Shown: in pieces, positions 1-39,037 of the stretch
How positions within the stretch are numbered: position 1 is the first letter of the stretch
How the letters are laid out: each line of letters opens with the position of its first letter
Source of the DNA: a virus
Virus record (IMG/VR): IMGVR_UViG_3300035179_000030
Location: 1-39,037 of that record
Strand: one strand, 5' to 3'
DNA length: 39,037 bases
Position numbers and translations under genes: made by a program
Notes under the pieces: model-generated
What the model saw: only the letters and a program-made list of their open reading frames with translations
Databases searched by the model: none
Told to the model about the DNA's origin: nothing

Positions 1-197
1 GTATCTTTTTGGCATTAACTTATCTTTCGGATCGACCAATAAATCGCCCTATCTGTCCCCGCGAGTTTCAGGACCGTGACATCCCATCCCTCGCCGAGGA
101 CGAATGTCGGCATGACAAACATCGGTTTCGATTGCGCGCCCATCAAAATCCATTCTTCGACAAGTTGTTGCGTCCCGCCCGAATCGTACTTCTCATA
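1..197. repeat. Left copy of imperfect terminal direct repeat
   Basis: Bases 1-197 repeat at 38841-39037 in the same orientation. Positions 1-107 are identical to 38841-38947. After that there are 16 substitutions and no indels, at 108, 138, 144, 146, 153, 156, 159, 165, 166, 168, 171, 174, 179, 186, 189 and 192. The repeat covers the 3' end of the 114-residue structural gene and the first five codons of the endonuclease VII-like gene, whose start ATG (15-13) overlaps the stop as TAATG. The best reading is that both ends are one locus of a circular or permuted genome. Confidence 0.95.
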
Positions 198-359
198 GAG
201 GCGGATACGATATTGTTCGGTCACGGTCATCGCGGAGAAATCGATGAAGAATTGGAAGACGCCATCCGTCGTCTGTGAAGTCGGGCCGGAGGCATCTCCG
301 GGAAGGCTGTATTCCGTCGTCGAGATAGTCGCAAAATCATTTGTGTAAGTTATCGCCAT
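15..359 (-). CDS. Small virion-associated protein, 114 aa, unknown function
   Basis: The ATG at 359 follows a good ribosome site (GGGAGGA, six bases away) and lies two bases after the preceding gene. The protein is rich in beta-forming residues, has no signal peptide or membrane segment, and ends in a well-conserved stretch around LGEGWDVTVLKLAGTDRAIY. I do not recognise the family. It is the last of a run of four small genes and one of 281 residues after the head decoration protein, so a head-surface or neck accessory role is an inference from position. Its last 60 codons are duplicated at the right end of the window with almost only synonymous changes, which shows purifying selection on the protein. 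Confidence 0.8.
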   Translation of the reverse strand: MAITYTNDFATISTTEYSLPGDASGPTSQTTDGVFQFFIDFSAMTVTEQYRIRLYEKYDSGGTQQLVEEWILMGAQSKPMFVMPTFVLGEGWDVTVLKLAGTDRAIYWSIRKIS

Positions 360-360
360 C

Positions 361-1206
361 TCATCCTCCCACGCCGACTGCGACGGCATTGTACCCGCTC
401 GGGGGAGCGGCATCGGACCAGCCGCGAACATAGAGCGCCGCGCCAGCCGGAACCTCGCAGAATCCTTCAAGCATAGCCTGATAATTCGCCTGTCGTTGAT
501 CCTCGGTCGTCCCGCCATAGAACATAAATAAGTTCTGAATAATGGGAATGGGATTCGTCGCGTCACCGTAAGCCAAATCAACGTGAACATAGTGCGCCGT
601 TATCGTAGCATTGCTGACTTGGACGCATAGTTGCCACCACCAAAGCGATCTCGTCGTCGTCCCGAGCGATACCCAGGAACTCTCTGCTCCCGTTCCAGGC
701 GTGAATGCGACCCCAGCTGAACCCGTGATAGCCCCGATCGTCTCCGAGTATTGCCCAACCAGAACGACCTCAGGATTCGATGGTTGTCCATAAAAGATCA
801 TCGCAATCCGCACAGTCCCGGCGGTTGCGTTACTTCCCTGGACGCGAGCCGCCACGGATGAGCCGGACTTGATGAACATGGGGAAATAAAATGTTTTCCC
901 GTTCCCGACAGCAGCGGTTTGACCGCAGACGATGTTGTTAATAATCGCCGTGTAACTCGACCCCCCAGCAGGATCGACGCCGATATCAAGTAAGTGGTCC
1001 TTCTGATTAGCAGAAAGGAACCCGGACGTGACTGTAACTAAAAACCCGTAGACATTCTGGGCGATATTGGCAGCCGATGCCATCGCGGTCCAGGAGCCCT
1101 CGGCGTTGGATGCGCCAGGTACAACGGAAACCCCCGGACTAGAGTCCGGCGCGCCCCAATTGGAGTACTGCCAAAAGAACTGATTACCAGTCGGGACAAG
1201 AAGCAT
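361..1206 (-). CDS. Putative phage structural protein, 281 aa
   Basis: Unrecognised protein with a virion-like composition: rich in Gly, Ala, Ser, Thr and Val, alternating hydrophobic residues typical of beta sandwiches, aromatic clusters (a WWWQLCVQV stretch near residue 190), and no signal or membrane segment. It lies in the head operon between a 126-residue protein and the 114-residue protein and is probably co-transcribed with the capsid gene. Position downstream of the decoration protein suggests a head fibre or surface protein. That is inference; no domain is recognised. The chosen ATG begins MLLVPTGNQFF and lies 11 bases after the previous stop. Confidence 0.75.
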   Translation of the reverse strand: MLLVPTGNQFFWQYSNWGAPDSSPGVSVVPGASNAEGSWTAMASAANIAQNVYGFLVTVTSGFLSANQKDHLLDIGVDPAGGSSYTAIINNIVCGQTAAVGNGKTFYFPMFIKSGSSVAARVQGSNATAGTVRIAMIFYGQPSNPEVVLVGQYSETIGAITGSAGVAFTPGTGAESSWVSLGTTTRSLWWWQLCVQVSNATITAHYVHVDLAYGDATNPIPIIQNLFMFYGGTTEDQRQANYQAMLEGFCEVPAGAALYVRGWSDAAPPSGYNAVAVGVGG

Positions 1207-1217
1207 GGATTACCCCG

Positions 1218-1598
1218 TCAGGTTGGATCGCCTATCTGGATCTTCCAGGCCGGGATCGTTACCGTGTTCCCCGAGACCAGCGTCTGCGCCGTGCAGGTCG
1301 TCACATAATAGAGCGTAGCCGCCGCCCCGCAGAGTGCGACGTGTTGGGCACTCCCGCCGTTGGTTACACTGATCGTCGATTGCTGAGCGACCGTAACCTT
1401 TCTTCCATAGGGAGATACCGCATCATCCGCGACGGTATAATCTCCCGACGTGAGCGTCGACTTCTTGGCCAACATGTAGGTCGTAATAGCCTCGGTATAG
1501 GTCGTCGGCTGAGTCGAACAGACGCAAATTTGCGTCGCGTTGTTCTTGATGATATTCAGTGCGCCATCAAGAACAGAATCATCAACTATTTTGGCCAT
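1218..1598 (-). CDS. Conserved-looking head-operon protein, 126 aa
   Basis: The start MAKIVDD at 1598 is chosen because AAGGAGA lies at the right distance; a longer frame to 1634 lacks a better site. It overlaps the end of the preceding 56-residue gene by 17 bases, so translation is probably coupled. The N-terminal third is helical (DDSVLDGALNIIKNN), the rest is Thr/Ser/Val-rich and beta-like, with four scattered cysteines. No membrane segment or signal is seen. I do not recognise a named family. Its place after the capsid decoration gene suggests a minor virion protein. Confidence 0.75.
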   Translation of the reverse strand: MAKIVDDSVLDGALNIIKNNATQICVCSTQPTTYTEAITTYMLAKKSTLTSGDYTVADDAVSPYGRKVTVAQQSTISVTNGGSAQHVALCGAAATLYYVTTCTAQTLVSGNTVTIPAWKIQIGDPT

Positions 1599-1752
1599 CG
1601 ATATTCTCCTTCGAATCTGCTGGAGCAGACTCAATTTTCAGTTTCTTGTCGATATATCCAATAAGCAGATTGATGTCGATTAATCCGTCTTGAACCTCAA
1701 GGACGGTATCGATCGGGGTTTTCTTTTGGGGTTCCTTTTTTTCTTTTTGCAT
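1582..1752 (-). CDS. Small charged protein, 56 aa
   Basis: A short gene with a strong ribosome site (AGAGGAG, six bases before the ATG at 1752). It starts one base after the stop of the 76-residue gene and overlaps the next gene by 17 bases. The N-terminus is a Lys/Glu/Gln run (MQKEKKEPQKKTP), followed by a predicted helix (IDTVLEVQDGLIDINLLIGY). It may be a small helical accessory or assembly protein of the head operon. Function is unknown; the support is the ribosome site and tight packing. Confidence 0.65.
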   Translation of the reverse strand: MQKEKKEPQKKTPIDTVLEVQDGLIDINLLIGYIDKKLKIESAPADSKENIDGQNS

Positions 1753-1753
1753 A

Positions 1754-1984
1754 CTATCTCCTCTTACTCCGCCCCTTTCTCATCATCCTATCGACCGGAG
1801 CGGCCTCTATTTCTCCGGTCATTACTTCGACCGGTTGGAAGTTCATGGGGAAATTCCGCAAGAGCTCCCGTGCCTTCTCGTCGGGGATATCCCTCTCCTG
1901 ACCCGCCCCGAAATCGAGCGGCGCACCTTCATACCATCCGTGATACTCCCCGAAGTTTGTCGAAGGCGTAAATCGAATTCTCAT
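1754..1984 (-). CDS. Small head-operon protein, 76 aa
   Basis: Starts with MRIRFTPSTNF at 1984 after a GGAAGG site. The N-terminal half resembles the small sheet domains often found next to capsid genes, with a DIPDEKARELLRNFP segment like the short phage proteins that carry a 'valid with residue X / helix RELL' pattern. The C-terminus is strongly basic (RMMRKGRSKRR). It lies just downstream of the hairpin that follows the decoration gene. No enzymatic motif is visible, and a structural accessory role is inferred from position. Confidence 0.65.
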   Translation of the reverse strand: MRIRFTPSTNFGEYHGWYEGAPLDFGAGQERDIPDEKARELLRNFPMNFQPVEVMTGEIEAAPVDRMMRKGRSKRR

Positions 1985-2024
1985 ACAGTCCTTCCTTCAT
2001 CTCTCCGTTTGCAACAGAGAGAAT

Positions 2025-2050
2025 GTGGGGGAGGAAGACTCCTCCCCCAC
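2025..2050 (-). terminator. Strong intergenic hairpin after decoration gene
   Basis: An uninterrupted 11-bp stem (2025-2035 with 2040-2050) closes a 4-base loop. It lies 12 bases past the stop of the decoration protein gene. No U-run follows on the minus strand, so it is not a textbook terminator. It may be an attenuator or an RNA-stabilising 3' end that keeps capsid and decoration messages more abundant than the accessory genes downstream. Confidence 0.6.
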
Positions 2051-2061
2051 GAATTTACTGC

Positions 2062-2463
2062 TTAAGCCTGATACTCCAGGTACTCAATCTGGAGGCATGC
2101 TCCGGCCAGGGCCAGCCCATTCCCGGTCTTGGTGACCTTGAACGAGAGGGTGTCCCCGGCCGCGACAAGATTCGCCCCTGCCGCGGTGGTCACCACGCAT
2201 GCAGACATGGTCCCAAGAACGAAACTCGTTCCGCCGGCCACGGGGCCGTTGGCGATGGTGCTGATGACAACCGTTCCGTTCTTGACATAGAAGGTGTTGT
2301 AGTTTGTGTCTGCGGCCGCACAGCTGGTATTCACCCCCAGCCGGACGGCAGTTACCTTGATCGCATGGTCCACCTTCCAGAGGGCATAGAGGAGCGCATC
2401 AGAATCGATCGCGATCGCTCCCAGATGAATGTTTTTGACTTTTGTGATATAGGGAACGCTCAT
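2062..2463 (-). CDS. Probable head decoration (capsid cement) protein, 133 aa
   Basis: This gene follows the major capsid gene directly (12-base gap), the usual place for a decoration protein. The protein is small, beta-rich and neutral, with Gly/Ala/Thr/Val-rich strands (for example GNGLALAGACLQIEYLEY at the C-terminus). It has no signal peptide or membrane segment. The start MSVPYITKVK follows an AGGAGG-type site. Sequence alone does not place it in the lambda gpD or other named family, so the call rests on size, composition and position. A strong hairpin just beyond its stop suggests control of transcript ends. Confidence 0.6.
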   Translation of the reverse strand: MSVPYITKVKNIHLGAIAIDSDALLYALWKVDHAIKVTAVRLGVNTSCAAADTNYNTFYVKNGTVVISTIANGPVAGGTSFVLGTMSACVVTTAAGANLVAAGDTLSFKVTKTGNGLALAGACLQIEYLEYQA

Positions 2464-2475
2464 TGTAACCTCCTG

Positions 2476-3768
2476 TTATGCCGTCACGTTGTAGGCCAAG
2501 CCGACCGTGAGGATCGTGCTCGACGTTGTCCAGCGCGGGCTGAACGCCTTGCGGAATGACATGATAAGCTGGTTCTGATCAACCTCTGCGTCTTCCTTGA
2601 ATGTAACCTTAACCTGGCCGCGACTGCCGAGCATGAACCCATTTCTATTGACCAGGAGGGCAAGCGAGGTCGTCTGGCCGGCAACAGTGTAATAGCCGGT
2701 GTTTGCCAAGTCTTCCCTGACTTTGCCGCTGATGATAATGGGAATACCATGCAGCCGGGCCAACTCACCATTGATCAAGACGGCCAGGGGGCCGAACTTG
2801 TCGACGGTCAGCACTTCAGTCAAGGCCATCATTTTGTTGTAGGTTTGGGGGCTGACAATCCAGCAAAGCGCCTTCGGGTCGATGCCGAACTTCTTCATCT
2901 TGGTTCTGATGGTGATCAGGGTTGTGGTGGCGAAGGTGCCCAGGTCGACGCGGTCGGTCGTGGTAACGGTGTGCATCCGCAGGCCCTTCCAGATCTTCCT
3001 CACGTCGCGGCTGTCGACAACATCGGCGTCCATGTGGGTCGCCGTCACGTCACCGTTGATGATCGCATCCTCGAGCGCTTCCGCTCCGGCCGTGACCAAC
3101 TCACTCCGAAGGGCGGGCAGAACGGGAACGATGGAGTCTTCGCTGAGTTCATCCGAAAACAGAGTCCGCGCCTTAAACTTCTTGGCCGTGAGAGTCTGCT
3201 TCCCGGTGCCGGGTGTGGTCGGCGATGCCTTCGAAGGTTCGTCGGAGGTGCTTTCACCAACGTAATAGAATTGCGCAGCCGCCCCGAAATAGGGGATATC
3301 ATAGGGATTCGACGGCATGGGGATGTCCGGGAACAACGAAGCAACGGAACTTCCCAGTCGGAACAGTTCAATCAAGTTCGCACTCATCAGCGTCGGGACC
3401 CATTCCTGTCCCTCGGCTGCCGTCGCCGTATCCAGTGCCTTCCGCAATGCCGTAGACCCGGCAAAGGGATAATCCCAATGCTTCAGCGTGCGAGGATTCT
3501 TTTTGAGTAGCGTCCCCAGGAGCACCATGTCATCCATGTGCGACTGGATAAGCACTTCCTCCTCATTGAGTTCACGGGCAGGTTTCGCCATGATCTCCGT
3601 GATGCTGCGGATGGCCCGCGTCGGCGCATCGCTGAGATCGAGTTTCCGTGCGGGAACTACGGGATCACCCTTCTTCGCATCCAGCTTCTTCAGGAGATCC
3701 AGCTCTTCCTGCGTGAGCTTTTCGCTCTTATCGAGCTTTTCCAAAACAGTCTTGAGTTCTTCACTCAC
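2476..3768 (-). CDS. Major capsid protein, HK97 fold, with N-terminal scaffold region
   Basis: A 430-residue protein placed right after the prohead protease. Residues 1-75 are a charged helical region (MSEELKTVLEKLDKSEKL onward), the type of N-terminal delta domain that acts as internal scaffold and is cut off by the protease. The rest fits the HK97 capsid pattern: an N-arm and E-loop region rich in Thr/Gly/Lys around 160-200, a spine-helix region near 220-250 (ALRSELVTAGAEALEDAII), and a C-terminal A-domain with the typical GIPIIIS strand and NRNGFMLGSRGQVKVTF segment. It overlaps the protease gene by 8 bases, so synthesis is coupled. A hexamer- and pentamer-forming shell protein is expected. 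The cleavage site cannot be fixed by eye. Confidence 0.9.
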   Translation of the reverse strand: MSEELKTVLEKLDKSEKLTQEELDLLKKLDAKKGDPVVPARKLDLSDAPTRAIRSITEIMAKPARELNEEEVLIQSHMDDMVLLGTLLKKNPRTLKHWDYPFAGSTALRKALDTATAAEGQEWVPTLMSANLIELFRLGSSVASLFPDIPMPSNPYDIPYFGAAAQFYYVGESTSDEPSKASPTTPGTGKQTLTAKKFKARTLFSDELSEDSIVPVLPALRSELVTAGAEALEDAIINGDVTATHMDADVVDSRDVRKIWKGLRMHTVTTTDRVDLGTFATTTLITIRTKMKKFGIDPKALCWIVSPQTYNKMMALTEVLTVDKFGPLAVLINGELARLHGIPIIISGKVREDLANTGYYTVAGQTTSLALLVNRNGFMLGSRGQVKVTFKEDAEVDQNQLIMSFRKAFSPRWTTSSTILTVGLAYNVTA

Positions 3769-4795
3769 TTTTTTCCTCCTTAAAGATTTTTGAGATCAAT
3801 TCTCTAACCTCTTGCCGCTTTAATGCGAGTGCATTCAAGCGATCTATAACCTCGGGGGGCAACCCCCGTTCATCCTTCTTTTCGATCACGATCTCATCTA
3901 CCGGTACGCTACAATTGCAGGGCGCACTGTCCTGCCCAGACGCCGCCTCGAATGAACCATCATGGGACTTGCAATGAGATCCGGCTTCGGCGGCGGTCCA
4001 GGTATCCTTCGCGTAACGGTAAGCTTGTTCCTCCCACGAATCGGAATTCTTCGGTTTGCCAAAGATGATGGAATATTCCTTGCCCTTATGGTCCCTTGTC
4101 CCGCGCCGGAACTTCTCGAACTTGCCCGGGTCCTGCAATCGGCAAGCATGCTCATTCGGATAAGGTTTCATCTCAACATCCTCTTCCTCGATATTAGCCG
4201 TCAGATCATCAACAAGTTGCGGCTCCGCCCCCACCTCGAATGTAACCCCCTTCGTGACCAGCCCCTTGCCGATCGCATCATTCACGGCCTCCTGGTTCGC
4301 CGGGATGAGGACAAGCGAATATTCGAGGAGTTCGCTTTTCTTGAAGTCCAGGCCAGTAGTTACTTCTTCCTCTGAGTCCGCCACTTTTTCTGTCAATGGT
4401 GCAGTCTCCTTGGGAATAAACCCAATAGACCACCCGATGAGCTTCATCCGGCTGAGCGTCCAGGCATCGTTTGCCAGATCAGCCAGCTTGCCGCTAAGTT
4501 TATTCTCCTCGGGATTCAGGAACCGCGTGCCTGCATAGTACGATTTGCCTTCCTTGCGGAAGCCGATATTGCTCCCGATGACTGGGATAGGATCGAGCCC
4601 CGCATAGTTGTGGCCATAGAGCACGGTCGGCTTTTTGCGGAAGTTCCTGGTATCGATCCCGTCGATCCGCACGATATCGCCCATGCGGTCCTTGACCTCT
4701 TTCGAGATGCGGTGCCAGATCGTCCGCGTCTTCTCGTTTATCTCGCGGATGTCGATGTCTTCAGCCGCGAGTGCCTTGATGATTTTTTCGGCCAT
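3761..4795 (-). CDS. Prohead maturation protease with C-terminal Cys/His insertion domain
   Basis: A 344-residue protein. The first ~190 residues match the HK97-type (S78/U35) prohead protease: a short N-terminal strand, a VLYGHNYAG block that supplies the catalytic His near residue 62, a middle helix (LSGKLADLANDAWTLSRMKLIGWSIGF) and a LLEYSLVLIPANQEA block containing the Ser region. Residues ~205-300 form a separate domain beginning MKPYPNEHACRLQDPGKF and containing EEQAYRYAKDTWT and HCKSHDGSFEA. This Cys/His-containing insert recurs in phage head proteins; its role is unknown. The C-terminal helix (~315-344) may bind the capsid scaffold. It lies between a free-standing HNH gene and the capsid gene. 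Confidence 0.85.
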   Translation of the reverse strand: MAEKIIKALAAEDIDIREINEKTRTIWHRISKEVKDRMGDIVRIDGIDTRNFRKKPTVLYGHNYAGLDPIPVIGSNIGFRKEGKSYYAGTRFLNPEENKLSGKLADLANDAWTLSRMKLIGWSIGFIPKETAPLTEKVADSEEEVTTGLDFKKSELLEYSLVLIPANQEAVNDAIGKGLVTKGVTFEVGAEPQLVDDLTANIEEEDVEMKPYPNEHACRLQDPGKFEKFRRGTRDHKGKEYSIIFGKPKNSDSWEEQAYRYAKDTWTAAEAGSHCKSHDGSFEAASGQDSAPCNCSVPVDEIVIEKKDERGLPPEVIDRLNALALKRQEVRELISKIFKEEKSE

Positions 4796-4796
4796 G

Positions 4797-5300
4797 TTAA
4801 TCTCCTGTTTTTTGATGAGGACAATATCCCCGAACCCCGATTGACCAATTGCAGTTTAGACAAAGAATACGAAAACCATCGGGGAAATTGTTTTTTATTA
4901 GCCAACCATAAAGTCCACCCTGGCCAATTTGTTCTCGATGTTTATTGCCACCACCATTGATATGATCTACGGTCAAAAATTCAGAATGCATCTCCCCACA
5001 ACAGATGCAATGAGGATCGGGGCCGCCATAATGAGTAAATATCTTTTGGCGCATGGTTCCTTGCCGCTTGCGATTCTTTTCTTGTATTAAATCTTTGTGC
5101 TCGGCATACCACCTTTCCCACCATTCTTTCCGCTTCTCGGGATGCGCAAGTTTATAATCCCTCTCTTTTTTTCTAGATTGATCTAGATGTTCACTGCGCC
5201 ATTTTCGTTGATAGGCATTCATTTTTTCCGGGTCTTCATCCCTATATTTCGCCATTCTCAAGCGCGATTTTTCTCTTCTTTGTTCTATGGTTTCACTCAT
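4797..5300 (-). CDS. Free-standing HNH endonuclease inserted in the head operon
   Basis: A 167-residue protein starting MSETIEQRREKSR at 5300. The ATG sits inside the end of the portal gene (8-base overlap, ATGAGTGA). Residues 1-85 are a highly basic, helix-rich region with repeated Arg/Lys/Tyr (KWRSEHLDQSRKKERDYK), likely DNA binding. Residues 95-160 are an HNH zinc-finger nuclease: HCICCGEMH, LTVDHINGGGNKHR (catalytic His near 113) and LCLNCNWSIG. The family is common as homing or intron-like mobile endonucleases in phages. The gene is visibly more AT-rich than the flanking portal and protease genes, which suggests separate acquisition between two genes that are normally adjacent. Confidence 0.88.
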   Translation of the reverse strand: MSETIEQRREKSRLRMAKYRDEDPEKMNAYQRKWRSEHLDQSRKKERDYKLAHPEKRKEWWERWYAEHKDLIQEKNRKRQGTMRQKIFTHYGGPDPHCICCGEMHSEFLTVDHINGGGNKHREQIGQGGLYGWLIKNNFPDGFRILCLNCNWSIGVRGYCPHQKTGD

Positions 5301-7434
5301 GTAATTCCACAACCGGGTAAATCGTACAAAGACAATTGCAGATATTCCCAGGACTTCCACTTGGATCACCTGGATATTGCAAAGATTCACCATCAACCTC
5401 AAAATCCTCACTTAGAAGAATTGGGTCATCGCCATATCTACGACTTGCATCCATGTGTGATTGTCGAGATGCCGGAACAAAGGAGCACAGCCAACCCTTG
5501 TGATCAACATATTCAACCTGCCGAAATCCCTCCAAATTCCCCCAGTTCTCAACCTTCGCCGCTTCTGTCCTGGCAATGAGTTGCGCCTTCGCGGGCGTAA
5601 GCTCAAGCAATTTCTCCCGCAGATTCTTAGCTAATTCGCCTACCGTCCAATCCTCTTCGATCCCGAGTTGGATTTGGGCGGATATCTTTTCGAGCGTCGT
5701 CTTGTTCATCTCTGTTCCCGAATTGAGGATCATGTCATCGAGTTGGACGCGGATTTCCGGCGTTATCTGGAACCGGTCTTCCTCTTTCATAATCCGTTCC
5801 TCGGGCAGAATATAGAGTTTGCCCTGTGCAATCTGCATCCCCGCATCACCGGCCTCTTTGAGTGCTGTCATGTAATGGCCCAGGAATTTTTTGGCATACG
5901 CCTTAGCCTCGGCCTCAACGTCGAGGAGCCCGATAGCGCTCACCCCGGATACGTTTTCGGCCCTGGACGTCTTCGCCGCTACATCATCGGCCTGGGCCTC
6001 AAGATGATCCTTGAGACGACCAATGAACATCCGCTCTTTGCGCCCGACACGCTTGGCAAAGTCTTCCCACAGAACCTTCTGCCGTGTCTCGCCCTGCCAG
6101 AATGAGGGTTCACGCTTCGTCTGTGCATCCTTTGACAATCGCTTCTGTGCCTTGCCTGCATCCGGCTCCTGGCCCACTTCGACCATCGAGAGCGGCATAT
6201 AATATCTGTCCCCGCCTACGTACGGTTCGTCTCCGTACATATCAGCCCGGACCTGGTTCGGCGTGCGGATGCCGTTGGTGATAAGCGTCGCAGCAATCCG
6301 CGATTTCCGCTCCTCATCCTCCTGCAACACCCGAATGTCTGAGAAGTCGAATTCAAACCAATAGGCCTCATCAAAATGCGGAGCAAGGCAAAGCGTGAGT
6401 TTGTCGGCAATGGTGTTCAGTATCGGGATCTCGGTATCCTCCCAAAACTTCTTCTGCTGGACTTCCATGTTGGAATAGTTAGCGTATTCGAGTAAACCGA
6501 CGATCGAGGGTGGCACGCCGAGTGTCGCCAGCATCTCTTCACGATTCATCTTCCGCATCTCAGCATATTGCGCATCTTTGGGGTTGACGGCCGTCTGCTG
6601 ATACTTGATGCCGCCCCAAGTGAGGTCTACCTTGCCCCTGTTCTTCGGCCCCTTGTGACGGGCGTCCCACTCGCGAAGGAAGCGATCACTCTGTTCCTTG
6701 GTCAATACTTGATCGGTCCCAAACAGGCCATTAGGCGTCGCATCGTTGCCCATGAAGTTTTTGTTATAGGCAATGGCGTTGAATTCCAGGATAGCCGAGT
6801 TCTTGGCCGCCTCCATCGCCCCTAGTCCCCGGAAATAAGAGTCTGGGTTTACGGTCTTAAATTGGATGATTTCCGATGGGTCGAGTTTGACTTCTTTTCC
6901 GGTCTGGGATTTGAAGACATAGCCTTTGATGAACTTCTCCGGGTCAGCCTCAATCTCGACTTGCTCCGGCTTTAGCCACCAGATTTCGATAGGCGGATTC
7001 GAGCTTGAGATGGGTTGGTTCTTTCCCGTCCCGACCAGATTCCAATAGGCATTTCCGGGGATGAGCAAGTTGATAGCCGTAAGTTGAATCAGTTCCCGGT
7101 AGGACAGGAAGGGATTGGGAAGTTCGATGAGTTGGTTGACGGGTTCGCCAAGGACCTCCTCTTGCGTAACCTCGCCTCCTTTCTTAGCCTCGCGGTAGAC
7201 CCGGAGCACCGGCTTGGTCGCGGCCACGGCAATAGCCATCGCGCCTGCGTAGAGCCAAGGCAGTGCCTTGAACGCCTTGATGAAGTCCGCATAATTCGTG
7301 AGTTCTGTTGATTCTACTCGTCCCGCCCATGAGCCCGACTCGATCTCCGATGACATAAAACTGGCCATTTTCTGCTTCGACGCGTAACCCATCTTTTCCA
7401 GTCGCCGTTCAAGATATCGGTCAAGTAGTTTCAT
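5293..7434 (-). CDS. Portal protein fused to MuF-like minor head protein
   Basis: A 713-residue protein. The start MKLLDRYLERR (7434) is preferred over an upstream start because GGAG is well placed there and it sits directly after the terminase stop. Residues ~1-430 are an HK97-type portal: an entry region around ALPWLYAGAMAIA, NPFLSYRELIQLTAINLLIPGNAYW, DPSEIIQFK, and the GVPPSIVGLLEYANYSN block. The C-terminal ~120 residues are a Mu gpF-like domain: LIARTEAAKVENWG, DHKGWLCSFVPASRQSHMDA, a P-G-D-P motif and a C-N-C-L-C-T-I terminus. In most phages these are separate proteins. The portal forms the dodecameric DNA gate, while the MuF domain would sit inside or at the portal vertex, so a fusion would fix it at 12 copies. 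Confidence 0.9.
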   Translation of the reverse strand: MKLLDRYLERRLEKMGYASKQKMASFMSSEIESGSWAGRVESTELTNYADFIKAFKALPWLYAGAMAIAVAATKPVLRVYREAKKGGEVTQEEVLGEPVNQLIELPNPFLSYRELIQLTAINLLIPGNAYWNLVGTGKNQPISSSNPPIEIWWLKPEQVEIEADPEKFIKGYVFKSQTGKEVKLDPSEIIQFKTVNPDSYFRGLGAMEAAKNSAILEFNAIAYNKNFMGNDATPNGLFGTDQVLTKEQSDRFLREWDARHKGPKNRGKVDLTWGGIKYQQTAVNPKDAQYAEMRKMNREEMLATLGVPPSIVGLLEYANYSNMEVQQKKFWEDTEIPILNTIADKLTLCLAPHFDEAYWFEFDFSDIRVLQEDEERKSRIAATLITNGIRTPNQVRADMYGDEPYVGGDRYYMPLSMVEVGQEPDAGKAQKRLSKDAQTKREPSFWQGETRQKVLWEDFAKRVGRKERMFIGRLKDHLEAQADDVAAKTSRAENVSGVSAIGLLDVEAEAKAYAKKFLGHYMTALKEAGDAGMQIAQGKLYILPEERIMKEEDRFQITPEIRVQLDDMILNSGTEMNKTTLEKISAQIQLGIEEDWTVGELAKNLREKLLELTPAKAQLIARTEAAKVENWGNLEGFRQVEYVDHKGWLCSFVPASRQSHMDASRRYGDDPILLSEDFEVDGESLQYPGDPSGSPGNICNCLCTIYPVVELHE

Positions 7435-7435
7435 G

Positions 7436-8632
7436 TCATACTCCGAATGCCCAACCGACTTCACCTTGCCTGCAATGCGTATGAATCCCGTACCGGATGG
7501 CGTCCATCGCATGGTTCTTGAAGGCGACAGGTTCGGGTAGGTTATTTTCCAGCTTGTCCTTCTTCCAACGGTAAGATCCCTGTTCCGAAATGATATTCAT
7601 CGATCCCTGGACGACGTGAACTTTAACGCCCTTGAGATAATCAATCCCGGCGCGCACTGAGTCCGGCCCCTTCATCGCCGCCCTTACATTCAGCCCACAT
7701 TCGGACAACTCTTGAATCGACTTGGGTTCTGCCGAATCCCAATAGGACACGTCATCCAGGTTGACGCGGGGATCAGCCTTTATCTCGGCCGCCAGCGCCT
7801 GATTGGTCAGTCCCGTCTTGTAGATAATCTCCTCAAGCCAAAACTCGTTTGATTTGCGGTAGATTTTAATGAAGGCGGCCGGATCAACCGAATAGCCGAA
7901 GTCACCACCATAAATAATCTCGTCGAATCGGATATCGGGGAGAGGCACAACATCCCAATTGAAAATATGGCCTGTCGGAAGCGCCCACTCCCCTAAGCGA
8001 TAGATTTTGTAGTACGTCGGGTCATCCAACACATCGAGCCGCTTGAGATACTCCTCGCGCATTTCCTTAATCGGGTTATGTTCGACGGTCGAAACGTCGA
8101 CGAAGCTATCGGGATATTTCTTGTCAACGAACATAGCCTTGATCCACGGCGCCTGTGCCTCATCGGGGTTGAAGGACGCCATGATCTGTTGATAGTGCCC
8201 GGTAGCCTCACGCAGGATGAGATCAACTTGCATAAGGTCCGGTTTGGTAAACTCCGTGAGCTCCTCAATCCAGATCGAGGTTATGCCCTTCATGGACTTG
8301 ATCTTTTCAGGATCATCTAAGCCGTCGAATAGAATCTCGTTTGTACGGCCGGCCGGATTGATAAAGGTGATGACCCGGTCCGATTTGTTGTAGTCGTGGA
8401 CGATGTTATTCTCGGCTAGGATTTGACGGATGACCTTGACGCAGGATTCTTGGATGGTCTTGCGGACCTTGCGAAGGACGAGAAACCTGTGCCCCCCTTC
8501 GGTCATGCATCTGTAGAATATCTTGCGTCCGGCAAATTCAGACTTCCCCGAACCGCGCCCGCCGCATAGGATGAGGTATCGTTCCTTGCGGTCGAGGAGC
8601 GGAAAGAAGTGATCAGATATGAGTATTTCCAT
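7436..8632 (-). CDS. terL: Terminase large subunit (PBSX-type packaging ATPase and nuclease)
   Basis: A 398-residue motor protein that drives DNA into the prohead and cuts the concatemer. Walker A is GGRGSGKS (residues 24-31). Walker B with the catalytic Glu is SIWIEEL (about 119-125). The RNase H-like nuclease shows its acidic residues in order: GGDFGYSVDP (D244), YWDSAEPKS (D299) and NHAMDAIRYG (D377). Length and motif spacing match the PBSX/Terminase_3 type. It overlaps the small-subunit gene by 20 bases and is followed at once by the portal gene. The nuclease type does not by itself tell headful from cohesive-end packaging. Confidence 0.93.
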   Translation of the reverse strand: MEILISDHFFPLLDRKERYLILCGGRGSGKSEFAGRKIFYRCMTEGGHRFLVLRKVRKTIQESCVKVIRQILAENNIVHDYNKSDRVITFINPAGRTNEILFDGLDDPEKIKSMKGITSIWIEELTEFTKPDLMQVDLILREATGHYQQIMASFNPDEAQAPWIKAMFVDKKYPDSFVDVSTVEHNPIKEMREEYLKRLDVLDDPTYYKIYRLGEWALPTGHIFNWDVVPLPDIRFDEIIYGGDFGYSVDPAAFIKIYRKSNEFWLEEIIYKTGLTNQALAAEIKADPRVNLDDVSYWDSAEPKSIQELSECGLNVRAAMKGPDSVRAGIDYLKGVKVHVVQGSMNIISEQGSYRWKKDKLENNLPEPVAFKNHAMDAIRYGIHTHCRQGEVGWAFGV

Positions 8633-8951
8633 TTCCGTTTCCGTCTTTTACCTGGACGACCTTGATCGTGAGCGAGCCATCCCCGCCCGGAGGCCCGGAG
8701 AGGGGCTGGACAGATTTCCCAATGAGGCGATCGAGGATGATTTCAATAGCCCAGGGACGCTTTGCCCGCATCGCGGCGTCAACCAAAACCTGGGCGAGTT
8801 TACATGGATCAGCTTTTTCCGCTAAGGCATTGCGAAATTTCTGTTCCCAGGCAGCGCGCTCTTTGCAGACTCCTCCCGTGGGATTGCGACGCGGGTCCGG
8901 GCCCTTCTTAAAGGGTTTCAGGTTCGCAGTGTTCACACCACGTCTGTCCAT
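8613..8951 (-). CDS. terS: Putative terminase small subunit, 112 aa
   Basis: Located directly upstream of the large subunit with a 20-base overlap. The N-terminus LKPFKKGPDPRRNPTGG resembles the basic 'FKPGQSGNPxGR'-like start common in small proteins encoded beside terL. The middle is helical and charged (residues ~35-85), followed by a Gly/Pro-rich linker (LSGPPGGDGS) and a short beta-like tail. The expected role is recognition of phage DNA and delivery to the large subunit. Position carries most of the weight; no helix-turn-helix stands out. Confidence 0.7.
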   Translation of the reverse strand: MDRRGVNTANLKPFKKGPDPRRNPTGGVCKERAAWEQKFRNALAEKADPCKLAQVLVDAAMRAKRPWAIEIILDRLIGKSVQPLSGPPGGDGSLTIKVVQVKDGNGNGNTHI

Positions 8952-9136
8952 TAGCCTTCTACCGTCACCTTGACCTCAGAATCCATCCGCATAAGCCCGT
9001 TTAGCCTCTCCAGCGTCTGGCCCTCATCGCGGAAAATGAACTCAACTTTCCCACCCTTGTCTCCGCAAGCATCTATGGTCATCTGAATCCGCTTTATTTG
9101 CGCCGCAAAGTGGACGCCTTCTTTTTGCTTAGCCAT
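8951..9136 (-). CDS. Small protein upstream of terminase, 61 aa
   Basis: A 61-residue protein that ends at the first base of the terminase small-subunit gene region and overlaps the preceding gene by 43 bases. It is mixed alpha/beta with no cysteine cluster; the sequence VEFIFRDEGQTLERLNGLMRMDSEVKVTVEG looks like a small alpha/beta fold. The ribosome site is moderate (AAGGGA). Function is unknown. Confidence 0.6.
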   Translation of the reverse strand: MAKQKEGVHFAAQIKRIQMTIDACGDKGGKVEFIFRDEGQTLERLNGLMRMDSEVKVTVEG

Positions 9137-9339
9137 TTCACCAATCCCTTGAATCGCCCTTTCATCGTCCGGGCCATAAACGTATCGTAGAAAAGCTCCT
9201 GGGCTTTCTGAATCTCATCCATACTCTTGGCAAGCCGGACGATGTTGCTATTCACCGCCAGTCCGATCTTCACCATCGCTTCCTCAACCCGCTCCACGCG
9301 GTCATTTTTGAGTGCGATTTTCAGGCTCTTGTGCGCCAT
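9094..9339 (-). CDS. Small basic helical protein, 81 aa
   Basis: The start MAHKSLKIALK at 9339 is preferred to an in-frame upstream codon because it lies just after the preceding gene with a GGGAAA site. The protein is almost wholly helical with a long amphipathic stretch (residues ~15-55) and a basic C-terminus (KGLVKWLSKKKASTLRRK). It overlaps the following gene by 43 bases. It may bind DNA or a membrane surface; no family is recognised. Confidence 0.6.
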   Translation of the reverse strand: MAHKSLKIALKNDRVERVEEAMVKIGLAVNSNIVRLAKSMDEIQKAQELFYDTFMARTMKGRFKGLVKWLSKKKASTLRRK

Positions 9340-9341
9340 TC

Positions 9342-9596
9342 TTATTTCCCGCCGCACAGGTTAATAATTCTTTGGTGATCTTCCCTATTTTCCACCATGA
9401 ATCTATCGATCACTTTATCTCTGTTTTTTTCATTGATTTCGACAAGGGCCAGGCGTTTATCGTGATCAGCGCACGGCTTTTTATCGTCTCCATTCAATTG
9501 TTTGGTCCCGTTTTTGCTTCTCATAATGACAAGCCATGTGGCCACATTGGAAACGGCCGCCATTCCCACGGCTGCCCAGGTTATCGGCTCTACCAT
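9342..9596 (-). CDS. Membrane-anchored coiled-coil protein, candidate holin/lysis accessory
   Basis: An 84-residue protein with a strong ribosome site (AAGGAGG). One hydrophobic segment (residues ~5-25, ITWAAVGMAAVSNVATWLVI) is followed by a charged helical region (DHDKRLALVEINEKNRDKVIDRF). This single-pass plus coiled-coil layout resembles XhlA-type or i-spanin-type phage lysis accessories. It precedes the terminase genes and follows a small lipoprotein gene, a pairing that would fit spanin subunits. The assignment is inferred from layout only. Confidence 0.55.
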   Translation of the reverse strand: MVEPITWAAVGMAAVSNVATWLVIMRSKNGTKQLNGDDKKPCADHDKRLALVEINEKNRDKVIDRFMVENREDHQRIINLCGGK

Positions 9597-9597
9597 T

Positions 9598-9831
9598 TCA
9601 ATCCTCCTTGATCAGCCCACGCAACTTCTTCACTTCTGCCTTGAGTTCATATACCCATAGGATGAAAGCCTGGTTGACAATGGCATTGCCGTCTTTATCG
9701 AACCCGAGCGGGTTCATCCGTACTTCCGGCCCAGGATTCAACACGTCATAGCTCGGATAGAGGGCCGGGTTGTAGCCGTGGCAACCGCTAGTTATCGTAG
9801 AGAACAGAAGCGATAAGAGCGCGGCGCTCAT
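9598..9831 (-). CDS. Small phage lipoprotein, candidate o-spanin
   Basis: The ATG at 9831 gives a classical lipoprotein signal: a hydrophobic run MSAALLSLLFSTITSGC with a lipobox ending at Cys17. An upstream in-frame TTG would place Arg-rich sequence before it and has no clear advantage. After the Cys comes a Tyr/Pro-rich stretch (YNPALYPSYDVLNPGPEV) and a C-terminal helix (VYELKAEVKKLRGLIKED). Together with the next membrane-anchored coiled-coil protein it could form a two-component spanin that links inner and outer membranes, which would imply a diderm host. This is inference; the lipobox is directly visible. Confidence 0.6.
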   Translation of the reverse strand: MSAALLSLLFSTITSGCHGYNPALYPSYDVLNPGPEVRMNPLGFDKDGNAIVNQAFILWVYELKAEVKKLRGLIKED

Positions 9832-10036
9832 CCACAGACAGGCCCTTGTCCTTAAATGCCTTCTCAAGTTTCTCTCTCCGTTTTTTATCGGCTTCGGAGG
9901 CTAGGGCCTCCTCAATTTTCTTCTCGATCTTTACCGCTTCCTCAAGGAGCGCAAGGAGCTTACCGAGGTCGGTCATCCTCTTCTTCCCGAACCAATCTTC
10001 CACATAGAATTTCCAGACCCGATGGCCGAATTCCAT
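9788..10036 (-). CDS. Small helical charged protein, 82 aa
   Basis: The start is uncertain. MEFGHRVW at 10036 begins two bases after the phosphoesterase stop, while MTDLGKLL at 9976 has a better ribosome site (GGAAGAAGAGG). Residues ~22-60 are a strongly charged coiled-coil region (EEAVKIEKKIEEALASEADKK). The C-terminus reads VDERRALIASVLYDN. The gene overlaps the lipoprotein gene by 44 bases. No function is recognised. Confidence 0.55.
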   Translation of the reverse strand: MEFGHRVWKFYVEDWFGKKRMTDLGKLLALLEEAVKIEKKIEEALASEADKKRREKLEKAFKDKGLSVDERRALIASVLYDN

Positions 10037-10037
10037 G

Positions 10038-10937
10038 TCACGCTCGTTGCTCCTCATAGAACGATATGAAATCTCCGCTCACCCGAGTCGTGAGTTTTTT
10101 TCTATCGCCCATTACCGCGGTCACGATCCACCCGCCGATATGCGCAGCCAGAGAGTGCTGAACCATGAATGGGGTCTGGCTTTGGAAACATCCCGTTTGA
10201 AAGCCCGATATGTTTCGGTATTGGGGAAGCCACTCAGACTTGTGAAAATGCGCGACCGCAATGATGTCGGGCTTTTGCCCTCCCGACATAGCTTCAATAA
10301 TTTTTTGGAGATGATATGAAATCGCGTATGCGGTTCCGCCGCCAGGATGGAGCAGGCGCACCGTGAGCTTGTGCCCCGCCTCATCTCGGAGTATCACGTC
10401 CCCGATATCCTGACCGACAAATTTCCAATCCGGGCGAGCCGTCTGCAACTCCTCCCCCACGACGAGGCCGACGAGCTTCTTAAAGGACGAGTCGTGATTG
10501 CCCGTAATGAAGATCGTTTTCAGCCCGTCGATGAGCGGGACTGACTTGGCGAACATATCCCGCTGCTCGGGCCAGCTCCGGCCGTTCGGATGAAGCTCGA
10601 ACTCCTGCCCACGATAGACCTTCCAGCCGTCGAGCACGTCCCCGGCATGGAGAATCGTCGTGATCCCCTCGCCCGCGCAGAACTCATAGAACGCCGCGAG
10701 CGCGTCCAACCTCTGATAGGCACTCCCGATTTGTGTGTCACTGATGAGGCCGAAGCGGATGGCGTTTTTCTCGGAGCGTACAGGCACCTCATACGGCCGG
10801 GCACGCTTGATCATTAGGCTCAGGGTTTCGGCGAGCGTCGTCGCCTGTTCCGTGAGCTTCTGGATCTTCTCCTCGCCCGTCGGACCTTCGGCAATCAGTT
10901 TCCTGAGTTCAGAAAGATCGATTTCTGGTTTCGGCAT
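10038..10937 (-). CDS. Calcineurin-like metallophosphoesterase, 299 aa
   Basis: The two-metal phosphoesterase signature is complete apart from one swap. Motif I is LISDTQIG (D67; the usual D-x-H is D-x-Q here), motif II is HAGDVLDG (D100), motif III is ITGNHD (N147, H148, D149), then LLHPGG (H197) and VAHFHKSE (H230, H232). Residues 1-55 are a helical extension that may hold a partner. It is coupled to an HTH protein encoded just upstream and sits between the endolysin and the terminase genes. Relatives include SbcD/Mre11-type nucleases and other DNA-processing phosphodiesterases. A role in DNA processing or packaging is plausible but not shown. Confidence 0.85.
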   Translation of the reverse strand: MPKPEIDLSELRKLIAEGPTGEEKIQKLTEQATTLAETLSLMIKRARPYEVPVRSEKNAIRFGLISDTQIGSAYQRLDALAAFYEFCAGEGITTILHAGDVLDGWKVYRGQEFELHPNGRSWPEQRDMFAKSVPLIDGLKTIFITGNHDSSFKKLVGLVVGEELQTARPDWKFVGQDIGDVILRDEAGHKLTVRLLHPGGGTAYAISYHLQKIIEAMSGGQKPDIIAVAHFHKSEWLPQYRNISGFQTGCFQSQTPFMVQHSLAAHIGGWIVTAVMGDRKKLTTRVSGDFISFYEEQRA

Positions 10938-10938
10938 T

Positions 10939-11406
10939 TTATAAATCCCTCATCCGTTGGGCAGCCTCGACAGTCTCCTGGTCTGCCCAATACCATCGCG
11001 CCTCCCCCTCATCGAGCTTGAGGCGAATTCGAAACGGCCTAAAGTCGGCCTCATTGTTCTCGACCGTGCGCCGGAAGCGATACTTGTCCGTCCCAGCCGC
11101 ACGTTGGCAGAGTTCAACCTCAGAGATGAGTTTGCCCTTGGGGATATGCGCTAATTCGCGGAGAATAGCAGCGCGGATATCATATCGCTGGAGAACCTTA
11201 TCCAGGGAAATCAGGCCCGATTCAACGGGCGGGGCGGAATTGAGTGTGATTGCAGCCGGATCAGGAATCGATAACGATCGTCCTTCTCGGAAAGCCTGGA
11301 TTAGTGGTCTCCGGCAACCCACGGAGTTGGCAATTCTCTTGTCATCCCAGGTAGGATTGCGTTCGATGCATCGCCTGATTTTTTCTTCGATACAGATACC
11401 TATCAT
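10939..11406 (-). CDS. HTH-domain protein paired with phosphoesterase, 155 aa
   Basis: Residues ~1-45 contain a helix-turn-helix-like segment (DDKRIANSVGCRRPLIQAFR). Residues ~75-155 form a second domain (KVLQRYDIRAAILRELAHIP; DKYRFRRTVENNEADF) resembling a winged helix that ends WYWADQETVEAAQRMRDL. The gene starts inside the end of the endolysin gene (4-base overlap) and stops one base before the phosphoesterase. The constant pairing suggests a DNA-binding partner or regulator for the phosphoesterase, or a packaging-site binding factor. That is an inference; no exact family is recognised. Confidence 0.65.
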   Translation of the reverse strand: MIGICIEEKIRRCIERNPTWDDKRIANSVGCRRPLIQAFREGRSLSIPDPAAITLNSAPPVESGLISLDKVLQRYDIRAAILRELAHIPKGKLISEVELCQRAAGTDKYRFRRTVENNEADFRPFRIRLKLDEGEARWYWADQETVEAAQRMRDL

Positions 11407-11774
11407 TCGACCCCCAATTCAAAGTGAAAAATGTCATCGATGGATTTGAACGATCCCCCCCATTTTCCGCCTAGCGATTCCCATATCTCGCCCAGGCGGT
11501 CATATTCCGGCTCATGGGTCCAGAGGTCGGCGCCGTCCCGGATGACGAGGATATCGACGGCCAGCCATTGCTGATGATTTGACTGATTGATCTGGCCATC
11601 GCAATTGGTGATGATCTTCCCCGGTCTAGTCCGTCCCTGTTGATAGAGAAAATTCTGATCCTGAGGTGAGCGGTAAAATGTCCAGACGATAAACTCGATA
11701 CCTTCAAGTGTTGCTTTTTGGATGAGAAGGGCGAGGAGCTGGAGAAACCGGCACCTTTTCGCGGTGTTCGTCAC
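11403..11774 (-). CDS. Endolysin: M15-family L,D- or D,D-peptidase
   Basis: A 123-residue zinc peptidase of the VanY/M15 type that cuts the peptide part of peptidoglycan at lysis. Visible features are FYRSPQDQNFLYQQGRT (the conserved Arg/Gln block near residues 34-49), SNHQQWLAVDI (zinc ligands H67 and D74) and DDIFHFEL (H117). This is the S-x-H-x6-D / H-x-E layout of the family. It is a single-domain enzyme with no signal peptide or wall-binding repeats, so export needs a holin. Translation starts at GTG (11774) after GAGGCGG. It is the first gene after a 111-base regulatory gap and probably opens the late operon. Confidence 0.9.
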   Translation of the reverse strand: MTNTAKRCRFLQLLALLIQKATLEGIEFIVWTFYRSPQDQNFLYQQGRTRPGKIITNCDGQINQSNHQQWLAVDILVIRDGADLWTHEPEYDRLGEIWESLGGKWGGSFKSIDDIFHFELGVE

Positions 11775-11885
11775 GAAGCCGCCTCGCCCATGTGGACACG
11801 GACTAGTGTTCCGTTCACATGGTGAAGTTAGTCTACGGAAAGGAGGGAATGCAAAAAGATTTGGGAAATCTTTGGAAAGGCGGGA
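11775..11885 (-). promoter_or_regulatory. Regulatory gap between early and late/lysis genes
   Basis: This is the longest non-coding gap in the leftward early region. It holds nested inverted repeats: GACTA at 11801-11805 with TAGTC at 11829-11833, and inside them TTCAC-ATG-GTGAA at 11814-11826 (perfect 5-bp arms, 3-base centre). There is also a terminator-like hairpin at 11852-11873. No consensus sigma-70 promoter was seen on the minus strand, which would fit a late promoter needing a phage activator that binds the repeats. Confidence 0.5.
11852..11873 (-). terminator. Rho-independent-like terminator of early operon
   Basis: A perfect 8-bp stem, AAAGATTT at 11855-11862 pairing with AAATCTTT at 11866-11873, encloses a 3-base loop. 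On the minus strand the stem is followed at once by a short run of T (the lower strand reads TTTTTG). It lies 13 bases past the stop of the 78-residue gene, where early leftward transcription would be expected to end before the endolysin gene. The stem is AT-rich, so strength is uncertain. Confidence 0.55.
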
Positions 11886-12122
11886 CTATTCTGTTTGATT
11901 AATAGTAGGGCTTCTCCTCTGGATGGCGACACGGTGAATCTCTGCATCACAGTCTTTGCATCGTGTATGAATCTTGCATTGGCTAATTCGACGTTTGGCC
12001 TCACGTTCGGAATCGGGAAGCCATTTAGCCGCGCCCATCTCTCCCCACACATAGAGACTGCGGGCGTCGAGCCTTACACTGTCGGATGAGCAACTAATCA
12101 CATAAAATCTCAAACACGCCAT
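11886..12122 (-). CDS. Small Cys-containing protein, 78 aa
   Basis: The start MACLRFYVISC at 12122 follows GAGAGGAG six bases away, far better than an upstream in-frame start. The protein resembles the small arthropod-like phage proteins with a C-terminal zinc-type cluster: CKIHTRCKDCDAEIH (residues ~53-67) could bind one metal ion. The N-terminal half has a WGEMGAAKWLPDSEREAK helix. It overlaps the preceding gene by 13 bases and is the last gene of the early run before the terminator-like hairpin. Function is unknown. Confidence 0.65.
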   Translation of the reverse strand: MACLRFYVISCSSDSVRLDARSLYVWGEMGAAKWLPDSEREAKRRISQCKIHTRCKDCDAEIHRVAIQRRSPTINQTE

Positions 12123-12340
12123 GTATTCTCCTCTCCCTCGTTTCCTCTTTTCCAACACCATATCCGCGATCCTGGGGCATGATAAGTCTTACACTTTTCC
12201 CGGCAATATCGACAATGCGGATGCACGCCATATACCCTAAACCGTTGCCTCATGGCCTCACGGGATACTTCTTCCGTCCAATCAAACCGATTCTTATGCC
12301 GCTCGGCCAATTCGGAGTCGGAGGCGAGGTGGAAGATCAT
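12110..12340 (-). CDS. Small His/Cys-rich protein, 76 aa
   Basis: The gene overlaps the previous stop as ATGA. Residues ~1-35 are helical and charged; then HPHCRYCREKCKTYH forms a compact metal-binding-type cluster, followed by a Trp-rich GSRIWCWKRG. It is related in style to the adjacent 78-residue protein: both keep an 'SE(L/R)…RHK/EAKRR' helix before the cysteines. Function is unknown; nucleic-acid binding is possible. Confidence 0.6.
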   Translation of the reverse strand: MIFHLASDSELAERHKNRFDWTEEVSREAMRQRFRVYGVHPHCRYCREKCKTYHAPGSRIWCWKRGNEGEENTWRV

Positions 12341-12534
12341 GGGTTATTCTTCTCATCTAAATCGGCAGATATATCCAAGTTTACTCTGGGAATGTCTAAG
12401 ACAACACGGACATAACGCTCCTTGATGCTGGCCATAATCTGAAATCCGGTCACGGGAATCATCTCCCCGGTTTCTTCGTTAATAACCTTCGTATTGTAAA
12501 TATTGCCATCGCTGATGATTTTTATTTTCATCAT
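12337..12534 (-). CDS. Small phage protein, 65 aa
   Basis: The start at 12534 overlaps the upstream stop (ATGA) and follows GAGGTGGG. The protein begins MMKIKIISDGNIYNTKVI and continues as strands and one short helix, with no cysteines. Similar short proteins that pair a 'DG…T.V.N.ETGE.I' strand pattern with a predicted single domain occur as orphan genes in many phages. No function can be assigned. Confidence 0.65.
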   Translation of the reverse strand: MMKIKIISDGNIYNTKVINEETGEMIPVTGFQIMASIKERYVRVVLDIPRVNLDISADLDEKNNP

Positions 12535-12920
12535 TTTTCCCACCTCGCATCTCTCCTCAACTGCCACTGATACCAGAGACAATATCCCTGGACGACGTTG
12601 ACGCTGATCACCAGCGCCCAGGCCAAGACTTTGTTATCCGTGCGCCATAGTCGCTCGGCAAGCAGGGTGACCCCGGCCCCGATCACCATGTCGAGCGTCA
12701 TGACCAGCGGCGGACACTTCATCAGCGGCGCCCATAGCAGATTCGACTCGTAGCAGTTATGATTCCAGATCGCATCATAGGTCAGCACGGTATCCGCGAA
12801 TATCGAAGCCGTCGCCGTGCAGCTAAGAAACGTCAGCAACCTGGGCGGTTCTTTTTGTTGGCCAGAAAGGGGCAGGGCCGCGCTGAGAAAAAGAATGAGA
12901 AGCCCCGCCCCTTTGTGCAT
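12531..12920 (-). CDS. Exported/membrane protein, 129 aa
   Basis: The start MHKGAGLLILF at 12920 is selected because it gives a clear signal-type N-terminus (hydrophobic residues ~4-18 ending near PLSGQ) and lies one base from the holin-like gene upstream. Two further hydrophobic segments (MTLDMVIGAGVTLLAERLW and VLAWALVISVNVVQGYCLWY) suggest at least two membrane passes. The C-terminus is basic (RRDARWEK). It follows the holin-like gene, so a lysis or envelope-remodelling role is possible. Family unknown. Confidence 0.65.
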   Translation of the reverse strand: MHKGAGLLILFLSAALPLSGQQKEPPRLLTFLSCTATASIFADTVLTYDAIWNHNCYESNLLWAPLMKCPPLVMTLDMVIGAGVTLLAERLWRTDNKVLAWALVISVNVVQGYCLWYQWQLRRDARWEK

Positions 12921-12921
12921 G

Positions 12922-13260
12922 TTAGGCCGCCTTGAACTTGTACCAGCCGTTAGCCACAGCCCAGACCGCGACGGTGTATCCCACAAATTTGAGGATCGTA
13001 AATCCGCCGCCTCCGGTGATGAGAAAAATAATAGTGGCCGCAGCCGACACCGCCAAACTGATCCCGAATACGACAACCCCGCCCTGGACATGGAAAAGCG
13101 TCTTAAGAATCTGGGTAACAGCGATTACCCCAAACCCTAATAGCCCTCCGACCAGGATCGAATTGACGATGGCGGGATCGATCTCGGTTGGCTCTGCGGC
13201 AAGCGCCAAGCCCAACGAGAAAAAACAGAAGACCGCCAAGAAAAGAAAAAGCTTCTTCAT
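12922..13260 (-). CDS. Holin-like membrane protein with signal sequence, 112 aa
   Basis: The start MKKLFLFLAVF at 13260 has AGGAGG eight bases upstream. A Lys-Lys plus hydrophobic N-terminus with an ALAAE-type cleavage site near residue 21 is followed by three hydrophobic segments: around 32-48 (SILVGGLLGFGVIAVTQ), 58-80 (GVVVFGISLAVSAAATIIF) and 88-105 (FVGYTVAVWAVANGWY). The short, positively charged end is YKFKAA. Size and three passes fit a class I-like holin that releases the M15 endolysin, but several small membrane proteins lie here, so which one is the holin is not proved. Confidence 0.65.
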   Translation of the reverse strand: MKKLFLFLAVFCFFSLGLALAAEPTEIDPAIVNSILVGGLLGFGVIAVTQILKTLFHVQGGVVVFGISLAVSAAATIIFLITGGGGFTILKFVGYTVAVWAVANGWYKFKAA

Positions 13261-13529
13261 GGAAGCACCTCCTTCGATACTTTGTGATGGCAATCATCGA
13301 AAGTGTTGCCCTCGACTTTTGGTTCAGCAACGTTAGTGTCCGATGGGCCTGGCCATTGATAAGGACGGCCAACCTTCAATAACTCAGGATTGAAAATCTC
13401 CTCCTCCATCCTGCTCGCCCCGCCGGAAGCGGCGAGGACGCAGGCGATGATGAAGCCAAGGATGAAACTCCCGCAGGCCAGGACGAATCCGCCCAGGGCC
13501 AATTTCCAGATTGCGATGTCGTGGATCAT
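13257..13529 (-). CDS. Single-pass membrane protein, 90 aa
   Basis: The start MIHDIAIWKL at 13529 follows a perfect AGGAGG. Residues ~8-36 form one long hydrophobic helix (LALGGFVLACGSFILGFIIA). The rest is a soluble tail rich in Pro and Glu with a DDCHHKVSKEVLP end. The stop overlaps the holin-like gene's start as ATGA. Together with its neighbours it forms a block of four membrane or exported proteins, so an envelope role is likely. Confidence 0.65.
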   Translation of the reverse strand: MIHDIAIWKLALGGFVLACGSFILGFIIACVLAASGGASRMEEEIFNPELLKVGRPYQWPGPSDTNVAEPKVEGNTFDDCHHKVSKEVLP

Positions 13530-13786
13530 GTTGCCTCCTTTTGCCAAATTATATTTATCGTACTTTGATACTTTGTATATTTTTTTCCTACTTCCCACAT
13601 GCCATTTTGGGGCATAAAAGATGTGATGGTAACTGTGCCGTCTTCAAATTTTAATTCCCATATCGGATTCCATCCACTATGATAGGTGGCCGAAATTAAT
13701 TTCCCCGTATAAATAGGGACCGGTTTATCGCACGCCGCCAAAAGAAAAACCAAAACGAGAGCTAAGATAATGAAACGGAATTTCAT
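13526..13786 (-). CDS. Small lipoprotein, 86 aa
   Basis: The start MKFRFIILALV at 13786 follows AAAGGAG. The signal ends in a lipobox LLAAC (Cys19), so the mature protein is lipid-anchored. The mature part is a small beta domain (TYHSGWNPIWELKFEDGTV … FMPQNGMWEVGKKYTKYQ). Such small lipoproteins in phages act as spanin subunits or as superinfection-exclusion or lysogenic conversion factors. It is not proline-rich, which argues against a typical o-spanin. Confidence 0.7.
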   Translation of the reverse strand: MKFRFIILALVLVFLLAACDKPVPIYTGKLISATYHSGWNPIWELKFEDGTVTITSFMPQNGMWEVGKKYTKYQSTINIIWQKEAT

Positions 13787-13797
13787 GGGATCTCCTT

Positions 13798-13977
13798 TCA
13801 ATCGGGCCAGCCTCGATTTCTCGTCTTCTCATAGGCAATATCATCACGGTCAAGGTCGATTACCTTTTCTGCTTCGACCTGTTCATCGCATCGCTTACAA
13901 TATGAGAGGCCATCCTCGTCCGGCGGGTCCACTTGTTCCCGGCAATCACGATGGGGACAAATGTAGTAGGCGCTCAT
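13798..13977 (-). CDS. Zinc-ribbon protein, 59 aa
   Basis: The start MSAYYICPHRDC at 13977 follows GGAGGAG. Two metal-binding pairs, C-P-H-R-D-C near the N-terminus and C-K-R-C at residues ~30-33, would form a single zinc ribbon. The acidic C-terminal half (EAEKVIDLDRDDIAYEKTR) suggests protein rather than DNA contact. Function unknown. Confidence 0.65.
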   Translation of the reverse strand: MSAYYICPHRDCREQVDPPDEDGLSYCKRCDEQVEAEKVIDLDRDDIAYEKTRNRGWPD

Positions 13978-13987
13978 TTCTCCTCCT

Positions 13988-14185
13988 TTATTCGTATCTT
14001 GCCAAGTCATTGAATAGGTCAGCGATATCCCGCGCCGTTACTTTATCCGGCGCATAAGCGATGGTTGATCCGTCTATGTCTACAATGCGATACCAATTTG
14101 CCAAGAATAATTTCCTCTCCTGCGTAGTCGTTTCTATGGTCGCTACTTTCTCGATGGTCACTTCGCTCAGCTCGGGCCCTCTCAT
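13988..14185 (-). CDS. Small protein, 65 aa
   Basis: The gene starts in the stop of the upstream paralogue (ATGA overlap). The sequence MRGPELSEVTIEKVATIET leads into strands and a C-terminal helix (KVTARDIADLFNDLARYE). The short 'YRIVDIDGSTIAYAPD' stretch is beta-like. No cysteine cluster or membrane segment is seen, and no family is recognised. Confidence 0.6.
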   Translation of the reverse strand: MRGPELSEVTIEKVATIETTTQERKLFLANWYRIVDIDGSTIAYAPDKVTARDIADLFNDLARYE

Positions 14186-14415
14186 TTTCCCTTCTCCCCG
14201 AAGTCGCGGATTTCCATGGCGATCCGCGCAAAGATATCAACCCAGTCCGGGTGAGTATCAAATTTTCTTAGTCGCCCTTGCCATTCTCCCATCTTCTCGA
14301 TGAGGCGGCGGATGGCTTGACATTCCGGGCAATGCCCACCAAGGTGGAATGGGTGAACACAATCCATGAAATCATTTAAGTGCTCAATCAAATCCTTCTC
14401 GCTCGGCTCAGTCAT
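14182..14415 (-). CDS. Small Cys/His protein, paralogue A, 77 aa
   Basis: The start MTEPSEKDLIEHLN at 14415 has AAGGAGG upstream; a longer frame would run antisense-like sequence through the neighbouring gene. Residues 1-35 are closely related to the next gene upstream: both read LIEHLNDFMDCVHPF, then C-P-E-C-QAIRRLI and a C-terminal EIRDFG. The D-C-x-H … C-P-E-C pattern looks like a small zinc knuckle. The two genes are a tandem duplication that has since diverged in the middle. Confidence 0.7.
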   Translation of the reverse strand: MTEPSEKDLIEHLNDFMDCVHPFHLGGHCPECQAIRRLIEKMGEWQGRLRKFDTHPDWVDIFARIAMEIRDFGEKGK

Positions 14416-14677
14416 CGGGGGCCTCCTTCCCGAAGTCGCGGATTTCCCTTGCCAGCTCTTCCAATTCCAGCAATCGTTTGTTCTCGTCTTTCCCAAAGCC
14501 CATAATTTGATTAGCCCGTTTCTTCCACTCCCCCTGCTCCACGATGAGGCGGCGGATGGCTTGACATTCTGGGCAATAGCCGCAAATATCCCGATAGCTT
14601 CCAAGGCGAAATGGATGAACACAATCCATAAAGTCGTTTAGGTGCTCGATCAGTTCCTTCTCGCTCGGGTCAGTCAT
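14408..14677 (-). CDS. Small Cys/His protein, paralogue B, 89 aa
   Basis: Sister gene of 14182-14415, starting MTDPSEKELIEHLN. It carries an extra short loop (SYRDICG) before C-P-E-C-QAIRRLI and a longer helical C-terminus (KRLLELEELAREIRDFG). The stop overlaps the next start by 8 bases in the sequence ATGACTGA. It overlaps the preceding gene as ATGA. Retention of both copies suggests related but distinct partners. Confidence 0.7.
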   Translation of the reverse strand: MTDPSEKELIEHLNDFMDCVHPFRLGSYRDICGYCPECQAIRRLIVEQGEWKKRANQIMGFGKDENKRLLELEELAREIRDFGKEAPDD

Positions 14678-14859
14678 GGCTTCTTCCTCCCCACTTCCTC
14701 AACGCGGATGCGGACGACGGAATATGGCCCCCCGAGCGGGTCTTCCTCATAGGCGTTTTTGGCTAATTGTCGTCCATGCTTTCTTGCTGTCCAAGGCAAC
14801 AATTCCGTCTTCCATTTAACGCACCACCAAAATTCAGGCTTGCTCATCGGCTCAGTCAT
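14674..14859 (-). CDS. Small basic protein, 61 aa
   Basis: The start MTEPMSKPEFWW at 14859 follows GGGGAG. It is aromatic and basic (WWCVKWKTELLPWTARKHGR), then a YSVVRIRVEEVGRKKP C-terminus. It begins inside the stop of the 54-residue gene through the shared ATGACTGA junction. No family is recognised. Confidence 0.6.
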   Translation of the reverse strand: MTEPMSKPEFWWCVKWKTELLPWTARKHGRQLAKNAYEEDPLGGPYSVVRIRVEEVGRKKP

Positions 14860-15016
14860 TAGGTGTCTCCCCTGGGAACACGGCAACAAGAGGACCAAAT
14901 TCATGTGTAAGAACGCCCCCGTTCCATAGATACGCAATCCATAAATAACCAACTTGAGTAGTCACAGAAAATCTGTTAATTACTGCCTTCGCGTTCGTCT
15001 CACTCGGGTCAGTCAT
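14852..15016 (-). CDS. Small protein, 54 aa, in overlapping array
   Basis: Short gene with AAAGGAG seven bases before its ATG. It starts inside the end of the 74-residue gene and ends inside the start of the 61-residue gene, both by 8-base ATGACTGA overlaps. The product begins MTDPSETNAKAVINRF and has an aromatic middle (YLWIAYLWNGG). It shares the MT(D/E)P start and the ETPND end with its neighbours. Function unknown. Confidence 0.6.
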   Translation of the reverse strand: MTDPSETNAKAVINRFSVTTQVGYLWIAYLWNGGVLTHEFGPLVAVFPGETPND

Positions 15017-15233
15017 TAGGAGTCTCCTTTAATGCCCTTAGCCAAAGGACTTCTCCGTCTACATCGCCTATTTTCATGCGCCCTTTTTCATGCGGGCAAT
15101 TTTTTTCTCGGCAAGGAAAGCATGGTCCAGCCTCACCACAGTCAATCCCGCCACAAAGAATCTTCGCACAGGAATCAAAGCAAAATTTGTCCACGAGTTC
15201 TTTTTGGATGAATGGGCTAACGGCGAATAGCAT
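15009..15233 (-). CDS. Cysteine-rich small protein, 74 aa
   Basis: The start MLFAVSPFIQKELV at 15233 follows AAAGGAG. Residues ~17-47 hold eight cysteines in FCFDSCAKILCGGIDC and PCFPCREKNC, enough for two metal sites. The C-terminal part is a small beta-like segment ending LRALKETPND. The stop overlaps the next start as ATGACTGA. It could be a zinc- or iron-binding accessory protein. Confidence 0.65.
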   Translation of the reverse strand: MLFAVSPFIQKELVDKFCFDSCAKILCGGIDCGEAGPCFPCREKNCPHEKGRMKIGDVDGEVLWLRALKETPND

Positions 15234-15234
15234 C

Positions 15235-15411
15235 TCAATCTCCTTTGCTCACCTTCCCGCTTCCCATATCCGTCGTCTGCCTCGCCCATGCGTCCTCATG
15301 GCGCGAGCACCTATCCACCAGCGAAGTGACAACAATGAACAGCGCGACGAGGAAGATGACGGCCCAGGCGACGGCGAAGAGGCGATGTGCCCTGAGCGTT
15401 GCGGCAGTCAT
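15235..15411 (-). CDS. Single-pass membrane protein, 58 aa
   Basis: Short gene whose ATG overlaps the stop of the upstream DnaJ-zinc-finger-like gene (ATGA). The product starts MTAATLRAHRLFAVAWA. Residues ~11-32 are one strongly hydrophobic helix (VIFLVALFIVV core) with Arg/His before it, so the N-terminus is probably inside. The soluble tail is ~25 residues. Its stop lies two bases before the next gene's start. Function unknown. Confidence 0.65.
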   Translation of the reverse strand: MTAATLRAHRLFAVAWAVIFLVALFIVVTSLVDRCSRHEDAWARQTTDMGSGKVSKGD

Positions 15412-15590
15412 GGCTTGGCCTTATCGTCGGAAGTGGGAATCTCGTGTACCCAGCCCGTTCCATGACAAGTGCGGCAACAAATCATGGGCCATGCTTCACC
15501 ATTGGGACCGCAATATGACATAGGGCCTTCGGGCACGGGGTCGGGTATTTTCCCTTTACCATGACAAGTCGGACACAATAATTCATACAT
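15408..15590 (-). CDS. DnaJ-type zinc-finger protein, 60 aa
   Basis: The start MYELLCPTCHGKGK at 15590 follows GGAGGAG. Two C-x-x-C-H-G-x-G motifs (CPTCHGKG near residue 6 and CRTCHGTG near 39) match half of the DnaJ cysteine-rich domain, which uses such pairs to bind one zinc. No J-domain is present. Stand-alone versions act as small adapters in several phages. Membrane or DNA functions are not indicated. Confidence 0.7.
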   Translation of the reverse strand: MYELLCPTCHGKGKIPDPVPEGPMSYCGPNGEAWPMICCRTCHGTGWVHEIPTSDDKAKP

Positions 15591-15599
15591 CTTCTCCTC

Positions 15600-15920
15600 C
15601 TATATCGGCAATTCCATTTGCCTCGTCTCGAATAGATGCCCATGCGCTCGCCTCACCATAGCGGCGCGGACCATCTCGCTCTTGACCCGCTTGCGCAGCC
15701 CGTCACAGAACTCCTCCACCTCACTCGCCGTATCGGGCCACCAGATACCCTCCTGCCCGGAGACGCAAGGCAACTCACTGTAGAGCTCTCGGAGATCCCG
15801 ATCGCCGATGTCGTGCCCCACCTGCAACAGATAATCGCGCAGGTCATGGCGGGTGATCGCCCTGGCACGACCCGCATGCTGAGTGCGGAGCTTGTCGAGG
15901 ATGAGACGGCGGAGGGTCAT
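15600..15920 (-). CDS. Winged-helix-like protein, 106 aa
   Basis: A basic helical protein starting MTLRRLILDKLRTQHAG. Residues ~20-65 (AITRHDLRDYLLQVGHDIGDRDLRELYSEL) with a following GIWWPD strand resemble a winged helix, and the C-terminus is Arg-rich (KSEMVRAAMVRRAHGH). It could bind DNA near the replication genes. The ribosome site is weak (GAGGAAT), so the start is less certain. Confidence 0.6.
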   Translation of the reverse strand: MTLRRLILDKLRTQHAGRARAITRHDLRDYLLQVGHDIGDRDLRELYSELPCVSGQEGIWWPDTASEVEEFCDGLRKRVKSEMVRAAMVRRAHGHLFETRQMELPI

Positions 15921-15923
15921 GGG

Positions 15924-16142
15924 TTATAATTCCTCAAATACAATTTTCATTTCTCGGGTTTCCCAATAATCCCCATGAGCCGTAAATCCACAATAAGGAC
16001 ACGATATTGTTTCTCCATCCTTGTTGAACATTTGCGGCTTCTTGTTTTTGGGGACACTTTTCCAACAAACACAGCCCTTATTACTACAAACGAAATACTG
16101 AATTCGCCTACACTTAGGGCAAGTGAGTGATTTATTTTTCAC
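15924..16142 (-). CDS. Two-cluster zinc-ribbon protein, 72 aa
   Basis: Translation starts at GTG (16142) within the preceding stop (GTGA), after a GGAG site. Metal-type pairs are CPKC (residues 8-11), C-x4-C-x-C around 19-26, and CPYC near 48-51. The remaining sequence is basic and aromatic. A role as a nucleic-acid- or protein-binding ribbon is likely. Confidence 0.65.
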   Translation of the reverse strand: MKNKSLTCPKCRRIQYFVCSNKGCVCWKSVPKNKKPQMFNKDGETISCPYCGFTAHGDYWETREMKIVFEEL

Positions 16143-16366
16143 CCTTCTTCTCCAGGGAGACGATCTCCCCCCGCCTCAGCCTTGTAGTCGTGCACCTTGA
16201 ACTTCCGCGTCCTTCGTCGTCTATCCTGTTCTGCCTCTAGCTTCACCCTCTCCCCCGCCTCATGCCATAGTCGTTTACATCGCTGACCCTCGGGACATGC
16301 GCAGAACACGGCGGTATTATGTTTGAGGTACATACCCTCACTGTGACATTCACAATCGGGGTTCAT
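16139..16366 (-). CDS. Small Cys-rich, basic protein, 75 aa
   Basis: The N-terminus MNPDCECHSEGMYLKHN and FCACPEGQRCKRLWHE hold six cysteines and three histidines, followed by a long charged helix (ERVKLEAEQDRRRRTRKFK). It overlaps the end of the replication initiator by 17 bases, with AAGGAT as ribosome site. It might be a replication accessory such as a helicase-loader partner, but only position supports that. Confidence 0.6.
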   Translation of the reverse strand: MNPDCECHSEGMYLKHNTAVFCACPEGQRCKRLWHEAGERVKLEAEQDRRRRTRKFKVHDYKAEAGGDRLPGEEG

Positions 16367-17060
16367 ATTTGAAATCCTTGTAGGTCATGTATCGCTCTTT
16401 ATTCAGGAACGTCATGACATGAAGCGGCTGCTGCTTAAAGTTCTCGTTGAGTTCCTTGTGTTTGAGGAACCCCAGGTATCCGGCGAACCCGGCTTTGAGC
16501 TCGTCCAGGTAGCCGCCCTTGACCAACTCAGCAAACCGCTGGCCGCACGCCTTTTTGTGGAATCTTCCTTCTCTTGGGTAAGCTGTCCAGAATTCTTCAA
16601 AGAGCCGGCCGGTATTGTCGGCCTTTATATCTTTCGTATCGTTTCGTATCGTATCGTTTCGTATCGTATCAGAAGGGGCCGGTTTAGCGGCCATCGTGTC
16701 CGCTTTATCGGCCATCATGGCCGCATTGATCCTCCTTCGATGCCTTTCCGAGGCGATATATTTCTCAAATGAGACGAGGCGAAGGGTCCCATCATCCAGG
16801 CGTTCAAATTTACCAACCTCGATACAACGTTCAATCGTCCTCTCAAGTAATCTCTTATCAAGGCAAAGGAATCCGGCTAGTTGTTCTAGGCGATAGGGCA
16901 CGCCAACATTGGCGCGAATATATCCTTCATCCTTTTGGGCCAATGCCATGAGATCGATGAAAATCCCGCGCTCCGGTGGCGAGAGTTCAATTCGGGTAGA
17001 ACCGAAAAGCCATTTGTCTATCCAGAACGGAAACCAATTGGGGGCGATTTTATTTCTCAT
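16350..17060 (-). CDS. Replication initiator (O-like / replisome organiser)
   Basis: A 236-residue protein. Residues 1-105 form a winged-helix domain of the type at the N-terminus of phage replisome organisers (WFPFWIDKWLFGSTRIELSP, then GIFIDLMALAQKDEGYI and a LAGFLCLDKRLLERTIERC recognition region). A disordered linker (~110-150) contains a DTIRN repeat encoded by the iterons. Residues ~150-225 carry the FEEFWTAYPREGRFHKKAC … PLHVMTFLNKERYM block seen in phage replication proteins that load the helicase. The start has AGGAG upstream. It should bind the origin and recruit the host DnaB-type helicase. Confidence 0.82.
   Translation of the reverse strand: MRNKIAPNWFPFWIDKWLFGSTRIELSPPERGIFIDLMALAQKDEGYIRANVGVPYRLEQLAGFLCLDKRLLERTIERCIEVGKFERLDDGTLRLVSFEKYIASERHRRRINAAMMADKADTMAAKPAPSDTIRNDTIRNDTKDIKADNTGRLFEEFWTAYPREGRFHKKACGQRFAELVKGGYLDELKAGFAGYLGFLKHKELNENFKQQPLHVMTFLNKERYMTYKDFKYEPRL
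16632..16670. repeat. 15-bp tandem iterons inside the initiator gene (candidate origin)
   Basis: The 15-mer GTTTCGTATCGTATC occurs twice without a gap (16641-16655 and 16656-16670) and is preceded by a partial copy (16632-16640). It encodes the repeated DTIRN in the linker of the initiator. In lambdoid phages the origin iterons lie at the same place, inside the O gene between the DNA-binding and helicase-loading parts. Confidence 0.65.
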
Positions 17061-17247
17061 GTGCTCCTATTTGGGGCGGGGGTGGGGACGGACGCCATTC
17101 TAATTCCGGGCTGCCATCCGTCCCTATTTTATTATCCCGGCTTCGGACACCCCCATAGAGAAAGGAGCCGGCGGGGCGGGTAAGAAAGGAGGGCAAAGTC
17201 CCGCCCCACGGACTAACCGGCCGGCTCACTGTGTTCACTTTTTTCAT
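17050..17247 (-). CDS. Doubtful 65-aa frame across structured element
   Basis: An open frame starts at ATG 17247, overlaps the previous stop as ATGA and ends 11 bases inside the initiator gene. Against it: no ribosome site, a product without recognisable fold (runs of Pro and Gly, PPPPQIG end), and two long hairpins that fill the same DNA. I regard it as unlikely and list it only because the junctions fit the local gene packing. Confidence 0.2.
   Translation of the reverse strand: MKKVNTVSRPVSPWGGTLPSFLTRPAGSFLYGGVRSRDNKIGTDGSPELEWRPSPPPPQIGAHEK
17085..17227 (-). ncRNA. Structured non-coding element with two long hairpins
   Basis: Hairpin 1: 17085-17092 pairs with 17117-17124 (GGGACGGA/TCCGTCCC, 8 bp, 24-base loop). 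Hairpin 2: an outer stem 17165-17172 with 17220-17227 (GAGCCGGC/GCCGGCTC) stacks on an inner stem 17173-17180 with 17200-17207 (GGGGCGGG/CCCGCCCC). On one side, 17208-17219 is a 12-base bulge able to form its own CGG/CCG mini-hairpin. The inner loop contains AGGAGGG, whose complement on the transcribed strand is anti-Shine-Dalgarno-like. It sits directly upstream of the replication initiator. An RNA regulator, a 5' leader or part of the replication origin are all possible. Confidence 0.55.
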
Positions 17248-17435
17248 GCTTCTAGGATTTTCACCTTCACGATTTTGTGGGTTCCGCGCCTTCTGGCTAA
17301 TCGAAAATCACCGGCTATTTGATACCACCATTCCAAAACTTCCTTTCTTGTTTCCCTTACACTACCGTTTATAATCCAAGGATTTCTTCCACAAAAAGAT
17401 TTCATTGCCCAGGCATCATATTTTGGTTTGCTCAT
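17244..17435 (-). CDS. Small basic protein, 63 aa
   Basis: The start MSKPKYDAWAMKSF at 17435 follows AAAGGAG. It overlaps the upstream stop by one base (TGATG). The protein is basic and aromatic, with a RETRKEVLEWWYQIAGDF helix and a TrpTrp pair, ending in strands (GTHKIVKVKILEA). It resembles small phage proteins made near replication genes. No motif gives a function. Confidence 0.65.
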   Translation of the reverse strand: MSKPKYDAWAMKSFCGRNPWIINGSVRETRKEVLEWWYQIAGDFRLARRRGTHKIVKVKILEA

Positions 17436-17602
17436 CACACTCTCCTTTCTGGCCTCATCCTTTTTGCCTCAACCATGCGCACGGGCGGTTTGTCCACGTC
17501 GCGTTCATCACCACAACCCATGCAGACGGCCGTATTGTCCCACCGGACCCGGTGGACCGTGATCCCCCGGCACTTCTCGCAAAACAGCATGGCTTCAGGC
17601 AT
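17435..17602 (-). CDS. Zinc-ribbon protein, 55 aa
   Basis: The start MPEAMLFCEKCRG at 17602 overlaps the end of the coiled-coil gene by 8 bases. CEKC (residues 8-11) and CMGC (27-30) form a classic zinc ribbon around TVHRVRWDN. The tail is basic (AKRMRPERRV). Likely nucleic-acid binding. It accompanies the recombination genes. Confidence 0.65.
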   Translation of the reverse strand: MPEAMLFCEKCRGITVHRVRWDNTAVCMGCGDERDVDKPPVRMVEAKRMRPERRV

Positions 17603-18260
17603 AGGAGCCCCTTGCCGCGATGATCTTCTCGGAGAATGCGCGGACACCGGGAATGTTCGTCTCGCCCTTGCACGCCTGCACGACCTTGCCGATGCGAACG
17701 AGATCCGGGGTTAGGTATTCCCGGGGCAGGAGCTTCGGGTCCGTGATCTCGAAGCGCCATACCTCACGCGTGGAAATCCCTTGTGTCTGCTGGCGCTGCG
17801 GAATGATTGGCGGTGGCGGCGCGGCCACTTCAACCCTGGCGGCCTCCTCGATGATCCTCTGCGCCTCTTTCGCCTTGCCTTCGGCCTCCGCCTTCATCGC
17901 CTTTTCCAGGGCCTCTTTCTCAGCCCGTTGACGTTCCCATTCGGCCCGGCGCGCAGCCTCCTCAGCTTCACGCCTGATCCGATCCTGCTCCTGAAGATAG
18001 GCGCTGATCTTTGGTTTGACCATCCGCTCAGCTTGGGCCAGGGGGTCCTCGAATTTCTTTTTCTGCACCAGGGCTTTTTTGTGTGCCTCGTGGGCGGCCT
18101 GGACGATCGGATCGAACGTCGAATCAATCTCCCTCTGAAGCGCCTTGATGCCGAGGAGGAATTCATTAGCGATAGAGAGCGTCGCCTGATCCTTAATCTG
18201 GATTTCGGCGGCCCGGATCGGAAAACTTAAAACGCGCTTTTCGAGTTCTTCTTGCATCAT
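17595..18260 (-). CDS. Coiled-coil recombination-module protein, 221 aa
   Basis: Residues ~1-60 are helical (ANEFLLGIKALQREIDSTFD); 60-150 is a long Glu/Lys/Arg/Ala coiled coil (PLAQAERMVKPKISAYLQEQ and EEAARRAEWERQRAEKEA); then a Pro/Gln hinge (APPPPIIPQRQQTQG). The C-terminal domain reads REVWRFEITDPKLLPREYLT then IGKVVQACKGETNIPGV. This architecture is a recurrent unnamed phage protein encoded beside nuclease/annealing pairs. It starts at overlapping ATGs (18260/18257) in the nuclease stop. A scaffold role for recombination is inferred from context. Confidence 0.7.
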   Translation of the reverse strand: MMQEELEKRVLSFPIRAAEIQIKDQATLSIANEFLLGIKALQREIDSTFDPIVQAAHEAHKKALVQKKKFEDPLAQAERMVKPKISAYLQEQDRIRREAEEAARRAEWERQRAEKEALEKAMKAEAEGKAKEAQRIIEEAARVEVAAPPPPIIPQRQQTQGISTREVWRFEITDPKLLPREYLTPDLVRIGKVVQACKGETNIPGVRAFSEKIIAARGSYA

Positions 18261-19219
18261 AACCTCTCAATCGAAGTTCGGAATGCTTGTTTCTTGATGG
18301 CATACTGAGACTTGATATCCTTGGGGATATCATAGGAGGTTGTCTCATAAGGCTTGCTTTCGATCATCCACTCGCCCACGACGGCCGTCCGGCCCCGGAA
18401 CCCCTCTTTGATCTCTTTATCAAGCGCCTCGAATTCCTTGGCCGTCTCCTGAAGTTCTCCCCGCCGAGCCAACTTCACTTCGAGCTCCGGGTCTTGGAGA
18501 ATATCGATCCCCGGACCGTAGTCCTGTCCAGGAAAGCAAGCCGTCTTGGCGAATGGGCAATTCTTGCAATCATCGATGAGCGCAACCGGCGGCTCTGTCC
18601 CGGCTTTGACATGGGCGTTGACGGCTTCGAGCTTTTTAAGAATCCCCTCGACATACTCAAGTGCCGGACCATCAAGCGAAAAAACCTTCTGAAGTTTCTC
18701 GCCCGTCTGTTTGTTTTTGAAAATGATGAGGCCGGTATCCACACCCTCCATGAGCATGTAGAGAAGAATCTGCGCCGGATACTTGCGGACCCAGGGATAC
18801 TTGGATTTGACCATGTCCTCCGGTTTGACATCGCGCAGGGCGGGGAAAACATTAGGGGAGCAACTTTTGAGTTCGATGGGAACATAGCCCCCATCGATGG
18901 CCAGCTTGCCATCAATCCGGCCCGTGAGCTCGAATTTCGGCCACTCATAGGCTCTTTGTTGCTCTGTCACCTTGATTCCGGCAGAGGCGAGCGCCCGAAG
19001 CAATGCATCCTCATGGAGATTTCCTTCGTCGAAAATCCGCTGGAGCCCGACATCATGGAGGGTACGGAGTTCGTTTTTTGTCCGGGCTAGGACCAGGAAC
19101 CGCCCACAAGGATGGCCCGCTTCTGAAGCATGGTTGCGCGGATGAGGAAAGAGTTTGATTCGCTTTTCGGCTTCGGCGTCAAGCGCAGCCGGAATATCAG
19201 GAATAAGCAAAGCGTTCAT
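18257..19219 (-). CDS. Cas4-like PD-(D/E)XK exonuclease with Fe-S-type cysteines
   Basis: A 320-residue nuclease of the RecB/Cas4 superfamily. The catalytic layout is visible: an upstream acidic/His segment (FDEGNLHED, residues 63-71), LTGRIDGKL (D103), PIELKSC (E116, K118) and a Q-x3-Y motif (AQILLY, Q150). Four cysteines, C38 (GHPCGR) and C218/C221/C228 (DDCKNCPFAKTAC), match the [4Fe-4S] clasp of Cas4 and AddB. It should resect DNA ends to give single strands for the annealing protein encoded just upstream (ATGA overlap). No cas genes or CRISPR array are present, so this is a phage recombination enzyme. Confidence 0.82.
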   Translation of the reverse strand: MNALLIPDIPAALDAEAEKRIKLFPHPRNHASEAGHPCGRFLVLARTKNELRTLHDVGLQRIFDEGNLHEDALLRALASAGIKVTEQQRAYEWPKFELTGRIDGKLAIDGGYVPIELKSCSPNVFPALRDVKPEDMVKSKYPWVRKYPAQILLYMLMEGVDTGLIIFKNKQTGEKLQKVFSLDGPALEYVEGILKKLEAVNAHVKAGTEPPVALIDDCKNCPFAKTACFPGQDYGPGIDILQDPELEVKLARRGELQETAKEFEALDKEIKEGFRGRTAVVGEWMIESKPYETTSYDIPKDIKSQYAIKKQAFRTSIERL

Positions 19220-20100
19220 CCCTCGGCTCCCGGCTCGCGCGGTTCGGCGGCCTTGTCGTAGTCTTTCTTGACCCGGCCGTAGGTGGTTTTAATCCACTTC
19301 TCGGACATATTCGCCAGGGAGGTTGCCTTGTGTTCCTTCTTTTCGCCATCAACCCAAAAGGAGTATTTTTCCAGGAGTTTCGCGGCACCGGCCTTGTCGT
19401 TATTCGCCATCCGCATGAGCATGTCTCCGAGCTTCGTTCGAACGTCTTTTCCTTCTTCCGATATCTCCGTTTCCGCCCGCTCGCGGCCAGCCATATACTC
19501 GACCCGGGCAATTTTTGTCCGATCTATCCCGGCGGCGGTAAGGTCTTCCCAAGTAACGGACATCAGGCCGATCACGCGCTTGATGAGTCGGTTGTAGAGA
19601 TTCGTCACGGCCTTCCGGCGGATGTTCGCCATGTCCACTTCCTCAATCGCCCGCCAAGCCCGCGTTGATTTGTCCCAACCGAAAAATTTGTCTCGCTGCG
19701 AACAAACGCCCATGTCCTCGACATATCGCCCGAGTTTCTTCGAGTATGCCTTGCCGGAAGCCACATAGGTATAGTAGCGACCCTTGTTGTCTTCGGCCCA
19801 TTCGAGGGCCAGGCGGACTTCGGAGATGTCAACCCCGAAGCCGATGGCGACATTTTCTGTTCCCCTATCCATCAGATACGGCCCGCCCATGTCGACCCAA
19901 TCCGATGATTTTGTCAGTTTCAGGGCGACGACCTTGATCCGGTTGAAAAGCTGGATATTCTTTTCGATTCCGGCCAACTCACGTTCGATATCGATTCCCC
20001 GGGCCGGAAGATTGATAAGAGAAACCTCCGGCGATATCACCCTTTCATCGATGGGTTCGGTTACCGCGATACTTCCGTTTTGTGTTTTTGCCTCGTTCAT
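19216..20100 (-). CDS. Candidate single-strand annealing protein (Rad52-like), 294 aa
   Basis: The core (residues ~55-205) shows the order of a widespread phage protein: LTKSSDWVDMGGPYLMDRG, then ENVAIGFGVDI, a strand pair around NKGRYYTYVASGKAYSK, GVCSQRDKFFG, and a helical ANIRRKAVTNLYNRLIKRVIGL with a VTWEDLTAAGI end. This loosely follows the 'DWV..GkPYL…GAE' layout that I associate with Rad52/Sak-type annealing proteins. The C-terminal 80 residues are helical and charged. It directly precedes the Cas4-like nuclease. The functional call is inferred from context and weak similarity. The start has AAGGAGG. Confidence 0.55.
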   Translation of the reverse strand: MNEAKTQNGSIAVTEPIDERVISPEVSLINLPARGIDIERELAGIEKNIQLFNRIKVVALKLTKSSDWVDMGGPYLMDRGTENVAIGFGVDISEVRLALEWAEDNKGRYYTYVASGKAYSKKLGRYVEDMGVCSQRDKFFGWDKSTRAWRAIEEVDMANIRRKAVTNLYNRLIKRVIGLMSVTWEDLTAAGIDRTKIARVEYMAGRERAETEISEEGKDVRTKLGDMLMRMANNDKAGAAKLLEKYSFWVDGEKKEHKATSLANMSEKWIKTTYGRVKKDYDKAAEPREPGAEG

Positions 20101-20312
20101 GCAAACCTCCTTCCGATTTGTTCATGCGCATCAAACACGATCACCCCGACCTGCCCGTTGAAGACCCCATCCAGGAACGGCGAGAAGTCGTCGATGTTCT
20201 TGACATCATTCTCGTACTGAAATAGAATGTGGATGAGTTCACCGCGGGTCAGCGCGATCCGCTTCTCTTTCGTCCCCGTGTTCACGCATGGGGACGCTTC
20301 TGTTTCGCTCAC
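20097..20312 (-). CDS. Small protein, 71 aa
   Basis: GTG start at 20312, after AAAGGAGG, overlapping the upstream stop as GTGA. The middle is ALTRGELIHILFQYENDVKN, an amphipathic helix, followed by strands (GQVGVIVFDAHEQIG). No cysteine cluster or membrane segment. It lies at the head of the recombination genes and may be a small regulator; family unknown. Confidence 0.6.
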   Translation of the reverse strand: MSETEASPCVNTGTKEKRIALTRGELIHILFQYENDVKNIDDFSPFLDGVFNGQVGVIVFDAHEQIGRRFA

Positions 20313-20557
20313 GTCGCCTCCTTTCCAAACAATTCCCCTTGCCCCGCTGAAAAGTTGAGGGCGAGGCCATCCCCGCCCTCGTTTCCAGCACCCGAGAACT
20401 CCGTCTTAGATGTACCTCTCCTTCTCCTCCTTATTCGGAATTTGATATCCTTGCGGACCTTGTTTTCATTAACTTCGTGGCACATCATCCGGCCCCGCTT
20501 GTTGGCTAGGCTAGGGTAGCCGCACTTGGGACAGGTGGCACGGTGAAGAATGATCAT
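20309..20557 (-). CDS. Zinc-ribbon, Arg-rich protein, 82 aa
   Basis: The start MIILHRATCPKCGY at 20557 overlaps the HNH gene's stop (ATGA) and has AAGGAAG upstream. CPKC (residues 9-12) and a third cysteine near 26 suggest a half zinc ribbon. Residues ~40-52 are a dense basic run (KFRIRRRRRGTSK), good for nucleic-acid binding. The Gly-rich C-terminus ends AGQGELFGKEAT, similar in style to sliding-clamp or SSB-type peptide tails. Confidence 0.6.
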   Translation of the reverse strand: MIILHRATCPKCGYPSLANKRGRMMCHEVNENKVRKDIKFRIRRRRRGTSKTEFSGAGNEGGDGLALNFSAGQGELFGKEAT

Positions 20558-21147
20558 GGTTTCTTCCTTTTCGACCATCCACCTCCATGAAGTTGGGCGT
20601 GGATTGAATCAGAACAAACCAAAAGATTGGCGGGAGAGTTGTCGGCCCTATTGCCGTTTATATGGTGGACGTGTTCATGCCGATTTAATTTTCTTTTCAG
20701 TAATCTCTCGGATATTAATCTGTGTTCGGCGATATATTGGCATTGTCTTCCTTGAGATTTAATATCATCATAAATATAGATATACCCATTCGACTTCATT
20801 TTGCCGCCCTTCCATCCCGGGGCCAATGCTTTGCGTTTTCCAAATTGCGGATGATTCTCTCCGCGCATTTTCATCATGGCCTGTTTGTACTTTTCACTTT
20901 GTCGGCGTCCTTTCATTGGACTGATTCGGCCAGAAAAAAGTTGGCTCATATATTGCCGCCGGGATTCCGGCCATTTTCGGCCGACCTGATAGAATCCAGA
21001 ATCCCTTATGGGAATTTTAAATTTGTTTAGATGATAGTAAATCGGCATATACGTAACGTTGCATATTTTTGCTATGGCTGGAGCCGAAAGTTTTTCTTCA
21101 ATATATTTTTGATAAAGCCATCCCCGATTCTTATAAAGAGGATTCAT
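20554..21147 (-). CDS. HNH homing-type endonuclease with HTH and NUMOD-like parts
   Basis: A 197-residue protein. Residues ~15-50 form a helix-turn-helix (SAPAIAKICNVTYMPIYYHL). Residues 70-100 (GRISPMKGRRQSEKYKQAMM) are the DNA-contact repeat of the NUMOD type common in homing nucleases. The C-terminus is an HNH_3-type nuclease: IAEHRLISERLLKRKLNRHE, HVHHINGNRADNSPANL and DSIHAQLH. The gene is visibly AT-rich compared with its neighbours and lies between the CII-like regulator and recombination genes, joined by ATGA overlaps on both sides. It probably arrived as a mobile insertion. Confidence 0.88.
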   Translation of the reverse strand: MNPLYKNRGWLYQKYIEEKLSAPAIAKICNVTYMPIYYHLNKFKIPIRDSGFYQVGRKWPESRRQYMSQLFSGRISPMKGRRQSEKYKQAMMKMRGENHPQFGKRKALAPGWKGGKMKSNGYIYIYDDIKSQGRQCQYIAEHRLISERLLKRKLNRHEHVHHINGNRADNSPANLLVCSDSIHAQLHGGGWSKRKKP

Positions 21148-21533
21148 TTTTTCTTTCTGAGAAATTGCCCTTCGTTATTCTTGGTCGCCAACTTTTCTTG
21201 AGATTCCCCTGTCGCTGACATAAATAGGTTAGCCATCAATATCAGGTCTTCGGCTGTTTTCCGGTTCTTGATTTTAGGGATAATTGCGTAGCCGCATTTA
21301 TCGGCTATGAATTGCAGATACTTAACGTCGCCAGTGGCATTAATTAGATTTATGATTTCGTCCGCCGGGAATACATTAGTGCCGTTGATCCATTTATAAA
21401 GGGTATCCATGTGGATGCCCATTTTTTGGGCGACGATATCTACCGAGTACTTGTCTTCAATGTGAAACCGATAATAAAGTAAGGGACGCAACCCATGATT
21501 GCGGCCATTTTTTAGATTGCTTTCGTTTCCCAT
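21144..21533 (-). CDS. CII-like phage regulatory protein (CP76 type), 129 aa
   Basis: Residues ~30-85 match the phage CII/CP76 family: VAQKMGIHMDTLYKWINGTN is the helix-turn-helix, then FPADEIINLINATGDVKYLQ and FIADKCGYAIIP. The C-terminal half is helical (TAEDLILMANLFMSATGESQ). Such proteins regulate the lysis/lysogeny choice. It is the third gene from the early promoter, after two other HTH proteins, which suggests a role in setting repressor and integrase levels. The ribosome site is moderate (AAGGCGG). Confidence 0.78.
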   Translation of the reverse strand: MGNESNLKNGRNHGLRPLLYYRFHIEDKYSVDIVAQKMGIHMDTLYKWINGTNVFPADEIINLINATGDVKYLQFIADKCGYAIIPKIKNRKTAEDLILMANLFMSATGESQEKLATKNNEGQFLRKKK

Positions 21534-21538
21534 CCGCC

Positions 21539-21724
21539 TTATCCTCGTTGGTGATGTTGAAACGTGCGACCAGCCAAATACTTTTCGATGTCCGCCGACC
21601 TGAACCGACGCCTATCCCCGACCACCGTAAAGGGAAACGCGCCCTCACTGCACAGCCGATCCACTGTCCGGGGCGAGACACTGAGGAGAAAGGCGAGTTC
21701 TTTTTTGGTCAAGAGTGCGGTCAT
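21539..21724 (-). CDS. Excisionase-like MerR/HTH_17 protein, 61 aa
   Basis: A short winged-helix DNA-binding protein: LLTKKELAFLLSVSPRTVDR then LCSEGAFPFTVVGDRRRFRS and DIEKYLAG. This is the layout of excisionase/HTH_17 proteins. It could be the directionality factor for the integrase or a repressor. The start overlaps the previous stop as ATGA and has no clear ribosome site, so translation is coupled. Confidence 0.78.
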   Translation of the reverse strand: MTALLTKKELAFLLSVSPRTVDRLCSEGAFPFTVVGDRRRFRSADIEKYLAGRTFQHHQRG

Positions 21725-21915
21725 GGTTCACCCAGGATTTTTTTTATTTTGTAAAGCGTTCGAGGATGAGGCCGCGTAGTGGTACGATTGAGAATTCGCG
21801 ATACTCCAGTTATCGACATACCAAGTAGAACAGCGACTTTGTGCAGTGTTAAATTTCGCTCATAAACATATGTTTGAAAGGAATCTATTAGTTGCGTTCT
21901 GTCGCTCATGTTCAT
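21721..21915 (-). CDS. Small HTH (Cro-like) regulator, 64 aa, near-leaderless
   Basis: First gene after the early promoter, in the position of Cro. Residues ~15-55 form a helix-turn-helix (LTLHKVAVLLGMSITGVSRI, then LNRTTTRPHPRTLYKIKKIL). It is divergent from the repressor across the operator. No Shine-Dalgarno site precedes either possible ATG (21915 or 21909). The predicted transcript start (about 21919) leaves only ~4 or ~10 leader bases, so translation would be leaderless. Confidence 0.75.
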   Translation of the reverse strand: MNMSDRTQLIDSFQTYVYERNLTLHKVAVLLGMSITGVSRILNRTTTRPHPRTLYKIKKILGEP

Positions 21916-21925
21916 TGTCGAATAT

Positions 21926-21955
21926 ATTATAGACCGAGAAAAAGAGACTTGTCAA
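21926..21955 (-). promoter_or_regulatory. Consensus sigma-70 early promoter
   Basis: On the minus strand, a perfect -35 TTGACA (21950-21955) and a perfect -10 TATAAT (21926-21931) are separated by 18 bases (21932-21949). This is the strongest promoter in the window and drives the leftward early genes. The -35 is covered by a palindromic operator. Confidence 0.9.
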
Positions 21956-21959
21956 GTCT
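21945..21959. promoter_or_regulatory. Palindromic operator over the early -35 box
   Basis: A perfect 15-bp inverted repeat, AGACTTG-T-CAAGTCT, with a single central base. It covers the whole -35 hexamer of the leftward promoter, so a dimeric repressor bound here would block polymerase. The HTH repressor encoded just to the right, or the Cro-like protein, is the likely ligand. No second exact copy is seen nearby. Confidence 0.75.
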
Positions 21960-21979
21960 TTTTTTGCCTTTTTTTCGAT

Positions 21980-22010
21980 TTGACTTTCGCCTACGGAATG
22001 AAGAAAATAT
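21980..22010 (+). promoter_or_regulatory. Weak candidate promoter for the repressor operon
   Basis: TTGACT at 21980-21985 is a good -35. The best -10 candidate, around 22004-22010 (AAAATAT), is poor and spaced 18-19 bases. This would start a rightward transcript shortly before the repressor gene. A weak promoter that needs an activator fits a repressor-maintenance promoter. Confidence 0.35.
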
Positions 22011-22061
22011 GAATAAGGAAGCGGGAAGATGCTGGAGACTTTTCTGGAAAGGCCTTGGTAC

Positions 22062-22373
22062 ATGACAACGAAAAAGGATATCGGGAAAGCTGTACGTGAC
22101 GCCCGCAAGGATGCCAATTTAAGCCAAGAAAATTTGGGACTGAAATTAAAAAATCACGTCCGCAAAGAAACAATTGGGCGTCTAGAACGCGGTATTTCCA
22201 ACTATAATATTGATCTTCTCTTTGATATCGCAGAAAGCCTCGGCGTTGATCTCGCTATGTTCTGTCCCGGACCAGAGCGAAAAAAAGTAATTGATCTTGT
22301 TGAGGAAGGTATTGAATACGCAATAGCAAAACGATTGGAGGAAAGGCGGCGAGAAAATAAAAAGGGGAACTAA
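22062..22373 (+). CDS. XRE-family lysogeny repressor, 103 aa
   Basis: An HTH_3 protein: DIGKAVRDARKDANLSQENL, then LGLKLKNHVRKETIGRLERG, and SNYNIDLLFDIAESLGVDLA. The C-terminal region is a short helix (EEGIEYAIAKRLEERRREN) rather than a peptidase, so it is not a LexA-type self-cleaving repressor. The start at 22062 (MTTKKDIG, after GGAAAGG) is used; ATG 22029 (after AAGGAAG) gives 11 more residues and cannot be excluded. It opens the rightward lysogeny operon and should bind the palindrome over the early promoter. Confidence 0.8.
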   Translation: MTTKKDIGKAVRDARKDANLSQENLGLKLKNHVRKETIGRLERGISNYNIDLLFDIAESLGVDLAMFCPGPERKKVIDLVEEGIEYAIAKRLEERRRENKKGN

Positions 22374-22666
22374 TGGCCTTGATAAATTGTCCCGAATGTA
22401 AAAAGGAAATCTCCGATACCGCGAATAAATGCCCGATTTGCGGTTATGTCATCCGGCCGGCTAGAAAATGGAGTCCGGGAGTCGCAGCGGTATTGAGTTT
22501 GGTAATTCCGGGTGCCGGACAATTATATCAAGGCCGAGTACTCGCGGGTCTCCTATGGTTTGTCATCGTCATTTTAGGTTACGTGATACTTATTATTCCC
22601 GGCCTCATTCTTCATCTAGCCTGCATCATTAGCGCGGCAATGACTAATCCTTATCCAAAAGCATGA
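22373..22666 (+). CDS. Zinc-ribbon TM2-like membrane protein, 97 aa
   Basis: The start overlaps the repressor stop by one base (TAATG). The N-terminus is a zinc ribbon, C-P-E-C (6-9) and C-P-I-C (20-23), followed by two hydrophobic segments: SPGVAAVLSLVIPGAGQLYQ, and WFVIVILGYVILIIPGLILH. This is the fused ribbon-TM2 design seen in some host and prophage proteins. Expressed with the repressor, it is a candidate superinfection-exclusion or lysogenic-conversion protein at the inner membrane. Confidence 0.7.
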   Translation: MALINCPECKKEISDTANKCPICGYVIRPARKWSPGVAAVLSLVIPGAGQLYQGRVLAGLLWFVIVILGYVILIIPGLILHLACIISAAMTNPYPKA

Positions 22667-22824
22667 CCCTCAAGGCCATCATCCTCATCGACACGAAGAC
22701 GCGAGATGTGACGCATTTTATTTGGCATGGGCCGGGCGAGCCTCCGCCATTTATTCAACCGAAGATGATATCGAAACCTCGGCGCGGTAGACCGAGAAAA
22801 CAACCGAAGTCCGAAGTAAGTTGA
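22663..22824 (+). CDS. Small AT-hook-like protein, 53 aa
   Basis: Short gene lying between the membrane protein and the integrase, overlapping both: its ATG is in the previous stop (ATGA) and its TGA is in the integrase TTG start (TTGA). The product starts MTLKAIILIDTKTRDVTHF; the C-terminal third is basic and Pro-rich (SKPRRGRPRKQPKSE), containing the R-G-R-P core of an AT-hook. It could bind the att region as an accessory factor. The gene was found from its overlaps; function is inferred. Confidence 0.7.
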   Translation: MTLKAIILIDTKTRDVTHFIWHGPGEPPPFIQPKMISKPRRGRPRKQPKSEVS

Positions 22825-23855
22825 TCACGCGACGCGGACGTTATTTTCATTTGGATCTTCGCATCGATGGCAAGCGCATTCGCAAAACACTGAAGACTAC
22901 TGAGCGGACCTTGGCGATTGAGAAGGCCAAGGAACTCCAAGAGAAACTCGGCACAGCCCACGGAAATATCCGCTTCGACGAATTCTCTACAAAGTACCTG
23001 GAATGGGCCTGGTCATCGCACCCGGCCAGTGCCAAGGGTGAGGAATTGCGATTGCATAAAATCATACAATTCTTTGTATCTCACAATGTGGTATATCTCT
23101 CGGATGTCACCCCCTATCATTTGGAACAACTAAAAGCAAAACTGATTGCGGATGGTAGGGCCAAGGCAACCATAAACCGCTACCTTCAACTTGTCAGAGG
23201 CATGTTCTACCGGGCCATCGATTGGGAGATGTATCACAAGGCGAACCCGTTGAGGAAGGTGAGGTTCTATCGGGAGGAGCCGTGTCGACGTTTGCTGACA
23301 CAGGATGAGGTCAAGCGGATTATCGAGGCGGCCGAGGCCATAGCCGCGAAGCCCCGGTCCCGGTTGCAGCGCGTCTTCCCCGACATGATCCGCCTAGCCG
23401 TAAATACCGGGTTGCGCAAATCGGAAATCCTCAACTTGCGTTGGTCGGATGTACGGGGGGATAAGATCACGGTCAAGGGCAAGGGCGAGAGGACGCGGAC
23501 CGTTCCGCTCAACGACGAGGCCCGCCGGGTTATCGAACGACAGACACGCCGGGACGCCTTTGTGTTCGGCGCCCCCCCGATGGATCTGACCAGCACCTTC
23601 AGGCGCACGGTTGAGGGTATCCGCAAGGGGGCCGGTCTCGATTGGCACTTTCACCTGTTGAGGCATTACTTCGGCTCAACGCTCCTGGCTCAGGGGGTAG
23701 ACATCGTAACGGTCGGTTCGCTTCTCGGTCATTCAAGAATCACTACTAGCCTGATTTATGCGCATACCGACGAAAGGAGGCGCAGGGAGGCCGTTTTGGG
23801 GTTAAGCCGTGTCGAGGACGGGGATTCGCCAAAAACCCCGCCAGCGCGTTCCTGA
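22821..23855 (+). CDS. int: Tyrosine-recombinase integrase, 344 aa
   Basis: Starts at TTG (22821) in a TTGA overlap. Residues 1-45 are an arm-binding-type domain; 50-150 the core-binding SAM-like domain (FDEFSTKYLEWAWSSHPASA; KATINRYLQLVRGMF). The catalytic domain shows R199 in NTGLRKSEI, K219/K221 in the beta-hairpin, H278-x-x-R281 (HFHLLRHYFG), H304 (LLGHSRITTS) and the nucleophile Y313. All key residues are present. It integrates at the tRNA-Arg gene through attP, 60 bases downstream of its stop. Conservation and coupling with the repressor show it is expressed in lysogens. Confidence 0.95.
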   Translation: MITRRGRYFHLDLRIDGKRIRKTLKTTERTLAIEKAKELQEKLGTAHGNIRFDEFSTKYLEWAWSSHPASAKGEELRLHKIIQFFVSHNVVYLSDVTPYHLEQLKAKLIADGRAKATINRYLQLVRGMFYRAIDWEMYHKANPLRKVRFYREEPCRRLLTQDEVKRIIEAAEAIAAKPRSRLQRVFPDMIRLAVNTGLRKSEILNLRWSDVRGDKITVKGKGERTRTVPLNDEARRVIERQTRRDAFVFGAPPMDLTSTFRRTVEGIRKGAGLDWHFHLLRHYFGSTLLAQGVDIVTVGSLLGHSRITTSLIYAHTDERRRREAVLGLSRVEDGDSPKTPPARS

Positions 23856-23875
23856 CGTCACGGCGAGGCATTCCT

Positions 23876-24077
23876 GGTCACATTCGTGGTCTCAATAGCA
23901 TTGGATGTGGGTAAGCGCCCCTGGGGTGACTCGAACACCCGGCCTGTGGATTAGGAAAATTTTGGTCTTTCCCCCTGGAATATGGGTAAATGGCCTGATT
24001 ATCAGGGGGACGGGATGAGACAAGCCCCGCCAGAGCGCGATAGGTCGACGACCTTCATGGTCACAAAATCGGTCACA
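23876..24077. repeat. GGTCACA direct repeats flanking the att core
   Basis: The 7-mer GGTCACA appears at 23876-23882, 24059-24065 and 24071-24077, i.e. once on the integrase side and twice (12 bases apart) on the other side of the tRNA core. The last two extend to GGTCACAAA. They are candidate arm-type binding sites for the integrase N-terminal domain. Confidence 0.5.
23916..23957 (-). other. attP: attP core: 3' half of tRNA-Arg(CCT)
   Basis: The minus strand reads as tRNA from the anticodon loop to the acceptor end. Loop TTCCTAA (anticodon CCT), 3' anticodon-stem strand TCCAC, five variable bases, T-stem GGGTG/CACCC around the loop TTCGAGT, 3' acceptor strand CAGGGGC and discriminator G. 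The 5' half is missing. Carrying the 3' part lets a phage rebuild the host tRNA upon integration. It starts 60 bases after the integrase stop. Confidence 0.85.
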
Positions 24078-24321
24078 AACGCCGCTTGGTGATTTTGACG
24101 ATGAAAAACGTACCCACAGCACAGCCCAAGAGTTCGGCCCCGATGAGGTCAGGCCGCCAGGTGACAACGATCCGGCGAATGACAAAATATCCCAGGCCCC
24201 CGATGAGGACAGTGAGGGTAGCCGCCAGGAGTGCCCGACCCCGCGTGATGGCGATATAGTGAAGCGTGATCAGTGCATCGCTCACAACGCCAAGTATGAA
24301 AAAGCCTAGGGCCAGGATCAT
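24073..24321 (-). CDS. Small membrane protein, 82 aa
   Basis: Two or three hydrophobic segments (MILALGFFILGVVSDALITL; RALLAATLTVLIGGLGYFVI; AELLGCAVGTFFIVKIT) with Arg-rich turns and a KITKRRL end. It is the last gene of the tail operon, coupled to the candidate hydrolase (ATGA). Small phage membrane proteins of this type occur at the end of late operons, where holins also lie; a holin role is an alternative to the gene at 12922-13260. Confidence 0.7.
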   Translation of the reverse strand: MILALGFFILGVVSDALITLHYIAITRGRALLAATLTVLIGGLGYFVIRRIVVTWRPDLIGAELLGCAVGTFFIVKITKRRL

Positions 24322-25688
24322 CCATCAAATTTTCTTCTGATGTCCTTTTCGTAAACCGCCTGGGCTATCTTTGTAAAGGCCTCTACTTCTTCTTCCTGGT
24401 GTAGATCGGCGGGCTTCCAATTATCCCATTTCAGCGACATGGGCATTACCTCAACGCACCGCAACCGCTTTCCTAGCCTCTTCTGCACTTTCTTCACCAA
24501 TTCAATCCGATACGTCCAATGGCTAGACCGTCGTCCAGTTTGGCTCACGGTTAATCCTTGCTGTGCCAGAGGGACACTCGTTGCCGTGCTCAACCCGACG
24601 CCGTCATCGGAGATCCCGTAGTGCTTGAGTGCCGATTGGATATCGAATCGGTCAAAGTGTTCGGCTATAGCGCAACCGTGAAGTACCCAAAAGGTGTCGC
24701 GGTTATCCCATCCGGCCTGTTTCACAAGGCGGTTATAAAGGCTATGCCCTGTGCCATGCATGTTGTCCGAGGCCGAGAAGGGATTAGGGGGGGCGATACC
24801 TCGTGTGCGCAAGTAGGCGGCCAGGGGAACGATCCATTGCCGAGCCCAGGCGTCCTGTGCCGGCGTATCACCCTGAAAGTCGTCGGGGTGGACGAGCTCG
24901 TTCCCCCAACCGATAATATTTCCTTCTATGCCGATGGCCGCTATCACGCGATCGATGAGGCGATACCAGCGCGTCATAACCGCCGGGCTGGTCGCCCGCC
25001 AGGTATCGAAACCGTTGACGTTATACCTGAATGGACTCCAGGGATAATCGGCACGGTCGTATTGCTGTGCGAAAAGATCCAGCCATAGGCCCACACCATA
25101 CTTCCCGAGGATGCGTTGGACTCGCGCCAGTTGCCTATCCCATTCGAGATTAGGCCAATCCCAATTTGCCTTGCCATCGACGCGTTCGAAAGGTAGGGTA
25201 TATTCCCTCCCCGGCCGTTTCCAACACAGAAAGGACCGGACGTAGTCACAACCGGCCGCGCCGAGTCGTCGGGCAAGCTCCTCAAGTTCGGCATCCGTGA
25301 AAAGGCGCGCTGCCGAGATGAGGTCAACGACAAAGAGTATCATGAGGGGCACTTTTGGATATCGCGCCTGGACGTGTTTCCGGCAGGTGAGTGTTGGGGC
25401 ATCACTCTCCGGCCAGTCAATCGTCGTCGTGCACCAGTATGAGGCTAGACGCAAATTCTCAGCACAGAGTTTCACCGTCGGCCCAGGGGGGGGTGGGACA
25501 ATGGGGACGTGTACGGTGCACAACATAGTCGGCACATCCCGCTTGAGTAACCGCCTTTCCTCTTTGAGTGGACAATTTGGATTGGCCAGGGCCCCCGTCT
25601 CGTGGCAAATGAGTACAGTATCCCAATACAGATTACAGGCCTCCCAATTCTTTCCCCATGCCTCACAGATTATCTTCTTAAAGTTCAT
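24318..25688 (-). CDS. Candidate TIM-barrel glycoside hydrolase with two N-terminal Cys modules
   Basis: A 456-residue protein. Residues 20-110 hold two copies of a cysteine module: C28-x10-C39 … C57-x2-H60 (ICHETGALANPNCP; PTMLCTVH) and C75-x10-C86 … C102-x2-H105 (PTLTCRKH). The first resembles the conserved Cys block at the C-terminus of class A penicillin-binding proteins. Residues ~115-456 look like a (beta/alpha)8 barrel of clan GH-A: IIGWGNELVHPDDF puts N263-E264 at the acid/base position, and LRCVEVMPMS (E413) could be the nucleophile. It follows the tail-tip genes and may digest a surface polysaccharide. The family is not assigned. Confidence 0.55.
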   Translation of the reverse strand: MNFKKIICEAWGKNWEACNLYWDTVLICHETGALANPNCPLKEERRLLKRDVPTMLCTVHVPIVPPPPGPTVKLCAENLRLASYWCTTTIDWPESDAPTLTCRKHVQARYPKVPLMILFVVDLISAARLFTDAELEELARRLGAAGCDYVRSFLCWKRPGREYTLPFERVDGKANWDWPNLEWDRQLARVQRILGKYGVGLWLDLFAQQYDRADYPWSPFRYNVNGFDTWRATSPAVMTRWYRLIDRVIAAIGIEGNIIGWGNELVHPDDFQGDTPAQDAWARQWIVPLAAYLRTRGIAPPNPFSASDNMHGTGHSLYNRLVKQAGWDNRDTFWVLHGCAIAEHFDRFDIQSALKHYGISDDGVGLSTATSVPLAQQGLTVSQTGRRSSHWTYRIELVKKVQKRLGKRLRCVEVMPMSLKWDNWKPADLHQEEEVEAFTKIAQAVYEKDIRRKFDG

Positions 25689-25894
25689 TTCAGGTTACGC
25701 GTGTCACCTTTTTGGTTACATCCCGGACAATGACCACGCGGCTGATACCGCTCATCGAAGGTCAGCTCTTTCGTCTCCAGGCACCAATCTCTGGCGAGCC
25801 GATGAGAACGAAGGCAGACCTTGAGCGTGATCGGGATGAGGCCGAATTTCTCAACATCCTTTTCGTTTATGCCGGGACCGACTTGGAGATTCAT
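25685..25894 (-). CDS. Small Cys-module protein, 69 aa
   Basis: The start MNLQVGPGINEKDV at 25894 follows GGGAGG and overlaps the tail-protein stop as TGATG. Residues 27-59 repeat the module of the next gene: KVCLRSHRLARDWCLE with C27-x10-C38, then C56-x2-C59 in GHCPGC. The N-terminal part (KDVEKFGLIPITL) is a short alpha/beta stretch. It probably works with the downstream hydrolase-like protein, either at the tail tip or as an assembly factor. Function unknown. Confidence 0.65.
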   Translation of the reverse strand: MNLQVGPGINEKDVEKFGLIPITLKVCLRSHRLARDWCLETKELTFDERYQPRGHCPGCNQKGDTRNLK

Positions 25895-28800
25895 CAAACC
25901 TCCCAACTCAGGTAGGACATGTTCTTCACCGCGACCACCTCGGCCTGAGCATTCTGGAAATCCTTGGTTATTGCCAGAACAATAAACGCCTGGGTATCAA
26001 ATATCGTAACTACCGTGCCGTCACTCATTTCAACCGCATAGCTCACGATGATTTTATCTGTCGGATTGAGTAGGAGTCCGCGCGCCGGGAGTACCGCTCG
26101 TATCATTGGTAGTGGGTAGTTCAACATATTGCCGTAGGCGTTAGCAACGGCATTTCCCTGGTAATCGGATTTAACCGAAGTCTCAACCGACAGTGTGCGC
26201 TGTTCCCCATGCTCCCACTGTGCCCGGTTGAGATTAGGATCGGCGGTTGTGTCGTTTACGCAGACTTCCCACTCGCCTGTAGTGGGGTCCTGATCCTTCT
26301 TGATTTCGATGTATTTATAAATCTGATCCGTATCCTCCCAGGAATTGAAAGCCAGGAAATCGGGATTCCGAAACTCAAGTTCATTCCCGGCCAGCGTGGA
26401 TACTAGCGCCCGCGCGAACCACTCGCCCTCGCAACTTTGGAATATCTGGAATGCATTAGATCGCTTCCACTTGTTTAGAAGCTCACGAAAGTCCACGTCG
26501 TCGGTAATATACTCACGCGCCTCGATAGTCCGCTTGTCATAGAGTTCAAGAAAACTCTTAAGGTTGATCTTGCTCTCCGGGATGCCGTTCACCCGCTTGA
26601 GGAAGAAGTAAAGGAAATGGGCGATAGAATAGGCATAGTTGGTTTCCTCGAAATCAACTTTAAGCCCCTTGGCATCGCATGTAATGACCGATGTTCCAGG
26701 ATTGCTGACCATTGTAAAAGTGCCAGCGTTCAAGTCCTGTGTATAATGAGTTGTTATAGTTTGGAGTACCCCGTCCTTATACACATGGGTAAGCTCATAT
26801 TGGGGATAGGTCACGCCGCCGAATACGGTCTGTGTAACCTTGTAGACGTAGGTTGCCGTATTGCAACACGGCGGGGTGATATTCTCGACGTTCCCGAGCA
26901 GGATCGGCACCCCTCGATTCTTCCAGGCGTCTTCGCAATTCGGGTAAGTCGTTGAATCGAAACGGGCTATGTCCCCACAGTTATTGATAAGCGAAACGCG
27001 TATGTCTTTCGTGTCCACCTGGAACCCAACCATTGTCCACTCGGGCCGTCGCGATTGGCCGAAGAAGATCGGGACATATTCATCATAATCAAAATCGGTC
27101 TCCCCGATGCGAAACTCCATCGCCTTGTTTGACCAGATATAGGTGTCTTTTTTCTGCCACCAGAAACCGTCATTGGCAAAACCGACAGTACCGAACGACA
27201 CCTGCTCCTCCGGCTCATGCCAGGTGCCGACGGACATACTGAGCGAAGGAATAGAATCATAGCGCAGAAACGGATCGTAGAACTTCGGTTCATAGATTCG
27301 TTTCCATTCGATGTAATCAACATAATAGATTTGGTCAACGACGTTGGTCGTGAGTGTTATCCTATAGGCCGAATAACTCGCATGCGCCTGGAACCTGAGT
27401 TCGTATTCCAGCCAATCCGTAGATGCCGGGAGGGTGATGCTTCCCGAAGCATTCCAATTCCCCTCATCGTCGAGGTAGACATTCGAGCCGGAATTCTTGA
27501 TTTGGAGATAGAGATGGCCTTCGGTATCCGACCCGGCATACTTGAACCGCACGCGCTGCCAGGCCGACGGTCGCGTCACGATGTCCTGGTAGATGGCGGC
27601 CGTGCCACTCCCGGCACTGAGTTTCGCCGAGTATGCGGAATCGATATCATAGACAGACGTTGCTTCCCGCGCCAGGGAGCCGGTGCCCGTCGTTGATTTC
27701 GTCCAATTCTTTAGCGTCGCCGCGTCACTCCAGAGATCGACCTTGCCATCAACGAGAATCTCCGTCTCCCGCGCCAGCGTCACCCCGGTATTCGAGATGC
27801 CCTTCCAAAAATAGGCCATGAAGCAATATTTCTTCGGCGTCCCCGTCGATGGGATATCCGCATCCGCCGTCTTGACATAGAGACGGCTCGTGGTCAGGTC
27901 ATAAAAGAACGTGCTCACCGTCGCCTGGACTTCGGCTACCGTGAATTTCTCCGTATAGGCCGCGCCATTAACAACGACCCGCGTGACTTCGCCATCCGTG
28001 AAGGACAAATAATAGGCACCGCTACCGGCAGATGTCCACGTCTCGCTTTCGAGTTTCCGGGCCAATTCCCAATCGAGGATGATGTTCTTTCCGATATCCG
28101 ACGTGAGAAGTTTCGTTATCGGCGGAACGACCGGACCGGGCGGGGGGGCCGGGGGATTTCCGCCGCGTAGGGGGTGCGGGTAGGTATAAGGCATGTAGCC
28201 GGGGGGTGCTGAATTCTTGTAGTCATAATAGGCGTCCTGAAGTCCGGTCAGAGAATTGACCAGCGCCGAACCCGTGTGCTGATCCGTAATTGTCTCATTA
28301 TTCTGGAATGTCCCGACGACGTTCCTTAGCCACAGGATGCCAGTTGTGCCGGCGTCGGTTTGCTTGGTCAGATAGCCGTAGGCTCCCGATGTGCCGCCTG
28401 TAACCTTATCATTGAGTGTGAAATTTGCAGTCTGTGTATCGAACGGCAACTGTCCCGATAATCTGTTTTCATCGTAGAAGGAACTTGTTCCATACTCGGT
28501 AATACTGACCGCTGTCCCGTCATAGGTATTGCCCCAAGCCCAATAATCACGAGGTTGCCAATCAATATAATAATCTGCCGGGTAGGTATAGGCGGGCGCA
28601 GTGTGTGCAGTAATATCCGTGCTATTGATACGGACGCACATCGTCGGATTGCTGTTCCCCCAGGAATGGAACTTGTTGTTCCAGAGGGCAGCATGGCCGC
28701 CCCGGATGGCACTCCCCGCACAAGCGTTCGGATAGAAGGTCGAAAGGTTCACCGTGCTCAGGGTGATGTCGTTACCGTAATCCTCAACATGGAGCGTGGA

Positions 28801-29745
28801 TGAGGCTGCGAGTTCCGTATCCCGCGCCCCGTGCGCGTCCATCTGGCCGTGGGGGCCCCACCCGCCGCTTATCTTGTTGTAACGGAAAACATACTTGGCG
28901 CAGTCCTGACCTTCGACCGATTGCTTAATGCCGTAGAATTCGTTGTCCTCGATGAAAATGGCATCGGGTGTCCCCCACGCCGGATAACTCGCCGGCCAGG
29001 TATAGGGATATTCGCCCTTGACCGCAACCCCATAGCCGCCTGAGCCATAACTCGACGTGAGGATGCACCATTGGAACGTGTTTTTCCACACGACCCCGCT
29101 ATCGCAATCGTCTATGGCCAGGAGGACGGTTGACTTTTTCTCGACAAAGCAGTGATGGAAACTGAGCGTGTGATGAGAGTTTATGCGGATGCCATAGCCG
29201 GACGAGGTGAAGATCCCCGGTCCGCTAGCCCGGAATCCGCTGACCTCGAGTGCGTAGGTCGGTGTCGCGTGAGATGGATTCCAATAGAAGAAGGCCGAGG
29301 TCTGGTAGGACGATGCACTCACCGTCCCGTTGGCCAAGGCGGATCCACCCCCGGTATCGGTTATCGTTTCGTTGTTTTGGAAGGTACCGTTGATGTCGGA
29401 AAGATAGAGCGTTCCCGTCGTCCCAGCATCATCGTCGGCCCGGATAGTCGCCGTTGCCCCTGACGTTCCCCCCGTGAGTGTTCTATCGACGGTGAAGTTC
29501 ACGGTCTGTGCGTCATAGGCCAGCGTCCCCCCGATTTGATAGAGCATCGTGACGGCGGGGCCCTGCGCACGCAACGACACGCCGTCCTTGCCGATGACCG
29601 CCGCAGTCGAAGCTTCGACTACGTTCCATTCCCCGCGCCGCCCGGACTCCCCGGCCGGGAGAACGACGACATCGTTGGCGGATGCCGAGGCGAACGCCGC
29701 CCTGACATCTGCGGGTGATAGGCTATTTGCGATATATTCAGCCAT
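25894..29745 (-). CDS. Giant tail-tip protein: beta-helix, carbohydrate-binding-like and hub parts
   Basis: A 1283-residue protein. Residues 1-75 begin like a right-handed beta-helix (ASANDVVVLPAGESGRRGEW). Residues ~78-145 and ~436-500 are two copies of a module with GGTSGA…AGTTG…GTFQNNETITD, on either side of a beta-helix region (150-430). A Pro-rich hinge (528-545) follows. Residues ~663-820 are a carbohydrate-binding-like beta sandwich closely similar to the one in the next protein upstream. Residues 820-1283 look like a tail hub (DFRELLNKWKRSNAFQIFQS; NAQAEVVAVKNM). Host recognition and adsorption are inferred. The start overlaps the upstream stop as TAATG. Confidence 0.75.
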   Translation of the reverse strand: MAEYIANSLSPADVRAAFASASANDVVVLPAGESGRRGEWNVVEASTAAVIGKDGVSLRAQGPAVTMLYQIGGTLAYDAQTVNFTVDRTLTGGTSGATATIRADDDAGTTGTLYLSDINGTFQNNETITDTGGGSALANGTVSASSYQTSAFFYWNPSHATPTYALEVSGFRASGPGIFTSSGYGIRINSHHTLSFHHCFVEKKSTVLLAIDDCDSGVVWKNTFQWCILTSSYGSGGYGVAVKGEYPYTWPASYPAWGTPDAIFIEDNEFYGIKQSVEGQDCAKYVFRYNKISGGWGPHGQMDAHGARDTELAASSTLHVEDYGNDITLSTVNLSTFYPNACAGSAIRGGHAALWNNKFHSWGNSNPTMCVRINSTDITAHTAPAYTYPADYYIDWQPRDYWAWGNTYDGTAVSITEYGTSSFYDENRLSGQLPFDTQTANFTLNDKVTGGTSGAYGYLTKQTDAGTTGILWLRNVVGTFQNNETITDQHTGSALVNSLTGLQDAYYDYKNSAPPGYMPYTYPHPLRGGNPPAPPPGPVVPPITKLLTSDIGKNIILDWELARKLESETWTSAGSGAYYLSFTDGEVTRVVVNGAAYTEKFTVAEVQATVSTFFYDLTTSRLYVKTADADIPSTGTPKKYCFMAYFWKGISNTGVTLARETEILVDGKVDLWSDAATLKNWTKSTTGTGSLAREATSVYDIDSAYSAKLSAGSGTAAIYQDIVTRPSAWQRVRFKYAGSDTEGHLYLQIKNSGSNVYLDDEGNWNASGSITLPASTDWLEYELRFQAHASYSAYRITLTTNVVDQIYYVDYIEWKRIYEPKFYDPFLRYDSIPSLSMSVGTWHEPEEQVSFGTVGFANDGFWWQKKDTYIWSNKAMEFRIGETDFDYDEYVPIFFGQSRRPEWTMVGFQVDTKDIRVSLINNCGDIARFDSTTYPNCEDAWKNRGVPILLGNVENITPPCCNTATYVYKVTQTVFGGVTYPQYELTHVYKDGVLQTITTHYTQDLNAGTFTMVSNPGTSVITCDAKGLKVDFEETNYAYSIAHFLYFFLKRVNGIPESKINLKSFLELYDKRTIEAREYITDDVDFRELLNKWKRSNAFQIFQSCEGEWFARALVSTLAGNELEFRNPDFLAFNSWEDTDQIYKYIEIKKDQDPTTGEWEVCVNDTTADPNLNRAQWEHGEQRTLSVETSVKSDYQGNAVANAYGNMLNYPLPMIRAVLPARGLLLNPTDKIIVSYAVEMSDGTVVTIFDTQAFIVLAITKDFQNAQAEVVAVKNMSYLSWEV

Positions 29746-30983
29746 TACCGCAACTCCTCGAGGCTCATGTGGATGGTGAACCTGTTTTGATATTCCGGCG
29801 TCACCCCAAGCGGGTCTGAAAATCGCACGTAGGCCGTACTCCCCATCGGGTCGCCCAGGTCTTGAATAAAAAACCAGCCCTTAGCCTGGCCCATCGCCTC
29901 GAATAGCGCCGTGAATTTCAAGTAGTCCTCGAGCTCTACACGCTCGAAGGTGTATTCAAACATCCTGAACCGTTCCAATTCTATCGAGCTGACCTGCCCG
30001 CCCTCGGAACTTGAGATGACCGACTGATCGGCCTTAGCCCGTTCGCCCCCGCCGAGTATATAGTTTCTCTCCGGCTCAAAGATGCTACCGAAATAGAGAC
30101 GGCCTGTCTCCAAATAGCCGTCGGGATTCGCCGTGTCGGTTATCGCGTGCCTCAACCACTGTAATTCCTGGGTCGTTGTCAGAATGGCAGCGATAGTGTG
30201 TGCGTTGTATTGCAGAATATGATTATAGGTCGGCGATGTCCATACATCGGAAGCATTGAGTTCGAGCTTAATTGTCGCCGCCGACGTGAAATTATTATTG
30301 CGGTTGACAAACGCCTTGATCCCCGGTGTCGAATGGCCGCGGTCAACCTTCAACCATTGCTGGACATCGATGGCCGTTGAGCGCCAGGTCTTCTTGTGCC
30401 AGCGGTGACGCGTATTCGAGGCCGGGAAATATGTCGCTTCGGTCAGCGCGGTGAGTGTCCCGATATCCCATTCATTCTCATAGAGCATCCCGCAACGGTT
30501 CTCCGCCGACAGAATCGAGATGCGATCATAGTAGAGTGAATTCGAGACCGAGGTTCCACGTCCGAGATAAAAAATATAGTTCTGATAAAGAGAGTAGGCA
30601 GTAAAGTAGAGTTGATATTTCCGCCATGCGGCATTGGAGTCCGGCAGGGTAATATCGGTCGCCCCACCTTGCCAAGTACCGTCGGATTTTAAGTAAACAT
30701 TCGTGGCGCTGTCCTTGAGCCAGAACTTCCCGGTCTTCCCGGCGGCCGTCGCATACCAGATAGTAATCCGATACTTTCGGTTCGGAACAAGCCCAATTGC
30801 CTGGTAAATATAAGCGGCTGAGTCCGATCCGTCGATGGCCATGCGGCAACAGTAATCGCCCTCGATTTGCGAGATGCCGTCGCGGTTGACCGTCGATGTG
30901 CCGCTTATCGACTCCGACCAATATTCAAGATTCGTCGCGCTCGACCAGATATTCAATCCGCCGTCTTTTAGTATCTCGCCCAT
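29745..30983 (-). CDS. Distal tail-type protein with N-terminal carbohydrate-binding-like domain
   Basis: A 412-residue protein after the tape-measure gene, where the distal tail protein is usually encoded. Residues 1-160 are a beta-sandwich domain (DGGLNIWSSATNLEYWSES, then YIYQAIGLVPNRKYRITIWY and NVYLKSDGTWQGGATDITLP), the same fold as residues 663-820 of the neighbouring giant protein. Residues ~165-412 are the structural part, ending SFEELR-like FTIHMSLEELR; the LGGGERAKADQSVISSSEGG and LEDYLKFTALFEAMGQAKGW stretches are typical of ring-forming tail proteins. It probably forms the ring that joins tube and tip. Confidence 0.65.
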   Translation of the reverse strand: MGEILKDGGLNIWSSATNLEYWSESISGTSTVNRDGISQIEGDYCCRMAIDGSDSAAYIYQAIGLVPNRKYRITIWYATAAGKTGKFWLKDSATNVYLKSDGTWQGGATDITLPDSNAAWRKYQLYFTAYSLYQNYIFYLGRGTSVSNSLYYDRISILSAENRCGMLYENEWDIGTLTALTEATYFPASNTRHRWHKKTWRSTAIDVQQWLKVDRGHSTPGIKAFVNRNNNFTSAATIKLELNASDVWTSPTYNHILQYNAHTIAAILTTTQELQWLRHAITDTANPDGYLETGRLYFGSIFEPERNYILGGGERAKADQSVISSSEGGQVSSIELERFRMFEYTFERVELEDYLKFTALFEAMGQAKGWFFIQDLGDPMGSTAYVRFSDPLGVTPEYQNRFTIHMSLEELR

Positions 30984-30990
30984 ATTTGCC

Positions 30991-33381
30991 TCAGTTGTTT
31001 ATGATTCCCCGTTGGTGAATTTTCAGCGCACCATCCCGCGAGAGTTCGGGCATATATCGCGCAATGGCCATCGCCACTTGCCGACCATCGAGGTTAATGA
31101 CAATGGGGGCCGCCCGCATGTTGATGTTCGGCGTGATCGTTATCCGTTCGGTCCCCCTCTCCCCTGCCATGAACAGAGTCGGTCGACTGACGGTCGTGTC
31201 GAGTCCGTGCTGGCCGAACTTGATTTTTTTGAGGAGCGATGTATATTCCACGATCTTGTCCAGACGCGGGATCATCTGATCGCGGGTTAGGTCGAGCGAT
31301 CCTTTGAGTGCGTCAAATTTCTCAACCATTGGCGCTTTTACAAAGACCTCAAGTTGTGCGGTGATTCCTCCGATCGTCCAATTCAAAAGGTTGGTGGTAT
31401 TCTCCCAGATGAGCTTGAGCCAATAGGTAATATCCGAGGTTTTTCCTCCGCCCGAAATTTTATCCATTATGGCTCCGACTAACTTAAAAGCTGCATAGAG
31501 GGCAACAGCTAATGCCCCAACCATTGCCAGGGGGACTATCGCCGCCGCGAGTATCGTGGCCGCCGAAGCAACCGCCGTGGCTAAAGTCACAATGGCAGTG
31601 GCGATTCCAGTGGCTATCGAGGCAATGGCGGTACCAATGGCAGTAGCCAGGGTTGTTATAACCGTCCCGATGGTCGTGGCGACACTCGTAACGATACTGC
31701 CAATAGAAGTCATTGATCCAGATACGGCTGTTTCGGCTGATTTTCCAATACCCGAAAACAATGACTTGAACTGCCCGAGTACCGCATCGGCCGTCATCTC
31801 GCCAATCATGCGGAAGAAGGCTTTTTTTATATCGCCCCAAACGGCCTTGGCCGCATCCCCGAGCGTTTTCCATGATATCGGCCCGGAGAGAAACTTCTCC
31901 ACCGTATCCCCCAATCCCTTGGCGATATCGTTATAAAGGCCGTCGAAATAACTCTTTGTATCCGTCGTAGCCTTTTTGGTTTCATCTGGTATTTTAGGCA
32001 TCTCGTTATAGGCGAGATCATCAACGGTTGCCGAAACTTTATCCAATGCGTCTTTCAAATCTCGGCATGCCGGGAGTACTGTAGGAATCGCCGTCTCGCT
32101 GAAATATACGAGTTCTTTGTTCAAGTAATCCTGAAGGCTGAGTCCGGCGTTGATTATGGCGGGGTCAAGTTGATTTTTTATTACGTCAGTCAAAGTCCTC
32201 GTCTCTGTTGTCGCGGGTGTAAGTTTTTCCGGCTTGAATTGTTCAAAATATTTCTCAAGGTTTGGTTTGGCGGCGACCATCGCATCGTCGAGGTCTTTCA
32301 TCTTATCGGTATAGGCTTTCCAATTCTCTGGACCCTTTTCACTTTCCTTCCTCAAATTTTCAAGTGGGATTTTCAAATAGGTCAGAGAATCCCTGAAATC
32401 CTCACAAGCCTTTTTGAACGGCTCCGACTTTTCCTCGACCCATCCCATCGTCTCGTCATAGAACTTTTTCCCCGCCTTGTTGTAAGTCGGTAATTTGTCG
32501 AGGATATCAAAGACTGTTTTGGCGGCCGTATAGAGGCCCTCGAATATTTTGATGAGTGCGCTAATCGCCTTAGCCGCATCATCGACCCATTCCTTGAGCT
32601 TTCCGCTTTCGATCAGATCGACGATCCCGGTTTTGATCTTGCCGATGAGGTCTTTTATGGTCTGGTTTTCCGTGACAGCTTTCCCGACCGCCTCCTTAAC
32701 CTCATCCCACATATTACCAAGTTGCTTGAGTGAGCCGCCGAAAGTATCCGTCTCGGATTTGGCGCGGCCATACCACTGAGCCAAAGTCTCCATGACGAGC
32801 GCGTGTTTTTCTTCCTCGGTCTTACAATCTTTGAGCTTCGGGATATACCGCCCCATCATGTCGTAGTTGCCTTCCATCGCCTTGGCAACATTCCGGGCCG
32901 CGGTTTCAAGATCAATCCCAAAGACTGTGGCCATGCCCGCCGCACCTTCCGTGGCCTTTTTGAGTCCTTGCTCATCGAGGTCGGTTAATTGAGTGAGGAG
33001 CGCCATTGCAGATAGGGCCGCTTCATCGGTCTGGGTCGTCTGGTTTTGGATTTCCTTAGAAAAGGACACAAGGCCAGGGAGCATGGCGTCAACAGAGCGA
33101 CCCGTCGTCGAAAGCGCAGATTCCAATGCTCTCGTCGCCGTTTCCGATGCTATCGCCGCACCGACTGAACTCTTGAGTTCACCAACGAGAAATCTGATTC
33201 CCTTCTTCAGTGCGTCCGCCGCCAACTGGCCGGCGGCAAATTTCAACCATAGGCCGCTCAACTTTGGACTTACTTGCTCCTTGGCGGTAATGCCAAGGTC
33301 TTTAAGCGAACCGCCAAAGGCCTCGATCATGGCCTGTGCGTTTTTTTCGTCTACGCTGATTATGAACTTTATATCCGCCAT
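30991..33381 (-). CDS. Tape-measure protein, 796 aa
   Basis: It has the hallmarks of a tail tape measure: largest helical protein of the tail operon, directly after the G/GT chaperone gene, with an N-terminal region (ISVDEKNAQAMIEAFGGSLK; TEQ- and Lys-rich helices) and a strongly hydrophobic middle (residues ~555-655, IGTVITTLATAIGTAIASIA and further Ala/Ile/Thr repeats). The LTDLDEQGLKKATEGAAGMA, then FGIDLETAARNVAKAMEGNY part is the conserved tape-measure core domain. It sets tail length and likely is ejected into the cell. The start at 33381 has AAGGGAAG, one base after the GT frame ends. Confidence 0.92.
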   Translation of the reverse strand: MADIKFIISVDEKNAQAMIEAFGGSLKDLGITAKEQVSPKLSGLWLKFAAGQLAADALKKGIRFLVGELKSSVGAAIASETATRALESALSTTGRSVDAMLPGLVSFSKEIQNQTTQTDEAALSAMALLTQLTDLDEQGLKKATEGAAGMATVFGIDLETAARNVAKAMEGNYDMMGRYIPKLKDCKTEEEKHALVMETLAQWYGRAKSETDTFGGSLKQLGNMWDEVKEAVGKAVTENQTIKDLIGKIKTGIVDLIESGKLKEWVDDAAKAISALIKIFEGLYTAAKTVFDILDKLPTYNKAGKKFYDETMGWVEEKSEPFKKACEDFRDSLTYLKIPLENLRKESEKGPENWKAYTDKMKDLDDAMVAAKPNLEKYFEQFKPEKLTPATTETRTLTDVIKNQLDPAIINAGLSLQDYLNKELVYFSETAIPTVLPACRDLKDALDKVSATVDDLAYNEMPKIPDETKKATTDTKSYFDGLYNDIAKGLGDTVEKFLSGPISWKTLGDAAKAVWGDIKKAFFRMIGEMTADAVLGQFKSLFSGIGKSAETAVSGSMTSIGSIVTSVATTIGTVITTLATAIGTAIASIATGIATAIVTLATAVASAATILAAAIVPLAMVGALAVALYAAFKLVGAIMDKISGGGKTSDITYWLKLIWENTTNLLNWTIGGITAQLEVFVKAPMVEKFDALKGSLDLTRDQMIPRLDKIVEYTSLLKKIKFGQHGLDTTVSRPTLFMAGERGTERITITPNINMRAAPIVINLDGRQVAMAIARYMPELSRDGALKIHQRGIINN

Positions 33382-33382
33382 A

Positions 33383-34023
33383 TCACTTCCCTTTTCTTGC
33401 CTCTTCCTCGCTCATCTTCATGGCCATCGCGTGTATCGCCGATAACTTCGCCAGGAATACGCGCCGCCACTCTTGGGGAATATTGAGTCTCTCCATGAGC
33501 ATCGGCATCATCCCGAAGTCCTTAACGAATCCCGTCGCATTCTCGGCATAGAAGTTAAGAGCCGTCCGGTCATCCTCCTCCAGCGGCGGCGGATTCTGCG
33601 CCTTGTGAGGGCCATGTCCTATCTCGCCCTCCGCCGCCTTCCCGCCCCAGTCTTCATACCAGGCGAGATAGCCCTTCAGTTTCCCAGGAAGTTGTCGATG
33701 TCGGCGGCGAACTTGATGATGACTTCCGCCATATACAAAGGTTCTTTCCGATCCGGCTGTTCAGTTTGGAGTTCCAGCCGAATCAGGTGCCAAAGATAGC
33801 GCCGCTTGTTCTCCTCATCGCATGGAATGGCCACACCTTCCGATTCCAGGTTCCATGCGACGATGAACGAGCCGATGGCCTCGAGTTGCGTCATCACATC
33901 CTGCCCCTCCGGGAACTTGAAGTCTGAAGGGATGGGCATAATCCTGAGCTTGACTTCTCCTACTCGACTATCAACAGGCTGTAGCGTCAGCCACGCACCC
34001 GCGTTAATCTTTCCGATTTCCAT
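33383..34023 (-). CDS. Tail assembly chaperone G-T fusion made by -1 frameshift, 213 aa
   Basis: The first 115 codons are the G protein (MEIGKINAGAWLTLQPVDSR). At GGGAAAC (33685-33679) a -1 slip avoids the G stop at 33676 and continues for 98 codons (LKGYLAWYEDWGGKAAEGEI … MERLNIPQEWRRVFLAKLSA) to the TGA at 33385-33383, one base before the tape-measure start. This mirrors lambda gpG/gpGT, which binds the tape measure during tail assembly. The T part has no start of its own and cannot be read otherwise. Expected output is mostly G with a small GT fraction. Confidence 0.88.
33676..34023 (-). CDS. Tail assembly chaperone G, 115 aa
   Basis: Zero-frame product of the chaperone gene, with AAGGAGA seven bases before the ATG. 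It is small, acidic in the middle and helical in its second half (DEENKRRYLWHLIRLELQTE), consistent with lambda gpG-like proteins. It shares its N-terminus with the frameshifted G-T product and stops at TGA just past the slippery heptamer. It is preceded by a hairpin that separates it from the tail-tube gene. Confidence 0.85.
   Translation of the reverse strand: MEIGKINAGAWLTLQPVDSRVGEVKLRIMPIPSDFKFPEGQDVMTQLEAIGSFIVAWNLESEGVAIPCDEENKRRYLWHLIRLELQTEQPDRKEPLYMAEVIIKFAADIDNFLGN
33679..33685 (-). promoter_or_regulatory. -1 frameshift slippery heptamer GGGAAAC
   Basis: The transcribed strand reads CT-G-GGA-AAC-TGA, so the heptamer G-GGA-AAC is in the exact X-XXY-YYZ register just before the G stop. 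The frame entered by a -1 slip stays open for 98 codons to the tape-measure gene. Lambda uses GGGAAAG in the same place. Confidence 0.88.
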
Positions 34024-34045
34024 TCGCTTCTCCTTGAACGAGATG

Positions 34046-34067
34046 TAAAAGAACTCGCAAGAGTTCT
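34046..34067 (-). terminator. Terminator-like hairpin after tail-tube gene
   Basis: A 7-bp stem (AGAACTC at 34050-34056 with GAGTTCT at 34061-34067) with a 4-base loop is followed on the minus strand by TTT. It lies ten bases past the tail-tube stop and upstream of the chaperone gene. Partial termination here would give high tube and low chaperone/tape-measure message, as the protein ratio requires. Confidence 0.6.
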
Positions 34068-34076
34068 CGTTCTCGG

Positions 34077-35123
34077 TTACGCGAGGTAGTCTGTCGTCTG
34101 AATGTTGATGACCTCCAGGTACGGCCGGGCGTAACTCATCCCGGTCGGGGCCGCCGATGCCTGCTCTATCTCGAACGTCAGTTCGTTCTTGATGATGCCG
34201 TCGAGCTTCATGTCCGGGGGACCGGCGAACCGAATCCTCGGCAGATACAGGGCAAACGTGTAATAGTAAGTAGCGTTGAGTAGTGACCCCGTGAACACAA
34301 GCGATGCCTTCTGTGCCGTGAGCGCCTTGAATGAAGTAAAGTAGGCCGCGTTGGTATCACTCGCACGCGGGAGGGTAATCTTCAGCGTGCACTTCGGGAA
34401 CTCGCCTTCCTTCGGCAGGATGATGTTCGTCGCCCCGGCGACATGGACGCTGTCGATAGACCGCTCAAGGTTAATCTCAAAGTCAGAGATATCCACCTTG
34501 TCGGTCGGATCGGCAAGCGCACCAGCGCCTGAGTTCATCAGGAATAGACCGTGCGTAAGGTGAACGAACTTCCCGCGTTCTGCATACGTCAAAGCATCCA
34601 CCTGAGTCGCCCCGTTGACCCCCGAGTCATCGATGAGGGTGTTGCCACGCAATGTGAGCCCCGCCGCGATCTGCGCCCCACTCAATTTGAGGTTGAGCTT
34701 GTAGGGCATGGCAGATGCGACTTCCCAAATCTTCCCAGGCCGTTCCTCGCAGTAGGTAAAGAAGTGCGTCACCGAATCGGCCCACTGGAATACGTGCTTG
34801 TAGGCCGGACCCGCGCCTTGGATCGTGGGAATACCCGCTGTGCCGAACAACGCCGCGAGCCAGCGCCCCCATGCGCCCAACTCGTACTGCAAGTTGAGCG
34901 GGGACGTAAACTCGGGCGCCTCGTTGATGCCGAGCATCCCGTCCATCGGCATGATCTGATCGACAGCGGGGTACTGTTCATACTTCTGATTAAGCGCCAG
35001 GCCGCTGTCGCCCATCATCAGGATGCCATCCGTATTGCCCAGGGCGACGGCCGTGCCCCAGGTTGTGCCGCGCTTTGTACCGGCGGCGTAGTACCGCTTT
35101 GAAGGATAGGTTGGTGTGGGCAT
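34077..35123 (-). CDS. Major tail (tube) protein, 348 aa
   Basis: A beta-rich protein in the tube position: after the connector genes and before the G/GT chaperone. Features include an N-terminal arm (MPTPTYPSKRYYAAGTKRGT), long loops rich in Gly and Pro, and a conserved last third (FEINLERSIDSVHVAGATN; FPKCTLKITLPRASDTNAA; LYLPRIRFAGPPDMKLDGII) typical of phage tube proteins, which polymerise into hexameric rings. The start has GGAGGAG. A hairpin follows the stop. No Ig-like extension is obvious. Confidence 0.8.
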   Translation of the reverse strand: MPTPTYPSKRYYAAGTKRGTTWGTAVALGNTDGILMMGDSGLALNQKYEQYPAVDQIMPMDGMLGINEAPEFTSPLNLQYELGAWGRWLAALFGTAGIPTIQGAGPAYKHVFQWADSVTHFFTYCEERPGKIWEVASAMPYKLNLKLSGAQIAAGLTLRGNTLIDDSGVNGATQVDALTYAERGKFVHLTHGLFLMNSGAGALADPTDKVDISDFEINLERSIDSVHVAGATNIILPKEGEFPKCTLKITLPRASDTNAAYFTSFKALTAQKASLVFTGSLLNATYYYTFALYLPRIRFAGPPDMKLDGIIKNELTFEIEQASAAPTGMSYARPYLEVINIQTTDYLA

Positions 35124-35300
35124 TTATTCTCCTCCATCCTTGTCTTTGGCCTTGACATACTTGGCCGCCTTCTCCATAACCCAGTAGGCGACCACGTCCT
35201 CCCCGAAATCCGCGACGCTGTACTCCTTACCCTTCTCCAGCATCGGGCCGCGCCGGGGATAGCACGTGCCGACAAGCCATGTGAATTTTTTGTCTGTCAT
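35124..35300 (-). CDS. Small protein before the tail-tube gene, 58 aa
   Basis: The start MTDKKFTWLVGTCYP at 35300 follows AAGGAGG; a longer frame to 35405 lacks support. The middle is KGKEYSVADFGEDVVAYWVM, resembling the 'GKEYDV…VV..WV..GaA' pattern of small phage head-tail proteins that have an edge-strand fold. The C-terminus is acidic and Lys-rich (KAKDKDGGE). It ends directly before the tube gene start. Exact role unknown. Confidence 0.65.
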   Translation of the reverse strand: MTDKKFTWLVGTCYPRRGPMLEKGKEYSVADFGEDVVAYWVMEKAAKYVKAKDKDGGE

Positions 35301-35412
35301 GCAGACCTCCTTAAAAAATCGCTTGCTTTCCCCCGCCGAATTGCCCGAAAATAAAAATGGCCTTTTGGGTCGGGGTGTGTCGAACGCGCATCTTTGTTTA
35401 TCCAAAGGGTCA

Positions 35413-35436
35413 GGGGGAGGGTGCTAGCCCTCTCCC
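35413..35436 (-). terminator. Hairpin in the 156-base gap before the tube module
   Basis: Within the gap 35301-35456 the sequence GGGAGAGGG-loop-CCCTCCCCC forms a GC-rich hairpin with one mismatch and a 6-base loop. It lies 20 bases past the stop of the tail-terminator-like gene. No T-run follows on the minus strand. The rest of the gap holds the AAGGAGG ribosome site of the next gene and no convincing frame. Confidence 0.4.
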
Positions 35437-35456
35437 ATTCCCTCTTTTTACTTCAT

Positions 35457-35927
35457 CTAAATCTCTCCAAACTCGCCGTAGACCTGGAACCTGACCCGCT
35501 GAGAGAAGTATCCAAAGAATCCGACGCCCTCAAATTCATATTCAATGTCCGGCGGTGCCTCAATTCTCATGTCGCTGGCCAAATTAATAAGAGATCCAGC
35601 GCCCATTCCCGGCTTGAAATCCTCGTTTATGGCCTTGCGCACATCGCGCAGCGCATTCTCGATCTTGGTCACAACATCCGATGCGTCCTGCACCTTGCCG
35701 ACAATGGCGATGTAGAATGACTCGGCGTTCTGCTGGTCGGAGTAGAGCTCTATCTCGCCGCCGGATTCTGACAGCACTTGATAGACGGGATAACCTTGAG
35801 GCTCGGCGACAAAGCCTTTGGACACATGCGCGGGCGTATAGAAATAGCTTGCCCCGGCGGTTATCGCCTTGAGCACGGTGACTACCCGCTCAATCACCTG
35901 AAGTCGCAGGGAGGCGGTTGGGAGCAT
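35457..35927 (-). CDS. Putative tail terminator / tail completion protein, 156 aa
   Basis: Small alpha/beta protein in the usual place of the tail terminator, after the HK97 gp10-like protein. The N-terminal helix LRLQVIERVVTVLKAITAGA starts a pattern (helix, ASYFYTPAHVSKGFV, then PVYQVLSESGGEIELY and a helical IENALRDVRKAINEDF) typical of minor tail U-type proteins that cap the tube. The C-terminal strands end FSQRVRFQVYGEFGEI. The call is by position and fold-like pattern. Confidence 0.7.
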   Translation of the reverse strand: MLPTASLRLQVIERVVTVLKAITAGASYFYTPAHVSKGFVAEPQGYPVYQVLSESGGEIELYSDQQNAESFYIAIVGKVQDASDVVTKIENALRDVRKAINEDFKPGMGAGSLINLASDMRIEAPPDIEYEFEGVGFFGYFSQRVRFQVYGEFGEI

Positions 35928-35930
35928 CGC

Positions 35931-36440
35931 TTAATCCTCTCTCTCCGGGTAATCCATCTCGCGGAGCAGGTTCTTGGGCGAGAGCGCCTGCATGAAGTAG
36001 CCCTCGGATTCCTGGATAGAACGCGAGAGCCAATGGCGGGCAGGAATGGTAACCTGCTTCACCTTGACCCATCGCTTTGCCGACTTGCCCCGCCAGGGTC
36101 CGACGCCGCTAATGGGGAAACACAGATAAGGGAACCGCTTCGCCCGGATCGTGGCGCCGAACTCATGGACGCTGGCATAGATGACCTGGGTACGCCCAAC
36201 AAGGTTCCCCGTGCCGATGCCGACCTCAAAGAACCCCTTGGTTGTCTCTTTGACCTGGCCGCCGATATTGCGCTTCAGGTGCCCCGTCTGCACGCGTAGG
36301 ATGCTGTTGGTGACGTTTTGTTGGGCACGCCTCACGGTTGAGGCCATCGCCGCCGTGAGCGCCTTTTTGGTAGCGCCCTCCATGCGGAAAAGCGCTTGCA
36401 TCTTTTTGTCAGCGCCAGAGAAATCAGCCTTTATGGTCAA
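35931..36440 (-). CDS. HK97 gp10-like neck/tail completion protein, 169 aa
   Basis: The start is TTG at 36440, overlapping the connector stop as TTGA, with GGAGG eight bases upstream. The protein shows the gp10 layout: ALTAAMASTVRRAQQNVTNS (N-terminal helix), the RVQTGHLKRNIGG segment (the conserved 'TG.L..si' region), YASVHEFGATIRAKRFPYL (the 'hEFGt..m.arPfl' block) and a C-terminal ARHWLSRSIQESEG. It has an insertion of ~30 residues between these blocks. It likely acts at the head-tail joint. Confidence 0.85.
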   Translation of the reverse strand: MTIKADFSGADKKMQALFRMEGATKKALTAAMASTVRRAQQNVTNSILRVQTGHLKRNIGGQVKETTKGFFEVGIGTGNLVGRTQVIYASVHEFGATIRAKRFPYLCFPISGVGPWRGKSAKRWVKVKQVTIPARHWLSRSIQESEGYFMQALSPKNLLREMDYPERED

Positions 36441-37300
36441 AGGCTCAACCTCCGATATCGGGATAGGATTGCTTTCACGCTATCCAACAGTTCGCCCGTC
36501 TCGAATGACACGGACCCAGCTTCAAACGAATGCGTCTGCTCGCCCCACCGCTTGCCCTGGTATTGTTTGAATTCCCAGGCGACTTGTTTGAGGCAGACCA
36601 TTTTCAAATCAGGGGGCATCGCAACGTCGCTAAATCCAGCCTTAAAAACGGTCAGCTGCACCCCCTTCGGCGTTGTCGTCCAGGTGCCCCCCACCTTGTA
36701 GAGATAGGCATCATTGTCGTTCGTGTAGAGCAAATAGTCATGGTCATCGCCCTCAGTGAGCGTCAGATCATCCTCAACGACGGTGCCGATGGACGTTACC
36801 GGATAGTTCGGGAGTGATAATTTCTGTTCGCCGTTGCCGTCGAGATAAACCGTCGCATATTCCTGGTATTTGAGGTTGCGGCCAGTGAATGAATTGAAGG
36901 CCGCCGAAACACCGCTGATGATGAGTTCGATGATGGCCGTATCCTCGTCGGTCGTCTTTCCGATGACCGCCTTGGCATCCTCGAGCGACACAAGTGCCTG
37001 TGTTGGAGAGATAGCCGTCGGCTTCACGTCGGAAATGACTCGCACGATGACCGGACGCACGATGACCGACCCGGCATTTGTGGTCACCGTGAAGGTCACC
37101 AGATAATAGTTGCCGGGCGTCCCGCCGGAGACGGGCTGGTAGACGATTGTCCCTAAGTAAGTCGGCGATCCCTCCTTGGTCAATCCTGTATCGACCGTTG
37201 ATGTCACCCCTTGAATTGTCTCCGCGCCGAGTTCTCCGGACAAATCTAGGCCAACCGTGGTCAGTTCGCCTGCTCTCTTTTCTCGTATCGGTTGCGCCAT
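36437..37300 (-). CDS. Head-tail connector (gp6-like) with N-terminal Ig-like domain
   Basis: Residues ~100-287 match gp6-type connectors: LVSLEDAKAVIGKTTDEDTA, IIELIISGVSAAFNSFTGRN, the NYPVTSIGTVVEDDL strand region, a KGVQLTVFKAGFSDVAMPPD block and a final helix (LKMVCLKQVAWEFKQYQGKR). Residues ~10-95 are an extra beta-sandwich-like domain (LSGELGAETIQGVTSTVDTG; GTPGNYYLVTFTVTTNAGSV) similar to immunoglobulin-type decorations that may bind surfaces. The connector forms the ring below the portal. The ribosome site is AGGGAGAA. Confidence 0.8.
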   Translation of the reverse strand: MAQPIREKRAGELTTVGLDLSGELGAETIQGVTSTVDTGLTKEGSPTYLGTIVYQPVSGGTPGNYYLVTFTVTTNAGSVIVRPVIVRVISDVKPTAISPTQALVSLEDAKAVIGKTTDEDTAIIELIISGVSAAFNSFTGRNLKYQEYATVYLDGNGEQKLSLPNYPVTSIGTVVEDDLTLTEGDDHDYLLYTNDNDAYLYKVGGTWTTTPKGVQLTVFKAGFSDVAMPPDLKMVCLKQVAWEFKQYQGKRWGEQTHSFEAGSVSFETGELLDSVKAILSRYRRLSL

Positions 37301-37311
37301 TTCATTTCTCC

Positions 37312-38343
37312 CTAATCAACCCCGTAGACTTTTGGCCGAGACTCATCCGTGGATACTTGCGAACGCCTGGGCGTTTCTGCAACTTTTGACCTCGGTTCTT
37401 CCGTGAATACGGCCCGGCCCATCCCGAACGGTTCAGGAAAGAGCGTAATATTCGGGACGACAAAGGCATGCGTTGCATCGGAGATAATCAGCAGGGTGGA
37501 CCATTCGATATTGTCGGCCGCATGCGCATGTTGGGCATCCGCCATCACAAGCAGATAATTCTGAATCAGCGCCAGAGTATCGGACGTGATGACATGGACG
37601 CCGTCTGATAGAATAAGAAAATGCACCTGCGTCAATGCCACGTTGTCTGCGGCCTGGGCGTGGGCCGCGTCCGCAAGGGCTAATGTATGTGCCTGGAATA
37701 GGGCAAAGGTTTCAGCCGCATGAGCACTGACCGCATCCTGGACAGCCAGCGTCTTATGTTCAACAAGAATTATCCCGTCCGTTGAATGAGCGTGTGCCCC
37801 ATCCTGCATGGCCAAGGTCTTATTTTCGACTAAGATGGGTGCTTCTGCCGCGTGAGCGTGCTGGGCATCTGCAACCGCCAGCGTCTTATTTTCAACCAGC
37901 ACAATCCCGTCGGTAGTCTGGGCATGCGCCGCATCCTGGACGACAAGGGTATGCTGCTGGATTAAGGCTACATTCTCAGCCGAATGAGCGTGTGCCGCAT
38001 CATCCATCACTAACAGCGAACTCACGGTGATGGTGACATTCTCGGCGCTATGGGCATGGAGTGCATCGGCCACAGCGAGCAAATAGTTCTGAACGAGCGT
38101 CGGCACTTCCGCCGAGTGGGCATGCGTGCCATCCGCCACGACGAGGACATGGGCCTGAGTCAGGACGATATTCTCTGCCGTATGCGCATGGAGAGCATCG
38201 GCCATCGCCAGGACGTGGGCTTGGGTAAGGGTCGGAACCTCAGCGCTATGCGCATGGACTCCGTCGGCAACGACGAGAGTAAAATCCTCGGCACTTAATA
38301 TCTGCCCAGGCCCAGCGGGTGAAGGTTGCCAAACCCAACTCAT
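37312..38343 (-). CDS. His-rich 22-residue-repeat protein, 343 aa
   Basis: Residues ~20-300 consist of about 13 copies of a 22-residue unit close to L-x-V-x-D-A-x-H-A-H-x-A-E-N-x-x-L-x-Q-x-x-x. The Asp, the HAH pair and the leading aliphatic residues are best kept, while repeat 9 and 11 to 13 lose one or more His. Regular one-turn units of this length suggest a beta-solenoid with metal- or pH-sensitive His ladders. The C-terminus (~315-343) is basic and Arg/Pro-rich. It lies between the endonuclease VII-like gene and the connector. A virion fibre or adhesive role is inferred. Confidence 0.75.
   Translation of the reverse strand: MSWVWQPSPAGPGQILSAEDFTLVVADGVHAHSAEVPTLTQAHVLAMADALHAHTAENIVLTQAHVLVVADGTHAHSAEVPTLVQNYLLAVADALHAHSAENVTITVSSLLVMDDAAHAHSAENVALIQQHTLVVQDAAHAQTTDGIVLVENKTLAVADAQHAHAAEAPILVENKTLAMQDGAHAHSTDGIILVEHKTLAVQDAVSAHAAETFALFQAHTLALADAAHAQAADNVALTQVHFLILSDGVHVITSDTLALIQNYLLVMADAQHAHAADNIEWSTLLIISDATHAFVVPNITLFPEPFGMGRAVFTEEPRSKVAETPRRSQVSTDESRPKVYGVD
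37445..38286. repeat. Tandem ~66-bp coding repeats (13 units)
   Basis: The DNA that encodes the His-rich units repeats with a period of about 66 bases. Copies have drifted at the nucleotide level but keep blocks such as GCATGAGCGTGTGC or its variants on the plus strand (lower-strand codons for the HAH core). Drift between copies argues for old expansion with selection on the protein, and the number of units may vary among strains. Confidence 0.8.
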
Positions 38344-38855
38344 GCTATTTTCCCCACTGAATAGCTATTTAGATATTCAATTGCACAATGAAGTAGTGTC
38401 ACATCATCATTAAATTTCCCAAGTGCCATATTGCATGAGGAACACAATAGCCCACGCAATTCGCCGGTGATGTGATTATGGTCAACGGCCAGTCTGAATG
38501 ATTCTCTTGTTTTCCCCGTCTTCCCGCCATTGTTGTTTCCACAGATTGCACATTTCCCGCCCTGCTCCTCTAAGAGTCGTCCATATATTTCGGGTTCTAC
38601 TTGATATTTATAAAAAACAAGATAATGACTCATGCAACATCCGACTGCAACCGGGGGTTCTGTGCAATCCTTAACTCGACATTGTTTATCAGTATATTTA
38701 CTTGCCCCTCTCCATCTGGGTAGTCCAATTTCGTGCGGTGTTATACCATGCCTAGCTTGACTACGATGTACGAAACAAAGTCCTTTGGCATGATGGGAAC
38801 GATTACATCCCGGGAATTCGCATTTTCCAGTTGGAGATTTGTATCTTTTTGGCAT
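38340..38855 (-). CDS. Endonuclease VII-like nuclease with extra zinc motifs, 171 aa
   Basis: The ATG at 38855 overlaps the upstream stop as TAATG; a TTG eight codons earlier is less likely. Residues ~98-165 match the recombination endonuclease VII (His-Me finger) family: KCAICG (102-105), LAVDHNHITGELRG (D125, H126, H128) and LLCSSCNMALGKFND (C138, C141). Residues 10-75 add two Cys/His clusters (CEFPGCNRSHHAKGLCFVH; CRVKDCTEPPVAVGCC). Family members cut branched DNA, or act as mobile nucleases in phages. It is AT-rich relative to its neighbours and the left end of the window also ends at its first five codons. Confidence 0.88.
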   Translation of the reverse strand: MPKRYKSPTGKCEFPGCNRSHHAKGLCFVHRSQARHGITPHEIGLPRWRGASKYTDKQCRVKDCTEPPVAVGCCMSHYLVFYKYQVEPEIYGRLLEEQGGKCAICGNNNGGKTGKTRESFRLAVDHNHITGELRGLLCSSCNMALGKFNDDVTLLHCAIEYLNSYSVGKIA

Positions 38856-39037
38856 TAACTTATCTTTCGGATCGACCAATAAATCGCCCTATCTGTCCCC
38901 GCGAGTTTCAGGACCGTGACATCCCATCCCTCGCCGAGGACGAATGTAGGCATGACAAACATCGGTTTCGATTGCGCCCCCATGAGAATCCACTCCTCAA
39001 CAAGCCGCTGTGTTCCGCTCGAATCATATTTTTCATA
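38841..39037. repeat. Right copy of imperfect terminal direct repeat
   Basis: Pairs with 1-197. Identity is complete over 38841-38947 and falls to 74 of 90 matching bases over the remaining part. The perfect part surrounds the start of the endonuclease VII-like gene. See the left copy for positions of the differences. Confidence 0.95.
38855..39037 (-). CDS. Second copy of the 114-aa structural protein gene (partial, 3' part)
   Basis: The window edge cuts this frame, leaving 60 codons and the stop. The product is the same as residues 55-114 of the left copy except Gly to Ser and Gln to Arg; the other differences are synonymous. The two are either alleles at one circular locus or very recent paralogues. 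It is followed by the endonuclease VII-like gene through the same TAATG overlap as on the left. Confidence 0.85.
   Translation of the reverse strand, partial: YEKYDSSGTQRLVEEWILMGAQSKPMFVMPTFVLGEGWDVTVLKLAGTDRAIYWSIRKIS

Follow-up and report, generated by a model that had tools for sequence, protein, structure and literature searches.

Does the gap in front of the replication-initiator gene of this phage hold a functional RNA, part of the replication origin, or a small protein-coding gene? The gap is 183 nt long and separates a 64-aa ORF from the initiator gene in the window (the whole 39,037-nt stretch of viral DNA analyzed here). Both genes lie on the minus strand, as do all genes around the gap, so the minus strand is the RNA to read and a plus-strand reading would be antisense. 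The features of the locus are as follows:

17061–17243, minus: intercistronic gap with the structured element, flanked by the minus-strand ORFs 17244–17438 and 16350–17060
16350–17060, minus: replication initiator/replisome organizer, 236 aa (phrog_270, E = 1.2e-9; phrog_9327, E = 1.3e-8)
17244–17438, minus: small ORF upstream of the gap, 64 aa, without a family in Pfam and PHROG searches
17064–17068, minus: AGGAG, the Shine-Dalgarno sequence of the initiator gene (start ATG at 17060–17058)
17050–17247, minus: 65-aa open frame across the gap, probably no gene; its ATGA start lies on the preceding stop
17085–17124, minus: element 2 (hairpin A), GGGACGGA (17085–17092) paired with TCCGTCCC (17117–17124), 8 bp, perfect
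17165–17227, minus: element 1 (hairpin B), from stem positions and RNAfold
17183–17192, minus: anti-Shine-Dalgarno 10-mer CCUCCUUUCU in the loop of element 1, the longest match to the 16S 3′ tail
16634–16724, no strand assigned: direct repeats of iteron type within the initiator gene; the window as a whole has just four repeat rows, these included

Structure and coding content of the gap

The gap sits directly upstream of the Shine-Dalgarno sequence (SD) of the initiator. The initial annotation had described two perfect-stem hairpins here, the second with two stacked 8-bp stems and a bulged 12-base arm; all of these are present by stem position, and RNAfold returns the same hairpins on both strands. 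Hairpin A lies ∼25 nt upstream of the initiator AUG, and its 13-nt arms pair at 85%. In hairpin B, the outer stem (GAGCCGGC, 17165–17172, with GCCGGCTC, 17220–17227; 8 bp) carries the inner stem stacked upon it (GGGGCGGG, 17173–17180, with CCCGCCCC, 17200–17207; 8 bp), which closes a loop of 19 nt (17181–17199); the bulged arm (17208–17219, CGG-ACTAA-CCG) contributes 3 bp. On the minus strand, element 1 reads GAGCCGGC-CGG-UUAGU-CCG-U-GGGGCGGG-ACUUUGCCCUCCUUUCUUA-CCCGCCCC-GCCGGCUC. Neither the CTTTCTCTATG after the outer stem of element 1 nor the CACCCCCGCCCC after element 2 is a T run, and we therefore rejected an intrinsic terminator by sequence for these GC stems. The sole minus-strand terminator-like row, 17207–17190, matches weakly and falls within the inner stem and loop of element 1.

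It is highly improbable that the gap encodes a 65-aa protein and that the stems are incidental. The frame is coupled to the previous stop through its ATGA and overlaps the initiator start, and the corresponding gap of the closest sister locus (L002; see below) has an ATGA-coupled frame too. That frame, however, has 31 codons and is unlike the 65-aa frame, which is low-complexity PSPPPP-type sequence and has no match in Pfam or PHROG. The initial annotation had judged the frame across the stems to look non-protein, and homologs keeping the 65-aa frame, named at the time as the finding that would speak against an RNA, were not seen.

Folding energies were compared with those of shuffled sequences. 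The exact gap (17061–17243, minus strand) has a minimum free energy of −81.4 (z = −3.36), reached by none of 500 dinucleotide shuffles. The 143-nt interval first noted gives −64.3 kcal/mol on the minus strand (z = −1.85; six of 200 shuffles as good) and −56.8 kcal/mol on the plus strand (z = −1.13; 24 of 200). A set of three perfect 8-bp stems packed into 70 nt arises in 71 of 3000 shuffles, and 160-nt sliding frames that cut the elements are unremarkable in the window (best rank, 118 of 648). We regard the folding evidence from the window by itself as moderate, and the overall case otherwise rests on relatives. A chance structure in a GC-rich, C-skewed stretch would account for the low z-scores of the noted interval and for the shuffles with three such stems; it is nevertheless quite improbable given the exact gap, which no shuffle equals, and the four relatives that are strongly structured too. 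Elsewhere in the window, 1921–2140 and 26161–26320 (minus) are among the strongest minus-strand local folding signals (z from about −3.4 to −4.2), and 2024–2051 is a 12-bp hairpin.

The loop of element 1 contains CCUCCUUUCU, an exact match to the usual 3′ tail of bacterial 16S rRNA. The 10-mer is predicted to be unpaired with a probability of 0.97–1.0 in the ensemble, and a match to the tail of this length occurs in two of 1000 shuffles, a comparison made after the match had been noticed. Duplexes between loop and SD have a mean energy of −11.2 kcal/mol in cis and −11.1 kcal/mol for swapped elements, so pairing of the loop specifically with its own SD is unsupported; the anti-SD loop may act in trans.

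Searches with the region itself found no phage match by blastn, no further copies within the 39-kb record, and no credible match in Rfam 15 at gathering or permissive thresholds. Beside the window element we found no −10/−35 pair of a minus-strand promoter.

Replication origin and related initiator loci

Within the 39-kb window, tandem repeats are clearest inside the initiator gene: 2.5 copies of TCGTATCGTTTCGTA (16634–16670) and 2.3 copies of a 21-bp unit (16677–16724). Similar arrays are present in the corresponding linker of the L002 and L020 initiators, and there are no tandem direct repeats in 17061–17243. Iteron origins inside initiator genes are familiar from lambda O and Gram-positive replisome organizers. 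The window initiator, which matches replication-initiation PHROGs and has its tandem repeats in a linker, resembles them, a likeness that concerns 16634–16724 and not the hairpins; judged by these repeats, the replication origin is likely located there. The initial annotation had left open that the hairpins are part of the origin and had proposed a GC-skew switch as its sign, but none is found at the gap. With no switch there and the clearest repeats inside the initiator gene, the hairpins are unlikely to be the origin. That they serve as a single-strand initiation site or initiator-binding site is hardly credible: they do adjoin the initiator gene, but the iteron-like repeats lie within that gene instead, and several relatives (L010, L013, L015, L033, and others) have no comparable long stem before the initiator. 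A separate tandem duplication is visible at 14182–14677 (minus), where two similar small ORFs (MTEPSEKDLIEHLNDFMDC... and MTDPSEKELIEHLNDFMDC...) stand in a row.

Initiator searches of viral contigs and genomes gave ∼15 related loci. A real gap directly upstream of the homologous initiator was found in four, and all four gaps hold long-stem elements with unrelated stem sequences: L002 (stem GGGGCCAGCUGACA/UGUCGGCUGGCCCC, z = −2.4), L012 (two elements, z = −5.5), L020 (two elements, z = −4.4), and L031 (z = −3.1). The relatives were too distant to yield any covariation for the window's own element. At 381–569, L013 also carries an inverted repeat, possibly an assembly artifact, in which 91 bp pair perfectly around a 7-nt loop.

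The closest sister is L002, with an initiator 60% identical to that of the window. Its gap also has CCCUCCUUU inside the stem and CCUUUCU after it, and keeps the architecture of the window element without alignable sequence. The two gaps are not significantly similar (shared 9-mer, 91 of 1000 shuffles; local alignment, 277 of 2000), and homology of the two elements is therefore not established. A joint pattern of the window and L002 matches 42 stretches in viral contigs, near a rough chance estimate; among these matches a strong flanking stem is found only in L002-type records (two contigs) and the window, which is not independent evidence since the pattern was built from those two. Between the initiators themselves (16350–17060 in the window, 4971–5693 in L002), the C-terminal part (approximately residues 145–236) is nearly identical and the N-terminal domain far more divergent, a distribution that suggests module exchange. 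L002 further contains 16.7 copies of a 15-bp unit, AGCCAACCTCGGGGG, at 7422–7672.

Across relatives, stem sequence is thus unconserved and stem strength kept. Generic mRNA hairpins, which would protect 3′ ends or serve processing between cistrons in the manner of REP elements, with no specific role for the loop, would show this pattern, and GC-rich stems in a tight operon fit them as well. We nonetheless find this explanation doubtful, as it leaves unexplained both the exact unpaired anti-SD 10-mer and the conserved cores found in relatives, which are described next.

A C-rich pseudoknot RNA family in phages and Aminicenantes

One and the same internal core, UUCCCAUCAnnAACCCCCYUUUUGCUGA, is enclosed by unrelated, perfectly paired outer stems in the gaps of L012 and L020. 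Scanning by pattern revealed this core in more phage contigs: L063, L099, L040/L078, and L077, the last with three copies. In L063, L040, and all three copies of L077, a gene begins a few dozen bases downstream of it. L077 has a series of paralogous genes (MAFKKFI...) on its minus strand (approximately 7096–8426 in reverse-complement numbering), and the core stands before three of these genes. The core also occurs in Aminicenantes chromosomes; in a sample of 297 genomes from their phylum, it was detected in 18. The members are as follows:

Chromosomes of the Aminicenantes class: L109, L110, L116, L117, L119–L135, L166–L185
Phages: L012, L020, L040, L063, L077, L099

Model R1 matches 89 of the 142 genomes of the Aminicenantes class, with one to eight copies each, and none of 155 genomes in the class of the other candidate host, a deltaproteobacterial bin, a run made without a positive control. 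The family has no match in Rfam 15. A −10 box scoring at least 5/6 precedes the first aligned base by 4–6 nt in 29 of 37 chromosomal copies, and the flanking genes vary in kind and direction; by these signs, the chromosomal copies look like stand-alone genes. Two helices, S1 and S2, cross to form a pseudoknot. Changes on both sides affect four of eight pairs in S1 and one of eight in S2, with all cells paired and a covariation score that none of 500 shuffles reached. In a 27-copy set including more divergent copies, 96.4% of cells pair, 35 cells have changed on both sides, and again none of 500 shuffles scored as high. Both models match L012, L020, L063, L077 (two copies), and L099 with E < 0.004, and some phage members, L012 and L063 among them, align to no more than the core part of the model.

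In the conserved core, CAU is followed by a short spacer and CCCCCC-UUUU, an order complementary to that of a start site (SD, spacer, AUG). Counting a CAU 0–12 nt upstream of a C-run that ends in UUU, we find it in 26 of 27 chromosomal and seven of eight phage copies, against shuffled means of 9.7 and 2.7, respectively. We infer that the family may act in trans as a C-rich RNA blocking translation start sites, the mode shown for sX13 (PMC3771888). We also considered the chromosomal RNA as an antisense ORF, its reverse complement resembling SD plus ATG, and rejected this, because the frames close after two to four codons in L171, L178, and L181 and the promoter is on the sense side instead.

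The window element is not a member of the C-rich pseudoknot RNA family by these tests. R1 scores 7.2 bits (E = 6.3) at 17167–17237 (minus), R2 has no match there, the conserved core UUCCCAUCAUCAACCCCCCUUUUGCUGAC is absent from the element, and the loop ACUUUGCCCUCCUUUCUUA contains no CAU. The element also lacks the S1 helix crossing S2 and the directly upstream −10 box of the chromosomal form, and no S1-like segment is seen upstream of its outer stem. The sister L002 gives a borderline R1 score (17.5 bits, E = 0.075) at exactly the corresponding place. In L012 and L020 the model matches one of the two gap elements, so structures outside the family sit beside members in the same gap.

The window element could still be a fast-diverged phage version of the family that acts within the phage transcript or is released from it and pairs in trans with G-rich ribosome-binding sites. 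It has the architecture (a long outer stem, an unpaired pyrimidine core, and a pyrimidine-rich tail) and the genomic place of the true members in L012 and L020, and the borderline score of L002 falls at exactly this place. This origin is unlikely, however, in view of the low R1 score, the silence of R2, the missing CAU that nearly all copies keep before the C-run, and the lack of both S1 helix and promoter. A speculative extension, which we also think unlikely, is that the gap before the initiator in this phage family would serve viruses as a docking site for relatives of a bacterial regulatory RNA that is C-rich, pseudoknotted, and multi-copy; the window element would be a diverged version whose loop mimics the 16S anti-SD tail, and the phage might use this host-type regulatory RNA to time its own replication or to damp the translation of other mRNAs.

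A candidate leader RNA and its known counterparts

Our tentative preference, at a probability of about 0.4, is that the window element is an intercistronic leader RNA that would control initiator translation through its exposed anti-SD loop. The leader would be part of an early polycistronic mRNA from the minus strand, directly upstream of the initiator gene. Its two GC-rich hairpins would fold as RNA, element 1 presenting an unpaired pyrimidine loop with CCUCCUUUCU. The initiator start site might in this way be isolated from the upstream cistron, so that its translation would be lowered or timed, and the anti-SD loop would compete for SD-type sequences. The computed basis of this leader comprises the stems, the strand, the position, the unpaired anti-SD, and the strong structures that recur at the same place in relatives; it would further require that the region be transcribed as predicted, that loop and SD pair, and that the initiator be the gene controlled.

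Several observations favor the leader: no shuffle folds as well as the exact gap, all four relatives with a gap are structured there, the anti-SD 10-mer in the loop is predicted to be unpaired, one gap element in each of L012 and L020 is a family member with a C-rich, anti-SD-like core, this core stands shortly before gene starts in other phage contigs (L063, L077, L040), and the window gap is free of an origin signature, the iteron-like repeats lying elsewhere. Against it stand the only moderately unusual folding of the window by itself, the lack of sequence homology or covariation for the window's own element, the lack of a cis-specific energy advantage for sequestering its own SD, and the lack of a minus-strand promoter beside it. 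The proposal of a new phage RNA or initiator leader, first made in the initial annotation, is thus favored in its general form by a gap at the SD, by the structure of the exact gap, and by four structured relatives, two of them carrying family members; the covariation check suggested along with it gave nothing for the window's own element.

If the leader reading is true, RNA would control the initiator of a temperate phage that infects uncultured bacteria, via an anti-SD loop. Independent of the window, the RNA family is multi-copy, promoter-driven, and pseudoknotted with compensatory changes; within one uncultured class, most of the genomes sampled have it, and phages carry it ahead of replication genes and others. 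It is absent from Rfam 15, is a larger result than the window element, and offers a concrete model for testing how host and phage share regulatory RNA.

Known systems that place structured RNA between early genes include the translational leaders and operator hairpins of phages and the lambda-type tR1 that precedes the initiator. The window resembles them in having its structured RNA just upstream of a replication initiator and differs in that its stems have no T run and no known operator protein.

sX13 of Xanthomonas and RsaA of S. aureus are reported to repress translation via C-rich unpaired motifs acting on G-rich ribosome-binding sites (PMC3771888; PMC3961350). Stable stems in sX13, RsaA, and the 6C RNA of Actinobacteria expose C-rich unpaired motifs complementary to such sites, and the window element likewise carries an unpaired C-rich motif complementary to the SD, CCUCCUUUCU. 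In contrast to these RNAs, it has a single anti-SD loop, sits inside an operon without a promoter of its own having been found, and has neither a sequence relation to them nor an Rfam match.

The window element differs from the C-rich pseudoknot RNA in that it lacks UUCCCAUCAUCAACCCCCCUUUUGCUGAC, has no CAU before the C-run, and does not score significantly with the model. Its likeness is to the phage members in L012 and L020, which occupy the same gap before homologous initiators and, like the window element, have an unpaired pyrimidine core enclosed by a long outer stem.
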